This document shows positions 1-64,000 of a stretch of DNA of 64,000 bases, one piece after another. Below the pieces are notes generated by a model. That model saw only the letters and a list, made by a program, of their open reading frames with translations. It made no database searches and had not been told where the DNA came from. The stretch is from assembly GCA_039980135.1 (NCBI GenBank), contig JBDXCV010000002.1, forward strand, positions 62,001 to 126,000. The letters are read 5' to 3'. How positions within the stretch are numbered: position 1 is the first letter of the stretch; every line of letters begins with the position of its first letter. Source of the DNA: Alphaproteobacteria bacterium (GTDB lineage Bacteria; Pseudomonadota; Alphaproteobacteria; UBA6615). Position numbers and translations under genes: made by a program.

Positions 1-836
1 TCGGAATTGACCGTGACCAGCAGGCTCGCGTCGAGCGCTTTCTTGACCGGTTGCTCGGCCATGGACGCAATCCCGCTGAGCCGCAGGTTTGATAGCGGGC
101 ACATGGTCAGCGGTGTCTTATCGCGCGCCAGGCGGGCAACGAGCGCCGGATCGTCGAGCGCGTGATTACCGTGGTCCACCCGCGATACCTTCAGAATATC
201 CAGCGCGTCGGCGACGTATTCGGCGGGGCCTTCCTCACCGGCATGGGCGACGGCGAGGAAGCCTTCGTTGCGCGCGGCCTCATACACCCGGGCGAAGTTC
301 GCCGGCGGGTTTCCGGCCTCGCCGGAATCGAGGCCGACGCCGTGGATATGGTCCTTGTGGCGGCACGCCGAATGAAGCGTGTCGAAGGCCTGCTCCTCGG
401 GCAGGTGGCGCAGGAAGCACATGATCAGCCGCGACGTGATGCCGAGCTCGGTCTGGCCCTGCTCCAGCGCAGAGACGATCCCGCCCAGCACGGTCTCGAA
501 TGCCACGCCCCGGTCCGTATGGCCCTGGGGGTCGAAGAAAATCTCGACATGGGTCACGCCCTGATCGGCGACCTTTTCCAGATAGGCCCAGGTCAGGTCG
601 TGGAAATCGCGGGCCTCGATGAGGACGGACATGCCGGCATAGTAGAGGTCGAGGAAGTCCTGCAGCCCATCGAAGTTATAGGCCGCGCGGATTTCTTCGA
701 CATTGTCGTAGGGCAAACTGACACCATTACGCCGTGCCAGTGCGAGCATCATCTCGGGTTCAAGGGTGCCCTCGATATGTAGGTGCAACTCTGCCTTGGG
801 CAGCTTGTCGATCAGCTTGTCGGTGGTGTCAGCCAT
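1..836 (-). CDS. Adenine deaminase (adenosine deaminase-like family), 3' end cut by window edge
   Basis: Metal-dependent purine deaminase; adenine to hypoxanthine plus ammonia is the likely reaction (purine salvage, cytoplasm). About 278 codons are visible. The N-terminal motif ELHLHIEGTLEPE carries the metal ligands H18 and H20, and the EGTLEPE form is typical of bacterial adenine deaminases rather than E. coli-type adenosine deaminase. Further on are the conserved VAHAGEEGP (His-Ala-Gly-Glu) and RVDHG motifs. The window ends inside the V-N-S-D metal-site motif, so roughly the last 50-60 residues lie outside. ATG start at 834-836 (reverse strand). Substrate choice (adenine or adenosine) is inferred from motif style only. 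Confidence 0.88.
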   Translation of the reverse strand, partial: MADTTDKLIDKLPKAELHLHIEGTLEPEMMLALARRNGVSLPYDNVEEIRAAYNFDGLQDFLDLYYAGMSVLIEARDFHDLTWAYLEKVADQGVTHVEIFFDPQGHTDRGVAFETVLGGIVSALEQGQTELGITSRLIMCFLRHLPEEQAFDTLHSACRHKDHIHGVGLDSGEAGNPPANFARVYEAARNEGFLAVAHAGEEGPAEYVADALDILKVSRVDHGNHALDDPALVARLARDKTPLTMCPLSNLRLSGIASMAEQPVKKALDASLLVTVNS

Positions 837-911
837 CGACGCCGATTTTAACCGACTGCCCGGGTCCGTGCCGCGAATTAATCGCGACATGGACACCGGT
901 TGTCGGAACAA

Positions 912-1223
912 TCAGGAATGGTCACGGTCCATTTTCTTCATATGTCGCCCGTCATGATCGTCGTCGTCGCCATGGCGTTGTCCCTCATGACTTTCACCGT
1001 GGCGACCCTCGCCGCGATGGTCTTTGTCGTGGTCGGATCGGCTGGCCGTGGAATGTCGTTCTTTTTCGGAACCCATACCCCGGCCCATATGCTGCCCGTC
1101 GCCATCCTGCATTTGGGTATGCGGCCCGGTCATGCCCGGGCCTTTCATGGAGTCCCCATCGGCGAGTGCCGCACCGGAAATCAACAGGGCCGCGAGTGCG
1201 GCGGTTGTCAGTAGGGTTTTCAT
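912..1223 (-). CDS. Small exported His/Asp/Met-rich protein, putative metal-binding
   Basis: 103-residue protein with a clear Sec signal peptide (MKTLLTTAALAALLISGAALA, cleavage likely after ALA near residue 21). The mature part is low-complexity, rich in His, Asp, Gly, Met and Lys, including a D-D-D-D-H-D run and several H-x-x-D spacings. It has no recognised enzymatic domain. Such composition suggests periplasmic binding of metal ions, but that is inference. A good ribosome-binding site (GGAGA, 7 nt before ATG) supports the start. The gene stands alone; upstream is a visibly A+T-rich promoter region with a palindrome at 1262-1271. Confidence 0.75.
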   Translation of the reverse strand: MKTLLTTAALAALLISGAALADGDSMKGPGMTGPHTQMQDGDGQHMGRGMGSEKERHSTASRSDHDKDHRGEGRHGESHEGQRHGDDDDHDGRHMKKMDRDHS

Positions 1224-1261
1224 TGCGATTCTCCAGTTGTTTATAAGAGAAACATAATATT

Positions 1262-1271
1262 AGAATATTCT
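1262..1271. promoter_or_regulatory. 10-bp perfect palindrome in A+T-rich leader
   Basis: AGAATATTCT is self-complementary and lies in an A+T-rich patch (1240-1280), about 40 bases upstream of the start of the small His-rich exported protein. The position is suitable for an operator or for overlap with its promoter. No regulator family is assigned; the palindrome alone is weak evidence. Confidence 0.25.
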
Positions 1272-1445
1272 GAATAAAGGGGTGCGGCGGAATATCGCGC
1301 TTCCGGTCGCGGCGACCGTTCTCCGCGTCTTCACGGCAATGGCCGGAAGTCACAAGACCGTGAAAGATGTTTAATGCGCTTTCGGCCTCCCTTAATCTAA
1401 GCGGCGCGGCTAATCGCGCGACCGAAAATTGGATCAGAGATCGAC

Positions 1446-1934
1446 ATGACCACTGATGGACTGACACGCCGGACCATACTCGTCGCAGGGGTGGCTGCCG
1501 TTGTGACCGGCACTCCCGGACTGCTCGTGCCTGCCCGCGCACAGGGGCTGGCGCCGACACGATCAATGCGGGGCGGTTCCAATAATTATCAGCCCGGTGC
1601 GCCTGTCGTGGAGAAGATCGGCGGTGGCGGCTTCTGGATGTCCGGTACCGTGCGGCGCGCGGGTGATGGCGCGCCGGTCCCGGGCCAGCGTATCCAGATC
1701 TGGGCCCATACGACCGAGGGTCGCGAGCGGGATCCGCAAAGCCACGGGGCGACACTGTCAGACGCAAATGGCGAGTTCCGCCTGGAAATGCCGCAGATTG
1801 TGCCGACCTTCGGCCAACCCCATGGTCATCTCGCCTATGACGGCGGAGATTTTGAAACCGTTTTCCTGCGCCCGGTCATGCGAAGTGCGGAGCAGACAAG
1901 CCTCCGCGCGGACTTTGTGCTGCGCCCGGCCTGA
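1446..1934 (+). CDS. Tat-exported intradiol-dioxygenase-like protein
   Basis: 162 residues. The N-terminus has a twin-arginine signal (L-T-R8-R9-T-I-L-V-A-G, hydrophobic stretch, A-R-A-Q-G cleavage area), so a folded protein is exported to the periplasm. The mature domain (about residues 55-160) looks like the beta-sandwich of intradiol ring-cleavage dioxygenases: it has G-x-V-x-x-x-x-G-x-P-V-P, S-D-A-N-G-E-F-R, and an H-G-H-L-A-Y element resembling the Fe-ligating H-x-H. It is much shorter than true catechol dioxygenases, so catalytic activity is doubtful. It ends 5 nt before the ferric-reductase-like gene, so the two are probably co-transcribed and functionally paired. Confidence 0.7.
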   Translation: MTTDGLTRRTILVAGVAAVVTGTPGLLVPARAQGLAPTRSMRGGSNNYQPGAPVVEKIGGGGFWMSGTVRRAGDGAPVPGQRIQIWAHTTEGRERDPQSHGATLSDANGEFRLEMPQIVPTFGQPHGHLAYDGGDFETVFLRPVMRSAEQTSLRADFVLRPA

Positions 1935-1939
1935 CTACG

Positions 1940-2572
1940 ATGAATGACCGGGGCAGGCACCGGGTCCCTGGATTTCTGATCTGGGCCGCGCTTCTGGTCG
2001 CCGTTGCCGTGCCGATTGCCGCAGCGGCGTTCAGCCCGCAGCTCGCCTGGCGCGACCCGGTCTACATCGGCGCCGGATTCGCCGGGGTTGTCGCGATGTC
2101 ACTCCTCCTACTTCAGCCATTGCTGGCGGGCGGCTATCTCCCGGATTTGTCCGTCCGCAACAGCCGGCGCATTCATCGCTTGATCGGAACCTGCCTGGTG
2201 GCGGCCGTCATGATCCACGTTGCCGGTCTCTGGGTCACGAGCCCGCCAGACGCGCTCGACGCGCTCTTGTTCCGGGCGCCAACCTTCTTCTCCGCCTGGG
2301 GCGTGGTCGCCATGTGGGCCGTCTTCGGTGCCGCACTGCTCGCCCTGTTGCTTCGCCGTCTTCGTTTGAAATGGTGGGTATGGCGGCTCTGCCACACCTC
2401 CCTGGCGGCGGCCACCGTCGTGGGGAGCGTCGTCCATGCCGTGCTGATCGAAGGCACCATGGAGACGGTGTCGAAAGTGTTGCTATGCGCGGCCGTGCTC
2501 GCAGTGACGTCGAAGGTCTTGATCGATCTTCGGGTATGGACGACGGAAACCCGGCGAAAGCGAAAAGCCTGA
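1940..2572 (+). CDS. Ferric-reductase-like transmembrane haem protein
   Basis: 210-residue polytopic membrane protein with about six hydrophobic helices. Two histidine pairs with identical spacing, H79-x13-H93 and H152-x13-H166, lie in two helices. This is the bis-haem arrangement of the ferric reductase/NOX/MsrQ (YedZ) superfamily. There is no cytoplasmic FAD/NAD domain, so it would pass electrons between the quinone pool or another donor and a periplasmic partner, plausibly the Tat-exported protein directly upstream. That partner relation is inferred from spacing. The tail is basic (T-R-R-K-R-K-A), consistent with a cytoplasmic C-terminus. Confidence 0.8.
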   Translation: MNDRGRHRVPGFLIWAALLVAVAVPIAAAAFSPQLAWRDPVYIGAGFAGVVAMSLLLLQPLLAGGYLPDLSVRNSRRIHRLIGTCLVAAVMIHVAGLWVTSPPDALDALLFRAPTFFSAWGVVAMWAVFGAALLALLLRRLRLKWWVWRLCHTSLAAATVVGSVVHAVLIEGTMETVSKVLLCAAVLAVTSKVLIDLRVWTTETRRKRKA

Positions 2573-2635
2573 AATCCGTTCGGGCAGTGATGCGTGGTAC
2601 GACATCACGCCTTAACGTGACGCCCGGTTTGGCGT

Positions 2636-3664
2636 ATGTCTTCGTCAATCATGACCAACGCAAAGACATTCCCGGCCGCGCCGCTCTCCGTGGCGCCGAT
2701 GATGGACTGGACGGACCGCCATGAGCGGTACTTCCTGCGCCTGATCAGCGCCCATACGCGGCTTTATACGGAAATGGTCACCACGGGGGCGATCCTGCAT
2801 GGCCCGCGTGAGCGGTTGCTCGCCTTCGATCCGGCCGAACACCCGGTGGCGCTTCAGCTGGGCGGCGCCGACCCGGCCGCGCTCGCCGAATGCGCGCGGA
2901 TCGGCGCCGACCTGGGATATGACGAGATCAATCTCAATGTCGGCTGCCCGTCCGACCGTGTGCAGTCGGGGCGGTTTGGCGCCTGCCTGATGGCGGAGCC
3001 CGATCTCGTGGCCGAAAGCGTGGCGGCGATGCGCCAGGCGGTGGATGTCCCGGTGACCGTCAAGCACCGGATCGCCATCGACGATCAGCCCGAATGGGAC
3101 ACGCTCATCGATTTCGTGGACCGGGTCGCCGCAGCGGGATGCGAGCGCTTTATCATCCATGCCCGCAAGGCCTGGCTCGAGGGTTTAAGCCCGCGCGAGA
3201 ACCGCGAGGTGCCGCCGTTGCATTACGATCTGGTCTATCGCCTGAAGACAGAGCGGCCGGGTCTGCACATCACGATCAATGGCGGGATCGAGGATCTGGA
3301 TTCGGGAGCGGAGCATCTTCGCCACGTGGATGGCGTGATGCTGGGCCGCGCGGCCTACCAGAATCCCTACATACTGGCGGCTGCCGATCAGCGATTTTTC
3401 GATGCCGATCTCGATCTAAGGACCCGGCACGAGATCATCGAGGACTTTTGCGCCTATATCGAACGGGAAGTTGGCGCCGGTACCCATCTGATCGCAATGA
3501 CGCGGCATATCCTCGGCTTGTTCAACGGGTTGCGCGGCGCGCGGGCGTGGCGGCGGTATCTCTCGGAAAATGCACCCGGCTTCGACGGGTCACCCGTCGA
3601 GGCCGCGGCATTGGTTCGGGAGGCGGCAAGCTTCGTCGAGGAGAACCGCCGCGCGGCTGCGTGA
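2636..3664 (+). CDS. dusA: tRNA-dihydrouridine synthase A
   Basis: FMN-dependent enzyme reducing uridine to dihydrouridine in the tRNA D-loop (U20/U20a for DusA). N-terminal S-V-A-P-M-M-D-W-T-D FMN-barrel motif, N-L-N-V-G-C104-P-S catalytic-cysteine motif, K-H-R-I in the barrel, H-A-R-K-A-W-L-x-G-L-S-P-R-E-N-R (a DusA signature) and N-G-G-I with L-G-R-A-A-Y near the phosphate site. About 340 residues fits the family. An in-frame ATG at 2651 is an equally plausible start; neither has a strong Shine-Dalgarno. The gene runs convergent to the sensor kinase. Confidence 0.95.
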   Translation: MSSSIMTNAKTFPAAPLSVAPMMDWTDRHERYFLRLISAHTRLYTEMVTTGAILHGPRERLLAFDPAEHPVALQLGGADPAALAECARIGADLGYDEINLNVGCPSDRVQSGRFGACLMAEPDLVAESVAAMRQAVDVPVTVKHRIAIDDQPEWDTLIDFVDRVAAAGCERFIIHARKAWLEGLSPRENREVPPLHYDLVYRLKTERPGLHITINGGIEDLDSGAEHLRHVDGVMLGRAAYQNPYILAAADQRFFDADLDLRTRHEIIEDFCAYIEREVGAGTHLIAMTRHILGLFNGLRGARAWRRYLSENAPGFDGSPVEAAALVREAASFVEENRRAAA

Positions 3665-3688
3665 AGAATCGCCTGACTCTCGGACGGA

Positions 3689-5098
3689 CTACTTGTGCGG
3701 CGGTACCTTGGTGCCGGTCGTATTGGGCGCGGCGTACATGTCCCGGGGGAGTGCGACGGATACCTTCAGGCCGTTTGGCACCATGTTGCTCAGTACGATT
3801 GTGCCCCCATGTGAGCGAATGATCTGTCGGGCGATCGATAGTCCTAATCCGGCACCGCCGGTATCGGAACTGCGGCTGTCCTCACCCCGAACAAAAGGCT
3901 CGAACATGTGATCGAGACGTTCGGGGGGAATGCCGGGACCATCATCCTCGATCTCGATGGCAAGCTCCATGTCTTTCCCGGTCATGCGAACGCGTGCGGT
4001 GTGACCGTAGCGGCTTGCGTTGTCTATCAGGTTTCCGAATGCCCGCTTCAATGCGACGGGTCTGCCTGCGACAATCGCATCTCCTTCGATTGTCAGCGCG
4101 GCTCCCATTTCGTTGCAAAACCCCTCCAGCAGTTCGCCGATATCGACGGCCTGTTTTTCCTCGACATCACCATCACCGCGGGCGAAGGCGACAAGTCCGT
4201 CCGCCATCACCGCCATTTCGTCCAGCGTGCGGATTATCGGCTCACGCGCATCATCCCCCAGCATTTCGGCTCGAATCCGGAGTGAGGTGATGGGCGTGCG
4301 CAAATCGTGTCCGACAGCAGCCAGCGTTCGAGTGCGTTCATCCTCGAACCGGGCGATCTGGTCTTGCATCGTATTGAATGCGGCGGTGGCCTCCCGCATT
4401 TCCCGCGCTCCGCGTTCGAGTATGCGTATGGAATGGTCACCGTGACCGGCTGAGCGCGCCGCCTGCGCGAGCTCACTCAAGGGCTGGGTCAGGCGACGGA
4501 CGAATAATAGTCCGACGCCGAGAACCGCAAACAGGGATACACCGAGGACCAGAAAGAACACGTCCTCACGAATGCGATTTCCCACGCGCCGCGCGCCGCG
4601 CGTTACAACATTGAGCCAGGTGCCATGTGATTCACCGGACGTCTCTGCTAGCGCAATGGAGATGGTGATGATCTCGGGTGGCGCTGGCGGAAGAGGCTGA
4701 TCTTTGATGTCTTCACGGTCGGCCCGCTCGCGAATTCGAACCCGAACATCCCGATCCCCGAGGGCGCCCGAAATGCTGTCGCGCAGTGATCGAGAGCGCG
4801 CATCCGACCCGGGATTGCGGACGAGCGGTTGCGGTCCGATGCGCACGCGCGCAACGCGTGTCGAGGCATGTCGTGCAATTGCTTGCCTGATGTCGGGACT
4901 TACGGCTTCCAGTGCGGGGACGAGGGCAACGATGCGCTCGATTTCCTGCGCTTCCCGTGCGGCGCGCTCCTGCTGTTCCCGATCCAGCGACAGCACAGCA
5001 AGCGCCGCCAGGTTTGCGACCACCAACGCGCTGGCCAGCAACAATGCGAAGCGTCCGGCAAGCCCCTGCGGAAGGTAGCGCGAAAGGTGGGGTTTCAT
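3689..5098 (-). CDS. EnvZ/OmpR-type sensor histidine kinase
   Basis: 469 residues. First membrane helix about 16-37, periplasmic region about 38-180, second helix about 181-200, HAMP about 200-250. The HisKA phospho-acceptor is G-H264-D-L-R-T-P. The HATPase core has N-L-I-D-N-A-S-R-Y-G (N box), D-D-G-P-G-I (G1), F-E-P-F (F box) and G-G-A-G-L-G-L (G2). I chose the internal ATG at 5096-5098 because it overlaps the response-regulator stop as ATGA, the usual coupling of a two-component operon; longer in-frame extensions would lie inside the regulator gene. The signal is unknown; the neighbouring EF-hand protein hints at envelope or divalent-cation sensing. Confidence 0.92.
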   Translation of the reverse strand: MKPHLSRYLPQGLAGRFALLLASALVVANLAALAVLSLDREQQERAAREAQEIERIVALVPALEAVSPDIRQAIARHASTRVARVRIGPQPLVRNPGSDARSRSLRDSISGALGDRDVRVRIRERADREDIKDQPLPPAPPEIITISIALAETSGESHGTWLNVVTRGARRVGNRIREDVFFLVLGVSLFAVLGVGLLFVRRLTQPLSELAQAARSAGHGDHSIRILERGAREMREATAAFNTMQDQIARFEDERTRTLAAVGHDLRTPITSLRIRAEMLGDDAREPIIRTLDEMAVMADGLVAFARGDGDVEEKQAVDIGELLEGFCNEMGAALTIEGDAIVAGRPVALKRAFGNLIDNASRYGHTARVRMTGKDMELAIEIEDDGPGIPPERLDHMFEPFVRGEDSRSSDTGGAGLGLSIARQIIRSHGGTIVLSNMVPNGLKVSVALPRDMYAAPNTTGTKVPPHK

Positions 5099-5826
5099 GC
5101 CCGATCCGTCTGTTCGTTGTCCACATCGGCAGCCAGCGCGTAGCCACCGCCCCAATCTGTCACCAGAAGTTTGGGATGTTTCGGTTCAGCTTCTATTTTG
5201 CGGCGCAGGCGGCTGACCTGATTGTCGATTGCCCTGTCATAGGCCTTGGCGTCGCGTCCTGCCGTGAGATCCAGCAGGCGTGCGCGGCTCAGGATCTCTC
5301 TCGGATGGTCCAGAAATACCGTCAGTAATCTTGTTTCAGTCGACGTCAGTTCGGCGTGGCGCCCGTCTTCATGATGCAGAGAACGCTCAACTGGGTCGAA
5401 TATCCAACCGGCAAAGCGGCGGGTCTCGATTTCAATGCTCGCTGCTGGCGGTGGAGTGCGGCGGAGAACTGCGCGGATCCGCGCCAGCAATTCGCGGGGG
5501 TTGAAGGGTTTGACAAGATAATCATCGGCGCCAATTTCCAACCCCACGATGCGGTCGATCTCGTCGGCCATTGCCGTGAGTAATATCACCGGCGGCCCAC
5601 CTTGTTTCACCAGCCATCGGCAGAGGCCAAGTCCGTCCTCTCCCGGCATCATCACATCGAGAACCACGAGACTGATTGTTGTCATCTTGATCAGTTTGCG
5701 GGCTTCATCCGCGTTCGCGGCAAGCTGGGTTCGGAATCCCTGTTTTCGCAGGTATTGACCCAGCGGTTCCCGAATATCCCGGGCGTCATCGACAATCAGT
5801 ATCTGAGGTTCTGCGGTGTCCGACAT
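5095..5826 (-). CDS. OmpR/PhoB-family response regulator
   Basis: 243 residues with an N-terminal receiver domain (acidic pair D13-D14, phospho-acceptor D57 in V-V-L-D-V-M-M-P-G, T84, K106 in V-K-P-F) and a C-terminal winged helix (about 140-235, with the family-typical T-E-x-R-L-L and R-x-R-R-K-I recognition region). It is first gene of a two-gene operon with the kinase. The start at M-S-D-T-A-E-P is preferred because the domain begins eight residues later; in-frame upstream codons would add about 56 unrelated residues. It likely binds the tandem repeat at 5923-5942 about 100 bases upstream of its own start. Confidence 0.92.
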   Translation of the reverse strand: MSDTAEPQILIVDDARDIREPLGQYLRKQGFRTQLAANADEARKLIKMTTISLVVLDVMMPGEDGLGLCRWLVKQGGPPVILLTAMADEIDRIVGLEIGADDYLVKPFNPRELLARIRAVLRRTPPPAASIEIETRRFAGWIFDPVERSLHHEDGRHAELTSTETRLLTVFLDHPREILSRARLLDLTAGRDAKAYDRAIDNQVSRLRRKIEAEPKHPKLLVTDWGGGYALAADVDNEQTDRA

Positions 5827-5922
5827 TCGTCGCTTGGTCTTCCGAATGAAATTTCGTGCTGTCTGAATGTGCGCAGGATTGCGCTTGTATTTCCAGACCC
5901 GGCCACGACGACGAGCAAGAAC

Positions 5923-5942
5923 TTTGTCGCAATTTGTCGCAA
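5923..5942. promoter_or_regulatory. Tandem 10-bp direct repeat, candidate response-regulator operator
   Basis: TTTGTCGCAA occurs twice with no gap (5923-5932 and 5933-5942), and an inverted TTGCGAC core follows at about 5952-5958. Head-to-tail repeats with 10-11 bp period are the standard binding geometry of OmpR/PhoB regulators. The site sits in the 243-base divergent region between the response-regulator gene and the EF-hand gene, so it could control both. Binding itself is inferred. Confidence 0.5.
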
Positions 5943-5983
5943 GGCCGGTCATTGCGACGAATGGCGCCAAACGAGCAACAGCG

Positions 5984-5989
5984 TTGACA
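5984..5989 (+). promoter_or_regulatory. Possible -35 box for the EF-hand gene
   Basis: A perfect TTGACA hexamer lies 86 bases before the chosen start of the EF-hand gene and about 40 bases after the tandem repeat. I see no good -10 hexamer at 16-18 bp spacing, so this may be an activator-dependent promoter or a chance match. Confidence 0.3.
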
Positions 5990-6069
5990 CACATCAGTTG
6001 CGTTCTTCGCCTAGATCAAGGGCGAGGGGCGATGGCCTCTTTCAACGCTAACTTATGAAAGGTTCCACA

Positions 6070-6597
6070 ATGAAACCGTCCAAAATTCTTCCGGTGCTTG
6101 TCCTTGCCGCCTCCACTCTGGTGTCGGGAGTCGCGCTCGCAGATTCCGAACGCGGGTCCAAGCACGATGAATCATCTTCCCGGGCCCATGCGATCAAGGT
6201 TGAATCGCACGCCGATCATGGCGGCAAAACCCGCTCCGGTCGGGGCGGACCAGGTGGTGCCGCCATGTTCGAGAAACTGTTCGTCCAGATGGATGCCGAT
6301 AAAAACGGAGCTGTGACACAGGAGGAAGTCGATACGTTCCGCGCCGCGCAGGTTCAGAGCGCAGATGCCAACGGCGATGGTGCGCTGAATATTCAGGAGT
6401 TTGAATCGCTCTATCGCGCCTTTACCCATACCCGCATGGTCGATGTCTTCCAGGTTCTTGACGACAATGGCGATGGGGTCATCAGTCCCGATGAAACGGA
6501 TGCGAAATTCGGCTCGTTGGTGAAGCGAATGGACCGCAACGGCGATGGTGCGTTGAGCATCGAGGACCGCGGCCGGAAAGGTGGTCACCGCGGATAA
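6070..6597 (+). CDS. Secreted four-EF-hand calcium-binding protein
   Basis: 175 residues with a Sec signal peptide (about 1-24, ending V-A-L-A-D). A His/Ser/Gly-rich linker (about 25-65) precedes four EF-hand loops: D75-A-D-K-N-G…E86, D99-A-N-G-D-G…E110, D131-D-N-G-D-G…E142 and D155-R-N-G-D-G…D166. The last loop has Asp instead of Glu at position 12. Ca2+ binding in the periplasm or outside the cell is expected; no enzymatic domain is seen. I chose the second ATG because AAAGG lies 7-8 nt before it and the signal peptide then starts with M-K-P; an ATG 15 nt upstream is in frame. Divergent from the two-component system. Confidence 0.88.
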   Translation: MKPSKILPVLVLAASTLVSGVALADSERGSKHDESSSRAHAIKVESHADHGGKTRSGRGGPGGAAMFEKLFVQMDADKNGAVTQEEVDTFRAAQVQSADANGDGALNIQEFESLYRAFTHTRMVDVFQVLDDNGDGVISPDETDAKFGSLVKRMDRNGDGALSIEDRGRKGGHRG

Positions 6598-6609
6598 AGA
6601 ATGTCGAAG

Positions 6610-6636
6610 CGGGCGGGGTGCGGCGCGCCCCGCTCG
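6610..6636. terminator. Hairpin between convergent genes, possible bidirectional terminator
   Basis: Arms 6610-6618 and 6628-6636 form a 9-bp G+C-rich stem (one G·U) with a 9-nt loop, located in the 55-base gap between the EF-hand gene and the convergent GNAT gene. There is no clear T tract on either side, so factor-independent termination is uncertain. Confidence 0.4.
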
Positions 6637-6652
6637 ACTCGTTGTCCGTCAA

Positions 6653-7612
6653 CTATACGTAACCGCCGACCAGCCAGGATTCCGTGCCGCCCAGACCGGA
6701 CTTGAAGCGCTCGACACCGGGTGCCTCGGCGCTGATGCCGCCCAGATCGAAACCGTCATATCCGTCGGCCTTCAAAAGCTGGATAGCGTGCCACAGCAAA
6801 AGGTGGGTCGCGCGCAGGTCACGGCCGGTATCGCCAGTCCATCCCACCAGATAGGTTGCTGTCTTGCCGTGATGGGCGAGCAGGATACCGGCCACCGGGG
6901 ATCCCGCATGTTCGGCGACCATCAGGCGCAGGCCCGCGGTCGCGTTGCTGTGCCTGTGGAGGGCGTCGACGAGCCCGCCCGAAGGCCCACGATAGCCGCC
7001 CAGTTCCATATGTTCTGCATGGCGCTCGGTAAGCCAGCCGAGACGGGCGCAGTCCCGGTCGTCGATGACCGTGAGATTGTTCTTTTCGCCCTGAACGAGC
7101 GCGTTGCGCCAATTCTGCCTTTGCCCGGCCCGAAGCTCTTCCAGAGATTTCGACAGGTCGAGCCAGATGGTCCGGTAGCCGTCCACGACCCGTTTGAAAC
7201 CGGCCGTCAGCATATGCACGCGATGCTCGGGGGTGTCGCTGAGTTCGGGGTGAAACGTGACCGGTCGCCCGCGACGCAAACGGAAGCGTTTTCGCAGGAG
7301 TTCGAAGGCGAGTTTCCGCATCTGCGCGGGTATTTCGTCATGTATCCACAGCGGGCCGCGATAGATCGTCTGGTTCCCGGGCGTCCGCAATATGGGCTTG
7401 CCGTGGGCGACCACCAGCCCGATGGGTTGTTTGTTGAAGCGGATCAGGCCGAAATCGGCCCTGGCGCCCTGTACGTCATGAAGCGCCAGCGCATAGGTCG
7501 AGGTCTGGGTGAGGGTGGGGCGTTTGCACGCGGCCAGCATCGTGTCCCACTGATCGCGTCCGTGGCGGTTCCAGGTAATCCTGAACGGGTTGAGATCGGG
7601 CCCTGGGGTCAT
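6653..7612 (-). CDS. FemAB-like GNAT (BioF2-type acyltransferase) protein
   Basis: About 319 residues. The layout is that of FemAB/BioF2-like duplicated GNAT proteins, which include peptidoglycan-bridge aminoacyltransferases: an N-terminal half with I-Y-R-G-P-L-W, a central L-R-A-G-Q-R-Q-N-W-R-N-A-L segment, and a C-terminal GNAT-like block ending G-Y-D-G-F-D-L-G-G-I-S-A-E-A-P-G-V-E-R-F-K-S-G-L-G-G. The start at M-T-P-G-P-D is 5 nt after the murQ stop, so it is probably translated with murQ. Its exact donor and acceptor are unknown. Position beside muropeptide-recycling genes suggests a wall-precursor or amino-sugar acceptor (inference). Confidence 0.75.
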   Translation of the reverse strand: MTPGPDLNPFRITWNRHGRDQWDTMLAACKRPTLTQTSTYALALHDVQGARADFGLIRFNKQPIGLVVAHGKPILRTPGNQTIYRGPLWIHDEIPAQMRKLAFELLRKRFRLRRGRPVTFHPELSDTPEHRVHMLTAGFKRVVDGYRTIWLDLSKSLEELRAGQRQNWRNALVQGEKNNLTVIDDRDCARLGWLTERHAEHMELGGYRGPSGGLVDALHRHSNATAGLRLMVAEHAGSPVAGILLAHHGKTATYLVGWTGDTGRDLRATHLLLWHAIQLLKADGYDGFDLGGISAEAPGVERFKSGLGGTESWLVGGYV

Positions 7613-7617
7613 GCCGG

Positions 7618-8523
7618 TCAGGCCGTGTCCGCGCCGGTGTTTGCCGCCAGGGCCAGACGCAGATCGCCGCCATGGACATCGAGCAACGCCTCGGCCTCGC
7701 CGAGGGACATCCCCCGGGCGATCAGCACGGCGGGTTTGACCGCATTCTCGCTTGTCGCCAGCGCGGCGCGTGCAGCGTCTTCCCCGACACCTGCCGCCTC
7801 CATGACGATTCGCGCGGCCCGGGCACGCAGCTTGTCGCTCGACGCGATCACGTCGACCATCATGCCGCGATAGACCCTCCCGAGACGGATCATGATCAGG
7901 GTGGAGAGCAGGTTGAGCGTGACTTTCTGCGCGGTGCCGGCGGTCATGCGGGTCGAGCCACCGATCGGTTCCGGCCCGGTTTCCAGCAAAATCGGATACG
8001 CCGCCGCATCCAGCAAAGGCGAGCCGGCATTGTTGGCGATGCCGATGGTCACCGCCCCGGCTGCACGCGCCGCCGCACAAGCCGCCAACGCGTAAGGTGT
8101 GACACCGCTGGCAGACAGGATGACGCAAACATCTGCCGCGTCGACGTCGATGGCGTCCGAATCCAGCTGTGCCTGGCGGGAATCGTCCTCCGCGCCTTCG
8201 GCGGTCCGGGTGAGGGCCTCGGGCCCGCCCGCGACGAGATAGGCAAGCCGGGCATGGGGCCAGCCGAACGTGGGTACGAGTTCGACCCCGTCCTGAACGC
8301 CGAGGCGCGCCGATGTACCGGCGCCGCCATAGATGAGTCGCCCCGTCGGGTTTTCACGCAAACGCTTGGCCGCCGCGCGTGCCGCTGCCGTCAAATCGGA
8401 GACCGATTGCCGGATTGCAGCCAGCCCGCTCGACTGGGCGTCGAGGATCGCGGCGGCGATGTCCTCGTCGGTGCGCGTTTCCAGGTCGCTGAATGCTTCT
8501 GCGAATTCTTCGGTTTTACGCAT
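7618..8523 (-). CDS. murQ: N-acetylmuramic acid 6-phosphate etherase
   Basis: Cleaves the lactyl ether of MurNAc-6-P to give GlcNAc-6-P and D-lactate, a key step of peptidoglycan-sugar recycling in the cytoplasm. 301 residues as expected. It has the SIS-domain motif G-G-A-G-T-S-A-R-L-G near residue 65, I-L-S-A-S-G-V-T-P-Y in the second sugar-phosphate loop, and the MurQ signature G-P-E-P-I-G-G-S-T-R-M-x-A-G-T-A-Q-K followed by L-N-L-L-S-T. The N-terminal T-E…T-R-T-D-E-D fits the family. Divergent from the kinase–nagA pair across a 125-base promoter region. Confidence 0.95.
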   Translation of the reverse strand: MRKTEEFAEAFSDLETRTDEDIAAAILDAQSSGLAAIRQSVSDLTAAARAAAKRLRENPTGRLIYGGAGTSARLGVQDGVELVPTFGWPHARLAYLVAGGPEALTRTAEGAEDDSRQAQLDSDAIDVDAADVCVILSASGVTPYALAACAAARAAGAVTIGIANNAGSPLLDAAAYPILLETGPEPIGGSTRMTAGTAQKVTLNLLSTLIMIRLGRVYRGMMVDVIASSDKLRARAARIVMEAAGVGEDAARAALATSENAVKPAVLIARGMSLGEAEALLDVHGGDLRLALAANTGADTA

Positions 8524-8648
8524 GTGCTGCTTTGCCTGAGATCACGAATCCTCCATAGCATATGCAATCGCGCCGCCCATTTCCCAAACATGAGACCGCC
8601 CGGGCTCGTGTAGGATGGCGCAACGAAAAGGAACGGCAGCGTCTGGCC

Positions 8649-9554
8649 ATGAACGAACGTTTGTATTGTTGCGTTGACGGTGGTGCCAGCAACACGCGGG
8701 TCGCCCTTTATGACGATTCGGGCCACAGGCTCGGCCTGACCGTGACGGGCCCGACGAGCCTGACCATTCGCGGCACCGCGGCCTGGGATGAGATCCTTGT
8801 CGCGCTGGAGAACCTTTCGCGCGCGGTTGCCCTTGAGGGAGACTATCTCTCCCATACCCATTTCGGTATTGGGCTTGCCGGCGCGAACAATAAATCCCAG
8901 CGGCAGAAATTCGTGGACGCCGCGCCCCTGGCGGGGGCATTGCGGGTCTCGACGGATGCCTACATCGCCGCGCTCGGCGCGCATGGTGGTGCTCCAGGGG
9001 CCGTGATCATCATCGGTACCGGCAGCGTCGGCTATCGGATCGAAGCGGCCGGGCGTTGCCGGCTCGTGGGCGGCTGGGGATTCCCCATCGGCGATGAGGG
9101 CAGTGGCGCGTGGATTGGACGGCGCGCGGTCGCCCAGGTTGCGCAGATCGTCGACACAAGGTTTCGCAAGCGGGTTACCGAAATGCATCACGCGGTGATG
9201 GCGCAGACCGGTCAGTCGCGCGACGGGCTGCTGGACTGGCTGCTCGCCGCGCCACCCGCCCGGTTCGCCGAACTGGCGCCGTTGGTGGTGGAGCATGCAG
9301 GATGGGGGGATACCGCCGCGCTCGAGATCGTCAGCGAAGCCGGTCGCGAAATCGATGCCCTGGCGGAAGCTCTGGATTCCGGGCGCAGAATCCCGCTGGC
9401 GCTGGTCGGCGGGCTGGCGGAGCCTTTGGATGCCTTCCTGCCCGATCGCTTGCGAAGCTGGGTACGTACGCCACAGAAAGACCCCGTCAGTGGCGCATTG
9501 ATGCTGGCGCAGGGGCGTGCACCGGATGAAACAATCATGTGGCAAAACCGATGA
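8649..9554 (+). CDS. BadF/BadG-family amino-sugar kinase (MurNAc/GlcNAc kinase-like)
   Basis: ATP-dependent sugar kinase of the actin/hexokinase fold, 301 residues. Phosphate-1 motif D-G-G-A-S-N-T-R-V, then I-I-I-G-T-G-S-V-G-Y (phosphate 2), G-G-W-G-F-P-I-G-D-E-G-S-G-A-W-I-G (characteristic of GlcNAc/MurNAc kinases of this family) and a late L-V-G-G-L-A adenosine motif. Clostridial MurK of this family phosphorylates both MurNAc and GlcNAc. The adjacent murQ, nagA and namZ make a MurNAc kinase role likely, but the substrate is inferred. The start was chosen at M-N-E-R-L-Y so the domain begins at once; an in-frame ATG at 8562 would add 29 unrelated residues. Confidence 0.82.
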   Translation: MNERLYCCVDGGASNTRVALYDDSGHRLGLTVTGPTSLTIRGTAAWDEILVALENLSRAVALEGDYLSHTHFGIGLAGANNKSQRQKFVDAAPLAGALRVSTDAYIAALGAHGGAPGAVIIIGTGSVGYRIEAAGRCRLVGGWGFPIGDEGSGAWIGRRAVAQVAQIVDTRFRKRVTEMHHAVMAQTGQSRDGLLDWLLAAPPARFAELAPLVVEHAGWGDTAALEIVSEAGREIDALAEALDSGRRIPLALVGGLAEPLDAFLPDRLRSWVRTPQKDPVSGALMLAQGRAPDETIMWQNR

Positions 9555-10645
9555 GCGAATCACAACGTGCAGGACACATCCTCACCCCCGACGGTTGGGT
9601 CGATGGCCAGATCGCGTTCGACAGCCATATCGTGGCCATCGAAGAAGGTGAAATTCCCGCAGACGCGCCATACGTCATTCCCGGTTTCGTCGACCTCCAT
9701 GTGCCGGGTGGCGGCGGCGCCGATGTGATGCAGGGTGAAGAGGCTGTGCGGACAGCCGCGCAGTTACATGCCCGGCACGGCACCACGTCGTTCCTGCCGG
9801 CGACCATTACTGCCCCCGAAGACGAACTCGTCGCGGCTCTGGCGGGTATTGGCAAAGTGCAGACAGCGCGCCAGCCGGGCGAAGCTCGGGTTCTCGGTGC
9901 CCATATGGAAGGCCCCTATATCAACGCCGTCCGCCTCGGCGCTCAGCCGCCCTTTGCCCGCGATCCCGATCCGGCGTTCCTGGAGGTCGTGATGGGGGAA
10001 GGCGTCGTGAAGCTCGTTACGCTGGCGCCCGAGATTACCGGTGGCCTGGACATGATCCGCCAGCTGGCCGAAGCGGGGATCGTGGTCCAGATCGGCCATT
10101 CGGATGCTGACTATGAAACGGTTTGCGCAGCGCTGGACGCCGGGGTAAGGGGATTCACCCACCTGTTCAACGCCATGTCGCCGCTGCATCATCGCGCACC
10201 GGGGGTTGCCGGGGCGGCGCTGGCGCATGGCGAATACGCCGCACTTATTCCCGACGGCATTCATGTCGTGCCGGGGGCCTTGAAGGTCGCCCTGCGGTCG
10301 ATCCCGAGGCTGTTCGTGGTCACTGATGCGACAGCGGCGGCAGGAATGCCCGACGGCGAGTATCCGTTGGGCAGTCACACCGTGACAAAGCGTGACGGCA
10401 GCGTGTTTCTGGCCGACGAGACGCTGGCCGGCAGCGCCCTGACGATGGACCGGGCATTTGCGAATTTGCTGGGTTTGGGGTTGTCGCTGGATGAAGCGAG
10501 CCACCGCACATCCGCCTATCCGGCTGATTTCCTCGGCCGGATGGATCGCGGGCGCCTTCAGCCGGGTGCCTGGGCCGATCTTGTATTACTGGACCCCGCC
10601 TACAAGCTGGTCGAAGTGGTCATCGAGGGTGAGGCGATCGGCTGA
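9551..10645 (+). CDS. nagA: N-acetylglucosamine-6-phosphate deacetylase
   Basis: Amidohydrolase removing acetate from GlcNAc-6-P to give GlcN-6-P. 364 residues. Seen: P-G-F-V-D-L-H50, H-M-E120-G-P-Y-I-N (metal-ligating Glu), G-H183-S-D-A-D, T-H204-L-F-N-A-M-S-P, D-G-I-H, and V-T-D259-A catalytic Asp. The ATG overlaps the kinase stop as ATGA, so the two are translationally coupled; a GTG twelve bases upstream is an alternative. It receives the product of MurQ. No GlcN-6-P deaminase (nagB) is in the window. Confidence 0.95.
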   Translation: MSESQRAGHILTPDGWVDGQIAFDSHIVAIEEGEIPADAPYVIPGFVDLHVPGGGGADVMQGEEAVRTAAQLHARHGTTSFLPATITAPEDELVAALAGIGKVQTARQPGEARVLGAHMEGPYINAVRLGAQPPFARDPDPAFLEVVMGEGVVKLVTLAPEITGGLDMIRQLAEAGIVVQIGHSDADYETVCAALDAGVRGFTHLFNAMSPLHHRAPGVAGAALAHGEYAALIPDGIHVVPGALKVALRSIPRLFVVTDATAAAGMPDGEYPLGSHTVTKRDGSVFLADETLAGSALTMDRAFANLLGLGLSLDEASHRTSAYPADFLGRMDRGRLQPGAWADLVLLDPAYKLVEVVIEGEAIG

Positions 10646-10659
10646 TCCGGACCGTCATG

Positions 10660-11793
10660 CTATCGCCAGTCCTGCAGGATGGCGTCGGCGGACCGACCCG
10701 TTTCGAGCTGTGTTCGAAGATCGGCGCGTCCGAACAGCACATCGATCGCCATGTCGGAGGTTGAACCGCCAGCCGGCAACCACGCGAAGTCTTCGTGTTT
10801 TTCCAAAAGCCACGCGAGCAGATATACGCCGAGCGCGAGCGGCTCGTGGCGGGGCACACGCCTTGGCCAAATCGCGACCCCGGGAACCGGCTGTCCCGAT
10901 GCGGGCGGGCGGGTGAAGAATATCTCGCCGGGTGCAGCGCCGAAGCCCGTCGACCATTCATTGACCGCGTGGGCGAGGGCTTCGGCGTCGAGACCCGGTG
11001 CGGAAACCGAGCGAAATGAGACCGAAGTGCCCCGGCCCTCGCTCACATTCGTGGCTTCGAGCAGCACCAGTCCGGCATAGGCCGCCACCGCGTCGGGGTG
11101 AGACAGGGCCGGCGACGGCGGAATCCAGCCGAGCGGCGGCTGCAGCGATACGTCGGCGGGATAGACCGCAAACGGCGCCTGGGTGATCATCGGTGCGACG
11201 GAGAGCGCGATGAGTTCACCTATGGTGCGACCGTGGACGAAAGGCACATCGAAATAGGCGAGCAGGGACCTGCACTCGGCCTCGGGGCGGGGGCCCTCAA
11301 TCGTGGGGCCGAGAGGGTTGGCGCGATCGCAGACGATAACCTCGATGTGACGCTCCAGTGCCGTGCTGGCAAACCGGGCCGCCGTCGCGGCGTAGGTGTA
11401 GCAACGCACACCGACGTCACGCAGGTCGATAACCAATGCATCCAGCCCTTCCAGAACAGCGTCCGCATTGTCCTCCGCGCCCTCGTACAAACTGTGAACC
11501 GGGAGTCCCGTTAGCGGATCCGTGCTGTTCGACACGGCTTCGCCGGCGCCCTCAGACAGCCGCATGCCATGCTCCGGTGTAAACAAACGCGGGCTGTCGC
11601 CACCATGGCCGCCTATGGCCCGCATTAGCGCCAGCGTTGCCGGAATCTGATCTGCCGTGGTGCAGGCGTGATTCGTCAGCAGGCCAACCTTTTGCATCGC
11701 AAGACGCCGGGTCATTTGTTCATCGGCAATCAGACGGTCGAGACCTGACAGCGCGCGTTTTCCATTTTCAGCGCGGCTGTCCGTCCCGGTCAT
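10660..11793 (-). CDS. namZ: Exo-beta-N-acetylmuramidase, DUF1343/NamZ family
   Basis: 377 residues. DUF1343 hallmarks in order: V-G-L-L-T-N-H (about 36-42), L-F-T-P-E-H-G, I-D-L-R-D-V-G-V-R-C-Y-T-Y, V-C-D-R-A-N-P-L-G, F-V-H-G-R-T-I-G-E, N-V-S-E-G-R-G-T and a C-terminal W-x-P. NamZ, the characterised member, removes MurNAc from non-reducing ends of peptidoglycan fragments. No signal peptide is evident at the annotated N-terminus, so it may act in the cytoplasm on imported fragments, or the start may be wrong. Convergent with nagA, 14 nt apart; it would supply MurNAc to the kinase–MurQ route. Confidence 0.87.
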   Translation of the reverse strand: MTGTDSRAENGKRALSGLDRLIADEQMTRRLAMQKVGLLTNHACTTADQIPATLALMRAIGGHGGDSPRLFTPEHGMRLSEGAGEAVSNSTDPLTGLPVHSLYEGAEDNADAVLEGLDALVIDLRDVGVRCYTYAATAARFASTALERHIEVIVCDRANPLGPTIEGPRPEAECRSLLAYFDVPFVHGRTIGELIALSVAPMITQAPFAVYPADVSLQPPLGWIPPSPALSHPDAVAAYAGLVLLEATNVSEGRGTSVSFRSVSAPGLDAEALAHAVNEWSTGFGAAPGEIFFTRPPASGQPVPGVAIWPRRVPRHEPLALGVYLLAWLLEKHEDFAWLPAGGSTSDMAIDVLFGRADLRTQLETGRSADAILQDWR

Positions 11794-11845
11794 GGGGCAA
11801 GCTTACCGACGTGGGGGGTCGGGAACAATGATCGCCGGCATGGGG

Positions 11846-12280
11846 TCAGGCCCGCCAGTTGAGGATCGCGCCGCCGCGTTTTGTGACCTCGTCTTCCGCG
11901 GCCTTCTCGGCGGGGAAGCGCCGCAGGACCTCACCCGACTGGGTGTCGAGAATCTCAACGAAAACGTCTGATTCGAACGGGTCATAGTTGAGGCGCGCCT
12001 CGATCTTCGACTTCACGGGCTCCGGAATCCGGATGGGTTCGGGCACGCCCGGCTTCTCCGCAGGATCTTCCGGAAGTTTCTCCGTGACATCCTTGGGGAT
12101 CGGCTTTGGCGCGCTGATTCGCGCTTCGCCGGGACTGGTTATCTTTCGCTCGAATACTTCCATCATCCGCTCCGCGGAACTCTCCGTGATCCTCAACAGA
12201 AACTCGGCATGGTTTTCATCAACACCGCCATACGACACTGGTTTGGACCCGATTGCGGCGAAGCGCAAACAGGATTGCAT
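11846..12280 (-). CDS. Hypothetical protein with FlaG-like C-terminus
   Basis: 144 residues. The first half is Pro/Glu/Lys-rich and probably disordered. The C-terminal about 45 residues (D-V-F-V-E-I-L-D-T-Q-S-G-E-V-L-R-R-F-P-A-E-K-A) resemble the FlaG fold seen in flagellar accessory proteins. No flagellar genes are nearby, so a motility role cannot be claimed. The start is uncertain: an internal M-M-E-V-F-E-R-K near codon 39 is possible. Stands alone between namZ and the DUF2794 gene, same strand as both. Confidence 0.6.
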   Translation of the reverse strand: MQSCLRFAAIGSKPVSYGGVDENHAEFLLRITESSAERMMEVFERKITSPGEARISAPKPIPKDVTEKLPEDPAEKPGVPEPIRIPEPVKSKIEARLNYDPFESDVFVEILDTQSGEVLRRFPAEKAAEDEVTKRGGAILNWRA

Positions 12281-12358
12281 CGAGTTTTAGAATTCCGATT
12301 TTTCGCTAAAAACGGCGGAAATATCGGGCGAATTTGAGACAAATTCACGCAGAGCGAA

Positions 12359-12700
12359 TCAGCCGATGGTCCGCAGCCGGGGTTTGCTTTTGATTGCGTC
12401 CAGGACTGTTTCCAGGCTCTCGCTTTGTTTCAGGCGCTGGGGGCCACGAGAAACCGCATAGAGCGGGGGCCGGCCGCCCTTGCCGGGGGATTTTTCGATC
12501 GCATAGAGCGGGTGCTCGGCAGTGTGCCGAAAAACGGAGAAAACCGCCCGGTCGCGGGTAAAATCCATCGCGTAATCGCGCCATTCACCGGCCGCGACCC
12601 GCCGGCTGTACTCGTTCAGAAGAATGCGGAGTTCGTTCCGGCCGAACGTAACCTTGCCTGCCTTGTGACTGGATTTGTGCAGGGTCTGATAGGAACTCAT
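12359..12700 (-). CDS. DUF2794 domain protein
   Basis: 113 residues from M-S-S-Y-Q-T. Family features visible: F-G-R-N-E-L-R-I-L-L-N-E-Y-S-R-R-V-A-A-G-E-W-R-D-Y-A-M-D-F, then A-V-F-S-V-F-R-H and H-P-L-Y-A-I-E-K-S-P-G-K. DUF2794 is restricted mainly to Alphaproteobacteria and has no known function. A longer in-frame extension exists upstream but would run through the intergenic gap, and the conserved region begins within the first 20 residues of the chosen start. Confidence 0.82.
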   Translation of the reverse strand: MSSYQTLHKSSHKAGKVTFGRNELRILLNEYSRRVAAGEWRDYAMDFTRDRAVFSVFRHTAEHPLYAIEKSPGKGGRPPLYAVSRGPQRLKQSESLETVLDAIKSKPRLRTIG

Positions 12701-12783
12701 GAGTGGAACGCTCGCCCGTGACCGTTGAGTGGCTGACGGGGCAAGTTTTCCTGATTTTCGGGGGCCTGTCCAGCGAACCCGGC

Positions 12784-13110
12784 TCAGGGGGCGAGGCGGG
12801 TTTCCGTTTCGAAACGGTTGGCGACCTCGTAGCAACTCACCCGCGCAATCGATTGGTAGCAGACGAGATTGGCCTGTTCGCCGGAATCCTCGTAACGCTT
12901 GGGCTGACACCAGGCCTCCCCGCGCAACGAATGGCGAAAGGTGCATTCTTCGCCTGTCGCAAATGACATGACATGGTCAGACACAGTCTTGCCGGAATCC
13001 ATCACGGTCACCACGCTGGCGCCGCCGAGCGCAAGCGTGGCCGGGTCGGCACATGCCGCCAGGGCGAGGGGGGCGGCGATGGCCAGAATGTTTCGAATGC
13101 CCGGTCGCAT
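12784..13110 (-). CDS. Small predicted lipoprotein, unknown function
   Basis: 108 residues. The N-terminus is a lipoprotein signal peptide with lipobox L-A-L-A-A-C20, so the mature protein is lipid-anchored in the envelope. Four further cysteines (E-E-C-T-F, A-W-C-Q-P, L-V-C-Y, V-S-C-Y) could form two disulfides. No domain recognised. Divergent from the TPR protein–bamB–der operon across a 171-base gap holding several small palindromes. Confidence 0.72.
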   Translation of the reverse strand: MRPGIRNILAIAAPLALAACADPATLALGGASVVTVMDSGKTVSDHVMSFATGEECTFRHSLRGEAWCQPKRYEDSGEQANLVCYQSIARVSCYEVANRFETETRLAP

Positions 13111-13163
13111 GATCGGATTTCCTCTTGTTGAGGTACGATTGTGTCAGCGTCGGGTTAAAAAAT

Positions 13164-13206
13164 GGTATGACCCCATACCGACTTTGATCAAAACGCCGTT
13201 AAACGG
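13164..13206. promoter_or_regulatory. Cluster of three short palindromes in a divergent promoter region
   Basis: Within 43 bases: GGTATG-n4-CATACC (13164-13169/13174-13179), the 10-bp palindrome TTTGATCAAA (13183-13192), and CCGTT-A-AACGG (13196-13206). They lie between the divergent lipoprotein and YfgM-like genes. They could be operator half-sites or small hairpins; no regulator can be named. Confidence 0.25.
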
Positions 13207-13281
13207 TTGATTTCGGTGCGCTGTGCGGCGATATAGCGGCGTGTGATAATCACGCGAAGTTCTTGAAAAGGAATTGTTTTC

Positions 13282-13926
13282 GTGTCGGATCAGCTGTTCC
13301 GCGAAGTAGATGAAGAAGTCCGCCAGGACCGTTTCCAGGAGATATGGAAGCGCTATGGCATCTATCTGGTGATTGGCGTCGTTGTGATCGTCGGCGGGAC
13401 CATCGCCTTCGTCCTCTGGCGCGATGCCCAGCAGAGTGCCCGCGATGCGGATAGCGCGCGTTTTCTGGATGCCGTTGTGCAGGAAAGTGTGCAAGCAGAC
13501 GCGGCGCTGCGCGAACTTCGCGTCCTGGCGCAGGAAGGCACGCCCGCCTATCGGTTCCTCGCACAGTTGCGCGAAGCGCGCCTGCTGGCGACCCAGGGTG
13601 ACAAGGCCCAGGCGCTTGCTGTTTTCGATTCGATCGCCGCTGATTCCGACCTGCGCGGCACCTATCGTGATCTGGCGCGCCTTCTGGCCGTCGCGAACGG
13701 GTTGGACGTCTTGTCCCAGAATGAAGTCGAGGCGCGGATCGGGCCGCTGAATACGGACGGCAATCCCTTCCAGGTGACCGCGCGGGAATTCCTCGCCGTC
13801 GCCGCCATCCAGGCCGGCGAGCGAGAACGGGCAGCGGAACTGTTGCGCGCGAACCAGGCCGACCCCTCGGCACCGGTCGCATCGCGCGCGCGCGCCACAG
13901 AACTTCTCACGGCGATCGGTCTTTGA
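13282..13926 (+). CDS. YfgM-like membrane-anchored TPR protein
   Basis: 214 residues: short cytoplasmic N-terminus (F-R-E-V-D-E-E-V-R-Q-D-R), one membrane helix (about 25-46, Y-L-V-I-G-V-V-V-I-V-G-G), then alanine-rich helical repeats typical of the YfgM/TPR_21 family. YfgM homologues are periplasmic-chaperone partners of SecYEG. GTG start, supported by AAAGGAA 8-9 nt upstream. It overlaps bamB start codons by a few bases, and yfgM–bamB–der is a conserved order. Confidence 0.88.
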   Translation: MSDQLFREVDEEVRQDRFQEIWKRYGIYLVIGVVVIVGGTIAFVLWRDAQQSARDADSARFLDAVVQESVQADAALRELRVLAQEGTPAYRFLAQLREARLLATQGDKAQALAVFDSIAADSDLRGTYRDLARLLAVANGLDVLSQNEVEARIGPLNTDGNPFQVTAREFLAVAAIQAGERERAAELLRANQADPSAPVASRARATELLTAIGL

Positions 13927-13928
13927 TC

Positions 13929-15272
13929 ATGTTCGCGAGCATGTTCGTACCCGTGCGTAAAGTATGGCTTCTGCCGGTAATGCTGTTCACGCTTGCCGCC
14001 TGCGATACGTTCGATTTCCTCGGTGCGAGCGACGATGTGCCATTGCCCGGCGAGCGGATCGCGGTTTTGCAGGCGCAGGATCGGATTTCCGCGTCATCCC
14101 AGGTCGCCGACCTGGCCATCCGACTGCCGCGGCCCCAGATCAATGAAGACTGGCCCCAGCAGGGCGGTTTCGCCAACCACGCGATGCATCATCTTGCACT
14201 CTCCGGCAATCCGGTTGAGGTCTGGTCGTACAGCATTGGTTCGGGCGGCGATGATGATGCCCCGATCCTGTCCGGTCCGGTCGTCGCCAATGGGCTGGTG
14301 TATTCGATGGATTCCGACGCGGTCGTGACCGCGCGACGGGCGGACAACGGGGAGACCGTCTGGGCAGCGGACATCGAACCCGAAGATGAAGATGACGGAA
14401 ACTGGGGCGGCGGTGTCGTCTATGATCTTGGCCGGATTTATGCCGGCACCGGTTTCGCACAGGTCGTCGCGCTCGACGCCGCGACGGGACGCGTACTCTG
14501 GCGGACGTCGGTATCGGGACCGATGCGCTCGGCCCCAACGGCCTTCGGCGGCAAGGTCTATGCGGTCACGAAGGACAACCAGATCTTTGCCATTGATGCC
14601 GATCTGGGGGTCGTCGATTGGACCCATACGGGCATCGAAGAGGGGGCCGGACTGATTGGTTCGGCGAGCGCCGCGGTGGACGGCGATATTGTCGTGGTCC
14701 CTTATTCGTCGGGTGAGATATTCGCACTCCGCGCCGAAAACGGGCGCCAGCTCTGGAGTGACAATCTGGCGGCGATCCGGCGCGTGGACGCCGTGTCGGC
14801 CCTGGCGGATATCCGCGGGCGCCCCGTTGTCGATCGTGGCCGGGTCTATGCCATAAGCCATTCGGGACGGATGGTCGCGATCGACCTGGCCAGCGGACGA
14901 CGTGTCTGGGAAGCCGAAGTGGGCGGGGTGAACCAGCCCTGGATCGCGGGCAATTTCCTGTTCGTCGTCAGTACCGAAGGTGATGTCGTGGCGCTGGTCG
15001 CCGAGAACGGGCTGGTCCGCTGGGTGACCCCGCTGGGCCGGTATGAAGACCCCGAAGACCGTGAGGGCCTGATCAACTGGTCGGGTCCGGTGCTTGCCAG
15101 TGACCGGCTGATCGTGACGGGCAGCCATGGCGTCGCGGTCGCACTGTCGCCCTATACCGGTGAAATCATCGGTGAGATCGACATGCCCGGCGACGTATCG
15201 CTGCCCCCCATCCTGGCGAACGAGACCCTGTATTTCCAGACCGATGGCGCGCGCCTGATCGCGTACCGTTAG
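13929..15272 (+). CDS. bamB: Outer-membrane assembly lipoprotein BamB
   Basis: 447 residues. Lipoprotein signal with lipobox T-L-A-A-C25, then an eight-bladed PQQ-type beta-propeller: repeated D-A-x-T-G-R-V-L-W, G-V-V-D-W, A-E-N-G-R-Q-L-W, L-A-S-G-R-R-V-W and P-Y-T-G-E-I strands. BamB is a BAM-complex scaffold for beta-barrel insertion. ATG at 13929 lies 2 nt beyond the upstream stop; a TTG at 13923 and an ATG at 13941 are alternatives. Coupled with the YfgM-like gene and der. Confidence 0.93.
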   Translation: MFASMFVPVRKVWLLPVMLFTLAACDTFDFLGASDDVPLPGERIAVLQAQDRISASSQVADLAIRLPRPQINEDWPQQGGFANHAMHHLALSGNPVEVWSYSIGSGGDDDAPILSGPVVANGLVYSMDSDAVVTARRADNGETVWAADIEPEDEDDGNWGGGVVYDLGRIYAGTGFAQVVALDAATGRVLWRTSVSGPMRSAPTAFGGKVYAVTKDNQIFAIDADLGVVDWTHTGIEEGAGLIGSASAAVDGDIVVVPYSSGEIFALRAENGRQLWSDNLAAIRRVDAVSALADIRGRPVVDRGRVYAISHSGRMVAIDLASGRRVWEAEVGGVNQPWIAGNFLFVVSTEGDVVALVAENGLVRWVTPLGRYEDPEDREGLINWSGPVLASDRLIVTGSHGVAVALSPYTGEIIGEIDMPGDVSLPPILANETLYFQTDGARLIAYR

Positions 15273-15291
15273 GTCCCGGCGGGAACCTTCC

Positions 15292-16653
15292 ATGCAACCG
15301 ACCGTGGTCATTGTCGGACGTCCCAACGTCGGCAAATCGACGCTGTTCAACCGTTTGGTGGGCCGGCGCGAGGCGCTGGTCGACGACAGGCCGGGGGTCA
15401 CGCGCGACCGCCGCGAAGGGCAGGGTTCGCTCGGTGATCTCGAGTTCCGGATCGTCGACACGGCGGGTCTGGAGGAGGCATTCGACGACAGCCTGCCGGC
15501 ACGCATGCGCCGCCAGACCGAGCAGGCGCTCGCCGAGGCCGATGTTGTTTTCATGGTGTTCGATGCGCGCGCGGGGATCACCCCGCTCGATGAGCAATTC
15601 TCCTCATGGCTCCGCAGCCGGGATGCAAATGTCTTTCTCGTCGCCAACAAATGTGAGGGCCGCGCCGGCGAGAGCGGAGTCCTGGAATCCTATGCGCTGG
15701 GTCTGGGCGATCCGATCGCGATCTCCGCGGAGCATGGCGAGGGCATTCATCTTCTGTTTGATCCGATCGCCGCGGCCGCAGGACCGGCCGAGAGCGACAG
15801 CCGGGATGAACCCGATGCGGATCCGGATGCCGATACATCCGTGCTTCGCCTGGCGATCGTCGGGCGGCCGAATGTCGGCAAGTCGACCCTGATCAATACG
15901 GTGCTCGGCCAGGACCGGCTCCTGACCGGCCCCGAAGCCGGGATCACACGGGATGCGATATCGGTCGAATGGATGTTCGAGGGCCAGCGCATCGCGCTGG
16001 TGGATACGGCGGGTATGCGCCGCAAGGCCCGGATCGACGAGAAGCTGGAGAAACTGTCTGTCGGAAACTCACTCCACGCCATCCAGTATGCGCATGTGGT
16101 GGCGCTCGTGCTCGACAGCGAACAGATGCTCGAGCGCCAGGACCTGGCCATCGCCCGTCATGTGATCGAGGAAGGCCGCGCCTTCGTGATTGTGGTCAAC
16201 AAGTGGGACCTGATCACCGATCACAAGGCCGCACTGGATTTGTTGCATGACCGGATGCAGGTGTCGCTGCCACAGGGTGCCGGAACGCCGATCGTGACCC
16301 TGTCGGCGACGACCGGGCGCGGTCTCGACAAGCTGATGCCGGCGGTACTGGGGGCCTACAAGGACTGGAACCTGCGCATCACGACGTCGGAACTGAATGC
16401 CTGGCTGAATGATTCGATCGAGCGTCATCCGCCGCCGCTGGCGGCAAACAAGCGTCCCATCCGCCTGCGCTACGCGACCCAGCCGAAGGCCCGGCCGCCG
16501 ACCGTCGTGCTTTTCGGAAACCGGCCGGAAGACCTGCCGACCAGCTACATTCGCTATCTCGAGAACAGTTTTCGGGACAGGTTCAAGCTTGCCGGCACGC
16601 CGATCCGCGTGCTGACCCGCAAGGGTGATAACCCCTATCACGACAAGAAATAG
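15292..16653 (+). CDS. der: Ribosome-assembly GTPase Der (EngA)
   Basis: Double-GTPase involved in 50S subunit maturation. 453 residues with two tandem G domains: first P-loop G-R-P-N-V-G-K-S-T at about 8-16, D-T-A-G-L, N-K-C-E; second G-R-P-N-V-G-K-S-T at about 190, D-T-A-G-M-R-R-K, N-K-W-D. A C-terminal KH-like domain ends in R-K-G-D-N-P-Y. Nineteen nt after bamB; last gene of the operon, convergent with the SDR gene. Confidence 0.97.
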   Translation: MQPTVVIVGRPNVGKSTLFNRLVGRREALVDDRPGVTRDRREGQGSLGDLEFRIVDTAGLEEAFDDSLPARMRRQTEQALAEADVVFMVFDARAGITPLDEQFSSWLRSRDANVFLVANKCEGRAGESGVLESYALGLGDPIAISAEHGEGIHLLFDPIAAAAGPAESDSRDEPDADPDADTSVLRLAIVGRPNVGKSTLINTVLGQDRLLTGPEAGITRDAISVEWMFEGQRIALVDTAGMRRKARIDEKLEKLSVGNSLHAIQYAHVVALVLDSEQMLERQDLAIARHVIEEGRAFVIVVNKWDLITDHKAALDLLHDRMQVSLPQGAGTPIVTLSATTGRGLDKLMPAVLGAYKDWNLRITTSELNAWLNDSIERHPPPLAANKRPIRLRYATQPKARPPTVVLFGNRPEDLPTSYIRYLENSFRDRFKLAGTPIRVLTRKGDNPYHDKK

Positions 16654-16691
16654 CTGTGTCGGTGCGCAGCGCGCCGCAGGGGCGGTATCCC

Positions 16692-17417
16692 TCAGGCGAG
16701 GTCGATCAGCTCGTCGTGCCGCGTGCACGCCGGAGACGCCAGTTCCACGAATGTCCCGGTAATGTCCTCGGGAGTCTTGAGAGTTTCCGGGTCCTCGCCG
16801 GGGAACGCCGCAGCGCGCATGCCGGTGCGCGTCGCACCGGGGTTGAGCAGATTGACGCGTACGTTCGTGTCCGTCAGTTCGGATGCCCAGACATGCACAA
16901 GCGTTTCCAGGGCGGCCTTGGTGACCGCGTAGGCGCCCCAGAAGGCGCGCGGTTTGGCTGCGGCCGCGCTGGTCACCATGATCGCGCGCCCGGCGTCCGA
17001 ACGGCGCAACAACGGGTCCAGGGTTCGGATCAGGCGCCAGTTTGCATGGACGTTGACGTCGAAGACGCCATGCCACGCCTTGGCCTCATAGTGGGTGAGG
17101 GGCGTCATTTCACCCAGCGCGCCGGCGTTGCCGACCAGGATGTCGAGTTTATCGAACCGTTCCAGCAGCGCCGGTCCCAGCGTGTCGATGCGCTCGAACT
17201 CGGTCAGGTCGCACGGCACCAGCGTGGCCTGACCGCCTGCTGCCTTGATCGCATCGTCAACTTCCTCGAGACCGCCGACCGTGCGGGCGAGCAGGATTAC
17301 ATGGGCTCCCTCCGCGGCGAAACGCTTCGAGACCGCCGCGCCGACCCCGCGGGACGCGCCGGTGATCAGGGCCACGCGGCCGGCAAGGGCACCCGAGCCT
17401 GTTGTTTCGTTCGCCAT
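16692..17417 (-). CDS. Short-chain dehydrogenase/reductase
   Basis: 241 residues. NAD(P)-binding T-G-A-S-R-G-V-G near residue 19, N-A-G-A, catalytic S-A-A-A and an A-Y-A-V-T-K-A Tyr-Lys pair, N-P-G-A-T-R-T. Substrate unknown. Located 8 nt after purF on the same strand, as in many alphaproteobacteria, so it is probably the last gene of the cvpA–purF operon. Start at M-A-N-E-T-T; a longer frame would overlap purF. Confidence 0.9.
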   Translation of the reverse strand: MANETTGSGALAGRVALITGASRGVGAAVSKRFAAEGAHVILLARTVGGLEEVDDAIKAAGGQATLVPCDLTEFERIDTLGPALLERFDKLDILVGNAGALGEMTPLTHYEAKAWHGVFDVNVHANWRLIRTLDPLLRRSDAGRAIMVTSAAAAKPRAFWGAYAVTKAALETLVHVWASELTDTNVRVNLLNPGATRTGMRAAAFPGEDPETLKTPEDITGTFVELASPACTRHDELIDLA

Positions 17418-17425
17418 CGTCTCGC

Positions 17426-18901
17426 CTAGGCCAACTCGGCGAGGAGCGACATCTGCGACGTGTTGTCGGTGTCGTTCATGTCGGTGAGCATGATCGGGTA
17501 CTCGCCGCTGAAACAGGCATCGCAATATTGTGGGGCTTCGTTGTCGCGCCCTGTTTCGCCCATGGCCCGGTAGAGCCCGTCCATCGATACATAGGCCAGG
17601 CTATCGGCGCCGATCAGTTGGCGAATACCGTCCACGTCCTTGTTCGCGGCCAGGAGTTCGGACGCCTGCGGGGTGTCGATGCCGTAGAAGCAGGGGCTTC
17701 GCGTGGGCGGGCTCGAAATCCGGACATGCACCTCTGCGGCACCCGCGTTGCGGACCATCTCGACGATCTTCTGGGAGGTCGTGCCCCGGACGATGCTGTC
17801 GTCGACGAGGATCACGCGTTTGCCGTCGAGTTGGCCGCGGTTGGCATTGTGCTTCAGGCGGACGCCAAGATGGCGGATTTCATCTGTCGGTTCGATGAAG
17901 GTACGCCCGACATAGTGGTTGCGGATCAGGCCGAGTTCGAACGGGATTCCGGCTTCGGCCGCATAGCCGATCGCCGCCGGCACGCCGCTGTCGGGCACCG
18001 GGATCACCAGATCGGCTTCGACCGGACACTCGCGCGCCATCTCCGCGCCGATCGCCTTGCGTGCCTCATAGACATTCTTGCCGTCGACATTGGAATCCGG
18101 CCGGGCGAAATAGATGTACTCGAAGATGCAAAAGCGTTTGCGCGCCGGCGGGTTGGGCTTGTGGGAGTGCAGGCCGTCATCGTCGATGACGATGATCTCG
18201 CCCGGTTCCACGTCGCGCACGAAGTCCGCGCCGATGATATCCAGCGCGCAGGTCTCTGACGCCAGAATCCAGGCATCCCCGATCTGGCCCAGTACCAGCG
18301 GTCGCACGCCCAGCGGATCGCGGGCGCCGATCAGCTTGCGGCGCGACAGCGCGACGAGTGAATACGCACCGTCGATGGCTCGCAATGCCTCGATCACCCG
18401 GTCGAGAAGCCGCGCCTCCCGGCTGGTCGCGATCAGGTGCTGGATTACCTCCGTGTCCATCGTCGACTGGAAAAGCGAGCCAGCCTGAACGAGTTCACGC
18501 CGCAGCTGGCGGGCATTGGTCAGGTTGCCGTTATGGGCCAGCGCCAGCCCGCCGAAGCTGTAGTCGGCATACAGCGGCTGCACGTTACGCAGGACCGTCT
18601 CGCCGGCGGTGGAGTATCGGTTATGGCCGATCGCGGAATCGCCGGGCATCCGGTCAATCACGTCCCGGTCCCCGAAAATGTCACCGACGAGGCCCATCGC
18701 CCGGTGGGGATGAAAGCGCATGCCGTCATAGGACACGATACCGGCGGCTTCCTGCCCGCGATGCTGCAGGGCATGCAGGCCGAGCGCGGCAAATGCCGCC
18801 GCGTCTTCGGTGCCGAAGACCCCGAAGACTCCGCATTCTTCGTGGAATTTGTCCGGGTCGGCGGTTGCCTGGAACGGGTGGGTGGTGAGTGTGTTGGTCA
18901 C
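17426..18901 (-). CDS. purF: Amidophosphoribosyltransferase
   Basis: First committed step of purine synthesis: PRPP plus glutamine to phosphoribosylamine. 491 residues. E-E-C23-G-V-F-G marks the N-terminal nucleophile after a short propeptide. Glutaminase domain R-Y-S-T-A-G and H-N-G-N-L-T-N; PRPP loop V-I-L-V-D-D-S-I-V-R-G-T-T. C-terminal P-P-T-R-S-P-C-F-Y-G-I-D-T. Start overlaps the cvpA stop as ATGA. Confidence 0.97.
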   Translation of the reverse strand: MTNTLTTHPFQATADPDKFHEECGVFGVFGTEDAAAFAALGLHALQHRGQEAAGIVSYDGMRFHPHRAMGLVGDIFGDRDVIDRMPGDSAIGHNRYSTAGETVLRNVQPLYADYSFGGLALAHNGNLTNARQLRRELVQAGSLFQSTMDTEVIQHLIATSREARLLDRVIEALRAIDGAYSLVALSRRKLIGARDPLGVRPLVLGQIGDAWILASETCALDIIGADFVRDVEPGEIIVIDDDGLHSHKPNPPARKRFCIFEYIYFARPDSNVDGKNVYEARKAIGAEMARECPVEADLVIPVPDSGVPAAIGYAAEAGIPFELGLIRNHYVGRTFIEPTDEIRHLGVRLKHNANRGQLDGKRVILVDDSIVRGTTSQKIVEMVRNAGAAEVHVRISSPPTRSPCFYGIDTPQASELLAANKDVDGIRQLIGADSLAYVSMDGLYRAMGETGRDNEAPQYCDACFSGEYPIMLTDMNDTDNTSQMSLLAELA

Positions 18902-19563
18902 TGGTTCCGCCGGATCAGATCTTCGAGGCCATCGCGCTCGCGCTCGTTATACCCTTCTTGCGGCCGCGGCGCAGAGGATTCGGGGGGCCGGGTGAGACGG
19001 TCGAGCGCGTCGCGCGCGGCGTCGATGTCGTTGGCGCGTTGTTGCGCGCGTTTGAGCGCGTCGCCGGTCTCGCCAATGACCTTTGCGGGCAGCAGTTCCT
19101 TGACGAGTAGCGCGCCACGTTCAACGGCGGGCCGCGTGCGGGCGTTCTCTACCCAGGGCGGTGGCTCGTCTCCGAAAACATCGCTGAGGAAGAGAAACGC
19201 GACGGAAATGACGATCCCCGCGGTGGCAAGGCCGGCAAGCAGCCCGAGCGAACGATCGAGTGCGTTGAGCCGGCCCGCGCGGACCCAGCCGCTGAGGATG
19301 TGGCTCAACAGATGGAGCACGATCAGCGCGACGATGAACAGGGCCGCGCCGGCGACGAGGTCGGCCAGCCATTCGGGATTGATGTACCGTGCCGCAAGGG
19401 GCGAGACGCGCGCGAGCCCGAAGATCGTGATCAGGCCGGCGCCGATCCAGGATGCGACGAACAAGCCGCCCCGCACGAAACCCGTGACCAGCCCGAACAG
19501 GGCGCCGAGGAAGATTGTCGCGAGGACCGCGATATCGAAAATGCTGAAGCCGCCGAAATCCAT
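18898..19563 (-). CDS. cvpA: CvpA family membrane protein
   Basis: 221 residues, four hydrophobic helices in the first about 130 residues (F-D-I-A-V-L-A-T-I-F-L-G-A-L-F-G-L-V-T-G-F-V-R-G is the family N-terminus). A charged cytoplasmic tail ends in R-E-R-D-G-L-E-D-L-I. The family was named for colicin V production; its molecular role is unsettled, with links to envelope homeostasis. Overlaps purF by 4 nt and follows radA by 3 nt. Confidence 0.92.
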   Translation of the reverse strand: MDFGGFSIFDIAVLATIFLGALFGLVTGFVRGGLFVASWIGAGLITIFGLARVSPLAARYINPEWLADLVAGAALFIVALIVLHLLSHILSGWVRAGRLNALDRSLGLLAGLATAGIVISVAFLFLSDVFGDEPPPWVENARTRPAVERGALLVKELLPAKVIGETGDALKRAQQRANDIDAARDALDRLTRPPESSAPRPQEGYNERERDGLEDLIRRNQ

Positions 19564-19566
19564 GGC

Positions 19567-20973
19567 TCAGACCGTCGCCAGATTGCCGCGCTGCGGCGTC
19601 GTGTCGAAACGGTCGAAGAGGTCGCGCAACCGGGCGATCTCGCCGACATCGAGACGGGTTTGGGCTTTTTTACTGCCCTGCTTGCGTCCGGTGCCGAGCG
19701 GCGGTGTCCAGGCGCGCTCGAAACCCAGTTTCTCCGCTTCGCGCATACGGGCATCCGCCTGGCCCACCCCGCGGACTTCGCCGCCGAGGCCGATTTCGCC
19801 AAAGACGACCGTACGCGGCGGCAAAGGCTGTTCCAGATGGGCCGACACGAGCGCGGCCGCCACGGCCAGGTCGGCAGCGGGTTCGCCCACCCGCAGGCCG
19901 CCGGCGACGTTCAGATAGACGTCGTGGGAGCCCAGATTCATGCCGCACCGGGTCTGCAGGACCGCGATGATCATCGCCAGGCGGCTCGAATCCCAGCCGA
20001 CCACGGCGCGGCGCGGCGTACCCAGCGGGGTCGGCGCCACCAGCGCCTGAATCTCGACCAGCAGCGGCCGTGTGCCCTCGATGCCGGCGAATACGGCCGA
20101 GCCGCTGGTGGTGTCGCTGTGGCCCGCGATGAACAGTTCCGACGGGTTCTCGACCTCGGCGAGGCCTGCGTCGGTCATTTCGAAGACACCGATTTCGTCG
20201 GTGGCGCCGAACCGGTTCTTCACCGCCCGCAACAGGCGATACTGGTTGGCGCGTTCGCCCTCGAAATACAGGACGGCGTCGACCATATGCTCGAGTACCC
20301 GGGGGCCGGCAATCGCGCCTTCCTTCGTGACATGCCCGACCAGGATCATGGTCACGCCGCGGCGCTTCGCGACACGGATCAGCTCCTGGGCACAGGTGCG
20401 CACCTGTGCCACGGTGCCGGGCGCGGAATCGAGATTGTCGGCATACATCGTCTGGATCGAATCGATGATCGCGACGTCGGCGCCACCGACGGTATCAAGC
20501 GCGGCGAGGATGTCGCGGATGTTGGTGGCCGACGCCAGGTCGACCGGCGCGTCTGCCAGCCCGAGCCGTGCGGCTCGCAGGCGGATCTGATCGACGGCTT
20601 CCTCGCCCGAGATATAGGCGACGGAGACGCCGGTCCTGGCGAGCATCGCGGCCGCCTGCAACAGGAGCGTCGATTTGCCGATGCCCGGATCGCCACCAAC
20701 CAGCAACGCGGAACCCGGGACCATGCCACCCCCACAGACCCGGTCGAGCTCGGCCATGCCGGTCATGCGTCGGGTGCGCTCGTCGGGGGCGCCGTCCAGT
20801 GACGTAAATGCGACGGCCTTGCCGCCAGCCTTGGTCACGCCCTTGGGGACGTTGGTCTCGCCCGATTCCTCGACAATCGAGTTCCACTCGCCGCAACCGT
20901 CACACTTGCCGCTCCACTTGCGGTGGACCGCGCCGCAGGACTGGCACACGAAGTTGCTTGTCGCGCGCGCCAT
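19567..20973 (-). CDS. radA: DNA repair/branch-migration protein RadA
   Basis: RecA-like helicase acting in homologous recombination. 468 residues. N-terminal zinc finger C10-x2-C13…C24-x2-C27, Walker A G-G-D-P-G-I-G-K-S-T-L-L, RadA motif K-N-R-F-G, and a C-terminal Lon-like domain (R-A-V-V-G-W-D-S-S-R, L-R-V-G-E-P-A-A-D-L-A, F-G-E-I-G-L-G-G-E-V-R). Three nt after mlaF stops; same-strand run with cvpA. Confidence 0.97.
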   Translation of the reverse strand: MARATSNFVCQSCGAVHRKWSGKCDGCGEWNSIVEESGETNVPKGVTKAGGKAVAFTSLDGAPDERTRRMTGMAELDRVCGGGMVPGSALLVGGDPGIGKSTLLLQAAAMLARTGVSVAYISGEEAVDQIRLRAARLGLADAPVDLASATNIRDILAALDTVGGADVAIIDSIQTMYADNLDSAPGTVAQVRTCAQELIRVAKRRGVTMILVGHVTKEGAIAGPRVLEHMVDAVLYFEGERANQYRLLRAVKNRFGATDEIGVFEMTDAGLAEVENPSELFIAGHSDTTSGSAVFAGIEGTRPLLVEIQALVAPTPLGTPRRAVVGWDSSRLAMIIAVLQTRCGMNLGSHDVYLNVAGGLRVGEPAADLAVAAALVSAHLEQPLPPRTVVFGEIGLGGEVRGVGQADARMREAEKLGFERAWTPPLGTGRKQGSKKAQTRLDVGEIARLRDLFDRFDTTPQRGNLATV

Positions 20974-20976
20974 GGC

Positions 20977-21759
20977 CTAGACCGCAACCTGAAGCTGGAT
21001 CGGCCCGATGGAGCGTCCATTGATGAACTGGTCGACCATGTCATTTCCAGAGTGATCGATCTCGGCGACCGGACCATGCCAAACGATCCGACCTTGGTAG
21101 ATCATGGCGATATTGTCGGCGATTCGCCGTGCGCTTGCCATGTCATGTGTAATCGTCAATGCCGTCGCGCCGAGTTCGCGGACGGATTTTACGATCAGGC
21201 TGTCGATGACGCTGCCCATGATCGGGTCGAGGCCGGTTGTCGGCTCATCGAAGAACAGGATTTCAGGCCGCGTCGCGATGGCCCGCGCCAGCCCGGCGCG
21301 TTTCTGCATGCCGCCCGACAATTCGGCCGGCGATCGGTCGGCGATATCGGCGTCGAGGCCGACCATGTTCATCGCCTGCAGGGCCGCGTCACGGGCGTCG
21401 TGCCGGCGAACGCCCTGGCTCTGGATCAGGCCGAAGGCGACGTTTTCCCAGACGGGCAGGCTGTCGAACAGGGCCGCGCCCTGAAACAGCATGCCGAATT
21501 TCCGGGTCACCCGCTCACGCTCGCGCGGCGACATGCCGAGGGTTTCCTCGCCATCGATCAGAATGGAGCCGGAATCCGGCTCCAGCAGGCCGATGATGCT
21601 CTTGATGAGGACCGATTTACCCGTGCCCGAACCACCGATCACCGCGAGCGAGCGCCCGGCGGGCAGGTCCAGATCGACCCCGCGCAGAACTTCGTTGGTA
21701 CCGAACGCCTTGCGCAGGTCCCGGACCGAGATTTTCGGTGCCTCTCCGGGGGCGGTCAT
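20977..21759 (-). CDS. mlaF: ABC transporter ATPase MlaF (phospholipid trafficking)
   Basis: 260 residues. Walker A G-G-S-G-T-G-K-S, Q-loop M-L-F-Q-G-A-A-L-F-D-S-L (typical of MlaF/Ttg2A), signature L-S-G-G-M-Q-K-R, Walker B I-L-F-F-D-E-P-T-T-G-L-D-P, and switch His in T-H-D-M-A-S. With MlaE it powers intermembrane phospholipid transport that keeps outer-membrane asymmetry. Overlaps mlaE by 4 nt. No mlaD/mlaC follows here; they may be elsewhere. Confidence 0.93.
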   Translation of the reverse strand: MTAPGEAPKISVRDLRKAFGTNEVLRGVDLDLPAGRSLAVIGGSGTGKSVLIKSIIGLLEPDSGSILIDGEETLGMSPRERERVTRKFGMLFQGAALFDSLPVWENVAFGLIQSQGVRRHDARDAALQAMNMVGLDADIADRSPAELSGGMQKRAGLARAIATRPEILFFDEPTTGLDPIMGSVIDSLIVKSVRELGATALTITHDMASARRIADNIAMIYQGRIVWHGPVAEIDHSGNDMVDQFINGRSIGPIQLQVAV

Positions 21760-22526
21760 GACGCAAAGAACACGGCGGTGATGATGAAGTTGAACAGCAG
21801 CAGGAGGATCGAGGCCGAGACCACCGCGTTGGTCGTTGCCTGACCGACACCCTGTGCACCGCCCTTCGAATGGTAGCCGTGATAGGTCCCCATCAGGGCG
21901 ACGAGAAAGCCGAACACGGCGGCCTTGACGAGGCCGGAGATGAAGCCGGTCCCGTCCAGACTGTCCCAGGTGCTCTTCAGATAGGTGGTCGGATTGAAGC
22001 CGAAATCATAAATCGAGACCAGAAACCCGCCGAGTACCCCGATAACGTCTGCAACCAGGACCAGCAGGGGCAGCATGGCGATGGCGGCGATGAGGCGCGG
22101 GGCGACGAGATATTTGTAGGGGTTTGTCGAAAGGGTCGTTAGCGCGTCGATCTGCTCGGTGACGCGCATGGTGCCTATTTCGGCCGCCATCGCCGCACCG
22201 ATGCGGCCGGCGACCATCAAACCGGCGAGGACGGGGCCCAGTTCGCGGGTGATGCCCCAGACCACGACGTTGGCGATCGTGGCCTCACCGGCGAAGCCGA
22301 ATCCGCTGAAACTCTGCAACGCGAGGACCGCGCCGGTAAAAATGGCGGTCAGGCCCACCACCGGCAGGGAGTAGTAGCCGATTTCGATCATCTGCTGGAC
22401 GATCAAGCGGGGATAAAAGGGCGGCCGCACACAGTGATACAGGCCGATGCCCGCGAAGCCCGCGATCTGGCCGATCATCGCGAAGGTGGAGATCGTGCCG
22501 CGACCGATGGATGCCAGAAATCCCAT
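21756..22526 (-). CDS. mlaE: ABC transporter permease MlaE
   Basis: About 256 residues with five to six membrane helices. MlaE family segments: E-I-G-Y-Y-S-L-P-V-V-G-L-T-A-I-F-T-G, R-E-L-G-P-V-L-A-G-L-M-V-A-G-R-I-G-A-A-M-A-A-E-I-G-T-M-R-V-T-E-Q-I-D-A-L. The start at M-G-F-L-A-S-I is 2 nt after the alr stop; an in-frame extension would overlap alr. Forms a transporter with MlaF. Confidence 0.93.
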   Translation of the reverse strand: MGFLASIGRGTISTFAMIGQIAGFAGIGLYHCVRPPFYPRLIVQQMIEIGYYSLPVVGLTAIFTGAVLALQSFSGFGFAGEATIANVVVWGITRELGPVLAGLMVAGRIGAAMAAEIGTMRVTEQIDALTTLSTNPYKYLVAPRLIAAIAMLPLLVLVADVIGVLGGFLVSIYDFGFNPTTYLKSTWDSLDGTGFISGLVKAAVFGFLVALMGTYHGYHSKGGAQGVGQATTNAVVSASILLLLFNFIITAVFFAS

Positions 22527-22528
22527 GA

Positions 22529-23689
22529 TCAATTCGTTCCACCCCGGTATTCGAGATGTAGCCGCGGGCCCAGCCGGCAAAGGGTCTCATACGCGATGGT
22601 CCCGGCGGCGTCTGCGAGGTCGTCGGGGCTGACGTTGGGCCCCAGAAGTTCGACCGCTTGTCCCGGGCGACAAAGCGCGGCCGCGAGGTCGGTGACATCG
22701 ATGGTGATCAGATCCATGGAAATCCGTCCCGCGAGCGGGGCAGGCTGCCCGTCGATAAAGGCGCACATGCTGCTGCCCTCCGTATTACCGGTCGTGGTTC
22801 CGGCGGCGCGGGGGTATCCGTCGGCATAGCCTGCCGCGAGGGTCGCAATCCGACGGGTTCCGGTGACCTGATGGGCGGCACCGTATCCAACGGTCATGGG
22901 GGTGTCAACGTCACGGACTTGCAGAATTTTCGTATGAATTTCAACAACTTGTTTCATGGGATTGGGGCCATTGGCGTTCGGCCGAATCCCATAGAGTGAC
23001 GCGCCCGGCCGGACCAAATCGAAATGATAGGCGGGGCCCAGAAAAACCCCGGGCGAATTCGCCAGACTGGTTTGAAACGGGTCGATCAACGGCGTCAGGC
23101 GTTCGCACGCAGACACAAAGCCGTCGCGCTGTGCCGCGTTCATCGGATGGTCCGGCGTGTCGGCACATGCGAGATGGCTCAGGACCGTCGATATCCCGAC
23201 CCCGTCCAAACGCGCGGGCTCGGCCAATATTGTCTCGAGTTCCCCCTGGCCCAGCCCTAGTCGATTCATGCCCGTATCCACATGCAGAAAGGCATCCGGA
23301 ACTTGCATGGATGCGCCGCGGCAAGCGGCGGCCCAGGTCTCGATCTGGGGCATGCTGTTCAGGGTCGGTGTCAACCGGTTGTCGAGGAATGTAGCGATGG
23401 CTTCGGGCGTCGGCCCGTTGAGGACGACGATCTCGGCCGTGGCGTTTGTCGCGCGCAGATGCGCGCCTTCGGCCGGTGTCGCGACGAAAAACGTGTCGCA
23501 GCCCGCTTCCGCCAGCGTGCGTGTAACGGGACCGACGCCGAGGCCGTAGGCATCGGCCTTGACCGCAGCGCCGACGCGCGCGCCGGGGCAGGTGGACCGG
23601 ATCAGGCGGAAATTATCGGCGATCGCGTCCAGGTCAACGATCAGGACGGCGCCGGTATCGGCCGGGATGATAATTTCGTGTGCCGCCAA
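22529..23689 (-). CDS. alr: Alanine racemase
   Basis: PLP enzyme making D-alanine for peptidoglycan. 386 residues. A-V-K44-A-D-A-Y-G-L-G holds the PLP lysine. H-V-D-T-G-M-N-R-L-G-L, the F-D-L-V-R-P-G-A-S-L-Y-G-I barrel end, and V-G-Y-G-A with the second catalytic Tyr; M-D-L-I-T-I-D-V-T in the C-terminal beta domain. Between dnaB (30 nt upstream) and mlaE. Confidence 0.96.
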   Translation of the reverse strand: MAAHEIIIPADTGAVLIVDLDAIADNFRLIRSTCPGARVGAAVKADAYGLGVGPVTRTLAEAGCDTFFVATPAEGAHLRATNATAEIVVLNGPTPEAIATFLDNRLTPTLNSMPQIETWAAACRGASMQVPDAFLHVDTGMNRLGLGQGELETILAEPARLDGVGISTVLSHLACADTPDHPMNAAQRDGFVSACERLTPLIDPFQTSLANSPGVFLGPAYHFDLVRPGASLYGIRPNANGPNPMKQVVEIHTKILQVRDVDTPMTVGYGAAHQVTGTRRIATLAAGYADGYPRAAGTTTGNTEGSSMCAFIDGQPAPLAGRISMDLITIDVTDLAAALCRPGQAVELLGPNVSPDDLADAAGTIAYETLCRLGPRLHLEYRGGTN

Positions 23690-23719
23690 GGGTTTAGTGC
23701 CTTGTAACCATGGAAGGCT

Positions 23720-25270
23720 CTAGTACCGGTCCTCGGGCAGATAGTCGTCGGGCGACAGGTCGGCGAACTGGGTGTAGTCGCCGTTGAACTGCAACACCAC
23801 CGTCCCGATCGGTCCGTGCCGCTGTTTGGCGATGATCACTTCCGCCTTGTTCCGGCATTTTTCGAGCAACTCCATATAGCGTTGCTCGCGTTCCAGAAAG
23901 GTTTCCGATTTTTCGCTGTCGCGCGGGGTCGGCTTCTCGCGCTCGCGGTAATATTCCTCGCGATAGATGAACGTGACCACGTCGGCGTCCTGCTCGATCG
24001 ATCCCGATTCGCGGAGGTCCGAAAGCTGCGGGCGTTTGTCCTCGCGTTGCTCGACCGCACGAGACAACTGACTCAACGCGATCACCGGGACATTCAGCTC
24101 CTTCGCCAGTGCCTTCAGGCCACGGGTGATTTGGGAGACCTCCTGGACCCGGTTGTCACCGCGGCTGTTGGCCGGTGGATTAATGAGCTGCAGATAGTCG
24201 ATGATGATCAGGCTGAGACCGTGCTGTCGCTTGAGCCGTCGCGCCCGGGTCCGGATCTGCGCCATGGTCAGCGCCGGCGTGTCATCGATAAACAGCTTCA
24301 GGCCATGCAATGCCTGGGAGACGGCGAACACCCGGTTATACTCTTCCTCGCGCACATCGCCGCGCCGGATCGAGTCCGAACGCACATGGGCCTGTTCGGA
24401 AATAATACGCGTGGCGAGCTGTTCGGCCGACATTTCGAGCGAGAAAAAGGCGACGCTTTCGGTTTCCTCGATCTCCGTCCCGTCGGGTCCGTCCTTGCGC
24501 TGCTTCGTCGAGGCCGCGTGGTAGGCGATGTTGGTGGCCAGCGCGGTCTTGCCCATGGATGGCCGCGCCGCGACGATCACCAGATCGGACTCATGCAGCC
24601 CCCCCAGCAGCTTGTCGAGATCGGTGAAGCCCGTTGGTACGCCGACAAGCTGACCGTCACGCTTGTAGGCCGCCGCCGCCATGTCGATGGCGCCCGTGAC
24701 GGCACTCTTGAAGTCCCGGAACCCGGTATCGGTCGTGCCTTCCTCGGCCAACTGGAAAAGCATCTCCTCGGCGCGCTCGATCTGCTGGGGTGCGGGCGTT
24801 TCGAGCTCATATTCATACGCGTTGTTGACCACCTGGCCGCCGATATCGATCAGCTCGCGCCGCAGGAAACAGTCATAGACCTCGCGCCCCAGGTCGAGCG
24901 CGTTCTGGATGGTGATAACCGCGTTCGCCAGTTCGGCGATATAGGCCTGTCCGCCGATTGCTTTCAGGTCCGCATCGTCCTTGAAATAGTTTTTCAGGGT
25001 CACCGGATCGGCGATCTGGCCGTGCTCGATCAGGTGGGCGCAGGCGGCATAGACGCTGGCATGGGCCGGGTCGGCGAAATGTTCGGGCAGGAGAAACTCC
25101 TGCACCCGCTCAAACGAGCGGTTATTGACCAGAATCGCGCCCAACAGCGCCATCTCCGCCTCGAAATTATGCGGCGGAGAGCGGAATCCTATCCCGCCTT
25201 CTTCGCCGTGCAGAGGCATGATGTTGGCGGCTTCGTCGGCCATCGGATCGGTCATATCGCTCGTTGTCAT
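23720..25270 (-). CDS. dnaB: Replicative DNA helicase
   Basis: Hexameric 5'-3' helicase of the replication fork. 516 residues from M-T-T-S-D-M. N-terminal DnaB domain P-H-N-F-E-A-E-M-A-L-L-G-A-I-L; RecA-like domain with Walker A A-R-P-S-M-G-K-T-A-L, F-F-S-L-E-M-S, Walker B I-I-I-D-Y-L-Q-L-I and L-S-Q-L-S-R. An insertion after Walker A (K-Q-R-K-D-G-P-D-G-T-E-I-E-E-T-E) is longer than in E. coli. First gene of the long leftward run; divergent from the quinone-reductase gene over about 214 bases. Confidence 0.97.
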   Translation of the reverse strand: MTTSDMTDPMADEAANIMPLHGEEGGIGFRSPPHNFEAEMALLGAILVNNRSFERVQEFLLPEHFADPAHASVYAACAHLIEHGQIADPVTLKNYFKDDADLKAIGGQAYIAELANAVITIQNALDLGREVYDCFLRRELIDIGGQVVNNAYEYELETPAPQQIERAEEMLFQLAEEGTTDTGFRDFKSAVTGAIDMAAAAYKRDGQLVGVPTGFTDLDKLLGGLHESDLVIVAARPSMGKTALATNIAYHAASTKQRKDGPDGTEIEETESVAFFSLEMSAEQLATRIISEQAHVRSDSIRRGDVREEEYNRVFAVSQALHGLKLFIDDTPALTMAQIRTRARRLKRQHGLSLIIIDYLQLINPPANSRGDNRVQEVSQITRGLKALAKELNVPVIALSQLSRAVEQREDKRPQLSDLRESGSIEQDADVVTFIYREEYYREREKPTPRDSEKSETFLEREQRYMELLEKCRNKAEVIIAKQRHGPIGTVVLQFNGDYTQFADLSPDDYLPEDRY

Positions 25271-25484
25271 GGCGCTGCACCCTAATGATGCTGGCGTCCC
25301 CACATTGTACCCATCTGCGGTGAGTCTGGTGGAACATGAGGATAAGCCGTTTCGCGAGGGGCAAATTTCCGCTTGCGGCAACCGAAAATCTGAGTAATTG
25401 CCCGCGTCTTTCGCTGCTGGCCGGGCTGGCCGGGCGGACCATCGGGTCTATAGTCATCCCCGCAAATCCAACGGGGGAAAGCAA

Positions 25485-26468
25485 ATGCGTGCAGCCTGGT
25501 ACGCGGAATTCGGTGCCGCGAAGGACATATTCGAAATCGGGGAACTGGATAAGCCGGTGGCCGGCGACGGCGAGGTGCTCGTCAGGGTGCATGCCACGGG
25601 CATCAATCCGCTGGATGTGAAGCGCCGCGCCGGTCTGCGCGGGCCCATGATGGGAGAGGTGATGATCCCGCATTTCGATGGTGCCGGCGTGATCGAGGCG
25701 GTCGGTGCGGGCGTGGATGCGGGCCGCATCGGCGAGAGGGTCTGGTTGTATGAGGGACATATGCGACGTGCCAACGGGACGGCCGCAGAGTATATCGCCC
25801 TCGATGCCTCCCGCGCGAACCCGCTGCCCGAGGGCCAGAGTTTTGCTGCGGGGGCGTGTCTGGGTATTCCCGCGATGACCGCCCATGCTGCCGTGTTCAC
25901 GGATGGACCCGTCGGTGGCCAGACGATACTGGTGACCGGCGCCGCCGGGGCGGTGGGCAACTATGCCGTGCAGATGGCGCGTAATGGCGGTGCAACTGTC
26001 ATCGGCACGGTCAGTTCTGACGAGAAAGCGGCCCGCGCGATGGAAGACGGTGCGACCCACACCATCAACTACAGGACCGAGGACGTCGCCGCGCGGATCA
26101 AGGAACTGACCGACGGCAAGGGCGTCGACCGTGTGGTTGAGGTCGAGCTCGGCGGCAATATCGAGACGACGGTCAGGATTCTCAAGACCGGGGCCACCAT
26201 CGCGGCCTATGCGTCCATGGCCGAGCCGGTGGTGCCGTATCCGTTCTACAAGCTGCTGGCGAAGGCCCCCACACTGCACATCATCGGCTGTTTCACCATG
26301 GCCGAGGCATTCAAGACGCAAAGTGTTGCGGACATCTCCCGCTGGATGGCGGCGGGGAAGCTGACCAGCCGGGTCGCGCGCGAGTTCCCGCTGGAAGATA
26401 TCGCGGCGGCCCATGAGCTGGTCGAAGAAGGCAGCCAGGTGGGCGGTGTGGTCGTGACGATCGAGTAG
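25485..26468 (+). CDS. NADPH:quinone reductase-like MDR oxidoreductase
   Basis: 327 residues, zinc-free quinone oxidoreductase branch of the medium-chain dehydrogenases. N-terminal V-H-A-T-G-I-N-P-L-D-V-K, G-A-G-V-I-E-A-V-G-x-G-V, then Rossmann V-T-G-A-A-G-A-V-G-N-Y-A-V-Q-M-A and D-E-K-A. No zinc-site cysteines are in the expected places. Start has a strong purine-rich SD (GGGGGAAA). Substrate unknown. Confidence 0.88.
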   Translation: MRAAWYAEFGAAKDIFEIGELDKPVAGDGEVLVRVHATGINPLDVKRRAGLRGPMMGEVMIPHFDGAGVIEAVGAGVDAGRIGERVWLYEGHMRRANGTAAEYIALDASRANPLPEGQSFAAGACLGIPAMTAHAAVFTDGPVGGQTILVTGAAGAVGNYAVQMARNGGATVIGTVSSDEKAARAMEDGATHTINYRTEDVAARIKELTDGKGVDRVVEVELGGNIETTVRILKTGATIAAYASMAEPVVPYPFYKLLAKAPTLHIIGCFTMAEAFKTQSVADISRWMAAGKLTSRVAREFPLEDIAAAHELVEEGSQVGGVVVTIE

Positions 26469-26475
26469 GGTGCGG

Positions 26476-26931
26476 CTATGGGGCGTTCTTGATCGCCTGG
26501 ATTGTCGTTTCGAGGGCCTGCAGGAAATTCGACCGGTCCTGTTTGGCAAATGCGCGGGGGCCACGCGTGGTCTCGCCGGCCGAACGCAGGTCCGTCATCA
26601 GGTCCCGCGTGGCCAGCGCCATGCCGATTGAGGCCTTGTCGAGCGCCTTACCGTTGGGTCGCAGCGCGCGGGCGTCCTTCTTGATGCAGCGGTCGGCAAG
26701 CGGGATGTCCTGGGTGATGACAATATCCCCCGGGCCGATACGCTCGGCGATCCAGTCATCGGCCACGTCCGCGCCGTCGGCAACGACTGTCTGGGACACG
26801 AGCGGATGCCCGTGGAACCCGAACATGCCGCTGTTCGAGACGAGATGGACGCGCAGCTGGTGCCGTTCAGCGACCCGCACGATCTCGTCCTTCACCGGGC
26901 AGGCGTCGGCATCGACATAGAGTTCGAGCAT
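26476..26931 (-). CDS. YaiI/YqxD family (DUF188) PIN-like protein
   Basis: 151 residues. Family signature L-Y-V-D-A-D-A-C-P-V-K at the N-terminus, D-D-W-I-A-E-R-I-G-P-G-D-I-V-I-T-Q-D-I-P-L-A, and A-L-R-P-N-G. Members have a PIN-like nuclease fold, function not established. Start at the ATG giving M-L-E-L. Convergent with the quinone reductase (7-nt gap). Confidence 0.9.
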   Translation of the reverse strand: MLELYVDADACPVKDEIVRVAERHQLRVHLVSNSGMFGFHGHPLVSQTVVADGADVADDWIAERIGPGDIVITQDIPLADRCIKKDARALRPNGKALDKASIGMALATRDLMTDLRSAGETTRGPRAFAKQDRSNFLQALETTIQAIKNAP

Positions 26932-26952
26932 GAGCAATGTGACGCGCCGGGA

Positions 26953-28185
26953 CTACTCCGCGGCCTTCGTCTCCGCCTGACCGACCGCCCGGTCCCAGTC
27001 GGTGATGTAGTCCCGGGTCAAGGGAACCGCGTCCTGGCGCTTGGCGATCTGGATCTGGAAGACCATCTGGCCCATCCGCCGGAAGGCGATCTCACAGCCG
27101 AGCAGATAGAACTCCCACATCCGGCAAAAACGCTCGTCATAAAGCGCCAGCGCCTTGTCGCGCTGATCCATGAAGCGGTCGTACCAGATGTGCAGCGTAT
27201 CGGCGTAGTGCAAGCGCAGGATCTCGATATCCGTGACCCACAGGCCGGCCTTTTCGATGGCCGTGAGGGTCTCGGACAGGGATGGCGTGTAGCCGCCGGG
27301 GAAGATGTACTTGCGCAGCCACGGGTTGGTGTTGCCCGGTGGTTCCATCCGTCCGATCGAATGAAGCAGGAAGACACCGTCATCCGAGAGCAGTTGCCTG
27401 GCCTTTCGGAAATACTCCGTGAAATGGCCTGCACCCACATGTTCGAACATGCCGACCGAGACGATCCGGTCAAAGGTCTCCGGTTCGTCGCGATAATCCT
27501 GGAGCTTGAAACGGACCCGGTCGGAAAGTCCGGCGTCTGCCGCGCGCTGCTGGCTGACCTTGTGTTGTTCCTTGGAGAGGGTCACGCCCGTGACGTCGGC
27601 CCCTGTGGTCTGCGCAAGATAGAGCGCCATGCCGCCCCACCCCGACCCGATGTCGAGCACCTTCATACCCGGGCGGTCGAGCAGAAGCTTGGCGGCGATA
27701 TGACGCTTCTTGTCGTGTTGGGCCCGCTCAAGATCCGTGTGGGGTTCATTGAAATAGGCGCAGGAATATTGCCGGTCCTGATCCAGGAACAAGTCATACA
27801 GATCATCGGACAGGTCGTAGTGATGGGCGACATTCTTCTGTGCCTTGCCGACCGGATTATATTGCTGGATGTGCCGGAACAGCCGGCTCATGACCGCGGT
27901 CAAACTCGAAAACCAATGGTCCTCGAAGATTTCGATATTGCGGCCGATGAGATCGATCAGGTCGTAGAGGTTGCCTTCTTCGATTATCAGCGTGCCGTCC
28001 ATATAGGCTTCGCCGACTGCGAGACGCGGGTTTATCAGCAACCGTCGTTCGGTTGCGCGGTCCTGTAGGCGAACCTTGACGCGGGGCGAAGCACCGTTTC
28101 CGAAACGGTGCGTTTTTCCCCCTGCATCTATAAGGCTGAAATCGCCCTCACCGATGATCCCGTCGAGAAACCGCGCGAGAAGCAT
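26953..28185 (-). CDS. cfa: Cyclopropane-fatty-acyl-phospholipid synthase
   Basis: SAM-dependent enzyme adding a methylene bridge to unsaturated acyl chains of membrane phospholipids. 410 residues. N-terminal lipid-binding half (G-E-A-Y-M-D-G), then A-H-H-Y-D-L-S, Q-Y-S-C-A-Y-F, SAM site V-L-D-I-G-S-G-W-G-G, G-V-T-L-S-K-E-Q, S-V-G-M-F-E-H-V-G and I-F-P-G-G-Y-T-P-S. All conserved CFA elements are present. Confidence 0.95.
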   Translation of the reverse strand: MLLARFLDGIIGEGDFSLIDAGGKTHRFGNGASPRVKVRLQDRATERRLLINPRLAVGEAYMDGTLIIEEGNLYDLIDLIGRNIEIFEDHWFSSLTAVMSRLFRHIQQYNPVGKAQKNVAHHYDLSDDLYDLFLDQDRQYSCAYFNEPHTDLERAQHDKKRHIAAKLLLDRPGMKVLDIGSGWGGMALYLAQTTGADVTGVTLSKEQHKVSQQRAADAGLSDRVRFKLQDYRDEPETFDRIVSVGMFEHVGAGHFTEYFRKARQLLSDDGVFLLHSIGRMEPPGNTNPWLRKYIFPGGYTPSLSETLTAIEKAGLWVTDIEILRLHYADTLHIWYDRFMDQRDKALALYDERFCRMWEFYLLGCEIAFRRMGQMVFQIQIAKRQDAVPLTRDYITDWDRAVGQAETKAAE

Positions 28186-28268
28186 CGCATCCCCCGTTTT
28201 GCAAAATAATTACGACGCGGTGAAAATCTAGCAAAACCTGCATCGCGGGGCAAAACACGGATTTGCGT

Positions 28269-28982
28269 TCAGGAGGTGACCTCTTCCGCCTCGCCGTCAG
28301 CACCCGATTCCGGGCTGTCTTCGCCGGCGGATTGATCGTCGGTTTCCGAAGCTTCGCCCGCGACGCGTTCGGCGACCTCTTCCTCGACCATGCCCTCGAT
28401 AGCCTCGGCTTCGGCGGCCTTGTCGTCGGCCACGGCGAGCGCTTCGTCGGCAAGCGCAACGGCATTCTCGGCCGCTTCGGCGTCCTCGGCGATCTGCGTG
28501 ATCGACTGGCCATGCTCGCGCTGGGTCGCGGCTTCGTCCTCGGTACGGGCGATGTTGATCGTCAGCTCGACAGAAACTTCCGGATGCAGGGAAATGCGGA
28601 TCGGATGAAGACCCAGCTCCTTGATGGCCCGGTCGAGCAGAACCTGGCCGCGCCCGACCGTGACACCGTTTTCGGTGACAACGTCGGAGATATCGCGTGC
28701 GCTGACCGAGCCATAGAGCTGGCCGCTGTCGCCCGCCTGGCGGATCAGGGTCACATCGAGGACCTCGATCTTGCCGGCCACGGCTTCGGCTTCCTCGCGC
28801 CGCTTGAGGTTTTCTGCCTCGAGCTGCGTGCGTTGGGATTCGAAATGCTCCCGATTACCATCGGTGGCGCGCAATGCCTTTTTCTGCGGCAGCAGGAAAT
28901 TGCGTGCGTAGCCGGATTTCACGGTGACAACGTCACCCATCTGGCCGAGTTTTTCGATACGTTCGAGAAGAATTACATCCAT
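28269..28982 (-). CDS. rplI: 50S ribosomal protein L9 with long acidic tail
   Basis: 237 residues against about 150 in E. coli. N-terminal domain M-D-V-I-L-L-E-R-I-E-K-L-G-Q-M-G-D-V-V-T-V-K-S-G-Y-A-R-N-F-L-L-P is classical L9, followed by the long helix and C-domain to about residue 150. The last about 85 residues are Ala/Glu/Asp-rich low complexity. Last gene of rpsF–rpsR–DUF2232–rplI. Confidence 0.95.
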   Translation of the reverse strand: MDVILLERIEKLGQMGDVVTVKSGYARNFLLPQKKALRATDGNREHFESQRTQLEAENLKRREEAEAVAGKIEVLDVTLIRQAGDSGQLYGSVSARDISDVVTENGVTVGRGQVLLDRAIKELGLHPIRISLHPEVSVELTINIARTEDEAATQREHGQSITQIAEDAEAAENAVALADEALAVADDKAAEAEAIEGMVEEEVAERVAGEASETDDQSAGEDSPESGADGEAEEVTS

Positions 28983-28983
28983 G

Positions 28984-29952
28984 TCATACCTCCTGGCCGG
29001 GTCGCACCAATCCGGTGCGCCGGCGAAGACCGAGTATCTGGTCTGCCATACCGATCAGTGCGACAGGCACACTCAACGGCGGGAAGACGATTAGAAAGCC
29101 GTAGAAAACGGCAAGGATTACGAAAGTGATTGGTGTGCGCCGCGCAATCGCGTGAAACGTGCCGACCCCGACGAGGAACATCGGCACGAAAATGGCAATC
29201 GCCGCATTCTGGCCGAGATAGGCGTAGTTGCCGTCTCCCCACCAAACGAACAGCAAGGCCACAAGGAAAGCCACCGGCACCCAAAGCGGGGTCCGGAGTT
29301 CTTCCATGCGCGGCGTGGGCCGCCCCAATGCGCCGCGGTTGTGGAGCAGGGCGATGGCCCCGGCGGTGGAGACCGTGAGCAACAACAGCCACACCACCAT
29401 CACCGCGCCCGGGAAGAACGGCGCCATCATGCTGGACATCGACCGGATCCGGAACAGACCGAACTCGGGGAAAAGCCCCGTCAACGCCGGTTCCAGAAAT
29501 GTTCGGGTTAAAACCGCAAGATCCGTGTCGCCCTTGATCACCATCAAACCGATAATGACCATGACGGCAATGGCTGCCGCGAGTAGCCAGGCCATGACTG
29601 TCAATGGCGGTTGCCACTCGATATAGCCCAACGACGACGTGCGTGAGCGTCCCAGCATGTGCACGGCAAACACAATCGGTGCGGCAAACAACACGGCGAA
29701 CAGAATTGACGGTTCCGGCCCCAGCGCAAGCGCCAGGACAATACCCGTGATCACCACAAGCCCGGTGAGGCCTGCACCCGCCGCCGCGATCACACCGATT
29801 CCCAACCCGGCGGCCATCAAGGGGATGCCGGTCAGGGTCAGGGGTGCGGCCGCGCCGATGCCGAACGCGAACGGCACCGCAAACAGCAGTGCAGCCAGCG
29901 CACCAGCGCTGAGCGTTAAGGCATAGGGTCGGACGGCGTTGATCATCGTCAT
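28984..29952 (-). CDS. DUF2232 membrane protein
   Basis: 322 residues, about eight hydrophobic helices with small-residue-rich stretches (A-A-G-L-G-I-G-V-I-A-A-A-G-A-G-L). DUF2232 (YybS-like) proteins are commonly encoded between rpsR and rplI in this group, as here (41 nt after rpsR, 1 nt before rplI). Function unknown. Confidence 0.85.
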   Translation of the reverse strand: MTMINAVRPYALTLSAGALAALLFAVPFAFGIGAAAPLTLTGIPLMAAGLGIGVIAAAGAGLTGLVVITGIVLALALGPEPSILFAVLFAAPIVFAVHMLGRSRTSSLGYIEWQPPLTVMAWLLAAAIAVMVIIGLMVIKGDTDLAVLTRTFLEPALTGLFPEFGLFRIRSMSSMMAPFFPGAVMVVWLLLLTVSTAGAIALLHNRGALGRPTPRMEELRTPLWVPVAFLVALLFVWWGDGNYAYLGQNAAIAIFVPMFLVGVGTFHAIARRTPITFVILAVFYGFLIVFPPLSVPVALIGMADQILGLRRRTGLVRPGQEV

Positions 29953-29993
29953 GTTCCGAACGGATACTTGTGAGGCACCCGGCCTGCCTGTCG

Positions 29994-30257
29994 TCAGTCG
30001 ACGACGTAGGGAAGCAACGCCAGGAACCGTGCGCGCTTGATGGCGCGCGACAGCTCACGCTGTTTCTTGGCGGAGACAGCGGTGATCCGGCTCGGCACGA
30101 TCTTGCCGCGTTCGGAAATGTACCGGGACAGCAATTTGGTGTCCTTGTAGTCGATCCGTGGCGAATTCGCGCCCGAGAACGGGCATGTCTTGCGACGACG
30201 GAAGAAGGGGCGTCGGCCGCCTCCGCCGCCACCGCCGGTGCGGGGTCCCATGGCCAT
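29994..30257 (-). CDS. rpsR: 30S ribosomal protein S18
   Basis: 87 residues. Gly-rich N-terminus, then [40 protein letters not shown]-x-R-A-I-K-R-A-R and L-A-L-L-P-Y. Binds the 30S platform with S6. Start codon overlaps the rpsF stop (TAATG), implying translational coupling. Confidence 0.97.
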
Positions 30258-30757
30258 TATTCTTTCTCCCCTTCGCTTGCAGCGGCGGCCGTATCGTCGG
30301 CCGGTGCTTCGGTTGCCGGTGTTTCGGCAGCAGGCGCCGCCGGTGCGGCTTCCGCCGCCGGCTTCGCATCTTCGCTCTTGGCGGCAGGCTTGCTGTCCCC
30401 GTCATCGTCATCGTCGCGGCGCGAACCGCGTTCCTTGCGGCCCTGCATCATGACCGACGGGGCTTCCTCATGCTCGTCGACCCGCAGCGTGAGATAGCGA
30501 AGAACGTCGTCATGGATGCGCTGCTGACGCTCCAGTTCGAGGACGACATCCGACGGGACATCGAGGTTCATCATGACGTAGTGACCCTTGCGGTTCTTCT
30601 TGATTCGGTAGGCGAGGTTGCGGAGGCCCCATGATTCGGAGGCCACGACCTTCCCGCCACCGGTTTCAACGACCCCGGTAAAGGTTTCGATCAGTTGATC
30701 GACCTGCGTGCCGGAAATATCCTGGCGCGCAATAAAGACGTGTTCGTAGAGTGGCAT
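30257..30757 (-). CDS. rpsF: 30S ribosomal protein S6 with acidic Ala/Glu-rich extension
   Basis: 166 residues. [40 protein letters not shown] and [14 protein letters not shown] are S6 core (to about 100). The remaining about 65 residues are Lys/Asp then Ala/Pro/Glu-rich. GGGGAG precedes the ATG. First gene of the ribosomal-protein operon; the 279-base region to fabD holds its promoter and leader, including a G+C-rich GCCC-GAAAG-GGGC hairpin near 30805-30820. Confidence 0.96.
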
Positions 30758-31036
30758 ATTCTGCGACTCCCCTTGGCTGTTAGCTGACCACCGACGATCG
30801 CCCCTTTCGGGCCGCGTCCGCATGGTCATAGCCGGCCTGCAATGGCGAGACCGGCAAGGAGTTGACGCCGGATGTCTCCCGGCGCCGCTTGAGGCGCGGG
30901 AATACACCACAAGCGCCCTGTTGGCGCAAGCGATAGATCAATGTCTTGCCCGCGCGTATCGGGTTGCGTTGCCTTGCGGCTCGGCGGTGGCGGCGATATG
31001 AAGGTCGGGCACCGTGAAATAATGAAAGTTACAGAT

Positions 31037-31978
31037 ATGAATCGCGCATTCGTCTTTCCCGGACAGGGAAGCCAGGAAGTGGGCATGGGGCAGGGCCTTG
31101 CGGCGGCCTTTCCGGCCGCCCGGCTTGTTTTTGAGGAAGTCGACGACGCGCTGGAGGCGCATCTCAGCCGGATCATCTTCGAAGGTCCGCAAGACGAACT
31201 CACATTGACCCGGAACGCCCAGCCGGCGCTGATGGCCATGAGCATGGCGGTCGTGCGCGTCCTCGAGGAAGAGGGCGGGGTGAAGGTCTCCGAGGCGGCG
31301 TCGTATGTTGCCGGCCACAGCCTCGGTGAATATTCCGCGCTGGCCGCGTCGGGGGCGTTGAGTATCGCCGACACGGCGCGGCTCCTGCAGACCCGCGGCG
31401 AGGCCATGCAGGCCGCCGTTCCCGTAGGCGTGGGTGCCATGGCGGCGATTCTCGGACCCAGCCTGGAAGAAGTGGAGGCGATCGCGGCCGAAGCGGCCGG
31501 GGATCAGGTCTGTGATGTGGCCAATGATAATTCGGACGGGCAGGTCGTGGTCAGCGGCAACACGGAAGCCGTTGAGCGCGCCGTGGAAATTGCCAAGGAG
31601 CGCGGCGCGCGCCGCGCCATCCTGCTGCCGGTGAGTGCGCCGTTCCACTGTTCGCTGCTCGATCCGGCCGCGGATGTCATGACCTATGCATTGGCGAGCG
31701 CCGCAATTTCCGTGCCGAACCCGCCCGTGATTGCCAACGTCACGGCGACACCGGTTTCGGAACCCGATGAGATTCGCAGCCTCCTGATCGAGCAGGTCAC
31801 CAGCCGGGTGCGCTGGCGCGAAGGGGTGCTGGCCATGCGTGAGCTCGGGGTTGAGGAATTGTGTGAACTCGGTGCCGGCAAGGTTTTGTCGGGTCTGACC
31901 CGACGGATCGACCGGGAGATGACGAGCCGCGCGATCGGAACACCGGATGATATCGAAGCCTTTATCGGCGCGCTTTAG
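31037..31978 (+). CDS. fabD: Malonyl-CoA:ACP transacylase
   Basis: Transfers malonyl from CoA to ACP for fatty-acid elongation. 313 residues. F-P-G-Q-G-S-Q near the N-terminus, nucleophile motif G-H-S95-L-G-E-Y, C-D-V-A-N-D-N-S-D-G-Q-V-V-V-S-G, and A-P-F-H-C catalytic His. Start at M-N-R-A-F-V-F-P; an in-frame ATG at 31022 would add five residues. First gene of the fab cluster. Confidence 0.95.
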   Translation: MNRAFVFPGQGSQEVGMGQGLAAAFPAARLVFEEVDDALEAHLSRIIFEGPQDELTLTRNAQPALMAMSMAVVRVLEEEGGVKVSEAASYVAGHSLGEYSALAASGALSIADTARLLQTRGEAMQAAVPVGVGAMAAILGPSLEEVEAIAAEAAGDQVCDVANDNSDGQVVVSGNTEAVERAVEIAKERGARRAILLPVSAPFHCSLLDPAADVMTYALASAAISVPNPPVIANVTATPVSEPDEIRSLLIEQVTSRVRWREGVLAMRELGVEELCELGAGKVLSGLTRRIDREMTSRAIGTPDDIEAFIGAL

Positions 31979-31987
31979 GGGGGCGAT

Positions 31988-32725
31988 ATGTTTGAGCTGA
32001 ATGAAAAGACCGCACTTGTCACCGGTGCGACCGGGGGTATCGGCGATGCGATTGCCCGGGCACTGCATGCGCGCGGTGCGAATGTGGTGATCAGTGGAAC
32101 GCGTGCGGAACGGTTGGAGGCATTGGCCGCCGATCTGGGGCCCAATTGTCACATCGCGGCGGCGGACTTGTCCGACCCGGCCGCGCCCGACGCCCTGGTC
32201 GCGGCCGCCACCGAAGCGGCGGGCGGGGTCGATATCCTGATCAACAATGCCGGCCTGACCCGCGACAATCTTGCCATGCGGATGAAAGACGAGGAGTGGC
32301 AGCAGGTGCTCGACGTAAATCTTTCGGCGTCGTTCCGTCTGAGCCGCGCTGTCCTGCGGGGCATGATGAAGGCGCGGTGGGGCCGTATCGTGACGATCAC
32401 CTCGGTGGTCGGCGCGACGGGCAATCCCGGGCAGGTGAACTATGCGGCATCGAAGGCCGGGTTGACCGGGATGACGAAGGCACTTGCGCAGGAAGTTGCC
32501 AGCCGGGGTATCACCGTCAATTGCATCGCCCCGGGGTTTATCGAGACACCGATGACCGACGCCCTGTCCGATGACCAGAAGGCAACACTGCTCGAGCGAA
32601 TCCCCACGGGCCGGCTTGGGCTGCCCGCGGACATTTCGGCCAGCGCCGCGTATCTGGTGAGTAACGAGGCGGGATATGTCACCGGGCAGACGCTGCATGT
32701 AAACGGCGGGATGGCGATGCTGTGA
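31988..32725 (+). CDS. fabG: 3-oxoacyl-ACP reductase
   Basis: NADPH-dependent reductase of fatty-acid synthesis. 245 residues. T-G-A-T-G-G-I-G, N-N-A-G-L-T-R-D-N-L-A-M-R-M-K-D-E-E-W, active site S-V-V-G…Y-A-A-S-K-A-G, N-C-I-A-P-G-F-I-E-T-P-M-T, and a C-terminal T-G-Q-T-L-H-V-N-G-G-M. Nine nt after fabD. Confidence 0.96.
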   Translation: MFELNEKTALVTGATGGIGDAIARALHARGANVVISGTRAERLEALAADLGPNCHIAAADLSDPAAPDALVAAATEAAGGVDILINNAGLTRDNLAMRMKDEEWQQVLDVNLSASFRLSRAVLRGMMKARWGRIVTITSVVGATGNPGQVNYAASKAGLTGMTKALAQEVASRGITVNCIAPGFIETPMTDALSDDQKATLLERIPTGRLGLPADISASAAYLVSNEAGYVTGQTLHVNGGMAML

Positions 32726-32957
32726 TGATGGGACCAGGAGCTGTGATCCCGCATGCGCTTGACGTTAAGGACGAACGCCGGTAAACGCCGCCACTGAGTA
32801 GCGTCGGGATTACCGCCTATGGCGAGACGCGTGACGCTGTGATAGGGATGAACGGTTGATTTCGGGGGTACTCGGACACCGAATCGTCTTAAATCAGTAC
32901 CGTATCAACGGTGTCGAAGACGACACTGAGAAACCAAGGAAGCAAGGGCAGGCAGAC

Positions 32958-33194
32958 ATGAGCGATATCGCTGACCGCGTGCAGAAAATTGTTGTCGAAC
33001 ATCTGGGTGTCGACGAGGGCAAAGTTTCAGAGGGCGCGAGCTTCATCGATGACCTCGGCGCCGACAGTCTCGACACCGTCGAGCTCGTGATGGCGTTCGA
33101 AGAAGAATTCGGATGTGAAATTCCCGACGATGCCGCTGAGAAAATTCTCACGGTCGGGGACGCAGTCAAGTTCCTCGAATCCGCGGCAGACTGA
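32958..33194 (+). CDS. acpP: Acyl carrier protein
   Basis: 78 residues, strongly acidic. The phosphopantetheine site is G-A-D-S37-L-D-T-V-E. [18 protein letters not shown] is the usual helix I. A 232-base gap after fabG suggests its own promoter; I see only a partial TTGACG at 32759-32764. An in-frame extension to 32856 is rejected because the family starts at this Met. Confidence 0.97.
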
Positions 33195-33277
33195 ACCACC
33201 GATTGAACCATGCGCGCGTTGCGCAGTTCGTTCGTCTGTGAGTTTCAACTGACCGTGCAACCGCGCATCGGAATCCA

Positions 33278-34537
33278 ATGAGACGTGTCGTCGTAACCGG
33301 AATGGGTTTGGTCACGCCGTTAGGCGTGGGCCTCGATCATAATTGGGGCCGTTTGACCAACGGTGACTCCGGTGCCGTGGGGATTCAGAAATTTGACGTG
33401 TCCGACTTGCCGGCCAAGATCGCCGCACAAGTACCGCGCGGCGATGGCTCGGACGGCACGTTCAACCCCGACAATTATGTTTCGGCGAAGGATCAGCGCC
33501 GGATCGATGAGTTCATCATCTACGGGGTCTCCGCCGCGGTCGAGGCGGTCGAGGATTCGGGCTGGAAGCCGGACGATGTGGAGGGTCAGGAACGCACGGG
33601 CGTCATGATCGGGTCGGGCATCGGCGGCCTGCAGACCATATACGAAGGCTCAACCCTCCTGAACGCCGAAAGTCCGCGCAAGGTGGGGCCGTTCTTTATC
33701 CCGTCTGCGCTGATCAACCTTGCGTCGGGTCAAGTATCGATCAAATACGGGTTCAAGGGGCCGAACCACGCTGTCGTGACGGCCTGTTCAACCGGCGCTC
33801 ACGCGATCGGTGATGCCGCGCGTCTGATCATGTGGGATGATGCCGATGTCATGGTGGCGGGCGGTGCCGAGGCGGCAATTTGCCGTATCGGGATTGCCGG
33901 CTTCGCGGCCTGCCGGGCGTTGTCGACCGGCTATAATGACACGCCCGAGGCGGCTTCCCGGCCCTATGACAAGGGCCGTGACGGCTTTGTCATGGGTGAA
34001 GGGGCCGGCGTGGTCGTGCTCGAGGAGTACGAGCACGCCAAGGCGCGTGGCGCCAGGATATATGCCGAGATCATCGGCTATGGCATGTCCGGCGATGCAC
34101 ATCACATCACGGCGCCGGCGGAAGACGGCAATGGCGGGTTCCGGTCCATGCAGGCCGCGATCAAGCGCGCCAAGCTCAATCCCGATGATATCGACTATGT
34201 GAACGCGCACGGCACATCGACTCCGCTGGGCGACGAGATTGAGCTGGGCGCGGTGAAGCGCCTGTTTGGCGATCATGCCTATTCGTTGGCCATGTCCTCG
34301 ACCAAGTCCGCAATCGGTCATCTGCTCGGTGCGGCCGGTGCGGTGGAGGCGATCTACTCGATCATGGCAATCAACAACAATACCGTGCCGCCGACGATCA
34401 ATCTCGACGATCCGTCGGATGCCTGCGACATCGACCTGGTTCCCCATGTCGCCAAGGAAAAGCCGGTGCGCAACGTCCTGAGTAATTCCTTCGGGTTCGG
34501 CGGCACAAACGCGAGCCTGGTGTTCACCGAAGTCTGA
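33278..34537 (+). CDS. fabF: 3-oxoacyl-ACP synthase II
   Basis: Condensing enzyme of fatty-acid elongation. 419 residues. M-R-R-V-V-V-T-G-M-G, nucleophile T-A-C170-S-T-G, H of V-N-A-H-G-T-S-T-P-L-G-D, K and H of K-S-A-I-G-H-L-L-G-A-A-G, and terminal N-S-F-G-F-G-G-T-N-A-S-L. Follows acpP by 83 nt. Confidence 0.97.
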   Translation: MRRVVVTGMGLVTPLGVGLDHNWGRLTNGDSGAVGIQKFDVSDLPAKIAAQVPRGDGSDGTFNPDNYVSAKDQRRIDEFIIYGVSAAVEAVEDSGWKPDDVEGQERTGVMIGSGIGGLQTIYEGSTLLNAESPRKVGPFFIPSALINLASGQVSIKYGFKGPNHAVVTACSTGAHAIGDAARLIMWDDADVMVAGGAEAAICRIGIAGFAACRALSTGYNDTPEAASRPYDKGRDGFVMGEGAGVVVLEEYEHAKARGARIYAEIIGYGMSGDAHHITAPAEDGNGGFRSMQAAIKRAKLNPDDIDYVNAHGTSTPLGDEIELGAVKRLFGDHAYSLAMSSTKSAIGHLLGAAGAVEAIYSIMAINNNTVPPTINLDDPSDACDIDLVPHVAKEKPVRNVLSNSFGFGGTNASLVFTEV

Positions 34538-34592
34538 CGGCCGGCACGCCGGCCCGTGCGAATCCGGGCGGCGCGGCTATCATGCCGTCGCG

Positions 34593-35675
34593 ATGAGCGA
34601 CACTCCTCCATCTGAAACGCCCCGCGAAGGGCCAGCTGCCGAAAGGTCTGGCGAGAGACCCGCCCGGCGCCCGCGCCGTGGCCTTGGCTGGCTCGTTTCC
34701 ATGTTTGTGTTTGTGCTGATCGCGGGCGCGACCCTGGCCGGTGGCGGCACGGTCATGTTGCACCGGGCCTACAGCGACCCCGGGCCCCTGGCGGCCGACA
34801 CGTCCGTGGTCATACCGCGCGGTGCGTCCGGGCAGGCGATCGCTTCTATCCTGGTTGAATCGGGTGTTGCGGCGGACACGCGTCTGTTCGCCATCGCCGT
34901 TCGCTTTCTGGCGCCGGACCGCCCGCTGCGCGCCGGGGAGTATTCGTTTTCGGCCGGGGTCAGCCTTCGTGATGCGGTGGCCAAGCTGCAGGCGGGCGAC
35001 ACCGTCGTGCGCCGTTTGACGGTCGCGGAAGGCCTGACAACCCGTGAAATTCTCGCGCTCGTCATGGCGGCCGAGGGGCTGATGGGCCCCACTCCCGAAC
35101 CCTTCGAAATCGGCGAGGGGGCGATGCTGCCGGAGACCTATCATTTCAGTCTGGGTGATACGCGCGCGGAGCTGGTCGCCCGTATGATCGCCGCCCGGGA
35201 TGCAGCACTCGCCCGCCTCTGGCAGACGCGGCAACCGGACCTTCCCCTGGCATCGCCCGAGGCGGCCCTCATTTTGGCCTCTATCGTTGAGCGCGAGACC
35301 GCCGTTCCCGGGGAGCGCGCACGGGTGGCGGGCGTATTTATCAATCGTCTGAGAAGGGGCATGCGACTGCAGTCCGATCCGACGGTCGCTTACGGACTGT
35401 TCGGAGAGAACGGTGCGCTCGATCGGCCGTTGCGCCGCACCGATCTGGGTGTCGATCATCCCTACAATACCTACGTTCATCGCGGCCTGCCGCCCGGGCC
35501 GATCGCCAATCCGGGGCTCGCCAGCATCGCGGCGGTTCTCAATCCGGCGGCAACCAAAGACCTTTATTTCGTCGCCGACGGCACCGGCGGCCATGCGTTC
35601 GCGCGGACATTGGCGGAACATAACCGCAATGTCGCGCGCTGGCGGCGCATTCAACGTGAGCAACGCGCGCGGTAG
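34593..35675 (+). CDS. mltG: Endolytic murein transglycosylase MltG
   Basis: Inner-membrane lytic transglycosylase thought to cut nascent glycan strands. 360 residues: Pro/Arg-rich cytoplasmic N-terminus, one helix (about 35-55), LysM-like region (I-P-R-G-A-S-G-Q-A-I), and YceG domain with catalytic Glu in A-S-I-V-E-R-E-T, S-D-P-T-V-A-Y-G, Y-N-T-Y…G-L-P-P-G-P-I-A-N-P-G and F-V-A-D-G-T-G-G-H-x-F-A. Downstream of fabF, a common order. Confidence 0.95.
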   Translation: MSDTPPSETPREGPAAERSGERPARRPRRGLGWLVSMFVFVLIAGATLAGGGTVMLHRAYSDPGPLAADTSVVIPRGASGQAIASILVESGVAADTRLFAIAVRFLAPDRPLRAGEYSFSAGVSLRDAVAKLQAGDTVVRRLTVAEGLTTREILALVMAAEGLMGPTPEPFEIGEGAMLPETYHFSLGDTRAELVARMIAARDAALARLWQTRQPDLPLASPEAALILASIVERETAVPGERARVAGVFINRLRRGMRLQSDPTVAYGLFGENGALDRPLRRTDLGVDHPYNTYVHRGLPPGPIANPGLASIAAVLNPAATKDLYFVADGTGGHAFARTLAEHNRNVARWRRIQREQRAR

Positions 35676-35708
35676 AGCGCATCGTGCTGGGTGGTTATTC
35701 GGTCGGAT

Positions 35709-36509
35709 TCAGATTTTCTGGTCGGGTTGCGCCATGACTTGTTTGAGGACGCGCCAATAGCCGCCGACGTCGGTGAAGCCGCCGTCGACGGTCATGTCAT
35801 GGCCTGTGATGTAGCTCGAATCATCGCAAGCCAGAAACAGCACGACTTTGGCGATTTCCTCCGGGCTGGCGCCCCGTTCCATGGGTGTCTGTTCGGCCAG
35901 CGCCTCGACGAAGTCGACGGATTCCGCCACCAGCGGCGTGTGCACCAGTCCCGGATGCACGGCGTTCACGCGAATATTCCAATCCACGAGTTCCATCGCT
36001 GCGCTTTTGGTGATCCCGCGTATGCCCCACTTGCTGGCGCTGTAGGCGGTCGCGAAATGTCCCGTCAGGCCTGCGATGGAGCCGGTGTTCACGATGCCAC
36101 CGCCGCCGCTGTCGCGAATCAGCGGGGCGGCCGAACGGATGCCAAGGAACGGCCCCGTCAGGTTGATCGACAGCAACCGGTTCCAATCCTCGAGATTGGT
36201 GTTGGTGACCGAGCCCCCACGCAGCGGAACTCCCGCGTTGTTGACCAGAATATTCAGGCCGCCGAAATCCGTCGCGATGCCGTCGATCGCGCCTGCCCAT
36301 TCGTCCTCGCTGGCCACATCGAGATGCCGGTATTCCGCTGTGCCACCGCCGTCGCGAATGACCTGGGCCTGGGCTTCGCCCGCGTCGTCGGCAATATCGG
36401 CGAGGATGACCTGCGCGCCGGCCTGGGCGAACAGGTTGGCTTCCGCAGCACCTTGTCCGCTGCTTGCCCCGGTCACGAGCGCCGTTTTTCCGGCGAGTTT
36501 CTGATCCAT
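35709..36509 (-). CDS. SDR-family oxidoreductase
   Basis: 266 residues, classical SDR. T-G-A-S-S-G-Q-G cofactor loop, V-D-V/L-D region H-L-D-V-A, N-N-A-G-V, Ser of N-T-G-S-I and Y-S-A-S-K catalytic pair, H-P-G-L-V-H-T-P, C-terminal G-H-D-M-T-V-D-G-G-F. Substrate unknown; resembles cyclopentanol/3-alpha-hydroxysteroid-type dehydrogenases. Convergent with mltG; 15 nt after the next SDR. Confidence 0.9.
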   Translation of the reverse strand: MDQKLAGKTALVTGASSGQGAAEANLFAQAGAQVILADIADDAGEAQAQVIRDGGGTAEYRHLDVASEDEWAGAIDGIATDFGGLNILVNNAGVPLRGGSVTNTNLEDWNRLLSINLTGPFLGIRSAAPLIRDSGGGGIVNTGSIAGLTGHFATAYSASKWGIRGITKSAAMELVDWNIRVNAVHPGLVHTPLVAESVDFVEALAEQTPMERGASPEEIAKVVLFLACDDSSYITGHDMTVDGGFTDVGGYWRVLKQVMAQPDQKI

Positions 36510-36524
36510 GAAAATGTCCTCGGT

Positions 36525-37250
36525 TTACAGGAATGCGAGCATGCGAATGCCCAGATAGAGTGGCAGAGGAAATGCGATTCGCGATTTTCCGGCAGCCAGT
36601 CCCCGCACGATCCGGCGCGCGGCCTGGTCGGCATCCATCAGCATCGGCATGCGAAAATTGTTGGCGTCGGTCATTGGCGACCGCACAAACCCCGGGCAAA
36701 TCACACTGATACCGACAGCGCTGCGGCGGTATGCGCGTCGTAATCCTTCGCCATAGAAGCGAACCGCGGCTTTGCTGGCGCAATAGGCTGGCGCCGCGCC
36801 AAAGGCCCGGAAACCGGCGAGGCTCGACATGATGGCGATCTGCCCGGCATCGCGCGCGAGCATGCGGGCGAGGACGGGTTCGACGGAATTGACCACCCCA
36901 TCGACGTTGGTGGCGAATATCTCGGCATCGCTGGCGTCGGGCGCACTGCCCAGCTTGATTGTTCCGGCAGAGATACCGGCATTCGCGACGACCAGATCCA
37001 GCGGGCAGTTCGCATCCGCATGCTTGAGCCACGCCGTCATCGAGACCGGGTCCGTGACGTCGGTTCGGCGCGTTTCACACCGGGCGCCCTTTGCCCGGCA
37101 TGCGTCGGCGACCGCGTCGAGGCGCGCGATGTTGCGCCCGCCGAGTGACAGCGATCGATCCGGCGCGGCATAGGCAACGGCCAGAGCCGCGCCGATCCCG
37201 CTGGAGGCGCCCGTAATCAGTACATGACCGGGATTATCGAACGGCGGCAC
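36525..37250 (-). CDS. SDR-family protein with hydrophobic C-terminus
   Basis: 241 residues. T-G-A-S-S-G-I-G, V-A-N-A-G-I, S-S-L-A-G-F and Y-C-A-S-K (Tyr and Lys present), C-P-G-F-V-R-S-P-M-T. The last 20 residues (F-P-L-P-L-Y-L-G-I-R-M-L-A-F-L) are hydrophobic, suggesting membrane association. Upstream of the other SDR on the same strand, so the two may act together. Substrate unknown. Confidence 0.87.
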   Translation of the reverse strand: MPPFDNPGHVLITGASSGIGAALAVAYAAPDRSLSLGGRNIARLDAVADACRAKGARCETRRTDVTDPVSMTAWLKHADANCPLDLVVANAGISAGTIKLGSAPDASDAEIFATNVDGVVNSVEPVLARMLARDAGQIAIMSSLAGFRAFGAAPAYCASKAAVRFYGEGLRRAYRRSAVGISVICPGFVRSPMTDANNFRMPMLMDADQAARRIVRGLAAGKSRIAFPLPLYLGIRMLAFL

Positions 37251-37371
37251 CGGGCTTCCTGCGGTTGCGCACCGGGTTGTTGGTGATCCGGTGCCAAGTT
37301 ATAAGGCAAAGCATGATAGCAGCACTGCCGCGCGCCGGGTTGAGTCACCTCCTACCGGTCTTCTCCACGCT

Positions 37372-38262
37372 ATGACCCTTCAAAGCATGACCGGTTTCGC
37401 CCGCACGGCCGGGCAGGATGATCTCTACGCGTGGACGTGGGAGGGACGCAGCGTTAACGCGCGCGGTCTCGATGTGCGCTGTCGTGTTCCGAACGGCTAT
37501 GAGGCTGTCGAACAGGCGGTTCGTGCGGCAGCGGCCAAAATGTTCCAGCGCGGCAACATCACCGTCGGTGTGTCCCTCGAAAGGGTCGGCCAGACGAGTA
37601 CCCGTTTCCGGATCAACCGGGACCTTCTGGACCAGGTGCAGACGCTGCGCGCGGAATTGGGCGACGCGATTGCCGATACGCCGCCGACCATCGACGGCCT
37701 GCTGTCCATACGCGGCATGCTCGAGCCGGTTGATGTCGTGGAGGACGAGGACATGCGCGCTGCGCGCGAGACCGCGATGGTCGCGTCGGGGCAGGACATG
37801 CTGACGGCGCTGGCGGGCGCACGGGCCGGCGAAGGACAACGTCTCGACGAGATTATGACGGGCCATCTGGATGTCCTCACAAGCCTGACGCAGGAGGCCG
37901 CCGGTGCGACCGCGACTCAGCCCGCGGCGATCCGCGAACGTCTCTCTGTGCTTGTCGAGGAGCTTTTGGGGGCCGACCCGAAATTGCCCGAGGAACGGTT
38001 GGCACAAGAGGCGGCGGTGTTGGTTGGCAAGGCCGATATTCGCGAAGAACTGGACCGCCTCGCCGTACATGTCGCGGCCGTGCGTGAGTTGCTGGACGAT
38101 GGTGCGGCCGTCGGACGGCGGCTCGATTTCCTGTGCCAGGAGCTAAACCGGGAAGCGAACACGCTGTGTTCCAAATCGGCGGATGTCGAGTTGACGCGGA
38201 TCGGCCTGGCGATGAAGGCGACCATCGAGCAGTTTCGCGAGCAGGTGCAGAATGTCGAATAG
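37372..38262 (+). CDS. yicC: YicC family endoribonuclease
   Basis: 296 residues. N-terminal M-T-L-Q-S-M-T-G-F-A-R and V-N-A-R-G-L-D-V-R-C-R-V-P, C-terminal DUF1732 with G-R-R-L-D-F-L-C-Q-E-L-N-R-E-A-N-T-L-C-S-K-S. E. coli YicC has been described as an RNase acting on RyhB. Internal start chosen because the family always begins M-x-x-S-M-T-G-F. Eight nt before gmk. Confidence 0.93.
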   Translation: MTLQSMTGFARTAGQDDLYAWTWEGRSVNARGLDVRCRVPNGYEAVEQAVRAAAAKMFQRGNITVGVSLERVGQTSTRFRINRDLLDQVQTLRAELGDAIADTPPTIDGLLSIRGMLEPVDVVEDEDMRAARETAMVASGQDMLTALAGARAGEGQRLDEIMTGHLDVLTSLTQEAAGATATQPAAIRERLSVLVEELLGADPKLPEERLAQEAAVLVGKADIREELDRLAVHVAAVRELLDDGAAVGRRLDFLCQELNREANTLCSKSADVELTRIGLAMKATIEQFREQVQNVE

Positions 38263-38270
38263 GACGCAAT

Positions 38271-38924
38271 ATGGTCGATGAAACGACCGGTGGGCTGGAG
38301 ATCAGGCGGCGCGGGCTGATGCTTGTCCTCTCCTCGCCTTCGGGCGCGGGCAAGACGTCAATCTCGCGCGCCGTTCTGGAGCGGGATTCGGGAATATCCC
38401 TGTCGATTTCCGTGACCACCCGGCCGCGCCGGCCGGGCGAGGTCGACGGTGAACACTATGTCTTTGTTGACCGGACGGAATTCGATCTGATGGTGAATCG
38501 TCAGGAGCTGTTGGAGTACGCCAAGGTCTTCGACCACTATTATGGGACGCCACGCGGCCCCGTCGACGACGCCCTCAGTTCAGGCCGTGATGTGCTTTTC
38601 GACATCGACTGGCAGGGCACCCAGCAGGTGGCGGAGCGCGCCCGCGACGACCTGGTGAGCGTCTTCATCCTGCCGCCAACGACGGCCGAACTCGAACGGC
38701 GGCTGCAAACCCGGGCCCAGGACAGCCATGAGGTGATCGCCGATCGCATGGCGAAGGCCGCAGACGAGATCACGCACTGGTCCGAGTATGACTATGTGGT
38801 GGTCAATGAAAGCTTTGAAGACAGTGTCGCGAAGGTGATGGCCATACTTGACGCCGAGCGCCTTCGGCGGCCCCGGCAAGAAGGCTTGTCAGACCTCGTG
38901 CGTCTGCTGCGGCAGGGCCAGTAG
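38271..38924 (+). CDS. gmk: Guanylate kinase
   Basis: Phosphorylates GMP to GDP. 217 residues. P-loop S-S-P-S-G-A-G-K-T-S, S-V-T-T-R-x-x-R-x-G-E-V-D-G-x-H-Y (GMP binding), Y-A-K-V-F-D-H-Y-Y-G-T-P, D-I-D-W-Q-G, and F-I-L-P-P. GGA precedes the ATG at 38271; an in-frame extension through yicC was rejected. Confidence 0.97.
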   Translation: MVDETTGGLEIRRRGLMLVLSSPSGAGKTSISRAVLERDSGISLSISVTTRPRRPGEVDGEHYVFVDRTEFDLMVNRQELLEYAKVFDHYYGTPRGPVDDALSSGRDVLFDIDWQGTQQVAERARDDLVSVFILPPTTAELERRLQTRAQDSHEVIADRMAKAADEITHWSEYDYVVVNESFEDSVAKVMAILDAERLRRPRQEGLSDLVRLLRQGQ

Positions 38925-38968
38925 ACAAAACGCCGAGCGGGTAGTCCGGCAAACCCGCAAGCTGCCGC

Positions 38969-39169
38969 TCATTTGGAGCTGCGAAGTGCTACCTCTTCAT
39001 CCAGCAGCACCGCGAGCTTGCGGATCGAATCCTGCTGGCAGAAGGGAAGACCCAGCCGTGCATATTCGGGTTCATGCACCCGATGACGAAAGCCGGGGAC
39101 GGCGGGGTCGTGGGCCGGTCTGGTTGCCTTTGCCTCAGACGAATTTTCGCGTTTCAGGAATTTCAGCAT
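38969..39169 (-). CDS. Possible small protein, unknown
   Basis: 66 codons between gmk and rsmA: M-L-K-F-L-K-R-E…then E-Y-A-R-L-G-L-P-F-C-Q-Q-D-S-I-R-K-L-A-V-L-L-D-E-E. The composition looks protein-like and fills an otherwise empty gap, but there is no clear Shine-Dalgarno and no recognised family. It lies 24 nt after rsmA on the same strand. Confidence 0.4.
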   Translation of the reverse strand: MLKFLKRENSSEAKATRPAHDPAVPGFRHRVHEPEYARLGLPFCQQDSIRKLAVLLDEEVALRSSK

Positions 39170-39193
39170 TCGCGAACATTGGCATCGCAGAGT

Positions 39194-40033
39194 TCAGCGC
39201 GCAAGCGGACGCGCGCCCAGAACACGCGCAATCGCGCAGAATTGTTCGACGCTGAGATCCTCCGCCCGGGCGTCTTCGGGCACATTTGCCGCGGCGAGAA
39301 TGTCTGCCCCACCGATCTGGGCGAGGGCACGGCGAAGCATCTTGCGCCGTTGGCCAAAGGCCGCGCGCGTGACGATTTCAAGGTCTTCCCGGCGCGCGGG
39401 CGCGAGCGGAGTCGAACGGATATCGAGGCCGATCACGCTGGAGGTAACATTGGGAGGCGGCACGAAGGCCGATGCGGGTATGTCAAAATGGGTTCTCGGT
39501 TCCGTCAGCCAGCGCGCGAGGACGGAAAGCCGGCCGTAGGATTTACTGCCCTGGGTCGCGACGATGCGGGCGGCCACTTCTTTCTGAAACATCAACGTAA
39601 AGCCGAGGAAGGCCTCTGATTGCATGAGCCAGTTGATGAGCAATTGTGTGCCGACATTATAGGGGAGATTTGCCACGATCCGCCGGGGATGGGGGGTAAT
39701 CTCGGTCAGGTCGGTCTTCAGGGCGTCGGCGGAGATGACGGTCAGGCGTCCCGCGGCCCGCTCGGCCAGTTCGCGCAATGCCGCAACCGCGCGCGGGTCG
39801 CGCTCGATGGCGAAGACATGCCGGGCGTTGGATTCGAGCAGCGCCCGCGTCAAACCTCCCGGGCCGGCGCCGATTTCGATCACGTTGATGCCCGTCAGAT
39901 CGCCCGCGACGGATACAATTCGCCGTGTCAGATTCAGGTCGAACAGAAAATGCTGTCCGAGTGATTTCTGGGCCGCGATCTCGAAGCGCCCCACGATTTC
40001 TCGCAAGGGCGGCAGCGCGTCGGCGTTAAACAC
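39194..40033 (-). CDS. rsmA: 16S rRNA dimethyladenosine transferase (KsgA)
   Basis: Dimethylates the two adjacent adenines in 16S helix 45. 279 residues. S-L-G-Q-H-F-L-F-D, SAM site V-I-E-I-G-A-G-P-G-G-L-T-R-A-L, A-I-E-R-D, N-L-P-Y-N-V catalytic motif, F-Q-K-E-V-A-x-R-I, V-P-P-P-N-V-T-S. Start codon overlaps the surA end by 8 nt. The pdxA gene that often separates these two is absent. Confidence 0.96.
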   Translation of the reverse strand: MFNADALPPLREIVGRFEIAAQKSLGQHFLFDLNLTRRIVSVAGDLTGINVIEIGAGPGGLTRALLESNARHVFAIERDPRAVAALRELAERAAGRLTVISADALKTDLTEITPHPRRIVANLPYNVGTQLLINWLMQSEAFLGFTLMFQKEVAARIVATQGSKSYGRLSVLARWLTEPRTHFDIPASAFVPPPNVTSSVIGLDIRSTPLAPARREDLEIVTRAAFGQRRKMLRRALAQIGGADILAAANVPEDARAEDLSVEQFCAIARVLGARPLAR

Positions 40034-41351
40034 GCAGATCGACGAACGCAGACCGTCGCAGGTCGCGCAAGTAGCGCCGTGAAAGCATGTCGACGCGCTC
40101 GCGTTCGAGTGTTCTGCGAATGACGTCGCGGTCCGGTCCGATGTTTTCCTGACGCTCGCAGATCATGAGCACCTGCACGCCGGACGGCAGGCGGATTGGC
40201 GCGCTTGCCTGGCCGACATCGAGCTGGGCTGCGAGCGCGCGCAAATCGGCGTTCAGATCCTTGAGTTTGAACGTGGACGGTGTCGCGGGCTGCGGGGTTC
40301 CGGCCTCGGTAGCCGCGGCTGCAAAATCATCGCAACCCCGCACACTCGACGAGATGGCCCGTGCGGTCTGCATATGCGCGTCGATGGCAGCGGGCGCGTC
40401 ATCCGCAGCGACTTGCAGCAGCATTTGACGCAATGCGACGGTGCGATCATTCGGGTCCGGCGGTTCGTTTGTGCGTTGGTCGATCAATATGATGATCTGT
40501 ATGCCATCGGGCACCTTGATCGGCTCGGATATTTCCAGACGATCCAGGTTGGCAATTACATTGTCGATCGCGGGGTCCAGTTCGCCCGGCTGAACCCAGC
40601 CGATATCCCCGCCGGTTGCCGCGGTCGCACTCTTGGAGAATTGCTGGGCCACGGACCGAAAATCAGCACCATCGCGCAGCTGTTTCACGAGCCGATCTGC
40701 CAGGACTTCGACATCGCCCACATCGGCAGGATTGTCGACGGGCAGAAGAATCTCTCCGACCCGGTATTCGGTTACGCCTGCGGTGGCCTCGATGCGCGCA
40801 ACGACGTCATCGATTTCTTCATCGCCGATCTCGATGGTTGGGATAACCGTGCGTGCGAGAAGTTTCTGCCAGGAAAGGTTTGACCGAATTTGAGTCAGCG
40901 CCGCGTCCAGAGAAATACCCTGGCTTCCGAGGAAGGATTCGAAGCCGCCGGCCGAGAGCCCGTTCGATGATTCGATTTGTTCCAATGCAGAGTCTATTTC
41001 ACGCTGGGTAACACGGATATTCAATCGCTCCGCTTCCTGATTTTGCAGGGCTTCGTCGATCAGTTCCCGTAGCACCTGAGGCGCGATGCGGCGTTGTGTT
41101 TCGGCGTTATTCGGCAGGCCGGACGAGGAGATCAGAAGGCGCATGCGTTGCTGCACGTCAAAGATCGATATGACTTTCTCGTTGACCACTGCGGCGATGC
41201 GTTGCACGTCCTGCGCGGAGGCAGGTGTCGTCACCGTCACGCTCGCCGCGAAGCACGCCGCTGCCATGCACGCCGCCCCGAGCAGCCGCCTCAGGGGCGT
41301 GCGTACGCACGTCGAGGGTGCGGCGCGTGTCTGGTGAACTGCCTGTTTCAT
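40026..41351 (-). CDS. surA: SurA-like periplasmic chaperone/peptidyl-prolyl isomerase
   Basis: 441 residues. Long signal region with a hydrophobic core ending T-P-A-S-A-Q-D; SurA N-domain I-A-A-V-V-N-E-K-V-I-S-I-F-D-V-Q-Q-R-M-R; parvulin domain (about 185-300, V-G-E-I-L-L-P…S-K-S-A-T-A-A-T-G-G-D-I-G-W-V). A second, degenerate parvulin-like region follows. Delivers outer-membrane proteins, including LptD. Starts immediately after the lptD stop. Confidence 0.93.
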   Translation of the reverse strand: MKQAVHQTRAAPSTCVRTPLRRLLGAACMAAACFAASVTVTTPASAQDVQRIAAVVNEKVISIFDVQQRMRLLISSSGLPNNAETQRRIAPQVLRELIDEALQNQEAERLNIRVTQREIDSALEQIESSNGLSAGGFESFLGSQGISLDAALTQIRSNLSWQKLLARTVIPTIEIGDEEIDDVVARIEATAGVTEYRVGEILLPVDNPADVGDVEVLADRLVKQLRDGADFRSVAQQFSKSATAATGGDIGWVQPGELDPAIDNVIANLDRLEISEPIKVPDGIQIIILIDQRTNEPPDPNDRTVALRQMLLQVAADDAPAAIDAHMQTARAISSSVRGCDDFAAAATEAGTPQPATPSTFKLKDLNADLRALAAQLDVGQASAPIRLPSGVQVLMICERQENIGPDRDVIRRTLERERVDMLSRRYLRDLRRSAFVDLRV

Positions 41352-43484
41352 CTAGAAGACCGAAGAGCCAATCTGTCCAAGGCTTTTGAACGTAATTCTG
41401 AACGTCAGGGATTCAACCCGCGGGATATCCCGATCGGATGTGAACGTCCGGCCATATACTAGCTCGAAGTTCATACAATCGCACTCGTAGACGAGCGAGG
41501 CGCCATAAGAAAGCGTTCCGCCCTCCGCCGTAAGGTCGCGCCGGGTTTGCATCTGCGCCGACCATTGATCGGTCAGTTTGGATTTCAGCGATGCCGTGAC
41601 CTCTTCGCGATCGGGAAACCCGCTGGTGCGATCGAAAAACACATAGTTGAGATCGGCGGCCAGCGCGGGTGGGCCTACCGTCGTCGAGATTTCGGTCCGT
41701 CGTGCGCGCAGGGAATCATGATCGAACCGGGTCTTGTAAAGCAGGTTCCAGAACCGGTTGGGCGTGATCTGCAGGTTGGCGACGATATCCGAGAGTTGAT
41801 CCTCGAGCCCGGTTCCCAGTGGATAGGGGCTGGGTTTGCGGAACCGGAAGGATTGGCCAACCGTCAGCGTGGAGGCGCCGCCCCGTGAACCAAATACCCC
41901 CGTGCGGATGCCGTAGACCACGCGCTGCCCGCCCTCGACACGGTCGGTGCCCGAGAACCGGTTGGCGTCGAACAGGTTGGTCTCGTCGAAGGCGATACTC
42001 TGGCTGTCTTCGTCGGGAATACGCTCCGGGTTGCCGCCGTTGGGTGCGACAACAAGCGCCATGATGGGCTCGAAAGTCTGACTGTTCGGCCCCGAGCGGC
42101 GAACCCATGGATAACGCCAGCTCACCACGGCCTGGGGGAATATGCGTCCGACCACCGCATCTTCACGGCCGTTGTTCGTTTCCACATCGTCGACGTTATA
42201 AAGATCGCCCTGGACCGAGGTCCGAAAACTGGTGATCGAGCCCAGGCTGTCGGTGTGGGATATTTGCCAGCCGGGGGTGAGGCTGATCCGCTGGGTCGAC
42301 GCGCCTTCTTCGCGGGTGAGCGCACGCATATTCGCGTCGAGCGTTGTCATGCCGCCGAAACTGCCGGGCGGGCTGATGTAGCGATAGTCGAGATTCGGGG
42401 CAACGATCGGGGTTTCGTTCTGGATGTCTCCGTCGCGCAGACCCTGGAAATACAGCGCCTCGGCGACGGCGTAGGACCGTGACCCGAAGCCTTCCACATA
42501 GAGCCGGTTGGTGAGCGTGTCACCGCCCTGGAATCCGTAACGTCCAAGATAGGTGTCGTCGCTGGCGAGGCGGATATCCGCCCCCCAGCGCCACAGCTCA
42601 TCGATGGAAAACCGCGTTTCGGAATCGATGTGGCCGCGCAGCCGGGTCTCTCCGGTCTGGGCGTCATCCCGCGTGAACGACGCGCGGGTGCGATTCTCGC
42701 CGCTGGCGAATCTTTGCCGGTATTCACCGGTCACGACAGGGAACTGGTCGGTTGAGATGATCGGGTCGAACGTCAGATCGCTTTCGTCCGAGATCGCCCA
42801 GAAATACGGGACCTGGATCGATGAACCCAGCAGACTGGAGGCCCCGAACGTCGGGGTCAGGACGCCCGACTTGCGTTCGACGGTCGGGTCCGGGTGGCTG
42901 AGATACGGTGTGTAGGCGACGGGAAGCCCGAGCAGTTCCAGTGTGGCATCGCGATAGACGACTTCCTGGGCTTCGGCGTCATGCACGACCCGGCGCGCCT
43001 TGATTTGCCAAAGGGGTTCTTCATCGAAGCCGAGGCAGTTGCGGCAAGGCGAATAGACCGCGCGCGTCAACTCGGTCTCCACGCCGCCACGGCGCTGCGC
43101 GCTGACCGCCGCGAGGCGCGAATCGTCGTTCAGGAGCATCCGGAATCCGCGCAGGAACCCTTCGCGCATGTCTGAGGTGAGTTCGGCAAATTCGGCGAAC
43201 AGCACCTCGCCCGTCGGTTCAAGCAGCACCACGTTGCCGGTTGCGGTGACGATATCGTCGCGCTGGTTATATGTGACCGCATCGGCGTTCAGTATTCGTT
43301 CACCCTGAACGATCTCCACATTGCCGCGCGCCGTCGCGGTTCCGAGCTCCTCATCGAATGACAAATCATCCGCCGTCATCAGAACCGGTTGTTCGGAATC
43401 CACCTGTTGGCCGATGGCCTGCGTGCCGGTTGCCACCGCCGCGAACAGACTGACCGCAATCCAGAGCGCGCGTATCGACATCAT
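41352..43484 (-). CDS. lptD: LPS-assembly outer-membrane protein LptD
   Basis: About 710 residues. Signal peptide to about residue 25, OstA/LptA-like N-domain (L-M-T-A-D-D-L-S-F-D-E-E-L-G-T-A-T-A-R-G-N-V-E-I), then a beta-barrel domain rich in aromatic beta strands. Cysteines occur as C-R-N-C in the N-domain junction and C-D-C near the C-terminus, matching the two cysteine clusters that form the inter-domain disulfides. Start chosen to overlap the lptG stop; the second Met is also possible. Confidence 0.95.
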   Translation of the reverse strand: MMSIRALWIAVSLFAAVATGTQAIGQQVDSEQPVLMTADDLSFDEELGTATARGNVEIVQGERILNADAVTYNQRDDIVTATGNVVLLEPTGEVLFAEFAELTSDMREGFLRGFRMLLNDDSRLAAVSAQRRGGVETELTRAVYSPCRNCLGFDEEPLWQIKARRVVHDAEAQEVVYRDATLELLGLPVAYTPYLSHPDPTVERKSGVLTPTFGASSLLGSSIQVPYFWAISDESDLTFDPIISTDQFPVVTGEYRQRFASGENRTRASFTRDDAQTGETRLRGHIDSETRFSIDELWRWGADIRLASDDTYLGRYGFQGGDTLTNRLYVEGFGSRSYAVAEALYFQGLRDGDIQNETPIVAPNLDYRYISPPGSFGGMTTLDANMRALTREEGASTQRISLTPGWQISHTDSLGSITSFRTSVQGDLYNVDDVETNNGREDAVVGRIFPQAVVSWRYPWVRRSGPNSQTFEPIMALVVAPNGGNPERIPDEDSQSIAFDETNLFDANRFSGTDRVEGGQRVVYGIRTGVFGSRGGASTLTVGQSFRFRKPSPYPLGTGLEDQLSDIVANLQITPNRFWNLLYKTRFDHDSLRARRTEISTTVGPPALAADLNYVFFDRTSGFPDREEVTASLKSKLTDQWSAQMQTRRDLTAEGGTLSYGASLVYECDCMNFELVYGRTFTSDRDIPRVESLTFRITFKSLGQIGSSVF

Positions 43485-44581
43485 CCGTCTTCCTGATGGA
43501 GGAGGAAGGCGATGCCAATCAAAAGGCTGACGCCGGCCGGAGTCCAGGCCGCCAGGATCACGGGCACGCTTGCGCCGAGGCCCAGCGCCTGGATGACGTT
43601 CGTCAGCAGAAACAGGAAGAACCCGGCCAGGACTCCGGCGCCGACCAGAACAATGGTGCCGCCGCGCCGGGTCAGACGCAGAGAGAATACGGCTGCGATC
43701 AGAACCATTGCGGCCAGCAGGAACGGCTCCGCCAGGAGTGTGTGCAGTTGGAGCTGGTGTGCCACGGGCGAGAATCCGGTTTCTTCGAGTACCCGTATAA
43801 ACCGCGGCAAATTCCATAATGCAACGGTGTCGGGGCTCGCGAAGCTTTCCTGAATCTTGTCGGGCGTCAGGTCGGTCGCGAGATCCTGTTTGGCCACGAA
43901 GACGCCGGCGCGTCCCGGCCGGGTCAACCAAGCCTCGGACAATTCCCACCGCCCATTCAGCAACAAGGCGCTCTCGGCGTCGATCCGGCCGGTAAACTTG
44001 TCGTCGTCGGCGAACTCGAAAACGATCACCTGCTCCAGGCGAAGTTCGTCGGGTTGGACGCGCTCGGCGTGAATCACCGTCTGGCTCGCGCCGTCATGGC
44101 CATTCTGGCGAAGCCATATGCCTTCCGCAGATACCGCCAGCAGGGATGAGCGCCCCGTGAAATACCTGCCTTCGAGTTCTTCGAACTGCGAAAGCAAAAC
44201 GGCGGAAAGGGGATTGATGACCGAGATGTTGATGATGCCGAGCGCCACGGCGGCGATGATGGCGGGGGTCAGGAACTGCCAGACCGAAACGCCGGCCGCA
44301 CGCAGGACAACCAGTTCGTGGTTCCGGGTCAGGCGCAGGAAGGTGAATATGCCGCCGAACATGACCGCGAATGGCACGGCTTCCTGGGCAAGAAAAGGCG
44401 TCCGCAGCAATGCCATGCTGGTGATGACGCTGAATGTCGCTTCGGACCGTCCGCTGCCGCGGCGCAGCAGCTCGACGGCATCGATCAGCAGGATGACTGC
44501 GACGATCGTGGCGAACATGATCACGAACCAGATCAGGAACTGGCGCAGGATGTAGAAGGATATGGTGCGCGAAGCGATCAC
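43481..44581 (-). CDS. lptG: LPS export permease LptG
   Basis: 366 residues, LptF/LptG family with six membrane helices (three at each end) and a central periplasmic beta domain. F-Y-I-L-R-Q-F-L-I-W-F near the N-terminus and F-A-V-M-F-G-G-I-F-T-F-L-R-L-T-R-N-H-E-L-V-V-L-R-A-A-G-V-S-V coupling-helix region. Partners LptF and the ATPase LptB (not in window). Twelve nt after lptF; overlaps lptD by 4 nt. Confidence 0.95.
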   Translation of the reverse strand: MIASRTISFYILRQFLIWFVIMFATIVAVILLIDAVELLRRGSGRSEATFSVITSMALLRTPFLAQEAVPFAVMFGGIFTFLRLTRNHELVVLRAAGVSVWQFLTPAIIAAVALGIINISVINPLSAVLLSQFEELEGRYFTGRSSLLAVSAEGIWLRQNGHDGASQTVIHAERVQPDELRLEQVIVFEFADDDKFTGRIDAESALLLNGRWELSEAWLTRPGRAGVFVAKQDLATDLTPDKIQESFASPDTVALWNLPRFIRVLEETGFSPVAHQLQLHTLLAEPFLLAAMVLIAAVFSLRLTRRGGTIVLVGAGVLAGFFLFLLTNVIQALGLGASVPVILAAWTPAGVSLLIGIAFLLHQEDG

Positions 44582-44593
44582 GGGCGTGGCGGC

Positions 44594-45703
44594 CTAGGCA
44601 TCTGCGGCGACCGTGGGTCGATGGCGCGGATTGCGCACCAGCCAATAGATCGAGAAGAGGATCGCACCGACCGGCAGCGCATAGCTGAACGGAATGATGG
44701 CCAACGAACGCCGCGAGACGTTGAACAATCCCAGCGCGGCGACCTGGAGGGCGAAAATCAGCGCAATGGCGAGCAATATCCGGCTGGCTTGGCCCCGGCG
44801 GTTCAGGTCGCCGGAAAGTAGCACGGCCATGGCGACGGCGGCGAAGGCCAGGATATGCAGAGGGCTGGTGAGACGCCGGTGGCCTTCGGCGATGAGTTGG
44901 CCCGAATAGGTGCGGTCGTGCAGCCCGTCGCCCGGCCACAGAAGCGAACCCAGAAAGCGTTCCTCGGGTTCGCGCCATCGGGTGGAAACATCCTGGCTGA
45001 GAAGGCTGAGATCGAGCGAATACTGGTCAAAGTTGAACAAGGTCAGGCGGCCGGACTCCCGATCGACTTCCTGCTGGCTGCCGTTGAACAGAACCACCCG
45101 GGTTCCCTGGCCTGTCTGGCTCGCGGTGCCGCGCTCCGCCGTGTAGGTCACAGGGCGTTCGGGGTCGCGGGAATCATGGGCAAAGATGCCGCGCAGTTCG
45201 CCCTCGCCGGAGCGCTCACGCACGTAGATGGTCAGACCGCTGACCGGCGTATTGAAACGCTGTTCCTGGAGCAGGACGCTCCCGTAGCTGTTGCGATAGT
45301 TGAACTGCTGCAGCTTGAAGGCATGCGTTGATGCGGGAACCAGGTAAAGCTGCAGGGCATATCCGACGAGGACGCCGAGAACGCCCAGCACAAGGCCGGG
45401 CCGCGCGAGGGAAATCTGGCCGATACCCGCGGCGCGCATGACAACGAGTTCGCTGTCATTCGTAAGCTTGTTATAGACCACAAGGATAGCGGCGAAGATC
45501 GCGATCGGCAGAACCACGGCCATGAATTTCGGCAGGTTGAGGGCGGTCATTTCGAACAGGACCGCGACCGGCAGGCCGCGATTGACGATGAAGTCGATCA
45601 GCCGAAGCGACCCGAACAACGAAATCAGCAATACAAGTGCGCCGGCGACGAACAGCGTGGCGAATGCCAGTTGCCGGAATATGTATCCGCTGATCGACGT
45701 CAT
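44594..45703 (-). CDS. lptF: LPS export permease LptF
   Basis: 369 residues from M-T-S-I-S-G-Y-I-F-R-Q-L. Six membrane helices, central periplasmic domain (T-V-Y/I-Y-V-R-E-R, G-I-F-A-H-D-S-R), coupling region L-T-N-D-S-E-L-V-V-M-R-A-A-G-I. First gene of the LPS-export operon. A 9-bp dyad lies 16 bases upstream. A longer in-frame extension upstream was rejected as non-family. Confidence 0.94.
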   Translation of the reverse strand: MTSISGYIFRQLAFATLFVAGALVLLISLFGSLRLIDFIVNRGLPVAVLFEMTALNLPKFMAVVLPIAIFAAILVVYNKLTNDSELVVMRAAGIGQISLARPGLVLGVLGVLVGYALQLYLVPASTHAFKLQQFNYRNSYGSVLLQEQRFNTPVSGLTIYVRERSGEGELRGIFAHDSRDPERPVTYTAERGTASQTGQGTRVVLFNGSQQEVDRESGRLTLFNFDQYSLDLSLLSQDVSTRWREPEERFLGSLLWPGDGLHDRTYSGQLIAEGHRRLTSPLHILAFAAVAMAVLLSGDLNRRGQASRILLAIALIFALQVAALGLFNVSRRSLAIIPFSYALPVGAILFSIYWLVRNPRHRPTVAADA

Positions 45704-45718
45704 GGATGCTCCCGGTTT

Positions 45719-45738
45719 GACGTTTCCCCGGAAACGTC
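45719..45738. promoter_or_regulatory. Perfect 9-bp dyad in the lptF leader
   Basis: GACGTTTCC and GGAAACGTC (45719-45727 and 45730-45738) are exact reverse complements with a 2-bp spacer, 16 bases upstream of the lptF start in the lptF–pepA divergent region. The short spacer favours a dimeric-protein operator over an RNA hairpin. No regulator is identified. Confidence 0.4.
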
Positions 45739-45928
45739 TCTCAAGTTGCTGATTCGTAAAACAAAGACCTGCCTGTCGAATTGTTTGTAACAGATCGTTC
45801 GGCCGGGAAAAACACTTCCGGGGGCGGTGGTGCATGTCTTGCGCCCGGTTCATGGGTACTCTAAATCTCGATAGGCTTTCGGCGGCGTGTCGCGGCCTGT
45901 GTCCCGCTTATTTATGGAATGGATTGTC

Positions 45929-47419
45929 ATGAAAATTTCGTTCGCCGAACCGAAGCTTCCCACCAAGGGCCTCCTCGTATTTCTGGTCGACGCGGATGCG
46001 CGGCTGGGAACCAGCGCCAGGGCCGTCGACAAGGCGACGAAGGGCGCGCTGTCGCGCGCGCTGGAGGCCGCGAGTTTTGCGGGCAAGAAGGGCGAAAGAT
46101 TGTCGGTTCTCGCGCCGCAGGGCCGTGAAAAGTTGACGATTTTGATGATCGGCGCCGGCACCGCGAAGGATGTAGACGCGCTGCGTGCCCAGGAAATCGG
46201 CGCCCAGATATACAAGGCGGTCGGGGCCGTGTCGGGTTCCGCGGCGACGGTCATCGCGGAGCTGTCCGGTGCCAAGGTGCGTGGCGGTGAACTGGCTGCA
46301 AGCATCGCAACGGGCGCGCGTCTGCGGTCCTACAAATACGACAAATACCTGACCGGTTCGAAGGATAGCAGCGGTGCGGACGGCCTCGCGCGTCTTCAAA
46401 TCATGGTGAAGGGCGCGACGGATGCGCGCCGCCGCTATGCGGTGTTTGCGCCGGTGGCCGACGGTGTGGATATGGCCCGTGATCTTGTGTCCGAGCCGAG
46501 CAACGTGAAATCACCCAAATGGATGGCTGCGCAGTGCCGCAAGCTGACCAAGCTGGGGGTCAAGGTCGAGGTGCTGGGTGAGGCGCAGATGCGCAAGCTC
46601 GGCATGAAGGCCTTGCTGGCCGTTGGCCAGGGCAGTGTTCGCGAATCCCAGCTCGTGGTGATGCGTTGGAACGGCGCTGGCAAAGACGACGAGACCGTGT
46701 CCTTCATCGGCAAGGGTGTGACCTTCGATACCGGCGGGATTTCGATCAAGCCGGCCGGTGGCATGGAAGACATGATCTGGGACATGGGTGGCGCGGGTAC
46801 GGTCATCGGTGCCATGCGCGCCATCGCGGGCCGCAAGGCCAAGGCGAATGTCATCGGCGTCGTTGGCCTGGTCGAAAACATGCCCGACGGCAATGCCCAG
46901 CGCCCCGGCGATATCGTGACATCGATGTCGGGCCAGACGATCGAGGTGATCAACACCGACGCCGAAGGCCGGCTCGTTCTGGCGGACGCGCTTTGGTACA
47001 CGCAAAAACGCTTCAAGCCCGACGTGATGATCGACTTCGCGACCCTGACCGGGGCGATCATGGTGGCGCTCGGGCGCGAATATGCGGGTCTTTACGCCAA
47101 TGACGACGGTCTGGCGCAACGCATCGTGTCTTCGAGCCAGGGGGTGGGAGAGAAAGTCTGGCGCATGCCGCTCGACGAAGCCTTCGACCGGCAGATCAAT
47201 ACGCCGCGCGCCGACATGAAGAATGTCGGGCCGCGCTGGGGGGGCAGCATCACGGCTGCGCAGTTCCTGCAGCGTTATGCCAACGACGTGCCCTGGGCGC
47301 ATATGGATATTGCCGGTGTCGCATGGTCCGACAAGGAGCAGCCCCTGATGGCGCGGGGTGCGACCGGTTTTGCCGTCCGTACGCTCGATCAGTTCGTGCG
47401 CGACAATTACGAAAAATAG
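45929..47419 (+). CDS. pepA: Leucyl aminopeptidase (M17)
   Basis: Dimetal cytosolic aminopeptidase. 496 residues from M-K-I-S-F-A. G-K-G-V-T-F-D-T-G-G-I-S-I-K-P (metal Lys/Asp), M-K/W-D-M-G-G-A-G region, and signature N-T-D-A-E-G-R-L-V-L-A-D-A-L. Divergent from lptF and followed by holC, a conserved arrangement. Confidence 0.96.
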   Translation: MKISFAEPKLPTKGLLVFLVDADARLGTSARAVDKATKGALSRALEAASFAGKKGERLSVLAPQGREKLTILMIGAGTAKDVDALRAQEIGAQIYKAVGAVSGSAATVIAELSGAKVRGGELAASIATGARLRSYKYDKYLTGSKDSSGADGLARLQIMVKGATDARRRYAVFAPVADGVDMARDLVSEPSNVKSPKWMAAQCRKLTKLGVKVEVLGEAQMRKLGMKALLAVGQGSVRESQLVVMRWNGAGKDDETVSFIGKGVTFDTGGISIKPAGGMEDMIWDMGGAGTVIGAMRAIAGRKAKANVIGVVGLVENMPDGNAQRPGDIVTSMSGQTIEVINTDAEGRLVLADALWYTQKRFKPDVMIDFATLTGAIMVALGREYAGLYANDDGLAQRIVSSSQGVGEKVWRMPLDEAFDRQINTPRADMKNVGPRWGGSITAAQFLQRYANDVPWAHMDIAGVAWSDKEQPLMARGATGFAVRTLDQFVRDNYEK

Positions 47420-47432
47420 GCCCGATCGCACC

Positions 47433-47891
47433 GTGACGGAAATTCGGTTCTATCATCTGACGCGCCGCACTCTGAACGAGGTGCTGCCGGTCATGCTTGA
47501 GCGGACTGTTGTTCGTGATGGGCGGCGCGCCGTCGTGATCGCGGGCTCGCCCGAGCGGGTCGAAGACCTGAACGCGCATCTGTGGACCTACAATGACCGT
47601 GTCTTCCTGCCCCATGGGAGCAAGGCCGACGGGCATGGTGCATTGCAGCCGGTGTGGCTGACCGACCAGGATGAAAACCCCAATGACGCGCGGGTCTTGT
47701 TTCTGGCCGACGGCGCGCAGTCGGCCGACCCCGGAAGCTTCGATCTCGTTTGCGAGCTGTTCGACGGGCGTGACGAAGCCATCGTGAGTGCGGCGAGGGC
47801 GCGCTGGCAGTTGTACAAAGATGCGGGGCACGATCTGACTTACTGGCAGCAAACCGAACGTGGCGGCTGGGAGCAGAAGGCGACCGGTTAG
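47433..47891 (+). CDS. holC: DNA polymerase III chi subunit
   Basis: 152 residues, GTG start 13 nt after pepA. T-E-I-R-F-Y-H-L-T-R-R-T-L, L-N-A-H-L-W-T-Y-N-D-R-V-F-L-P-H-G and I-W/V-L-T-D-Q-D-E-N-P-N are chi-family landmarks. Links the clamp loader to SSB. Longer extensions would overlap pepA. Confidence 0.92.
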   Translation: MTEIRFYHLTRRTLNEVLPVMLERTVVRDGRRAVVIAGSPERVEDLNAHLWTYNDRVFLPHGSKADGHGALQPVWLTDQDENPNDARVLFLADGAQSADPGSFDLVCELFDGRDEAIVSAARARWQLYKDAGHDLTYWQQTERGGWEQKATG

Positions 47892-47997
47892 TTGAATTTG
47901 GCTTGCCGAATGTTCAGCGCGGCGATCGGTGCCTTGTCGCCGCCGCCTGTGCTGGATATAAGGCGCCAACATTTCCATTCCTGACCGGAGCAAATTC

Positions 47998-48420
47998 ATG
48001 GCCCTCGAGCGCACGTTCTCGATCATCAAACCCGACGCAACGAAGCGGAACATCACCGGCAAGATCATTGCCAAGTTCGAGGACGCCGGATTGCGTGTTG
48101 TGGCGCAACGCCGCATTCACCTCAGTCGCGAGCAGGCCGAAGCCTTCTACGGGGTCCATCGCGAACGCCCGTTCTTCAATGACCTGGTCGCGTTCATGAC
48201 GTCCGGGCCGGTGGTTGTGCAGGTTCTGGAAGGTGAGGACGCCATCGCGCGAAATCGCGAGATCATGGGAGCAACCAATCCCGCCGATGCGGCAGACGGC
48301 ACGATCCGCAAGGAATTCGCGGAATCGATCGAAGCAAATTCCGTGCATGGCTCGGATGCGCCCGAGACGGCCGCCGAAGAGATCGCCTTCTTCTTCGACG
48401 AGAATGAAATCGTCGGCTGA
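47998..48420 (+). CDS. ndk: Nucleoside diphosphate kinase
   Basis: 140 residues. [24 protein letters not shown]-x-E-R-P-F-F, R[11 protein letters not shown], and catalytic His in N-S-V-H-G-S-D. All signature residues are present; balances NTP pools. Confidence 0.98.
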
Positions 48421-48425
48421 TTGCA

Positions 48426-48441
48426 GCGCCTGTTCAGGCGC
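48426..48441. terminator. Small hairpin between convergent ndk and cox4-like genes
   Basis: GCGCCT and AGGCGC form a perfect 6-bp stem with a GTTC loop six bases after the ndk stop. No T tract, so terminator function is tentative. Confidence 0.35.
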
Positions 48442-48453
48442 GTGATGGGCTCT

Positions 48454-48579
48454 CTAGACGAGCGTCCACCACATGAGCAGCAGGATGATCGTGACCGCGA
48501 TTCCCGAGTAGGACATCAGTTTCAGAAAACCGCCCCAGGTTTTCCAACGACGGTCGAGATTCATAATTTCGTCGGACAT
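48454..48579 (-). CDS. aa3-type cytochrome c oxidase subunit IV (41 residues)
   Basis: A 41-codon gene: M-S-D-E-I-M-N-L-D-R-R-W-K-T-W-G-G-F-L-K-L, then one membrane helix (S-Y-S-G-I-A-V-T-I-I-L-L-L-M-W-W). The short charged N-terminus, W-x-x-F-x-K-L and single helix match the bacterial aa3 oxidase subunit IV family, usually encoded apart from ctaCDE. Weak GAGTG Shine-Dalgarno; an ATG four codons upstream is in frame. Convergent with ndk. Confidence 0.75.
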   Translation of the reverse strand: MSDEIMNLDRRWKTWGGFLKLMSYSGIAVTIILLLMWWTLV

Positions 48580-48628
48580 GTTCACTCGCATGTTTTGATG
48601 AAGCCTTGACGCGAGTTCTATACGCGAC

Positions 48629-48655
48629 CGCCGGGGGCGTCAAAGCCCTTCGGCG
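48629..48655. terminator. Hairpin downstream of purN
   Basis: Arms 48629-48637 and 48647-48655 give a 9-bp G+C-rich stem (two G·U pairs), just after a 16-bp palindrome at 48653-48668 that abuts the purN stop. Probably a transcription or mRNA-end structure; lacks a T tract. Confidence 0.35.
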
Positions 48656-48669
48656 CAGGCGCCTGCGCT

Positions 48670-49323
48670 TTATCCCGCCGGCGGCGAAATGAGGGGGGCC
48701 ACATCGTCGGCCGACATTTCAACGATCGCGCGCTCGTCGACGATTTTCACGCGATTTTCGGCCAGCAGCCGGACGGCAAGCGGGTAACACATGTGTTCTG
48801 CCTCGAGGATACGCGCGGCGAGCGTGTCTTCGTCGTCGCCCGGCATGACCGGGACGGCGGCCTGGACCAGAATCGGCCCGGCGTCCATTTCCGGGCGCAC
48901 GATGTGAACGGTACAGCCGCTCAGCCGTACGCCCGCCGCGATGGCCTGCGCATGTGCGTCGATGCCCTTGAAGGCGGGCAGGAGCGAGGGGTGAATGTTG
49001 ACCACCCGGTCGCGCCAAGCCTCCACAAACCAGCTTGACAGGAGCCGCATGAAGCCGGCCAGGCAGACAAGTTCCGCCCCCGATGATTTGAGGTGCTTGT
49101 CGATAGCCCGGTCGAAGCTTTCGCGGTCCGGGTATTCGCCATGCGCGACCACCGCGGTCTGTATGCCGGCCGCCTCGGCATGATCGAGCCCCGGGGCATC
49201 GGGCCTGTTGGACACGACCAGCACGATCTCGGCGGGAAAACCCGGTGCGGCGCAGGCGGCGATCAAGGCCTGGAGGTTGGAGCCCCGGCCGGAAATCAGA
49301 ACGCCGATCTTCAGGCGGCTCAT
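48670..49323 (-). CDS. purN: Phosphoribosylglycinamide formyltransferase
   Basis: Formyl transfer to GAR in purine synthesis. 217 residues. [36 protein letters not shown] with catalytic N and H, G-C-T-V-H-I-V, and [15 protein letters not shown] overlap with purM. Confidence 0.96.
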
Positions 49324-50408
49324 GCGCTCCCGCCAAGCGCCGCCGCGAATTCGGATATCCCGATTTCGCCGTCGGCATCAGGCACGATCGTGCCGATGAT
49401 CCGGGCGTCTTCACCCGCGGCGTTGAGGGCGTCGACGATGTCGCCGGCGCCCGCCGCACCGGCCAGCGCGATCATGCCGATGCCGCAGTTGAAGGTTCGC
49501 GCCATCTCCATGTCATCGACGCCGCCGGCCTGGCGAAGCCATTCGAAAACAGGTGGTGCCGACCAACTCGTGCCGTCGAGCGCGGCGCCGAAACCATCGG
49601 GCAGCGCGCGCGGGATATTCTCAAGCAGGCCGCCGCCGGTGATGTGCGCAAAACCCTTGAGCGCGGGCAGGCCGGTGACGGCGAGACAGGCGCGGACGTA
49701 AATGCGTGTCGGCGTGAGAAGCGCGGCGCCGAGTTCCTGGCCCGCATCAAAAGGCGCAGGTGCCGTCAATTCTGCGCCCGCACGTTCGACGATTTTCCGC
49801 ACCAGGGAATAACCGTTCGAGTGAACGCCGCTGGAGGCGAGACCAATGACAAGGTCGCCGGCTTCAATCGGACGGTCCGCGCGCGGGAATGCCGTGCCGC
49901 GTTCCATGGCGCCGACGGAAAACCCGGCGAGGTCGAACTCGCCGCTGGCATAAAGCCCTGGCATCTCCGCGGTTTCGCCACCAATCAGAGCGCAGCCGGC
50001 CGCCTTGCAGCCTTCCGCGATACCGGTCACGACCGCGGTGGCCACCGCCGGGTCGAGCCCGCCGGTGGCGAAATAGTCCAGAAAGAACAGCGGTTCCGCG
50101 CCTTGCACGACAAGATCGTTGACGCACATGGCAACCAGATCAATCCCGAGCGTATCGAAACGGCCGGTTTCGAAGGCGAGTTTCAGCTTGGTGCCCACGC
50201 CGTCGGTTGCTGCAACGAGAATGGGGTCCTCGAACCCCGCCGCCTTGGGATCGAACAGGGCGCCAAAACCGCCCAGCCCGTCCATCGAGCCGGCGCGTTG
50301 CGTTGCCGCAGCCAGCGGTTTGATGGTCTCGACGAGGGCGTTGCCGGCCGCGATATCCACGCCGGCATCTTTGTAGGAAAGCCCCAGTGTTCGTCTCCTC
50401 GCGCGCAT
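49320..50408 (-). CDS. purM: Phosphoribosylformylglycinamidine cyclo-ligase
   Basis: AIR synthetase. 362 residues. [10 protein letters not shown]-x-[53 protein letters not shown]. The first about eight Arg-rich residues may not be translated; a start nearer L-S-Y-K is possible. Divergent from the DUF2066 gene. Confidence 0.95.
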
Positions 50409-50517
50409 TGCGCATCATTCGTGCTATTGCTTTGCCACATTCGCGGCGCAGTGTTCCTGTAGACCGCGAATCATGCCCCGTCGGCTCGTCAGAATAGGTG
50501 TTTCAAGGTCATTTGCA

Positions 50518-51699
50518 ATGTGTCGCGCGCTGCAAAAATTCAGTCTCGTTCTCGCCGTGTGGCTGCTTGCGGCGGGTGCCGTTTCCATCGCCGGATCGTC
50601 TGCGCTCATGGCGCAGCAATCCGCGCTCGAGGATATCTTCGTTGTTCGCAACGTGGCGTTGGATGAAAGCGCCGAGACCGCGAGCGCGGCGCGTACGCGC
50701 GCGCTTGCCAACGGTCAGCGCGAGGCGTTCGCGCGGCTCGAGGCGCGGCTGACGCGCAGCGTACATCGCGGCCTGGCGTCGGTCGTCGATGCCGACACGC
50801 TGCGTTTCCTCGTCGATGCTATCCAGATCGATGACGAGAAGACGTCGGATGTACGCTACCTCGCGAATCTGACGGTCACTTTCAAGCCCGATGCCGTGCG
50901 TAGCCTGTTCCGCCAGTCCGGGGTGCCTTTTGCCGAGCTGCGCAGCCGGCCGCTGACGATCATCCCTGTCCTCGCGACCCGGACCCGCTATCTTCTTTGG
51001 GACGATCCGAACGCGTGGCGCGAGGCGTGGCGGAACCATCCCGAGGGCACGGGCCTCGTGCCCATGCTGGCGCCGATTGGGGATCTTGCCGACCTGACGG
51101 GGCTGACGGTGGAGCAGGCGGTTGACGGTGATGCGGATGTGCTGGCGCGCTTTGCCGAACGCTATGGCGCGCGCGGTGTGGTTGTCACGATTGCGAATAT
51201 TTTCGAGCCCGAGCCCGGCTTTCTGCGCAGTGACATCTACAGCGTGCCCGTCGGCCTGCCGGAAATGAGCGTGTTCAGTATTTCCGTTGTCGGGCAGGAG
51301 GCCGAGACCGAGGCCAGTGTATTCGCGCGCGCGGTCGGCGAGGTCCGTGAAATCATCGAGGATGAATGGAAGGCGTCGAGCGCGCTTGCCGCCGGGGACA
51401 TTGCGCAATTGCGCGCCGCGGTGTCGATCACAGATTTGGAAAACTGGATCGATATTCGCGCCCGCATCACGCGGGTGCCGGCGGTCACCGATATTCGGAT
51501 CATCGCCCTTACGGCCACCTCGGCGGAGATTGTAATCAGTCACCGGGGCGATGAGGCTCGGCTCGTCCGGGCGTTTGAACGATTCGACCTGATTCTCGAG
51601 GGCACCGACCCCGGTCAGGGCGACGCCGGTCCGTCGCGCGGACCTCAGGCAGGCCTTCAGGCGCTGGTGACCCACGTCGTGCGTCTCGCAGCCAACTGA
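50518..51699 (+). CDS. DUF2066 protein, exported
   Basis: 393 residues. Signal peptide (L-V-L-A-V-W-L-L-A-A-G-A-V core, cleavage about after M-A-Q), then the DUF2066 region with A-L-A-N-G-Q-R-E-A-F-A-R-L and V-R-Y-L-A-N-L-T-V-T-F-K-P. Function unknown; possibly envelope. ATG at 50518 chosen because AAGG lies 9 nt upstream; an in-frame ATG at 50473 is possible. Twelve nt before hdaA, as in related genomes. Confidence 0.82.
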   Translation: MCRALQKFSLVLAVWLLAAGAVSIAGSSALMAQQSALEDIFVVRNVALDESAETASAARTRALANGQREAFARLEARLTRSVHRGLASVVDADTLRFLVDAIQIDDEKTSDVRYLANLTVTFKPDAVRSLFRQSGVPFAELRSRPLTIIPVLATRTRYLLWDDPNAWREAWRNHPEGTGLVPMLAPIGDLADLTGLTVEQAVDGDADVLARFAERYGARGVVVTIANIFEPEPGFLRSDIYSVPVGLPEMSVFSISVVGQEAETEASVFARAVGEVREIIEDEWKASSALAAGDIAQLRAAVSITDLENWIDIRARITRVPAVTDIRIIALTATSAEIVISHRGDEARLVRAFERFDLILEGTDPGQGDAGPSRGPQAGLQALVTHVVRLAAN

Positions 51700-51711
51700 G
51701 TCAGTCAATCC

Positions 51712-52389
51712 GTGGGTAAACAACTCGTTTTGGATCTGGGGCATCGAACCGCCCGGGGGAGATCGGATTTTCTCGTCTCCGGCAGCAATGCCGAAGCCGT
51801 TGAATGGGTCGACCGCTGGCCGGAATGGCCCGCGCGCGCGCTCGCGATCTGGGGGCCGGCGGCGTCGGGTAAGACCCATCTGGGACATGTCTGGTGCGGG
51901 GTCAGTGGCGGCACCCTGATCGGTCCCGACGACGTGCGCATGTCCGACGGATCGGAACTGCGGGCCCGCAACATGTATCTCTGCGTAGACGATGCCGATC
52001 AGCTTGCGGGCGATCGGGACAGCGAGGAAGCGCTGCTGCATCTGTACAACTATGTGCTGGAGACCGACGGCGCGCTGTTGCTCGCGGGGCGCGAGGCGCC
52101 GGCGCGCTGGAACGTCGGCCTGGCCGACCTGGCATCGCGGCTGAAGGCGCTGTCGGGGGCCGGTATTTCCGCGCCCGACGATGACCTGCTGGCGGCGTTG
52201 ATGGTCAAGCTGTTTCGCGACCGGCAGTTGCGGGTCGGCGAGGATGTGGTGCTCTACCTGATGGCACGAATGGAGCGTTCCTTCGCCGCCGTTGCCGAGA
52301 TTGTCGCTGCGATCGACGCGGCTGCGCTGGAGCGCGGCCGCCCGGTGACGGTACCGCTCGCGCGTGAGATTCTTGGCGATTTCGCCTGA
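51712..52389 (+). CDS. hdaA: DnaA-regulatory inactivator homolog (Hda/HdaA)
   Basis: 225 residues, GTG start. N-terminal clamp-binding peptide Q-L-V-L-D-L, Walker A G-P-A-A-S-G-K-T-H-L, D-D-A-D-Q-L Walker B, and DnaA-like AAA+ sensor region (L-A-S-R-L-K-A-L). Lacks the DnaA DNA-binding domain. With the beta clamp it promotes hydrolysis of DnaA-ATP, limiting re-initiation. Confidence 0.9.
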   Translation: MGKQLVLDLGHRTARGRSDFLVSGSNAEAVEWVDRWPEWPARALAIWGPAASGKTHLGHVWCGVSGGTLIGPDDVRMSDGSELRARNMYLCVDDADQLAGDRDSEEALLHLYNYVLETDGALLLAGREAPARWNVGLADLASRLKALSGAGISAPDDDLLAALMVKLFRDRQLRVGEDVVLYLMARMERSFAAVAEIVAAIDAAALERGRPVTVPLAREILGDFA

Positions 52390-52396
52390 CGTCAGC

Positions 52397-52414
52397 CTGT
52401 CACCGAACCGTCAC
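52397..52414 (+). promoter_or_regulatory. Pho-box-like direct repeat upstream of ppk1
   Basis: CTGTCAC (52397-52403), 4 bp, CCGTCAC (52408-52414): two 7-bp repeats on an 11-bp period, the architecture of PhoB boxes. CATGAT at 52425-52430 (10 bp downstream) matches four of six -10 bases, as in PhoB-activated promoters. The site is 78 bases before ppk1. PhoB binding is inferred. Confidence 0.55.
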
Positions 52415-52491
52415 GAATTGCGGACATGATGTGATTTCGCTAGCCTAGCAGGCTGTTTGGTGCGCATGTATCTGTAATTCCTAACAAAAAT

Positions 52492-54663
52492 GTGGTCTCC
52501 GTGGTCGCTGAAGACACTGAAATTTTACCCGATCCCGCATTTGGAATCGGCCCTGAGTCTCCCGAACGGTTCATCAACCGCGAACTTTCGTGGCTGGCAT
52601 TCAATGAGCGTGTGCTCGAAGAGGCCGAGAACCCCGAGCATCCGTTGCTTGAGCGGGTACGGTTTTTGTCGATCTCCGCATCGAATCTGGACGAGTTCTA
52701 CATGGTCCGGGTCGCGGGCCTCAAAGGGCAGGTCGAGGCCGGAATATCCACGCTCTCCCAGGAAGGCCTGACGCCGAGCGAGCAACTGGTCGCAATCAAT
52801 GCGCGCGCCGGCGCGCTGATGGCGGCGCAGCAGAAAACCTGGCTCACGCTGGTTGATGAATTGCGCGCCAGCGATATTGCCGTTGTCGATCCCGACGATC
52901 TCACGCGCGACGAGGCGGCGTGGCTCGAAGATCGCTTCATGACCACGATTTTCCCGGTGCTCACACCGCTTGCCGTCGATCCGGCCCACCCGTTTCCGTT
53001 CATTCCGAACTTCGGACTGGCCGAGGCGCTGGAGCTTTACCGGCCGAGCGATAACCGACTGATGATCGGCCTCTTGCCGTTGCCCGGGCAGATCGAGCGT
53101 TTCATTCGCCTGCCGGGTGAACGGCCGCGTTTCATCCTGTTGGAAAAATGCGTCACCATGTTCCTCAACCGGATTTTCCCGGGTTTCGAACTGCGCGGCA
53201 TGGGCACATTCCGGGTCATTCGCGACAGCGATATCGAGATACTGGAGGAGGCGGAAGATCTGGTCCGTCTCTTCGAATCCGCGCTCAAGCGCCGCCGCCG
53301 GGGTTCGGTCATCCGATTGACCGTGGATTCCGAGATGCCCGACGAACTGCGCCGTTTCGTAACCGAAGAGATCGGTGTCGACGAAGAGGATGTGTTCGTC
53401 CTCGACGGGATGCCGGGCCTCGACCGAACGAAGGAACTCATCGTCGACGACCGGCGCGACCTGTTGTTCGATTCGTTCAATGCACGATTCCCCGAGCGCA
53501 TCCGCGATTTCGCCGGTGATTGTTTCGCGGCGATCCGGGCCAAGGACATCACGGTCCATCACCCGTTCGAATCCTTCGATGTTGTCGTGCAGTTCCTGCG
53601 GCAGGCCGCGCGCGACCCCCAGGTGGTCGCGATCAAGCAGACGCTCTATCGGACATCGGAAGACTCGCCCATCGTCAGCGCCCTGATCGAGGCCGCCGAA
53701 GCGGGCAAATCGGTCACGGCGCTGGTCGAGCTCAAGGCGCGTTTCGACGAAGAGGCCAACATCCGCTGGGCCCGCGAACTCGAGCGGGCGGGGGTGCAGA
53801 TCGTCTACGGCTTCATCGATCTCAAGACCCATGCCAAGATCAGCCTCGTGCATCGCCGCGAGGGCAGTGACCTGCGGACCTACGCCCATTTCGGGACCGG
53901 GAACTATCATCCGATCACGGCTCGCATTTACACCGATATCAGCTATCTGACCCAGGATCCCAAGCTGTGTCAGGACGCGTCGCGGGTGTTCAACTACATG
54001 ACCGGTTACGCCCGGCCGGAAGGACTGGACAAGGTGGCGGTCGCGCCCGTCAATCTTCGCGAGACCCTGATGGCCTGCATCGAGGAGGAGATCGAGCACG
54101 CCCAGGCCGGCCGGCCCGCCGAGATCTGGGCGAAGTTCAACAGCCTCGTCGACGGGGATATCATCGACGCGCTATATCGGGCCTCCCAGGCCGGCGTGAT
54201 GATTCGCCTCGTCATCCGCGGCATTTGTTGCCTGCGCCCCGGTGTGCCGGGCCTGAGCGAGAATATCGAGGTGAAGAGCATCATCGGCCGCTTCCTCGAG
54301 CATTCGCGGATCATGGCCTTCGGATCGGGCGCGGAACTCCCGTCGCCGCAAGCCAAGCTCTACATCTCTTCGGCCGACTGGATGCCGCGCAATCTCGACC
54401 GCCGGGTGGAGATTCTGGTGCCCATCGAGAGCGGTACGGTGCATCAGCAGATTCTCGACCAGATCATGGTTGCGAATCTGCTGGATCGCGCCCAAAGCTG
54501 GGACATGGAGCCGGATGGCACGTATATCCGGACCGACACGAGTGGCGAGCAGGACCCATTCAACGCGCACAACTATTTCATGACCAATCCCAGCCTGTCT
54601 GGTCGTGGCAGCGCGCTGAAGAAACCCGGCAGCGCGCCGCAACTGCTTGCGCATCCCGACTAG
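52492..54663 (+). CDS. ppk1: Polyphosphate kinase 1
   Basis: Makes polyphosphate from ATP. 723 residues. [19 protein letters not shown] near the N-terminus, [24 protein letters not shown], autophosphorylated His in [13 protein letters not shown], and [12 protein letters not shown] start; an overlapping ATG two bases upstream is out of frame. Followed by ppx. Confidence 0.95.
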
Positions 54664-54696
54664 GCACTTCTCGGCCCGCCGCTTCCAGCGTTAACA

Positions 54697-56211
54697 ATGC
54701 ATAGCCGCGCGTCGTCCAGCGGTGGTCCGGCGGCGGTCATCGACATCGGGTCGAATTCGATCCGGCTCGTTGTGTTCCGTGATCGCTCGCGCGCCGCGCC
54801 GGTGGTGTTCAACGAGCGGGTGACGTGCGGGATTGGCCGGGAACTCGCGGCGACGGGCCGTCTCCACGCCGATGGCGTGGCCCAGGCACTGGCGAACCTG
54901 CCCCGCTTTGCCGCGATCGTACGCAGCATGAAAATCGACGACACGATGCTGGTGGCCACGGCGGCCACCCGCGAGGCCGAGGATGGTGCGGAATTTCTCG
55001 CCCGGGTCGAGGGCATTTTCGGGCACAAGGTCGCCCAGCTGGACGGCGATCAGGAAGCCCAACTCGCCGCCAGCGGCGTCATCAGTGGACTCCCCGACGC
55101 GCACGGCGTGGCGGCGGATCTGGGCGGCGGCAGCCTGGAACTTGCGGGCATATCCGGTGGCAAGGTCGGCGAGCATGGCAGCCTGCCGCTGGGGCCGTTG
55201 CGTCTGGCGGCGTCCGGGCTGGACGGTGACGAACTGGAGGGCTACATCGACGAGGTACTGGCACGGTTCGCCTGGGTCGGTGGCGCATTGGACGGGGGTG
55301 CGATTTATGCGGTCGGCGGTGCCTGGCGTGCTCTGGCGCGGTTGCACATGGTGCAGACCAAATACCCCCTGCGGGTGATCCACAATTATCAGATGTCGGG
55401 CCGGGACACCGCCGATTTCTGTGGCGTTGTTGCGGGACTTGGCGTGGAGAGCTTGTCGCGAATCAGGGTGGTACCGCGCGCGCGCGTCGCCACCCTTTCC
55501 ACGGCCGCACTGGTGCTGGAGCGCCTGATCCGGACATCGAAAGCCGGCACGGTGGTTTTTTCCGCCAACGGCATCCGCGAAGGTTCCCAGTTTGATGCGC
55601 TCGATGCAGACACGCGCGCGGCGGACCCGCTGATCGTCGCGTGTGAGCATCTCGCCGCGCGCGAGAGCCGTGCACTGGGAACGGGCACGGCGCTGTTCGA
55701 CTGGGTTTCGCCTCTGTTTGAGGGGGAGGACAATGATTTGCGCCGCCTGCGCAGGGCGGCGTGCCTGTTGGCCGATATCGGCTGGCATGAACATCCGGAC
55801 TATCGGGCCGAGCAGGTCTATTTCCGGATCCTGCGGCTGCCGTTGGTCGCTCTCAATCATGTGCACAAGACCATGATCGCGCTGGCGGTGTTCCGGCGTT
55901 ACAGCGGCTCCAAGCGCGGTGCGACCCTGCGGGTCGCCAACGCCCTGTTGGGGCCCGATGAAACCGATTGGGCGCGCCGTCTGGGTTCAGCCCTGCGGCT
56001 GGCCGAGACCTTTACCGGCGGGAACACCGGATTGCTCAAGGGGGCGAACCTGAAGCTTGATGCCAGGCAGCTCACGCTGACCCTCGGACCCGGGCAGGCC
56101 GACCTCTTCGGAGACTTGGTGCGCACCCGCTTCGGCGCGCTGGCGAAGGCATTCGGGGTGTCCGGGGTGATCGAGGGTGAAGGGCTGCGCGAGGTGGTCG
56201 GGAAGGGCTAG
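54697..56211 (+). CDS. ppx: Exopolyphosphatase (Ppx/GppA family)
   Basis: 504 residues. Phosphate-1 loop V-I-D-I-G-S-N-S-I-R-L-V-V, A-T-A-A-T-R-E-A, D-L-G-G-G-S-L-E-L, V-G-G-A-W-R-A-L, and a C-terminal HD-like helical region (L-A-D-I-G-W-H-E-H-P-D-Y-R). Degrades polyP or (p)ppGpp-type substrates; neighbour ppk1 favours polyP. 34 nt after ppk1. Confidence 0.93.
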   Translation: MHSRASSSGGPAAVIDIGSNSIRLVVFRDRSRAAPVVFNERVTCGIGRELAATGRLHADGVAQALANLPRFAAIVRSMKIDDTMLVATAATREAEDGAEFLARVEGIFGHKVAQLDGDQEAQLAASGVISGLPDAHGVAADLGGGSLELAGISGGKVGEHGSLPLGPLRLAASGLDGDELEGYIDEVLARFAWVGGALDGGAIYAVGGAWRALARLHMVQTKYPLRVIHNYQMSGRDTADFCGVVAGLGVESLSRIRVVPRARVATLSTAALVLERLIRTSKAGTVVFSANGIREGSQFDALDADTRAADPLIVACEHLAARESRALGTGTALFDWVSPLFEGEDNDLRRLRRAACLLADIGWHEHPDYRAEQVYFRILRLPLVALNHVHKTMIALAVFRRYSGSKRGATLRVANALLGPDETDWARRLGSALRLAETFTGGNTGLLKGANLKLDARQLTLTLGPGQADLFGDLVRTRFGALAKAFGVSGVIEGEGLREVVGKG

Positions 56212-56241
56212 GCAGCGGATGCCGCGCGTCCGGCAGGCGGG

Positions 56242-57426
56242 CTATTCGGCCGCTTCTTCGTTTTCGTCGCTGTCCGGCGTGACCTCGACGATCCGCACCT
56301 TGCCGTAACCGGCGGCGAGCGCGATTTCTCCCGCCTTCAGGCGCAGGGCGTCATTGCCGAAGATTTCCCGGCGCCAGCCCTTGAGTGCCGCCACATCGGC
56401 ATTGTCGTCGGCCGCGATGGCTTCCAAATCGGCGACGGTCGCGATGAGTTTCTGGGCGACCTGGTTGGTATCGCATTTGAACTTGAGCAGAACCTTCAGC
56501 AGGTCCATCAGCGCGCCCGCGCCCGGTGGCAGGTCCACCGGTTCGGGGATCGTCGGCGCGTGCCCGGGCGCAACGGCCCGGCCTTCGGCGATGGCCGCCA
56601 TCAGCCCCTGGCCGAGCCGGCCGCTGGCGAAATTCTTGGGGATGCCGCGCACGCGCTGCAGGGCATGTTCGTCTTCGGGCGGGCGGGCCGCGATCTGGGC
56701 CAGCACATCGTCGCGCATCAACCGGTTTCGCGGCAGATCACGCGCCATGGCCTCGCGGTCACGCCACGCGGCGACGGCCTGCAGCATGCCCAGATATTTC
56801 GGCTGGTTGCGCTTGGGCTTGAGGCGCCGCCAGCCTTCTTCCGGCACAACCTCATACAAAGCGGGATCTGCGAGCTTGACCATCTCTTCCTCGACCCAGG
56901 CGAGGCGGCCGTTCTCCTCGATCCGGCGGCGCAGCTTCTCATAGGCCGGGCGCAGATGGGTCACGTCGGCCAGCGCATAGTCCATCTGGGCGTCGGTCAG
57001 GGGCCGGTGTGACCAGTCGGTGAAGCGGCTGCCCTTGTCGGGGCGGACCTTCGTCAGCTTGGCGATCAGCGTCTCGTAGCCGACCTGGTCACCGAACCCC
57101 GCGACCATGGCCGCGATCTGCGTGTCGAACAGGGGCACGGGCGTCACACCGCCCTCGTGGTGGAAAATCTCGATGTCCTGCTTGGCCGCATGCATCACCT
57201 TGAGCACGTTTTCGTCGGCGATCAGGTCATAGAGCGGCGTCAGGTCGATGCCGTCGGCCAGCGGGTCGATGATCGCCTCGTCCTCGGGCCCCGCGACCTG
57301 CACCAGGCAGAGGATCGGCCAGAACGTGCTCTCGCGCATGAACTCGGTGTCGACGGTGATGTATTCGGCGGTGGACAGCGCGTCGCAGAAGGCCGCGAGC
57401 GCGTCGGTGTCTGAAATAACGTTCAT
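56242..57426 (-). CDS. rnd: Ribonuclease D
   Basis: 3'-5' exoribonuclease for tRNA 3' maturation. 394 residues. DEDD motifs: V-D-T-E-F-M-R-E, V-M-H-A-A-K-Q-D, and Y-A-L-A-D-V-T-H-L. HRDC domain W-R-D-R-E-A-M-A-R-D-L-P-R-N-R. Start at M-N-V-I-S-D; the upstream extension runs into the repeat at 57474-57498 and is rejected. Convergent with ppx. Confidence 0.95.
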   Translation of the reverse strand: MNVISDTDALAAFCDALSTAEYITVDTEFMRESTFWPILCLVQVAGPEDEAIIDPLADGIDLTPLYDLIADENVLKVMHAAKQDIEIFHHEGGVTPVPLFDTQIAAMVAGFGDQVGYETLIAKLTKVRPDKGSRFTDWSHRPLTDAQMDYALADVTHLRPAYEKLRRRIEENGRLAWVEEEMVKLADPALYEVVPEEGWRRLKPKRNQPKYLGMLQAVAAWRDREAMARDLPRNRLMRDDVLAQIAARPPEDEHALQRVRGIPKNFASGRLGQGLMAAIAEGRAVAPGHAPTIPEPVDLPPGAGALMDLLKVLLKFKCDTNQVAQKLIATVADLEAIAADDNADVAALKGWRREIFGNDALRLKAGEIALAAGYGKVRIVEVTPDSDENEEAAE

Positions 57427-57473
57427 GGGGGGCGGTTCTACAGGGTTTCTCGCGGGTGGGGAAGATGTGAAGC

Positions 57474-57570
57474 GGGCGGGTTTGAAACCCGCCCCTACAT
57501 CATCCACTTGTTGTACCCGGTCATTTGGTCAATCCGCTTTCGACCGTAGGGGCGGGTTTCAAACCCGCCC
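57474..57570. repeat. Perfect 25-bp inverted repeat, REP/BIME-like
   Basis: 57474-57498 and 57546-57570 are exact reverse complements (25 of 25), separated by 47 bp. Each arm also contains a near-palindrome GGGCGGGTTT-n-AAACCCGCCC, able to form its own hairpin. The pair lies in the 273-base gap between rnd and aspS, and reading through it gives spurious G-F-K-P-A-R peptides in overlapping frames. The structure is that of a dispersed REP-type element; no RAYT transposase is in the window. Confidence 0.75.
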
Positions 57571-57699
57571 GGGGACGCCCCGGAATGCCCGCTGTGGCCT
57601 TGACAGGCGCGGGCGATCCGTGGCCATTGGCGCGACAGGCGGCCCGCGAGCCAAAAGGGGCCGATTTCCAGCTTTTCACCAGCTTCTTCGGGACGAAAC

Positions 57700-59496
57700 A
57701 TGCATCCCTACCGAACCCATACCTGCGGCGAACTGCGCGACGAGAATGCGGGCGATACCGTCCGCCTGTCGGGCTGGATCCACCGCAAGCGCGACCATGG
57801 CAACCTGCTGTTCGTCGATCTGCGCGACCAGTACGGCATCACCCAGTGCGTGATCGACACATCGAGCCCGATCTTCGAGACCGTCGAGGGCGCGCGGCTG
57901 GAATCCGTGATCTCCGTGACCGGCCCGGTCGTGGCCCGCTCCGAAGAGACCGTCAACGCGACCATCCCGACCGGCTCGGTCGAGGTCGGCATCGACGAGG
58001 TGAATGTCGAGAACGCCGCAGACCAGCTGCCCCTGCAGGTGAATTCCGACGAGGACACGGGCGAGGAAATCCGCCTGCGCTACCGTTACCTGGACCTGCG
58101 CCGCGAGAAGGTGGCGCGCAACATCCTGCTGCGCAACGATGTCATCGCGTCGATCCGCCGCCGCATGATCGAGGCCGACTTCAAGGAATTCCAGACTCCG
58201 ATCCTGACCGCGTCATCGCCCGAGGGCGCGCGCGACTATCTGGTGCCTTCGCGCCTGCACCCGGGCAAGTTCTACGCGTTGCCCCAGGCGCCGCAGCAGT
58301 TCAAGCAGCTGCTGATGGTGGCGGGCTTCGACAAGTATTTCCAGATCGCGCCCTGCTTCCGCGATGAGGACGCGCGGGCCGACCGGTCGCCGGGAGAGTT
58401 CTACCAGCTCGATTTCGAGATGGCCTACGCCACCCAGGATGACGTGTTCAACGCCATCGAGCCGGTGATCGCGGGCGTGTTCGAGGAGTTCGCGGGCTTC
58501 AACCGGGACGCGCCCTGGTCGGTCACCCCGACGCCGTTCCCGCGTATTGCCTATGCGGACTCGATGCTGAAATACGGCAACGACAAGCCCGATCTGCGCA
58601 ACCCCATCGAGATCGCCGACGTGGCCGAGGTGTTCGCCGGCTCGGACTTCGAGATTTTCGCCGGCCTGGTGGAAAAGGGCGGCACCGTGCGCGCCATCCC
58701 CGCGCCGGGCGGCGGTGCGCAGCCGCGCAGCTGGTTCGACAAGCTCAACGACTGGTCGCGCGACGAGGGCGCGCCGGGCCTCGGCTACATCATCCTGGAG
58801 AATGGCGAGGGCAAGGGCCCGATCGCCAAGTTCGTGGCCGGTGAACGCCTCGAGAAGCTCAAGGAACTGGCGGGCCTGAAGGACGGCGACGCGGTGTTCT
58901 TCTCCGCCGGCGACCCGGGCGAGGCCGCCGACCTGGCCGGCAAGGCGCGGACCAGGATCGGCGAGGATCTCGACCTGATCCCGACCGGCCGCTACGACTT
59001 CTGCTGGATCGTCGATTACCCGATGTATGAGAAGGACAAGGACACGGGCAAGATCGAGTTCTCCCACAATCCGTTCTCCATGCCACAGGGCGAGATGGCG
59101 GCGCTCGACGCGGACGACCCGCTCGACGTGCTGGCCTACCAGTATGACATCGTGTGTAACGGTGTGGAGCTATCCTCCGGCGCGATCCGGAACCACCGCC
59201 CCGACATCATGCTCAAGGCCTTCGAGATCGCGGGCTACGACCGCGAGACCGTGGAGCGCGAGTTCGCCGGCATGTTCAACGCCTTCCGCTACGGCGCCCC
59301 GCCCCATGGCGGGTCGGCCCCGGGCATCGACCGCATCGTCATGCTGATCGCCGACGAGCCCAACATCCGCGAGGTCATCGCCTTCCCGATGAACCAACGC
59401 GCCGAGGATTTGATGATGGGCGCGCCCGCCGAGGTGGACGACACGCGCCTGCGCGAGCTGCACCTGAAGAAGGTGCTGCCGAAGGGCGAGAAGTAG
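57700..59496 (+). CDS. aspS: Aspartyl-tRNA synthetase
   Basis: Class II synthetase, 598 residues of bacterial type. OB anticodon domain [23 protein letters not shown], motif 2 F-R-D-E-D-x-R-A-D-R-x-P-x-E-F-Y-Q-L-D, GAD domain, and motif 3 G-x-A-P-G-I-D-R. May be non-discriminating (Asp/Asn) in species using GatCAB; not decidable here. Downstream lies the A+T-rich island. Confidence 0.97.
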
Positions 59497-59645
59497 GCAA
59501 GTACCGTTAGTCTTCCCGCTGCCAGCTTTGGCGGTAAAACTCATTCGATTGATTATCTGAGTCTTTTGGCAATCTTTGGTTGTCAATGTATTCTCACGTC
59601 AGAGACTCAACGAATTTGGTTCGCGTTTGAAAGCTGGGGGGCACC

Positions 59646-61010
59646 GTGACAATTACTGAGGATACCAAGGCGTCTGCAAATCCGACCAAGGCGTTCTTTG
59701 TGCGAATGATTACCCGCGACATTAGTCTTGAAGACTGCATTCTTGATCTAATTGACAACAGTATTGACGGAGCCTGGCGATCCGAAGGAAGCAGGCCAAT
59801 TGGCCTTGCCCTGGACGGCGATCTTTCTGCCTATACGATTGATATTACGGCGTCGCCAACGCAATTCACCATTACAGATAATTGTGGCGGTATGAGCCTA
59901 AATGACGCGGTCGAGTATGCATTTAGCTTTGGGCGTCGGCCTCAAGAGGAAGCTGATGAGTATAGTATCGGTGTATACGGAATCGGAATGAAACGTGCCG
60001 TTTTTAAGTTGGGAACTGACATTCGAATACGCAGTACTTTCGCGGACAATGATGGAACAAGACAATCGTTCGCGGTCCCAATTAGTGTTGAAAAATGGTT
60101 GGAAAGCGACGATCCGCCTTGGGATTTTGATCTTGAGGAGGACGAACAATTAGCCGAGAACGGCGTGAGAATCGATGCCAATATTCTCACCTCCAGCGCG
60201 GCCAACGCATTCTCCAATCCCGCATTTCTTCAGAATTTGAGTAGAACGATCGCGAGGGACTATTCGCTCCACCTCAGCCAAGGGCTATCTATTCTACTGA
60301 ACGGAAAGAAGATAGCTGGTTGGCAGATTGAACTGCTTGCCAGCGAAGAGTATGTGCCCGTTCGTATCTCATATGAAGACAAAGAAAACGACGACGAAGT
60401 GTCGATTGAGATAATTGGAGGCATGTCAGCCCCACCGCCGGAGGATAGTGATCCTGAAGAGGATGAGCGCGGAGATAGAAGGGATGGCTGGTATGTCGTT
60501 TGCAACGGACGGATCGTACTTGCCGCTGACAAAACTGAAGTTTCAGGCTGGGGGTCGGATGATTGGCCACAGTGGCATCGTCAGTATTCGGGCTTTTTGG
60601 GGATCATCCTTTTTTCTGCATCGAATGCGGCAGCATTACCGCTAACCACGACCAAAAGAAGCATCGATAGTTCTTCGGAAGTTTATCGACGATCAAAACC
60701 GCACATGCGGGAAATATCAAAAAGTTGGATTAATTATACTAATCAGAAAAAGCAGTCTCTTGATGAGGCCAAAGCTAAAGAGGCACAGACGACGCCCGTT
60801 TCAATCCGTTCAATTACGGAGAACAAGAAGGTCACTCTGCCCAGTTTCACCGCCCGGCCGGTAGAGCGCGTTGCAAATATCAATTACTCGGTCCCGCTTA
60901 AGGACTTAAAGCTACTAGCGAAAGCGTTTGGCCGAATTAGCATGTCATACAGAGACGTCGGAATAAAATCGTTCGAGTACTCGCTCGATGATTTGGTTGG
61001 AGAGGATTGA
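59646..61010 (+). CDS. GHKL (MORC/MutL-like) ATPase
   Basis: 454 residues, GTG start behind a GGGGGG-rich Shine-Dalgarno. GHKL Bergerat fold: N box L-D-L-I-D37-N38-S-I-D-G, G1 D78-N-C-G-G-M, G2 Y-G-I-G-M-K-R-A (111-118). A second S5-like lobe follows (about 200-350), then an acidic loop (D-P-E-E-D-E-R-G-D) and a Lys/Ser-rich C-terminal segment. No helicase or nuclease domain. MutL/MORC-type ATPases recur in prokaryotic restriction-modification neighbourhoods, which fits the DNA methyltransferase two genes on. Role likely ATP-dependent DNA clamp or sensor (inference). Confidence 0.85.
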   Translation: MTITEDTKASANPTKAFFVRMITRDISLEDCILDLIDNSIDGAWRSEGSRPIGLALDGDLSAYTIDITASPTQFTITDNCGGMSLNDAVEYAFSFGRRPQEEADEYSIGVYGIGMKRAVFKLGTDIRIRSTFADNDGTRQSFAVPISVEKWLESDDPPWDFDLEEDEQLAENGVRIDANILTSSAANAFSNPAFLQNLSRTIARDYSLHLSQGLSILLNGKKIAGWQIELLASEEYVPVRISYEDKENDDEVSIEIIGGMSAPPPEDSDPEEDERGDRRDGWYVVCNGRIVLAADKTEVSGWGSDDWPQWHRQYSGFLGIILFSASNAAALPLTTTKRSIDSSSEVYRRSKPHMREISKSWINYTNQKKQSLDEAKAKEAQTTPVSIRSITENKKVTLPSFTARPVERVANINYSVPLKDLKLLAKAFGRISMSYRDVGIKSFEYSLDDLVGED

Positions 61011-61954
61011 TGGCGTCTTTCGATTCAATCAACTACAGCCTACGGCCAAGTAAAACTATTCAAAGACAACTGGTTTTTGATGGTATTCGAATGCTTAAAA
61101 TTCATTTGAACTTGGATCAACAAGTGTTCGTTGGATTTGGTTCCATCTGGTTCACGGACTTTGTCATGGCGCACAATCAGCTTCTGATTAAGGACATGTA
61201 CTCGATCGAAAGCGACGATATTGGGTTTCGTCGTGCTCTGTTTAATGCACCGTATTCAACGGTGTCTGTGTGCCATGGACATTCTTCGGCTATTTTGCCT
61301 GAACTGAATGAGATACCAGAAATTCGTGGCCGTCCCTGGCTAGTTTGGCTCGATTACGACTATCTTTTTGATGAGTCTGTCCGCGACGATATTCGAACGG
61401 TTATTGAGCGCGCTCCTGAAAATACGATCCTCCTCATAACGTTCAACGGTGTTGAAGGAAAATACGGCGTATCAGCAGATAGGCCCGATCGATTGCGGGA
61501 AATATTTGGTGATTTGGTGCCAGACGACCTTTCGCGACGCGCGTGTAAAGGCGAGAGAATGCAGGAAACGTTGGCAGAATTCGCACTAGGCGCGATGGCA
61601 TCTTTGACGTCGGAGCTATCTCGGCCTGGAGGCTTTACACCGGCATTTCGAGTAATCTATCGGGACACGACTCCGATGGTTACTGTGGGTGGCGTTCTGC
61701 CTGCTCTCGGCGCTGCTGCGATCAGCGACGATTTCGTAGGGAAAGAAGAATGGCCTTGCCTAATTGACGAGCCCATTATTGCGCCACACTTAACTGTTCG
61801 CGAAGCGACAGTCCTTCAGTCGCTGCTGCCAAGTGATAGTAATCTATCACGGGATGCTGTTCGGGAACTGGGCTTCGATCTAGAGCCTGAACAAATACAG
61901 GCATTCCAAAAATATTATAAGCAATATCCAGCATTCGCCCAAATTGTTACTTAG
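61010..61954 (+). CDS. Unknown conflict-system protein, Rossmann-methyltransferase-like
   Basis: 314 residues. ATG overlaps the ATPase stop by one base (TGATG) with GAGG just upstream, so translation is coupled. V-F-V-G-F-G-S-I-W-F-T-D-F (near residue 40), M-Y-S-I-E-S-D (near 66) and W-L-V-W-L-D-Y-D (near 111) match the order of motif I, the acidic end of strand 2, and motif IV of class I methyltransferases, in degenerate form. It reminds me of a putative O-methyltransferase family annotated in prokaryotic conflict systems, but I am not certain. C-terminus (V-R-E-A-T-V-L…L-S-R-D-A-V-R-E-L-G-F) could be a small helical domain. Not a recognisable nuclease. Confidence 0.65.
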   Translation: MASFDSINYSLRPSKTIQRQLVFDGIRMLKIHLNLDQQVFVGFGSIWFTDFVMAHNQLLIKDMYSIESDDIGFRRALFNAPYSTVSVCHGHSSAILPELNEIPEIRGRPWLVWLDYDYLFDESVRDDIRTVIERAPENTILLITFNGVEGKYGVSADRPDRLREIFGDLVPDDLSRRACKGERMQETLAEFALGAMASLTSELSRPGGFTPAFRVIYRDTTPMVTVGGVLPALGAAAISDDFVGKEEWPCLIDEPIIAPHLTVREATVLQSLLPSDSNLSRDAVRELGFDLEPEQIQAFQKYYKQYPAFAQIVT

Positions 61955-62002
61955 TTGCGAACGGATTATTTACTATGCCAATATTGAATTTGGGTTCGGT
62001 AT

Positions 62003-63112
62003 ATGTGCTCATCCCATGAATTGAATAAGAATCCTCGCATTGTCGACCTGTTTTGTGGCGCCGGCGGGTTTTCGTTGGGTGCGCATATGGCAGGGTTTGA
62101 AGTTGCTGCTGCTTATGACATCGATCCCATTCTGACATCGTCGTTCAGGAAGAATTTCGTGTCGACTAACCTGTTGCTTAAGGACATATCTATACTTCGC
62201 GGCGATGAGGTTCGAAAGTCAGCGGGCGGGACCGTAGATGGAATTATTGGCGGGCCTCCGTGCCAAGGATTTAGTGATATTGGTCGACGTCTAACTGACG
62301 ATCCACGGAGAGAGCTTCTTGGGCACTTTTTTCGAGTGGTTAGAGAAGTCAGACCGGCATTTTTTATTATGGAGAATGTACCTGGTCTCCAGTACACGGA
62401 CGCGCGTGGAGTTCTAGAAATTGCGCTGAAACAAGTGGAAGAATTTTACGAAATTTTCGGGCCGAATATTTTAGATGCATCAGATTTTGGCGCGGCTACG
62501 AAGCGTTCTCGCTTGTTCGTGATTGGTATGCACAAGGGCCGAGCTGATCCTATGCAGATGAGGGATATTGTGGAGCACAAAGCTGTGCCTTCCTCAGTTG
62601 AAGCGGCGATCAGCGATCTTCTTCATTCTGTTGAAATTGGTGAGCAGGATGGATTCGATTGGTGGCGAATTGAGAAAAAGGGTAGGCCGACTGACTATGC
62701 GCGACTACTTCGATCAGTTGATAGGGAATTTACGGGACATAGGAAAACATCCCACTCGCAAAAAGTGATTAACCGATTCAACGAGGTTCCTCAGGGCGGG
62801 AAGGACATAGTTGGCCGACATCCTAGATTGGCCTGGAATGGGCTTTGCCCAACGTTGAGGGCAGGAACAGGTGCAGATAGGGGCTCGTATCAATCAGTTC
62901 GCCCGATACATCCTACAGAGGACAGAGTCATAACTGTTAGAGAAGCTGCGCGACTTCAGGGGTTTCCGGATATCCACCTTTTCCATCCAACGATTTGGCA
63001 TTCGTTTAGAATGATTGGAAACAGCGTATCTCCAATAATCGCGAAGGCTATTTTGCAGGCAGTACGATCAAAGTTTGATACTGCAGAAATGCAACTTGTT
63101 GCTGCCGAGTAG
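62003..63112 (+). CDS. C5-cytosine DNA methyltransferase
   Basis: 369 residues with all main motifs: I V-D-L-F-C-G-A-G-G-F-S-L-G, IV G-G-P-P-C87-Q-G-F-S (nucleophile), VI E124-N-V, VIII region K-R-S-R-L-F-V-I-G, target-recognition region (about 180-300), IX R-E-A-A-R-L-Q-G-F-P-D, X G-N-S-V-S-P-I-I-A. Intact, so it is expected to be active; target sequence unknown. Starts 48 nt after the unknown gene. A+T-rich codon use as in its two partners. Confidence 0.95.
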   Translation: MCSSHELNKNPRIVDLFCGAGGFSLGAHMAGFEVAAAYDIDPILTSSFRKNFVSTNLLLKDISILRGDEVRKSAGGTVDGIIGGPPCQGFSDIGRRLTDDPRRELLGHFFRVVREVRPAFFIMENVPGLQYTDARGVLEIALKQVEEFYEIFGPNILDASDFGAATKRSRLFVIGMHKGRADPMQMRDIVEHKAVPSSVEAAISDLLHSVEIGEQDGFDWWRIEKKGRPTDYARLLRSVDREFTGHRKTSHSQKVINRFNEVPQGGKDIVGRHPRLAWNGLCPTLRAGTGADRGSYQSVRPIHPTEDRVITVREAARLQGFPDIHLFHPTIWHSFRMIGNSVSPIIAKAILQAVRSKFDTAEMQLVAAE

Positions 63113-63168
63113 ACTAATTGGCAAAGATATCCTCGGAATTATTTTTCTCGTTTTATGGTCCCTTCCAA

Positions 63169-63969
63169 ATGAACATCACCCTCAACGAAATCGACTTCCG
63201 CTACGAGCTCGACGGGCCGGAAGGCGCGCCGTGGATCGTGTTTTCGAACTCCCTGACCACCGACGTCACCATGTGGGACACGGAAGTGGCGCAGCTTGCT
63301 GATCGCTACCGCATCCTGCGCTACGACACGCGCGGCCACGGCCAGTCCTCGGGCCCGGAAGGGCCCTACAGCTTTGAATTGCTGGTCGGTGACATCATCG
63401 CGCTGATGGATGCGCTCGGTGTGGACAAGGCCCATTATGTGGGTCTGTCGCTCGGCGGCATGGCCGGTCTTGGCATGGCCATAGAGCATGGCGATCGCCT
63501 GCTCAGCCTCGCGGCGTGCGACGCGCGACCTTACGCCGACCCGGAGTGGGCGGCGCCCTGGGTCGATCGCATTGCGCTCGCCCGTGACAAGGGCATGGAG
63601 GCGCTGGTGGAGCCCACCGTCGCGCGCTGGTTCACCGAAGACTTCCAGGCCGAGGCGGCGAACGCGCCGGTGCTCGACCATGTGCGCCGGATGATCCGCG
63701 AGACCTCCGTCGAGGGCTATACCGGCTGCGCGGGGGCGCTCCAGGGTCTCAACTATCTGCCCCGGCTGGGTGAGATTTCCGTGCCGAGCCTGTTCATGAC
63801 CGGCAAGTCCGACGGCAGCACGCCGCCGGCGGCCTCACAGCAGATGCACGCCGCGGTGCCGGGCTCCCAATGCGTGATTCTGGACCCGGCCTCGCACATC
63901 TCGAACCTCGAGAACCCGGCGGCATTCGACGCGGCGCTGTTTGCTCATATCGAGGCGGCGGACGCCTGA
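63169..63969 (+). CDS. pcaD: 3-oxoadipate enol-lactonase-like alpha/beta hydrolase
   Basis: 266 residues. S-N-S-L-T-T-D-V-T-M-W-D oxyanion region, Y-D-T-R-G-H-G-Q-S, nucleophile G-L-S94-L-G-G, acid in G-K-S-D-G-S-T-P-P, His in A-S-H-I-S-N-L-E. PcaD hydrolyses 3-oxoadipate enol-lactone in the beta-ketoadipate pathway. No other pca genes are in the window, so a generic hydrolase is possible. ATG chosen because host-like codon use begins there; an in-frame start at 63118 lies in the A+T-rich island edge. Confidence 0.82.
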   Translation: MNITLNEIDFRYELDGPEGAPWIVFSNSLTTDVTMWDTEVAQLADRYRILRYDTRGHGQSSGPEGPYSFELLVGDIIALMDALGVDKAHYVGLSLGGMAGLGMAIEHGDRLLSLAACDARPYADPEWAAPWVDRIALARDKGMEALVEPTVARWFTEDFQAEAANAPVLDHVRRMIRETSVEGYTGCAGALQGLNYLPRLGEISVPSLFMTGKSDGSTPPAASQQMHAAVPGSQCVILDPASHISNLENPAAFDAALFAHIEAADA

Positions 63970-64000
63970 CGTGAGGCGACTTAGGCCGCATAATTCTCGT

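What the first reader, a model, noticed from the sequence alone, without database searches (positions are those of the whole stretch)
61010..61954. Middle gene: degenerate methyltransferase-like protein as possible effector
It is start/stop-coupled to the ATPase, so a stoichiometric partner is likely. Motif spacing suggests a Rossmann methyltransferase fold, yet no catalytic signature of DNA methyltransferases (N/D-P-P-Y/F or P-C) or of PD-(D/E)XK or HNH nucleases is visible.
Basis: inference. Interest (0 to 1): 0.6.

Follow-up and report, generated by a model that had tools for sequence, protein, structure and literature searches.

The report
MORC-type ATPase with methyltransferase-fold partner
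A three-gene mobile DNA cassette pairs a DNA-methylating enzyme with a MORC-like ATPase and a strongly conserved methyltransferase-fold protein of unknown activity, probably a bacterial defence module that works from DNA methylation and, in this genome, without any recognisable nuclease.

Summary
The gene at 61010-61954 is real, intact and overlaps the ATPase stop codon by one base. It is a full-length member of Pfam PF20553 (Methyltransf_35, "putative O-methyltransferase"). A confident AlphaFold model (pLDDT 91.5) is a class I methyltransferase fold whose best PDB match is tRNA methyltransferase Trm1. It is not "degenerate": 15 positions, including the ribose-acid E67 and motif-IV D115, never vary in 50 relatives, although the motif-I acidic residue is missing. 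The upstream ATPase is MORC-like (GHKL+S5); the downstream gene is an intact cytosine-5 DNA methyltransferase. In 48 of 49 extra loci the ATPase directly precedes this gene. The two coevolve (r=0.92), and in 44 a C5 methyltransferase lies nearby, but of several clades, on either side or strand (r about 0.3). In five congeners the site is empty: the insert is exactly these three genes. About half the relatives lack any recognised restriction nuclease; others accompany complete type II R-M, helicase or DISARM loci, and filamentous phages carry the trio. Best reading: an ATPase + SAM-fold second arm attached to C5-methylation defence. Its biochemical act (modify, silence, or regulate) is not shown. 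New variant of a known kind.

The parts
59497..63168 (.). Mobile three-gene insert between aspS (57700-59496) and an alpha/beta hydrolase gene; G+C about 0.45-0.50 against about 0.65 around it
   Evidence: Five congeneric genomes align up to about 59493-59500 and again from about 63166-63169, with only a few to about 20 bp between; G+C
59646..61010 (+). GHKL (HATPase_c_3) + S5 ATPase, MORC/paraMORC type, 454 aa, no nuclease domain recognised
   Evidence: Pfam E 1.3e-11; AF2 pLDDT 86.7; VIA-align best rows MORC3, MORC4, MORC2, Z 22-23, tied with HSP90 at Z 22
59745..59759 (+). ATPase N-box D34-L-I-D-N38 (Asp where MutL/MORC-type GHKL proteins have the catalytic Glu)
   Evidence: D34, D37, N38 invariant in 48 relatives; the Glu comparison is established knowledge
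61008..61012 (+). TGATG stop/start overlap coupling ATPase and middle gene
61010..61954 (+). Middle gene: Methyltransf_35 (PF20553) protein, class I methyltransferase fold, 314 aa
   Evidence: Pfam E 2.8e-85; AF2 pLDDT 91.5, pTM 0.90; Foldseek/VIA best match Trm1, Z 16.5
61043..61066 (+). R12-P13-x-K15-x-x-x-R19 N-terminal basic motif before and at the start of helix 13-33
   Evidence: R12, K15, R19 invariant
61133..61144 (+). Motif I G42-F-G44-S45 after strand 1; motif-I acidic residue absent (Y40 in 49 of 50, F40 here)
61208..61210 (+). E67 at the end of strand 2 (position of the SAM ribose-binding acid)
   Evidence: invariant in 50 sequences; strand 63-67
61346..61360 (+). Motif IV W113-L-D115-Y-D117 at the end of strand 4
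   Evidence: W113 and D115 invariant, D117 47 of 50
61658..61684 (+). Y217-x-D219-x-x-x-M223-x-T225, strand 6/strand 7 turn
   Evidence: Y217, D219, M223 invariant
61796..61915 (+). C-terminal helical part, residues 263-302 (E265 invariant), possibly winged-helix-like
   Evidence: DSSP helices 263-270, 281-286, 293-302; fold not tested alone
62003..63112 (+). C5-cytosine DNA methyltransferase, 369 aa, with intact GGPPCQGFS (62258-62263 = PC) and ENV motifs
   Evidence: Pfam DNA_methylase E 7.9e-58; sequence

Best explanation
The middle gene encodes the partner subunit of a MORC-type GHKL ATPase. The two proteins form one functional unit that serves as the second arm of a C5-cytosine-methylation-based defence cassette. 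Proposed working: the downstream methyltransferase marks the host DNA; the ATPase closes as an ATP-dependent dimeric clamp on nucleic acid; the middle protein uses its conserved SAM-fold pocket to engage the nucleic acid and act on DNA lacking the mark, or in response to failed restriction. Shown here by computation: the folds, the intact conserved pocket, the pair as a coevolving unit, the near-constant but exchangeable C5 methyltransferase, and transfer as exactly three genes. Inferred: physical complex, SAM binding, defence role, and sensing of methylation. Not determined: whether the middle protein transfers methyl groups (to DNA or RNA) or only binds.
For: The ATPase directly precedes the gene in 48 of 49 extra loci, the exception being cut by the contig end, and identity matrices of the pair correlate at r=0.92, against 0.29-0.35 with the C5 methyltransferase. 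A C5 methyltransferase lies within about 6 kb in 44 of 49, in all four side/strand arrangements and from several clades, while only 13 of 40 related genomes have any such gene. Clean empty site with exactly the three genes. Trio as cargo in filamentous phages, pair inside a DISARM locus and beside a PLD/SF2 helicase and a DndD/PbeC-like protein or an SNF2 helicase + NOV_C protein. Invariant pocket residues on a confident methyltransferase-fold model. MORC-like ATPase model. A GHKL ATPase of the paraMORC3 kind with a nuclease tail, VcSduA, is an experimentally shown antiphage protein (PMC12137116); MORC and paraMORC genes were linked to R-M operons by context in PMC2292703.
Against: No experiment supports defence for this family; PADLOC has no model matching the ATPase or the middle protein. 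Many loci also contain a complete type II R-M system (REase_II, HNH or a candidate ORF), so the pair is not simply the missing nuclease. Coevolution of adjacent coupled genes can reflect shared inheritance rather than contact. Locus sampling came from two short motif patterns and favours Proteobacteria.
Confidence: 0.5

Rival explanations
1. The middle protein is an active nucleic-acid methyltransferase (Trm1-like, perhaps guanine-N2 in tRNA or DNA) and the ATPase a loading or quality-control factor; the cassette lays down a second modification rather than attacking DNA.
For: Trm1 is the best structural match and its rows span almost the whole model (3..308, Z 16.5, 15.3, 14.8, 14.7; next 14.1). 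G42/G44, E67 and D115 are conserved. P13/R19, E67/N79 and D115/D117 have the same spacing as P30/R36, D84/N96 and D130/D132 of Aquifex Trm1 (sequences; pairing by eye).
Against: No sequence-level support: hhalign against Trm1 probability 0.1 and no Pfam TRM hit. The DPFG / NPPY-type catalytic motif is absent and the motif-I acid is missing.
Confidence: 0.25
2. The pair is an accessory or regulatory module of ordinary R-M systems: it modulates the C5 methyltransferase or the restriction enzyme and has no effector activity of its own.
For: Many loci have complete type II R-M (REase_II in 7, HNH in at least 6, a candidate ORF309/290 in 7). The C5 methyltransferase varies freely while the pair stays.
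Against: 20 fully flanked loci and the window have no recognised restriction nuclease to regulate, the insert here is only three genes, and the pair also occurs with DISARM.
Confidence: 0.25
3. The middle protein is a decayed methyltransferase kept only as a scaffold.
For: Motif-I acidic residue missing; no known catalytic tetrapeptide.
Against: Pocket residues are invariant across 24-62% identity, which is not expected of a decayed pocket.
Confidence: 0.1

Closest known systems
Pfam PF20553 Methyltransf_35 ('Putative O-methyltransferase')
   Same: Full-length profile match; all 50 gathered relatives match it
   Different: The family name is a prediction and no paper in the library mentions it. 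A catechol-OMT-type metal site is not conserved at strand 5 (position 146: Q/N/S/D), so the O-methyltransferase label is not supported here
Trm1, tRNA guanine-26 N2 methyltransferase (PDB 3axs, 2ejt)
   Same: Best structural match, spanning nearly the whole chain
   Different: No detectable sequence homology; no DPFG motif
Prokaryotic MORC / paraMORC ATPases in R-M operons (Iyer et al. 2008, PMC2292703)
   Same: GHKL + S5 ATPase beside C5 methyltransferase, Vsr, HNH, helicases
   Different: The passages read do not mention a methyltransferase-fold partner fixed next to the ATPase; this ATPase has Asp34 at the catalytic Glu position
VcSduA / paraMORC3-Shedu (PMC12137116)
   Same: GHKL ATPase in phage defence
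   Different: VcSduA carries its own PD-(D/E)xK nuclease; here the ATPase has no recognised nuclease and is paired with a methyltransferase-fold protein
HEF_HK + Response_reg_2 with C5 methylase (PMC8011034)
   Same: GHKL gene coupled to a second gene, next to C5 methylase and Vsr
   Different: Neither HEF_HK nor Response_reg_2 is detected in the window proteins
DISARM
   Same: A PF20553 + ATPase pair sits inside a DISARM locus of Microvirga terrae
   Different: No drmA/B/C genes in this insert

Membership tests
PF20553 Methyltransf_35 | profile match over the curated cut-off, full length | tested here: met
   286.8 bits against cut-off 27, positions 1-308 of 309
Class I SAM-dependent methyltransferase fold | seven-strand Rossmann-like topology with strand 6/7 hairpin | tested here: met
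   AF2 model strands 39-42, 63-67, 85-89, 110-115, 139-146, 210-218, 222-230; PDB matches
Class I SAM-dependent methyltransferase fold | motif I acidic residue before GxG | tested here: not met
   position 40 is Tyr in 49 of 50, Phe here
Class I SAM-dependent methyltransferase fold | SAM binding / methyl transfer | not testable with these tools
   needs purified protein
Trm1 tRNA methyltransferase | sequence homology to PF02005 | tested here: not met
   no hit; hhalign probability 0.1 with a two-sequence Trm1 profile
Trm1 tRNA methyltransferase | Trm1 fold over the whole chain | tested here: inconclusive
   best Z 16.5 over model 3..308, rmsd 4.0 on 224 residues, but other class I methyltransferases reach 14.1
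Catechol-type O-methyltransferase (the Pfam label) | acidic metal ligands after strands 4 and 5 | tested here: not met
   D115/D117 after strand 4 conserved, but position 146 after strand 5 is Q/N/S/D
DNA amino- or C5-methyltransferase (middle gene) | (N/D)PP(Y/F) or PC motif | tested here: not met
   absent from the sequence; no Pfam/PADLOC methylase hit
MORC/paraMORC ATPase | GHKL domain plus S5-type second domain | tested here: met
   HATPase_c_3; MORC3/4/2 ATPase rows Z 22-23 over residues 8-396, tied with HSP90 Z 22
MORC/paraMORC ATPase | membership in one named subfamily (MORC or paraMORC1-5) | not tested
   no reference sequences of the subfamilies were compared
Type II restriction-modification system | C5 methyltransferase present | tested here: met
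Type II restriction-modification system | cognate restriction endonuclease in the cassette | tested here: not met
   insert holds only three genes, none with a nuclease hit
[quoted passage not shown]
   not detected
DISARM | drmA, drmB, drmC core | tested here: not met
   absent from the insert

The most novel reading that the evidence does not exclude
A nuclease-free bacterial silencing device: a MORC-type clamp and a methyltransferase-fold reader entrap or compact DNA that lacks the cassette's own 5-methylcytosine mark, a bacterial counterpart of eukaryotic MORC silencing linked to DNA methylation.
Probability: 0.15. Interest if true: 0.85.

Novelty: new variant of a known kind. Interest (0 to 1): 0.5.

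Why it matters
MORC ATPases are thought to have entered eukaryotes from bacterial methylation-linked conflict systems (PMC2292703), but in the papers found here the nuclease-free bacterial forms have no tested function. This minimal three-gene unit is small, mobile, carried even by filamentous phages, and absent from the defence library used here, so it is a convenient system for asking what a MORC-type ATPase does with methylated or unmethylated DNA. It also shows that a 'lone' cytosine methyltransferase of phage PfAC20, reported as an incomplete system (PMC11878078), is part of a conserved three-gene unit.

Tried and rejected
Nuclease reading of the middle gene (Toprim-like E...DxD spacing, PD-(D/E)XK, HNH): the AF2 model and PDB matches are class I methyltransferases. 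Trm1 as a sequence relative: hhalign and hmmscan gave no support; kept as a fold resemblance only. A search for more Trm1 sequences in the same phylum gave only partial hits, mostly below the cut-off, and was not used. PDB profile search with the family gave nothing convincing. Single-sequence search of viral contigs found no relative; the alignment-based one found six. A ten-sequence alignment was too diverse to scan with. TcmP and PD-lambda-5 literature leads did not bear on the family. Literature searches for PF20553 or Methyltransf_35 found no paper. No named nuclease family is claimed absent on the strength of the fold search alone.

Full report
Observation. The finding is correct as a description. 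The ORF at 61010-61954 is intact and its ATG overlaps the stop codon of the ATPase gene as TGATG. It belongs, full length, to Pfam PF20553 Methyltransf_35 (E 2.8e-85). PADLOC had no match; NCBIfam gave only a weak hit far below its cut-off; PHROGs gave a family of unknown function. The upstream gene is a GHKL ATPase (HATPase_c_3) and the downstream gene a C5-cytosine DNA methyltransferase with its PC and ENV motifs. No nuclease was recognised in the three genes.

The insert. G+C falls from about 0.65 to 0.45-0.50 across the three genes. In five genomes of the same genus, aspS (ending at 59496) is followed almost directly by the hydrolase gene that starts in the window at about 63118; alignment stops at about 59493-59500 and resumes at 63166-63169. 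The three genes therefore arrived as one unit and nothing else came with them. PF20553 is rare: 4 of 385 genomes of the class, 5 of 398 of the phylum, and only this genome among the congeners.

Relatives. A scan of genome contigs and viral contigs gave 47 loci, to which a filamentous phage (PfAC20) and a Microvirga plasmid were added. The ATPase lies immediately upstream in 48 of the 49; the exception is cut by the contig end. A C5 methyltransferase is near the pair in 44 of 49: downstream same strand 16, upstream same strand 13, upstream opposite 9, downstream opposite 6. For comparison, only 13 of 40 related genomes have any PF00145 match at all. Identity matrices correlate at r=0.92 for ATPase and middle protein, but only 0.29 and 0.35 for either with the C5 methyltransferase. 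The pair is one inherited unit and the methyltransferase is exchanged, yet nearly always present. This favours a joint function but does not prove contact.

Other neighbours. Vsr mismatch endonuclease was found in 30 of 53 loci checked; HNH or REase_II-type restriction enzymes or an uncharacterised ORF next to the methyltransferase occur in a sizeable minority, and 20 fully flanked loci have no recognised restriction nuclease. Loci with the second C5-methyltransferase clade (L022, L025-028, L036, L038, L041, L047, L048, L056, L057) have a restriction enzyme or the candidate ORF; the clade that includes the window mostly has none. The pair also sits in a DISARM locus, beside a PLD/SF2 helicase and a DndD/PbeC-like protein (L045), and beside an SNF2 helicase and NOV_C protein (L065). 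So the pair is neither simply the missing nuclease nor tied to one restriction enzyme.

Structure of the middle protein. AlphaFold2 on 50 relatives gave pLDDT 91.5 and pTM 0.90, with the seven strands of a class I methyltransferase, an N-terminal helix, and C-terminal helices at 263-302. Foldseek and VIA-align rank tRNA methyltransferase Trm1 first (Z 16.5; 224 residues, rmsd 4.0, spanning 3..308), with other methyltransferases at 14.1 and below. Sequence comparison with Trm1 gives no support, so Trm1 is the nearest fold, not a shown relative. By eye, P13/R19, E67/N79 and D115/D117 share the spacing of P30/R36, D84/N96 and D130/D132 in Trm1 (sequences); this is a lead only.

Is it degenerate? 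R12, K15, R19, G44, H55, E67, R75, N79, W113, D115, Y217, D219, M223, E265 and P307 are the same in every row that covers them, across 24-62% identity to the query. E67 ends strand 2, where class I enzymes bind the SAM ribose, and D115 ends strand 4, the usual catalytic position (established knowledge of the fold). The acid normally preceding GxG is replaced by Tyr, Phe in this copy. No amino-methyltransferase or C5 motif is present, and the strand-5 metal ligand of catechol-type O-methyltransferases is not conserved. The likeliest reading is a maintained binding or catalytic site of unusual kind, not a decayed enzyme; the Pfam name 'O-methyltransferase' is not supported.

The ATPase. The model (pLDDT 86.7) matches MORC3, MORC4 and MORC2 ATPase modules best by VIA-align (Z 22-23, 16-20% identity), tied with HSP90 (Z 22). 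Sequence profiles also reach HSP90/TRAP1, MORC2 and SMCHD1. ATP-binding motifs are invariant, with Asp34 where MutL/MORC-type proteins carry the catalytic Glu. No nuclease domain was recognised; residues after about 400 were barely tested.

Known context. Iyer et al. (PMC2292703) described MORC and paraMORC GHKL ATPases in R-M neighbourhoods with helicases, C5 methylases and Vsr. VcSduA, a paraMORC3-type ATPase fused to a Shedu nuclease, protects against phage (PMC12137116). The PfAC20 methyltransferase was reported as an incomplete system (PMC11878078); its three genes are this trio. No paper in the library mentions PF20553.

Verdict. The cassette is most likely a C5-methylation-linked defence unit in which a MORC-type ATPase and a methyltransferase-fold partner form a second arm. 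Folds, conservation, linkage, coevolution and transfer as three genes are computed here; complex formation, SAM binding, defence and the biochemical act are inferred. It is a new variant of a known kind.

Noticed in passing
L100 8547-10747 (host genome G000 contig C9 about 188.5-190.7 kb): The host carries a second C5 methyltransferase (564 aa) divergently adjacent to a Vsr gene, unlinked to the insert.
   Followed up: partly
L005 280-3711 (Pseudomonas phage PfAC20), L058, L060, L061: Filamentous (inovirus) phages carry the same trio as cargo; three viral contigs (L058, L060, L061) share further phage genes with PfAC20.
   Followed up: partly
L026 10755-11657, L027 3608-4537, L038 9082-9954, L041, L028, L056, L057, L007: Unknown ORF of about 300 aa next to the C5 methyltransferase, without Pfam or PADLOC hit where tested; candidate restriction enzyme.
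   Followed up: partly
L006 2449-15592 (Microvirga terrae plasmid pR24_2): The ATPase + PF20553 pair lies inside a DISARM locus between an MmeI-like enzyme and drmA.
   Followed up: no
L020 4622-6343, L046 4736-6490, L049 4623-6440: A second, longer GHKL ATPase (about 600 aa) next to the pair; in L049 weakly similar to PADLOC PD-Lambda-5_A, with a TniQ-like gene nearby.
   Followed up: no
window 59745-59759: Invariant Asp34 replaces the catalytic Glu of the GHKL N-box in this ATPase family.
   Followed up: partly
L007 8001-8816 (Sinorhizobium meliloti KH46 pSymA): The PF20553 copy looks truncated or frameshifted at its start.
   Followed up: no
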